Shown here: piece by piece, positions 1-8,937 of the stretch | Numbering within the stretch: position 1 is the first letter of the stretch | Layout of the letters: each line of letters starts with the position of its first letter | DNA from: Thermoplasmata archaeon | GTDB taxonomy: Archaea; Thermoplasmatota; Thermoplasmata; Thermoplasmatales; Thermoplasmataceae | Length of the DNA stretch: 8,937 nucleotides | Direction: 5' to 3' | NCBI GenBank assembly: GCA_021811505.1 | Contig: JAJZOM010000048.1 | Span: forward strand, 1 to 8,937 | Translations under genes and position numbers: made by a program | Notes under the pieces: generated by a model | What the model was told of the DNA's origin: nothing | The model's database searches: none | Seen by the model: the letters and a program-made list of their open reading frames with translations, nothing else

Positions 1-61
1 TTCGGACCCGGGTCGTCGGCTCGAAAGGCCGAAATGCTTGGCCGGACTACACCATCGGAGC
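1..61 (-). tRNA. tRNA-Glu (anticodon UUC), 3' end cut by the window
   Basis: Read on the minus strand, 61 down to 1 folds as the first 61 bases of a tRNA. The 5' acceptor strand GCTCCGA (61-55) is followed by T8 G9 and a wobble-containing D stem. The anticodon stem TCGGC/GCCGA closes a seven-base loop CTTTCGA, with anticodon TTC on plus bases 23-25, which reads glutamate codons. A short variable loop, T-stem strand CCGGG and the T loop TCCGAA follow before the window ends. The other half of the T stem and the 3' acceptor strand lie outside. No intron is seen in the visible part. The 75-base spacer to pelota carries its own TATA box, so it is probably transcribed independently. Confidence 0.93.
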
Positions 62-85
62 AGAACACTCCGTAAACTCACATTC

Positions 86-96
86 TTATATTTATC
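86..96 (-). promoter_or_regulatory. TATA box of the tRNA-Glu gene
   Basis: On the minus strand this stretch reads GATAAATATAA, a good archaeal TATA element. Its centre lies about 29 bases before the first tRNA base, which would start transcription within a few bases of the mature 5' end. It sits in the otherwise empty 75-base spacer between the end of pelota and the tRNA. Confidence 0.65.
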
Positions 97-136
97 TTTG
101 CCAGCGTGATGCAGGACGACGAATGAGAGGTTCCAG

Positions 137-1177
137 TCAGCTCTTAATCCTGTATCTTAAAATCGCACAGTATCCGCCGAAGCTGGAAACTATCTTTCCG
201 TGATCGCCGGAGGAGCTTATTATATGTATTTTCGATGAATAAGAACCGGCAAGGTCCAGCAAAATTATGCCTTCCTCAGTTCTGAATTTCTCCTCTGAGA
301 TCATAAGGGTCTCTACAGCACCGAGTTCAAGCATCCTCTTTACCTCATCATACCCGTATGCTGCCTGTTCATCTGTTTTCAAATGTCTTAGAAAATCATT
401 CACAAGTCGCGAATCACCTGACAGCCTGAAATTTTCAAGAATCTTGTCGGATTCTCCTGAATTCAGGAATTCCCACACAGCTCCTTCATCAGGCCTGCTG
501 GCCGGAAAGCTGTAGATAGTGAATTTCAGCTGGTTTGCCTTCATGGTCATCACCATTTTTTCTCTGGTGAATCCAGGCCCGAGGACAATTATGCTAGACC
601 CCTCCGGAATCATTCTTCTTGCAGAATCAGTAATTTCCTTGAGATATCTGTCTTCAGAATAGTCCGATGAATAATCTTTACCTGTCTTATGGGATTCTAT
701 TTTGCCAAGGTTCTGAATGCCATAACTCTTAAGCAGCAGCATGGAAGCTTCTTCATCGTCCAGAACAATGAAATAGTACCTATCAGAAAATTTGTTCTCC
801 AGAGCCTCATCAAGAAGTTTGCGCTGTTCAGTGCTCCAAACAGATTTACTGAGCAGAAATGTTTCACCTGGGGTTAAGGCAAAGGACTGATGAAGCCCAA
901 TCAGGTCTTCGCTTCCGTGAACAATTTTTCCAAGAACTCTCAACGATCCGGAAAATTCCTGAAATTCCATGGACTCAACCTCAACAGTGAGTGTGACAGG
1001 CTTCCTTGAGGTTTCTTTGGAACGGGTCATATCCTGCTGTTTTTCAATTCTCCTCAGCGTGGTCATCTTAACCATGTCGCCAGGTGCAATTATATTCCTG
1101 AGATACCAGAGATCATCGTCAGAATCTATGTGCATCGATAAGAATTCAGAATCAGAACTATTCTCAAGAAGCCTCAA
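137..1177 (-). CDS. pelA: Pelota (archaeal Dom34 homologue), mRNA surveillance and ribosome rescue factor
   Basis: Pelota is an eRF1 paralogue that, with aEF1A and then ABCE1, recognises stalled ribosomes with an empty A site and splits them. The 346 residues are full length for archaeal pelota. The N-terminal Sm-like domain A (about 1-125) carries the family signature DDLWYLRNII after MRLLE. The central eRF1_2-type domain (about 131-250) has GPGFTRE at 200-206 and no GGQ, as expected for pelota rather than aRF1. The C-terminal domain (about 255-346) has AYGYDEVKRMLELGAVETL (273-291) and the terminal GGYCAILRYRI. The start is TTG at 1177: the family N-terminus M-R-L/I-L-E begins exactly there, and GGAG lies about 10 bases upstream. 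It overlaps the upstream Mut7-C gene by four bases (TTGA), so translation is probably coupled. Confidence 0.96.
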   Translation of the reverse strand: MRLLENSSDSEFLSMHIDSDDDLWYLRNIIAPGDMVKMTTLRRIEKQQDMTRSKETSRKPVTLTVEVESMEFQEFSGSLRVLGKIVHGSEDLIGLHQSFALTPGETFLLSKSVWSTEQRKLLDEALENKFSDRYYFIVLDDEEASMLLLKSYGIQNLGKIESHKTGKDYSSDYSEDRYLKEITDSARRMIPEGSSIIVLGPGFTREKMVMTMKANQLKFTIYSFPASRPDEGAVWEFLNSGESDKILENFRLSGDSRLVNDFLRHLKTDEQAAYGYDEVKRMLELGAVETLMISEEKFRTEEGIILLDLAGSYSSKIHIISSSGDHGKIVSSFGGYCAILRYRIKS

Positions 1178-1632
1178 GGGACCGTCTCCGAAATTATATC
1201 TTTCAGGGTTTTCCTGATGGAATCAAAATGACTCCCTTCCCAGTACACTTTCCCACAGTTGCTGCAATGGAATACCCTGGTGTACTTTTCCCTTATTCCG
1301 TCCGGAACATCCCCCTTGAAAATCTCCATTGGAATTATCTCGAGTTCGGAATTGCAGAGTGGGCATCTGCTGAAAAAAAGTTCTTCTGACGGTTCGTGGT
1401 TGCCGATGAAGACCTTAATCTGATCGCGATAATCATCGGATTTTATGTAAAGAGAATCCTTGTACCTCTGCGAGAGTTCTCTGTCCCTTGTCAGGAGAAT
1501 CAGGGAATTCTGTCTGCAGTAGCTCAGTATTTCTGTGTCCTTTTTATCCGGTGTGGCGTATTCCACGGAGAATCCCATCAATCTCAACCATCTTGTCAGC
1601 TTTCCAAGCATGCTGTCTGCAAAGAATTTCAA
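1174..1632 (-). CDS. Mut7-C RNase domain protein (PIN-like fold plus zinc ribbon)
   Basis: A 152-residue cytoplasmic protein of the archaeal Mut7-C family (formerly DUF82, COG1656), predicted ribonucleases of PIN-like fold. The N-terminus KFFADSMLGKLTRWLRLMGF is the family signature. Candidate metal-binding acids are Asp6, Asp32, Asp50 (in LLTRDREL) and Asp66/67, the PIN pattern of scattered acids. The C-terminal part holds a zinc ribbon, CPLC at 90-93 and CSNC at 123-126, ending in the family-typical KVYWEGSH. The start is TTG at 1632: the conserved N-terminus begins there, no ATG lies in frame just upstream, and a strong SD (GGAAGGAG) ends seven bases before it. It is translationally linked to pelota downstream. 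Its substrate is unknown; a role beside pelota is inference from gene order only. Confidence 0.92.
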   Translation of the reverse strand: MKFFADSMLGKLTRWLRLMGFSVEYATPDKKDTEILSYCRQNSLILLTRDRELSQRYKDSLYIKSDDYRDQIKVFIGNHEPSEELFFSRCPLCNSELEIIPMEIFKGDVPDGIREKYTRVFHCSNCGKVYWEGSHFDSIRKTLKDIISETVP

Positions 1633-1636
1633 TTTA

Positions 1637-1963
1637 CTACTCCTTCCATAGTTTTGTGACGTAATTATTATTGCGAATTGAAGATGGCGGTTCTGCTATG
1701 AGGTTTATCTTATCATCTGGGCTATTGTAATCGCCGGGAGAAACGGAAACATAGTGGTACCTGCTCTCAGGAGAGCTTATCATGTTGATCATATGTGCGG
1801 GAGGAGTTGATGTTTCTCCGGGAGTATATGCTGATCCTATGCGTTCCTCACCAGCTGCAATTTCTCGATCGTCGCGGGAGGTGTGGTTGGATACAAAGTT
1901 ACATGACAGAGGGTTTCCGGAATAACTATCCGATCCCTTTACCATTTTTTCCAAGCATTTCAA
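1637..1963 (-). CDS. Possible small hypothetical protein at the head of the Mut7-C/pelota operon
   Basis: An open frame of 108 codons whose TAG stop lies four bases before the Mut7-C start. The first codon shown is TTG at 1963; an ATG at 1945 (residue 7) is an equally plausible start giving 102 residues. For it being real: it fills the space between a good TATA box and Mut7-C, the spacing to the next gene is operon-like, and one strand stays open throughout. Against: four of its five arginines use CGN codons while neighbours favour AGA/AGG, the protein is rich in Ser, Pro and Asn with little hydrophobic core, and I recognise no family. It has no signal peptide, membrane helix or cysteine pattern. 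The alternative is a long 5' leader of Mut7-C. No function is assigned. Confidence 0.4.
   Translation of the reverse strand: MKCLEKMVKGSDSYSGNPLSCNFVSNHTSRDDREIAAGEERIGSAYTPGETSTPPAHMINMISSPESRYHYVSVSPGDYNSPDDKINLIAEPPSSIRNNNYVTKLWKE
1640..1647 (-). promoter_or_regulatory. Shine-Dalgarno site of the Mut7-C gene
   Basis: The minus strand reads GGAAGGAG, followed after seven bases by the TTG start at 1632. It supports this unusual initiation codon. The same bases encode the last codons of the upstream 108-codon ORF. Confidence 0.8.
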
Positions 1964-1974
1964 ATTCTTCAGTC

Positions 1975-1998
1975 AAATTATAAAGTGGTTATATATAA
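1975..1998 (-). promoter_or_regulatory. Promoter of the (ORF)-Mut7-C-pelota operon
   Basis: The minus strand carries TTTATATAA (1990-1998) and a second TATA-like TTTATAATTT (1975-1984). The first predicts a start of transcription near 1968, only a few bases before the TTG at 1963. The second predicts one near 1954, nine bases before the ATG at 1945. Which is used would decide the start of the first ORF. No other clear promoter precedes Mut7-C, although a weak AT-rich stretch near 1661-1672 could drive it alone. Confidence 0.55.
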
Positions 1999-2002
1999 AA
2001 AA
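1997..2002 (-). terminator. Oligo-T terminator of the 191-residue surface protein gene
   Basis: Six bases after the TGA stop of the upstream gene the minus strand reads TTTTTT. A run of U without hairpin is a usual archaeal termination signal. The run merges directly into the TATA box of the next operon, so termination and initiation signals share bases. Confidence 0.45.
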
Positions 2003-2008
2003 TTAGAA

Positions 2009-2584
2009 TCATTTTCTTCTGTTGAAATAGAAGTACAATATGAACATCGCAGCAATAATGGCAACGATAATCCCAATGTTCCGGTACTCTGTGGCAAGGC
2101 CATGAACTTTTGGCGTCGACCACGAGAACCCTGGATAAGCTCCGGCATTCAGGGCTTCCAGGTTTGTGAGTTTGCCGCTGTTTCCGGAAACGAGAGACTC
2201 CAGATTGGCTGTCTTATTGAAGGCGAGAGTGAAATTATGTACATCTGGGAAGCCAATCTGGGACAATGCGTAGACCAGTTGCATACCGTATGGATTCAGT
2301 CCGGAATACGATAGATCAAACACTATCAGGTCCTGCGTGGCATTCTGGCTCCAGTTATATGTTACGTAGGTCTTGTTGTCTATTATGTCGTTGAAGAAAT
2401 TCAACCACTCTGAGTCAGTGATTGTGTAATGTGATGACCCGCCGTTTATGTAATATGTAACAGAGGGAAGATTGAACGGGGCAGGATTGAGGGTAGGTCC
2501 ACTGGCTGCTGAGGCAAACGGGCTTAAAGAAACCGCTAAGAAGGCAACGAGTGTAATGACAGCCAGGTACTGATTCTTGTTCAT
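2009..2584 (-). CDS. Secreted, membrane-anchored surface protein of unknown function (191 aa)
   Basis: I do not recognise the family. The protein starts with a typical Sec signal peptide (MNKNQ, hydrophobic core 7-20, likely cleavage after ASA near residue 26). It ends with one membrane helix (about 169-187) and a short positive tail NRRK, a type I topology with about 140 residues outside. Five N-X-S/T sequons (N70, N77, N81, N117, N123) all lie outside, and there are no cysteines. The ATG at 2584 is preceded by TTTTATA about 37 bases upstream, giving a leader of roughly ten bases without a clear SD. It lies 49 bases downstream of the giant surface protein gene on the same strand, with its own promoter but possibly also reached by read-through. 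A partner role with the giant protein is only an inference from position and shared topology. Confidence 0.85.
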   Translation of the reverse strand: MNKNQYLAVITLVAFLAVSLSPFASAASGPTLNPAPFNLPSVTYYINGGSSHYTITDSEWLNFFNDIIDNKTYVTYNWSQNATQDLIVFDLSYSGLNPYGMQLVYALSQIGFPDVHNFTLAFNKTANLESLVSGNSGKLTNLEALNAGAYPGFSWSTPKVHGLATEYRNIGIIVAIIAAMFILYFYFNRRK

Positions 2585-2602
2585 GTTGATCCGGTTCTTG
2601 CG

Positions 2603-2624
2603 TTATAGGTATTTTCCTATAAAA
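2603..2624 (-). promoter_or_regulatory. TATA box of the 191-aa gene embedded in an inverted repeat
   Basis: Plus-strand arms TTATAGG (2603-2609) and CCTATAA (2616-2622) form a perfect 7-base inverted repeat around a six-base AT spacer. The minus-strand TATA element TTTTATA (2618-2624) overlaps one arm and predicts transcription from about 2596, some ten bases before the ATG. The repeat could be an operator blocking TBP access, or a weak hairpin ending the upstream giant gene whose stop is only ten bases away. The repeat is seen directly; its role is not known. Confidence 0.5.
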
Positions 2625-2633
2625 TTTTTCAGT

Positions 2634-5600
2634 TTATTTTCCGGTGTTCCTCATTACGTATATCCTTCCATCAGGATCGCTCTTGAATTTTATTATTCCC
2701 TGATCATTCAGTCTGGATAGGGCTATTCTGAGGACTTTCAAATCGATTCTCTCACGCTTTGCCTCTGACATTATGCTCCGTTTTTCAGATCCTGCATTCT
2801 TAAGAATCAGTTCTTTTGCTAATTCCACATCCTTTATGCTCATGACTCTTCTGCGATAGATCAGGATACTGGCGAAGATCAGAATAAGTAACTCTGGAAT
2901 GAATCCGGGTACGAAAATGTGATAACTCCTGACGATCTCAGTTGAGTGGTACTGCACGATGAGGGTAATGTTGTGGTACCCGGGCATTATAAATGTGAAA
3001 AAGCTGGGACTTCTGCTTGCTGTGTGCCCATCTACCAGCCAGGTTAAATTTACCGGCTTGAGGTTAACCCCGGAAATACCTGAGGAGAAGAACGAGATGC
3101 CCATGAACATGTCAAATCGCGGGTCAAGTCCACTTATATCGGAAAAATAGTAGTTGCTGAACCTTACTGTTGAACTTACATTTCTGTTGCCGCTCTTGTC
3201 TACCGCAGAAACTGTAACGTTGAAGTTGCCGTCGCGGGTGAGGTTCAATATAAACGATCCATTGGAATACAGTGTGCCTGCGTCTACCGTTTTATTGTTC
3301 AGACTGACCTGAATCCTTGAGATCGGAATCTGATCTACGATGGAGTAGTCAACGATCGCATAGTGCGTCCAAATGAGTGTATTGTTCTCCGCAGACACCA
3401 TTATCTCCGGCCTAGAGTCTGAATAATATACTCTCACCACTGATGTATTGCTGTTCCCCCAGGTGGATGTTGCGGTCACTCGCAAGGTATTATTGAACCC
3501 AGGAAGGCTGAGGTTCTCACTGGATTTGAGTATCATTCCGGAAAAACTGGTTCCGTTTCCGGATATCGTGTAGTTATAGGATATATTCGGGAGAAGCCTG
3601 ATAATGAGCGGGAAGTAGCTTGAATTTGTGTATGAAGTCCCGTTTAATATTGGGTTCACGGGTATTGAGTTATTCAGGTCAATGTAAAAAATCTCAGAGG
3701 TTCTCTCCCCGCTCAGATCTACTGCAGTAACGTTCACTAGGTAGATTCCATTCCCCTGTAGATTGAAATCAGCGGGATCAATTACAAAACTCCCGAAGTT
3801 CCCTGCAGATGAAAATGTCTCTTCTCCTCCTCCAGGAGAAGTAACGTTCAGAAATAACGATGAAGTAACGTTGGAGGTCACGTTGATCTGCATTCGATCG
3901 AGGTTCGAATTTCCGTAGAATGAATAAAAGTAACCAGTTGTTCTGTTTATGCTGATTTCCGGGGAATAGTTCTCAACTGTCACATATTCATTGCCTATGG
4001 AGGTAAAATTTCCATCGAGGAGTGTGGCATTGAGGAATATCCGGTAAAAGCCGTCAGGCAAATCCAGCAACGAAAAGTTCTGTGAAGTATTGTAGACCAG
4101 GTGATGTCCGCTTGAAACGATAGTCAGGCAGTAATGGCTATGATATTCCACCGGTTTCCAGCTGAAGTTGAATTTGTTGAAAGGCAGGTATGAATTGTTT
4201 TTAATATTTGCAGAAAAATTCATTATTTCATTAGGGACGACATTGTATTCGAATCTATACATCCTCAAAATACCAAACTGGTCCTTCAGATCAAGGGTGA
4301 GATTCAGGACACTTGTGTTGGTGTTGGCAGTGAAATTATATGCGTTTCCTGTAAATGAATAGTTGAAAAAACCAGATGATATGTTGGAATATAACTGGCC
4401 GGAGATGTTGCTTATGGATACACTGAATAACTGATCTTGAGATATATAGGACATATTTCCAGGGTCAATTTTAATCTCGGGTTTGTAGTTGTCAACATGC
4501 ACCTTCTTTACCAACGAAAGTGAGTAACCTGCGTCGTTAGTGGCATTGAGATAGAGGAGACTTGTTCCGTTTCCTATTTCTGTGCTTGAGAAATTCAGGT
4601 AACCATTCGAAGGGGTGAGGGTCAAATTTCCCACATGCGAGTTTTCAGTGCAATTCAGTCCGGAGGAAACGCTGTAACTGAAGGAGACGTTTCCGGTCAA
4701 TACTGAAGGGCCGCTCAGGCTCCCGTTGATTGAGTATCCGGAGAACGGGAATTTCCCGGTAAAGAATATCGACAAATAACTGCCGTTCGCAAGGAATCCG
4801 AATGAAAGATTTCCCGTAAAATAAGCATATGCGGTTGTTCCAGGCAAATTTGTATTATGCGTTATGTTTCCGGAGACAACTTCCATGGTGCTTCCGGATG
4901 AAATTACGCTTAAACCAGTTTCGGACCACAGGGGAGCTGTTGAAGTCACCTGGACGGCAACCGGAGAATAAATGATGTTTTCAAAGAGATATTCGCCAGG
5001 AATATTATTCCCCGGATGAATTTCCGAGCTGAAACAACCGGAAAGATTTGACGAAGCCGTTAGGACAGTGGAAGTATCAAACATCTGTGCGTTGTACAAG
5101 TTACTATTTTCTGACAGGGAACCACTGGAATTGAGGCTGTAGTTTGATATTTCCATGGAACTTGAGTTCATGGCCATGAGAATAATGTGCTGATTCTGGA
5201 CGGACGACAGGATCACTTTCTGATCGAAGTTCGAAGAAATGTTTGCCCATCGGCTGGTACTGCTGGTCGTATTATAAATCCAGACTTTTCCGCTCTCATT
5301 AATCAGGAAAAAATTCATGTCGAGGACAGTGAGCTTCGGGGAGTCTATTTTAATCGGTCCAAAGTCGTATTTAACAACTGAGAGGGAAGTGGTGTTTATC
5401 ATGAACAAATTGGAATTATCCTGAAATGAAACGAAGAAGTATGCGTATTTCCCGTCAGAATAAGAAGCGGCCCAGTCTGCATTTCCCGAAATATTTTTCA
5501 GAATCAGTGTGGTATTGTTATAGTAGTTGAAGAGATAAATTCCAGGCATATTCCCGTTCTCCATGAATATGATGCTGTTCAGTTTCCAGTCAGCAACAGG

Positions 5601-6392
5601 ATAAGCTCCGAAGGTGCGATTTCCTGTCACGTTACTGTGTACGTTGAATTTCTGCACATTGTACGCAATGGACGATCCCGTTCTGAGGCTTCCGAATCCA
5701 GGCGTGCCATGCGACAGATAAATGTTGTAGATTGTTGCATTTGAGAAACCGCCCCCAATGACTGCCTGGAGGGAACCATTCGCGAAGGTGCCGTTCAGAT
5801 TTATCGCATACGGGAGACTCGATGTGGTGTTCCATCCTCCCGCGATTCCAAAATATCCTGTTTTCCCGGTGTCGGGTATTGAAAGCTGAAGCGTGTAAAA
5901 AGAAGAGATAGCAGGGGGACTGCCGAGATAGTACGAATCCGTTCCGTTTACATATGCTGTTGAGGAGTGGTACAGAGGACCAAATACAAAATTCAGCAGT
6001 CTGCTGTTGTTCTGTTCAAATATCATATTGTCCCATGTCAGTCCATAACTATTCTTGTAATTCCAGGAAAACGTGATCTTCAATGTGAAATTGGACGGGA
6101 CACTCATGTTCATGGTTACAAAACTGTTCTTGCTCGTTGTTGTAGGCTGTGTGGATATCTGGAAACCATTTCCTATTGAGGTTTTGTTAATTCTGGCATA
6201 AGAGTTGGAATTCATGGATGATTCAAAGGTGATCCAGCTCTTGTTCGAAGGAAACGTGCCGGGAGAAAGGCTGGAGAAGTTATAGTCCGATATTGGGGAT
6301 CCCTGTGGAATTGTTGACCCGTAACTCATGAAAGGGGTTATTCCCGATAGTATAATTATAACAATTAATACCAAAATGCTAATTACTTTCAT
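2634..6392 (-). CDS. Giant glycosylated surface receptor-like protein with cytoplasmic winged-helix domain (1252 aa)
   Basis: The N-terminus is a signal peptide (hydrophobic 3-18). An ectodomain of about 1130 residues follows. Residues 35-228 look like a jelly-roll/LamG-like sandwich. Residues 250-480 have aromatic, repeating beta segments, possibly a propeller. About six Ig-like modules end near 633, 717, 806, 905, 990 and 1078, and a PKD-like module spans 1105-1160 (WLVDGH, then [11 protein letters not shown]). One membrane helix (1161-1179, [19 protein letters not shown]) is followed by RRR. The cytoplasmic tail (1184-1250) reads as a winged helix, with [16 protein letters not shown] as recognition helix and DPDGRIYVM as wing. 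About 71 sequons lie in the ectodomain and none in the tail; there are three cysteines. The layout resembles membrane-associated HTH regulators (COG2512-like). ATG at 6392 gives a near-leaderless start. The ligand and target genes are unknown; a pure adhesin or S-layer-like role remains possible. Confidence 0.88.
3159..4760 (-). repeat. Tandem Ig-like modules within the giant surface protein
   Basis: Residues about 545-1078 contain roughly six beta-sandwich modules. Module ends share a pattern of V/L-x-A/V-x-D-x-x-G followed by a V-rich last strand, e.g. [12 protein letters not shown] (888-899) and [14 protein letters not shown] (1060-1073). End points fall at about 633, 717, 806, 905, 990 and 1078, a spacing of 84-99 residues. 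Linkers after three of them share P-E-I-x-I/V (PEI at 638, 811, 995). Similarity is at protein level only; I see no long DNA repeats. Confidence 0.55.
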
Positions 6393-6488
6393 AAATTAAT
6401 TAACTTCCCTGATCACCGGAAGCATAAAAAATATTTTCCCGAGATTGAAGTTCAATCATTATATTCATCCTGGGAATTTGCATACGAT
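6393..6488. promoter_or_regulatory. Divergent promoter region between the giant surface gene and gap
   Basis: This 96-base spacer serves two genes. For gap (plus), TTATATT (6459-6465) lies 27 bases before the ATG, so its mRNA is probably leaderless. For the surface gene (minus), TTTTTTATG (plus 6423-6431) predicts a start near 6400, eight bases before its ATG. Between them lie GATCACC (6411-6417; GGTGATC on the minus strand, SD-like but too far and probably upstream of the transcript) and the palindrome TTAATTAA (6396-6403) next to the surface gene start. An operator there is possible but unproven. Confidence 0.6.
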
Positions 6489-7505
6489 ATGATCAAAGTC
6501 GGCATAAACGGTTATGGAACTATAGGAAGACGGGTTGCCCAGGCAATCATGCTGCAAAAGGACATGACGGTAACCGGTATTGTCAAAACAAAGCCGGATT
6601 ATGTGGCACGCTTTGCAAGCCATAATTTCAAGCTGTTCTCTCCCGATGACAAATCAAGGAAGCAGTTGGAGGAAGGAGGGTTGAGAGTGTCGGGAACACT
6701 TGAGAATCTTATAGACGATTCCGATATAATTGTTGACGCTACACCCGAAGGAATCGGGGCGAAAAACCTGCCGGCTTACAAAAAAGCCGGAATAAAAGCC
6801 ACTTTTCAGGGTGGCGAAGAACCATCTGTTGCAGAAGCAAGCTTTAATGCTTACGCCAACTTCGAAGAATCTGCCGGGAAAAACTACGTCAGGGTTGTAT
6901 CCTGCAATACGACAGGCCTTGCCAGGACGCTCTCTTCAATAAAGAGTGCCTACGGCATAAAACATGTGAACGCCACGTTAATACGAAGGGCAACAGATCC
7001 AAATGACAGCAAGAAGGGACCCATAAATGCGGTGGAACCGGGATTGAAATTCCCGTCACACCATGCCCCTGATTTGAGGACCGTGCTTGGAGATGTAGAC
7101 ATTGACACTGTTGCGGTCAAGGTACCCACAACACTGATGCATGTGCACGTTATCCAGGTTGATCTTTTAAAAGAAACCAGCATTGATCACGTGCTTGAAA
7201 ATTTCCTCAGGTATCAGAGGATACTCCTGATTTCCGGAAAGGATGGAATGAGTTCCACGGCGCAGATAATGGACTTTGCGAGAGAGAGAAGCAGAAACAG
7301 GTCAGATCTTTATGAAGTTGCAGTATGGAGAGAAAGCGTAAACTTAAAAGGCATGAAGCTCAATTACATACAGGCAGTTCATCAGGAGAGTGACGTGGTA
7401 CCGGAGAATGTGGATGCCATCAGGGCTATGTTCGAGACCATGGACAGGGAAAAGTCCTTGTCTGCTACTGATATGACGCTAAATATTGGAAATAAGGTGT
7501 TCTAA
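6489..7505 (+). CDS. gap: Glyceraldehyde-3-phosphate dehydrogenase, archaeal phosphorylating type
   Basis: Interconverts glyceraldehyde 3-phosphate and 1,3-bisphosphoglycerate with NAD(P) (EC 1.2.1.59), a cytoplasmic enzyme of the lower Embden-Meyerhof path. In Thermoplasmata, which oxidise glucose by a non-phosphorylating Entner-Doudoroff route, it is thought to act mainly in gluconeogenesis. The 338 residues match the archaeal GAPDH family. A Rossmann motif GINGYGTIG sits at 5-13, the DATPEG segment at 83-88, and the catalytic cysteine Cys139 in VVSCNTTG. The second domain has RRATDPND (166-173), GPINAVEP (177-184) and HVHVIQVD (218-225), with His218/220 in the catalytic histidine region. 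ATG at 6489 is fixed by the conserved [11 protein letters not shown]-terminus. It leads an operon: its TAA overlaps the radA ATG by one base. Confidence 0.96.
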
Positions 7506-8479
7506 TGGCAGGTAAAACTGTAGAAAAAGAAGAGAAGAAAATGACTATTGAAGATTTACCGGGAGTCGGAGAAGCAACTGCCGAAAAGCTCAGGGAAAAT
7601 GGTTATGACGACATAATGACCATTGCCGTTGCATCCCCCAAGGCTCTGTCAGATGTTGCCGGAATAGCGGAAGGTTCGGCTACAAAGATCATAGCGGCAG
7701 CAAGGAAATCTGCCGATATAGGTAATTTTGAGACGGGAGAGGAGATACTTGAGAGAAGGAAAGGGGTATCCAAGCTTACAAGCGGCAGCAAGAACCTGGA
7801 CAATCTTCTTGGAGGTGGATTCGAGACCCAGTCCATAACAGAATTTTTTGGAGAATTCGGCTCAGGGAAAACCCAGATTATGCACCAGGTCGCAGTAAAC
7901 GCCACAATGCCCCTGGAGACCGGCGGTTTTGATTGCGATGTCCTGATAATAGATACTGAGAATACTTTCAGGCCGGAGAGGATTATACAGATGTCTAAAG
8001 CAAAAGGCCTTGATCCTGAGGTCGTCCTGAAAAGAATACATGTAGCTAGAGCATACAACTCTCATCACCAGATTTTGCTGGCAGAAAGAGCGTCGGAACT
8101 GGCCAAGGAATTTCCAATCAGGCTGCTAATCGTGGACTCACTGACCTCTCATTTCCGTTCAGAATACATGGGACGGGGTGCCCTATCGGAAAGGCAGCAG
8201 CTGCTCAACAGGCACATGCATGAACTCCTCAAGTTCTCAACAATCTACAATGCGGTCATAGCGGTGACAAACCAGGTTTCCGCGCGCCCGGACGTTTTCT
8301 TCGGTGACCCCACGGCACCAATAGGAGGAAATATTGTCGGCCATACAGCAACCTTCAGGATTTATCTCAGGAAGAGCAAGGGCGGAAAGAGAATAGCGAG
8401 ACTCATCGACTCACCGTATCTCCCGGAAGGAGAGACCGTTATCCAGGTTTCAGAAGACGGAATAACCGACGGAGTCTGA
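7505..8479 (+). CDS. radA: RadA, archaeal RecA/Rad51-family DNA recombinase
   Basis: An ATP-dependent strand-exchange protein that forms filaments on single-stranded DNA in homologous recombination repair. Its 324 residues are normal length and no intein interrupts it. The N-terminal helix-hairpin-helix DNA-binding domain (about 14-72) contains [12 protein letters not shown]. The linker holds an F-x-x-G/A-type polymerisation element at Phe75 (NFETG). The ATPase core has Walker A GEFGSGKT (116-123), Walker B LLIVDS (207-212) and the DNA-binding L2 region from NQVSARPD to [10 protein letters not shown] (256-283). The ATG at 7505 is part of TAATG with the gap stop, and AAGGTG seven bases before it serves as SD, so translation is coupled to gap. 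The ACT regulator follows after 19 bases. Confidence 0.97.
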
Positions 8480-8498
8480 TGCGCCAGCAGGTTGAAAG

Positions 8499-8937
8499 AT
8501 GTGGAGCTATATTAAGGAGAATTTCAGGAAATACCCGTCGCAGATGAAGGTTCTGAAGAAATTCATCTCTGTCGGGTTATCGGTGAAAAAGGACAACGAA
8601 GGCAATCCCAGGGTTTACTGCAGCGATATAGAAGTAAAGGCATCATCGATCGCCGTTGCACTTGATGTTGACAGGCGTGCGGTTCTCGATGTTCTTGGAA
8701 AAATAATCACTGATCCTGAACTTTCAAGATTCTTCGCTGAACTCGAACCTGTTCCTGATTTCGGAAAAGTCAGTACCAGATTGGGACTCGGAGTTCTTCA
8801 GATAGTGGCCACGTCTGCTTCAAAGCCCGGCATTATATCCGGAGTATCCCAGATAATTTCAAGGGAGAACATCAGCATAAGACAGGTTATCGTAGATGAT
8901 CCGGAACTGGTCGACAACCCCAAGGCCACAATAGTCA
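8499..8937 (+). CDS. Predicted amino-acid-metabolism regulator with HTH and ACT domain (COG2061-like), 3' end beyond window
   Basis: The visible 146 residues, too late in the window to be complete, start MWSYIKENFRKYPSQMKVLK. Residues 1-75 form a helix-turn-helix-like part, with DIEVKASSIAVALDVDRRAV (43-62) in the helical core. An ACT domain begins near residue 94: LGLGVLQIVATSASKPGIIS is the first strand and loop, and ISIRQVIVDDPEL follows. This matches my memory of archaeal proteins annotated as 'predicted regulator of amino acid metabolism, contains ACT domain'. ACT domains usually bind amino acids; the ligand here is unknown. The start is firm: an in-frame TGA (8493-8495) sits just before ATG 8499, and AGGTTGA nearby is a modest SD. 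The earlier ATG overlapping the radA stop opens only 22 codons. Probably the third gene of the gap-radA operon. Confidence 0.88.
   Translation, partial: MWSYIKENFRKYPSQMKVLKKFISVGLSVKKDNEGNPRVYCSDIEVKASSIAVALDVDRRAVLDVLGKIITDPELSRFFAELEPVPDFGKVSTRLGLGVLQIVATSASKPGIISGVSQIISRENISIRQVIVDDPELVDNPKATIV

Follow-up and report, generated by a model that had tools for sequence, protein, structure and literature searches.

memWH, a putative single-pass surface receptor with a winged-helix tail in a family of Thermoplasma-type archaea

An 8,937-nucleotide stretch of DNA from a member of the Thermoplasmataceae (contig JAJZOM010000048.1; hereafter the window, meaning this whole stretch) encodes a surface protein of 1,252 residues, here named memWH, that is likely a receptor with a winged-helix output. 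Its anatomy is well supported by computation, namely by topology signals, the fold of the tail, conservation, a fixed spacing between membrane and tail, and the retention of head and tail where the stalk has been lost. The ligand, the transfer of the signal, DNA binding and the target genes are what we infer on top of this anatomy. The reading we consider likeliest, that memWH is a single-pass surface receptor and one-component transcription regulator whose winged helix acts on DNA at the membrane, we hold at a little short of an even chance. The features on which the argument draws are as follows.

2634..6392, minus strand: memWH, surface protein with a predicted cytoplasmic winged-helix tail; whole gene, 1,252 aa (open reading frame, orthologues)
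6318..6392, minus strand: memWH residues 1-25, predicted signal peptide or N-terminal hydrophobic segment (hydropathy windows)
5703..6302, minus strand: memWH residues 31-230, L-type-lectin-like (concanavalin-like) beta-sandwich
4743..5651, minus strand: memWH residues 248-550, beta-propeller-like region (structure model; low confidence beyond residue 430)
2919..4595, minus strand: memWH residues 600-1158, Ig-like stalk and membrane-proximal domain (sub-threshold Ig-like matches, stalk loss)
2856..2918, minus strand: memWH residues 1159-1179, single membrane helix with a G-F-x-P-E motif at its outer end (hydropathy, alignment)
2847..2855, minus strand: memWH residues 1180-1182, RRR, positive-inside anchor (sequence)
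2649..2837, minus strand: memWH residues 1186-1248, winged-helix core (AlphaFold2 pLDDT 88.8, structure matches, alignment)
2009..2584, minus strand: p191, secreted protein of 191 aa with a membrane helix at its C-terminus; a frequent neighbour of memWH (locus comparison, genome searches)

Besides memWH and p191, the minus strand of the window carries genes for pelota and a protein with a Mut7-C RNase domain; the plus strand carries glyceraldehyde-3-phosphate dehydrogenase (GAPDH), a Rad51/RadA protein and a truncated frame that weakly matches ACT, and nothing anywhere in the window matches Rfam. The closest of the compared genomes (G001) belongs to family f1, as does Thermoplasma volcanium, where the orthologue is annotated "hypothetical protein".

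Several signals suggest that memWH crosses the membrane once. Windows of 19 residues with a hydropathy above 1.6 are confined to residues 1-28 and 1156-1186; the signal peptide call rests on such windows starting at residues 1-10, and the hydrophobic maximum lies at residues 1159-1177 (mean hydropathy 2.33), with RRR at 1180-1182. A previous sequence-only reading, which had singled out 2637..2912 (residues 1161-1252 of the 1,252-residue frame at 6392..2634, minus strand) and proposed a single membrane helix at 1161-1179 followed by RRR, agrees closely with this, and the sharp change in composition that it described is borne out: asparagine, serine and lysine plus arginine make up 11.4%, 14.9% and 4.4% of the ectodomain, and the tail has 4.1% asparagine and 26% lysine plus arginine. 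Across 29 family proteins, some of them N-terminally cut short, ectodomains contain 1617 N-x-S/T sequons against 622 in shuffled sequence, and tails contain 9 where 10 are expected. That the excess ends at the membrane fits an ectodomain outside and a tail inside the cell and, along with the positive-inside RRR, points to the cytoplasmic tail that had been proposed. The distance between membrane helix and tail is constant, with 0 gaps in 29/29 alignment rows.

The ectodomain had been described as glycosylated and sensor-like, in a build its reader did not recognise. It is indeed sequon-rich and sensor-like, and its glycosylation is presumed from the sequons. In our model, which is a weak one, the head tentatively resembles an L-type lectin followed by a beta-propeller; pLDDT falls below 50 in residues 431-554. 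The stalk is Ig-like by sequence matches at residues 1021-1078 that are below threshold. Among the top fold matches of the head model are the BT4663-type structures PDB 4a2m and 4a2l, at a pLDDT of 61 and TM-scores of only about 0.2.

The tail is modelled far better. The last 70 residues had been read as a winged helix, with structure prediction and a fold search proposed as a check, and AlphaFold2 does return three helices and then a wing of two strands at a mean pLDDT of 88.8 (H9-21, H27-36, H41-53, E57-61 and E67-71 in the numbering of the modelled segment). In memWH numbering the core comprises H1 at 1186-1198, H2 at 1204-1213, H3 at 1218-1230 and wing strands at 1234-1238 and 1244-1248, so that the strings originally picked out, DPDGRIYVM among them, are H3 plus wing. 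The best solved-structure matches of the model are winged helices, including ones that bind protein: Rpa2 with primase, the cullin WHB domain, Rpc34 and TFIIE. Two results count against a DNA-binding reading: Foldseek with the tail model returns nothing at E <= 0.001, and the best sequence-profile match of the tail is a designed protein.

How widespread is this arrangement? Searching with the one sequence yields relatives in 35 of 61 genomes, every one of them in f1, and memWH spans this one archaeal family. Matches to a full-length profile extend to the C-terminal end (at least position 1222 of 1226) in 50 of 55 f1 genomes, the exceptions being G027, G030, G036, G072 and G075; the last of these, at 96% completeness, lacks a match in both the full-length and the tail profile search, a point against the reading we favour. 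A profile of the tail alone matches 34/37 f1 genomes at E <= 2.5e-8, each with a single strong match. In a class-wide draw of 250 genomes, whose listing omits 190 that do not match, 33 f1 genomes match at E <= 1.9e-11 and G075 is the one listed f1 genome that fails; among the listed f1 genomes, 17 of the 18 that had no part in building the profile match, which argues that the tail is more than a chance resemblance. Nor is the tail an accident: 32 of the 36 frames that match the full-length profile across 33 loci (32 genomes, L066 and L067 being from the same one) terminate in it. Of the remaining four, three are the upstream parts of genes that are split (one in L062, two in L068) and the fourth, in L066, breaks off where the contig ends, and no frame with a head plus a complete C-terminus was found without the tail in these loci. 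The stalk (445-542 profile positions) is absent from 4 of 28 orthologues, which keep head and tail.

The tail (70 codons) also appears constrained, given dN/dS values of 0.20, 0.67, 0.42, 0.16, 0.15, 0.055 and 0.088 in the seven computable pairs (an eighth, L021-L025, is saturated); those of the ectodomain are 0.10-0.20 where computable. We read this as mostly purifying selection on the tail, with two higher values, 0.42 and 0.67, that both come from pairs with L002 and count against a DNA-binding reading.

Some genomes depart from the usual arrangement. In G008 (L062, the N-terminal part) and G013 (L068, several pieces) the memWH gene is broken into more than one frame, and in G013 pelota and GAPDH are in pieces too, perhaps through sequencing or assembly error. 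G037 has a second copy of the ectodomain (C27:4-2949, minus strand) that is cut by the contig, its C-terminus not visible, alongside a complete copy on contig C12. No relative was found in viral contigs by tblastn, and among the papers listed by searches of an open-licence library none has a title or abstract opening that describes memWH or its tail.

Gene order around memWH is broadly conserved in the 33 loci, and p191 adjoins it (within about 0.7 kb) in 24. In the other nine, p191 lies beside the broken gene (L068), 4.3-4.4 kb away (L047 and L054, both of genus g2, in most other loci of which the two genes adjoin) or about 9 kb away (L069), has no match within the locus (L056-L059) or meets a contig end (L066). 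Eighteen aligned family members are 40-61% identical to the window copy, which ends in FNRRK, and neither Pfam nor NCBIfam gives a match at E <= 1. p191 is single-copy in 85 of 91 genomes, including families without memWH, where it sits next to other genes. This occurrence and the non-adjacent loci weaken the idea that memWH always needs p191; the two may be partners at the surface, but the evidence does not require it. In three f1 genomes the neighbour of p191 is another surface protein, about 1,100 residues long, with one C-terminal membrane helix (L086:9345-12572, L087:9650-12955, L088:4171-7467) and no match to the winged-helix tail. Elsewhere in the neighbourhood, four genomes of the same genus (L039, L040, L041 and L066) show no GAPDH match between memWH and radA, where about 0.4 kb is left, and a 108-aa frame between p191 and the Mut7-C gene (window 1637-1963, minus strand), which may not be a gene, is matched only in L037, the nearest genome, among the 33 loci.

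Having a folded and conserved tail, we can ask whether it looks like one that binds DNA. Its net charge averages +5.6 (range 0 to +11) over 28 rows, a set that omits L001 for being 94% identical to the window; four positions in H2 are lysine or arginine in 75-86% of rows, and positions 1222 and 1223 in H3 are basic in 64 and 57%. Other features count against direct DNA binding: the surface residues of H3 are variable, the wing tip is acidic (D1239 in 28/28 rows, D1241 in 24/28), and the first helix starts only about six residues beyond the membrane. Upstream DNA is closely alike in the three nearest relatives only; a search by eye for an operator in 16 upstream regions, which could not be aligned by eye beyond those three, found no common motif. 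We put DNA binding as the output of memWH at about even.

What weighs most against taking the tail simply as a DNA binder comes from another family of the same class, f15. Two distant matches to the tail profile, L112 and L113, are f15 surface proteins in which one membrane helix near the C-terminus is followed by basic residues and a tail that looks like a winged helix, and neither matches Pfam at E <= 0.01. A search of 31 f15 genomes gave matches in 15, with the same layout in all 11 loci where the matching frame was read (L119 being the same gene as L112; L120, L121, L123 and L130 were left out for a wrong frame). Twelve f15 tails (L112, L113, L122, L124-L129 and L131-L133) align with the window family at a profile-profile probability of 95%. 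Like memWH, these proteins join an ectodomain, one membrane helix and basic residues to a homologous C-terminal tail of about 60 residues; unlike memWH, they are shorter, have a longer and often proline-rich linker and an ectodomain that looks PKD-like by eye (GDG-type motifs), and their tails are acidic in 12/12 cases, with net charges of -3 to -8 (mean -5.6). On the comparable 58-residue span the window family is basic in 28/28 rows (+1 to +10, mean +5.4), and seven control domains of HTH type from f15 carry +2 to +7 (an eighth, L139, was skipped, its locus being cut short; L134 and L135 are identical in sequence). DNA binding thus looks unlikely in f15. The other weak matches inspected outside f1 are of other kinds: Pfam identifies L114 and L118 as MCM helicases and L116 as a MarR regulator, and L115 and L117 look like MCM, by eye only.

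On the reading that we favour, a signal peptide would lead the chain out and leave the C-terminus inside, giving a single-pass receptor. The lectin-like head and propeller-like region would bind or monitor something outside, perhaps a glycan, while the Ig-like stalk and conserved membrane-proximal domain would hold the head above the membrane. One helix would connect via about six residues to the cytoplasmic winged helix, such that binding or clustering outside might alter how the winged helices pair or where they lie inside the cell, and these would then act on DNA at the membrane.

The acidic tails of f15, being homologous, make a serious rival of an output through protein: the tail would be a protein-binding winged helix that signals or anchors via a cytosolic partner (RNA polymerase, a TFE-like protein or a cytoskeletal one, for instance) and would make no contact with DNA. 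The protein-binding winged helices among its structural matches, the acidic wing and the closeness of the membrane all suit such an output. Yet if it applied to memWH we would have to set it against a window family that is basic in every row on the same span, with a conserved basic stripe, and against the lack of any constantly linked partner gene, p191 adjoining memWH in 24 of 33 loci but lying elsewhere in others. We consider it unlikely on balance. Still less probable, to our mind, is a structural glycoprotein or adhesin whose tail serves only as a tether, to the chromosome or to anionic lipid heads, and regulates nothing. A very large, sequon-rich ectodomain with a lectin-like head and Ig-like stalk, a basic patch beside the membrane and the additional ectodomain copy in G037 would fit this role, but the tail is folded and conserved rather than simply basic, with a single strong match in each genome, and it persists where the stalk is lost. 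The displayed part of a mass-spectrometry table of T. acidophilum chromosome proteins (PMC7325993) contains no large uncharacterised protein; it lends tethering no support and also counts against the reading we favour.

The short linker, which would hinder access to DNA from the membrane, also invites a model in which proteolysis within the membrane helix or close to it would release the winged helix as a soluble regulator. Glycine 1163 (24/29 rows) and proline 1166 (22/29) at the outer end of the helix might mark a kink or a cleavage site. One form of cleavage can be set aside: V-PGF-IPE, helix and RRR could be taken for a PGF-CTERM signal of the archaeosortase type, but a domain of about 70 residues also follows the basic cluster, TIGR04178 is found in 0/19 family genomes searched, and there is no NCBIfam PGF-CTERM match. 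Release by cleavage strikes us as very improbable.

The preferred reading, a one-component regulator at the membrane, has known counterparts. In ToxR, CadC and TcpP the winged helix is N-terminal and cytoplasmic, with the outside domain C-terminal in the ToxR/CadC type; memWH reverses the order, its winged helix being C-terminal behind a signal peptide and an ectodomain of more than 1100 residues. Such transmembrane transcription regulators (TTRs) combine, as memWH does, a predicted membrane region with a cytoplasmic (winged) helix-turn-helix in one protein. According to a 2023 survey based on Pfam DNA-binding models and TMHMM, archaea have 1,384 of them, in 367 of 404 species, and the single pass is the commonest form (Demey et al. 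2023, PMC10269533). The best Pfam match of the window tail is TFIIE_alpha (E=0.02, 15.2 bits, cut-off 22.9), and the tail fails recognition by the curated DNA-binding models that this survey used as its criterion; lying below the cut-offs, memWH would probably be missed by it. ArnR and ArnR1 of Sulfolobus acidocaldarius are likewise archaeal membrane-bound one-component HTH regulators, as memWH putatively is, but they have their HTH at the N-terminus, putative HAMP and sensor domains and a pair of membrane helices at the C-terminus, and they lack a large ectodomain (PMC6396743).

A second type of membrane regulator in these genomes appears only distantly related to the memWH tail. This is DUF7343 (PF24034), whose Pfam model scores above its cut-off in 45 of the 61 related genomes. 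We take DUF7343 to be the COG2512-type membrane HTH to which the sequence-only reading had compared the tail, and a distant kinship is what survives of that comparison, since the window tail has no PF24034 match at E <= 1 and aligns with ten DUF7343 domains at a profile-profile probability of 79% over 49 columns. Those ten domains, from genomes of the same order, have a mean net charge of +3.1. DUF7343 proteins, which occur in genomes of the same order, resemble memWH in that their winged helix is C-terminal and preceded by membrane helices, but the wing motif is G-x-TNE-I-x-L against D-P-D-G-x-x-Y-x-M, and the members inspected have no large ectodomain. The membrane-bound ones are of about 150-220 aa (L090-L101), and 11 of these 12 have two or three hydrophobic segments; eight matches of 327-378 aa (L142-L149) contain no membrane helix. 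Hybrid two-component sensors such as BT4663, which carry a cytoplasmic DNA-binding domain, offer a further parallel in their propeller and Ig-like ectodomain, as far as our weak model allows; in memWH there is no kinase or receiver, and the helix runs straight into the winged helix.

Membrane-bound winged-helix regulators are, then, already known in archaea, and the new part is the ectodomain architecture and the tail family. It is possible, and we put it forward tentatively, that memWH represents a new class of archaeal one-component receptor, a lectin-propeller-Ig surface protein joined by one helix at fixed spacing to a winged helix, which recurs in f15 with a different ectodomain and the opposite tail charge. 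Contact at the surface would in this class be read at the membrane without a kinase, second messenger or soluble factor, and wall-less Thermoplasma-type cells might thereby sense their own or their neighbours' surface glycans. The acidic f15 and basic memWH tails would provide a natural contrast of protein-binding and DNA-binding outputs, and our results suggest that a family can escape surveys that look for membrane-bound regulators with curated DNA-binding models if its winged helix scores below the cut-off. To our knowledge, how wall-less acidophilic archaea sense their surroundings has been little studied; memWH, nearly family-wide and with a lectin-like head joined to a winged helix, is a testable candidate for such sensing.
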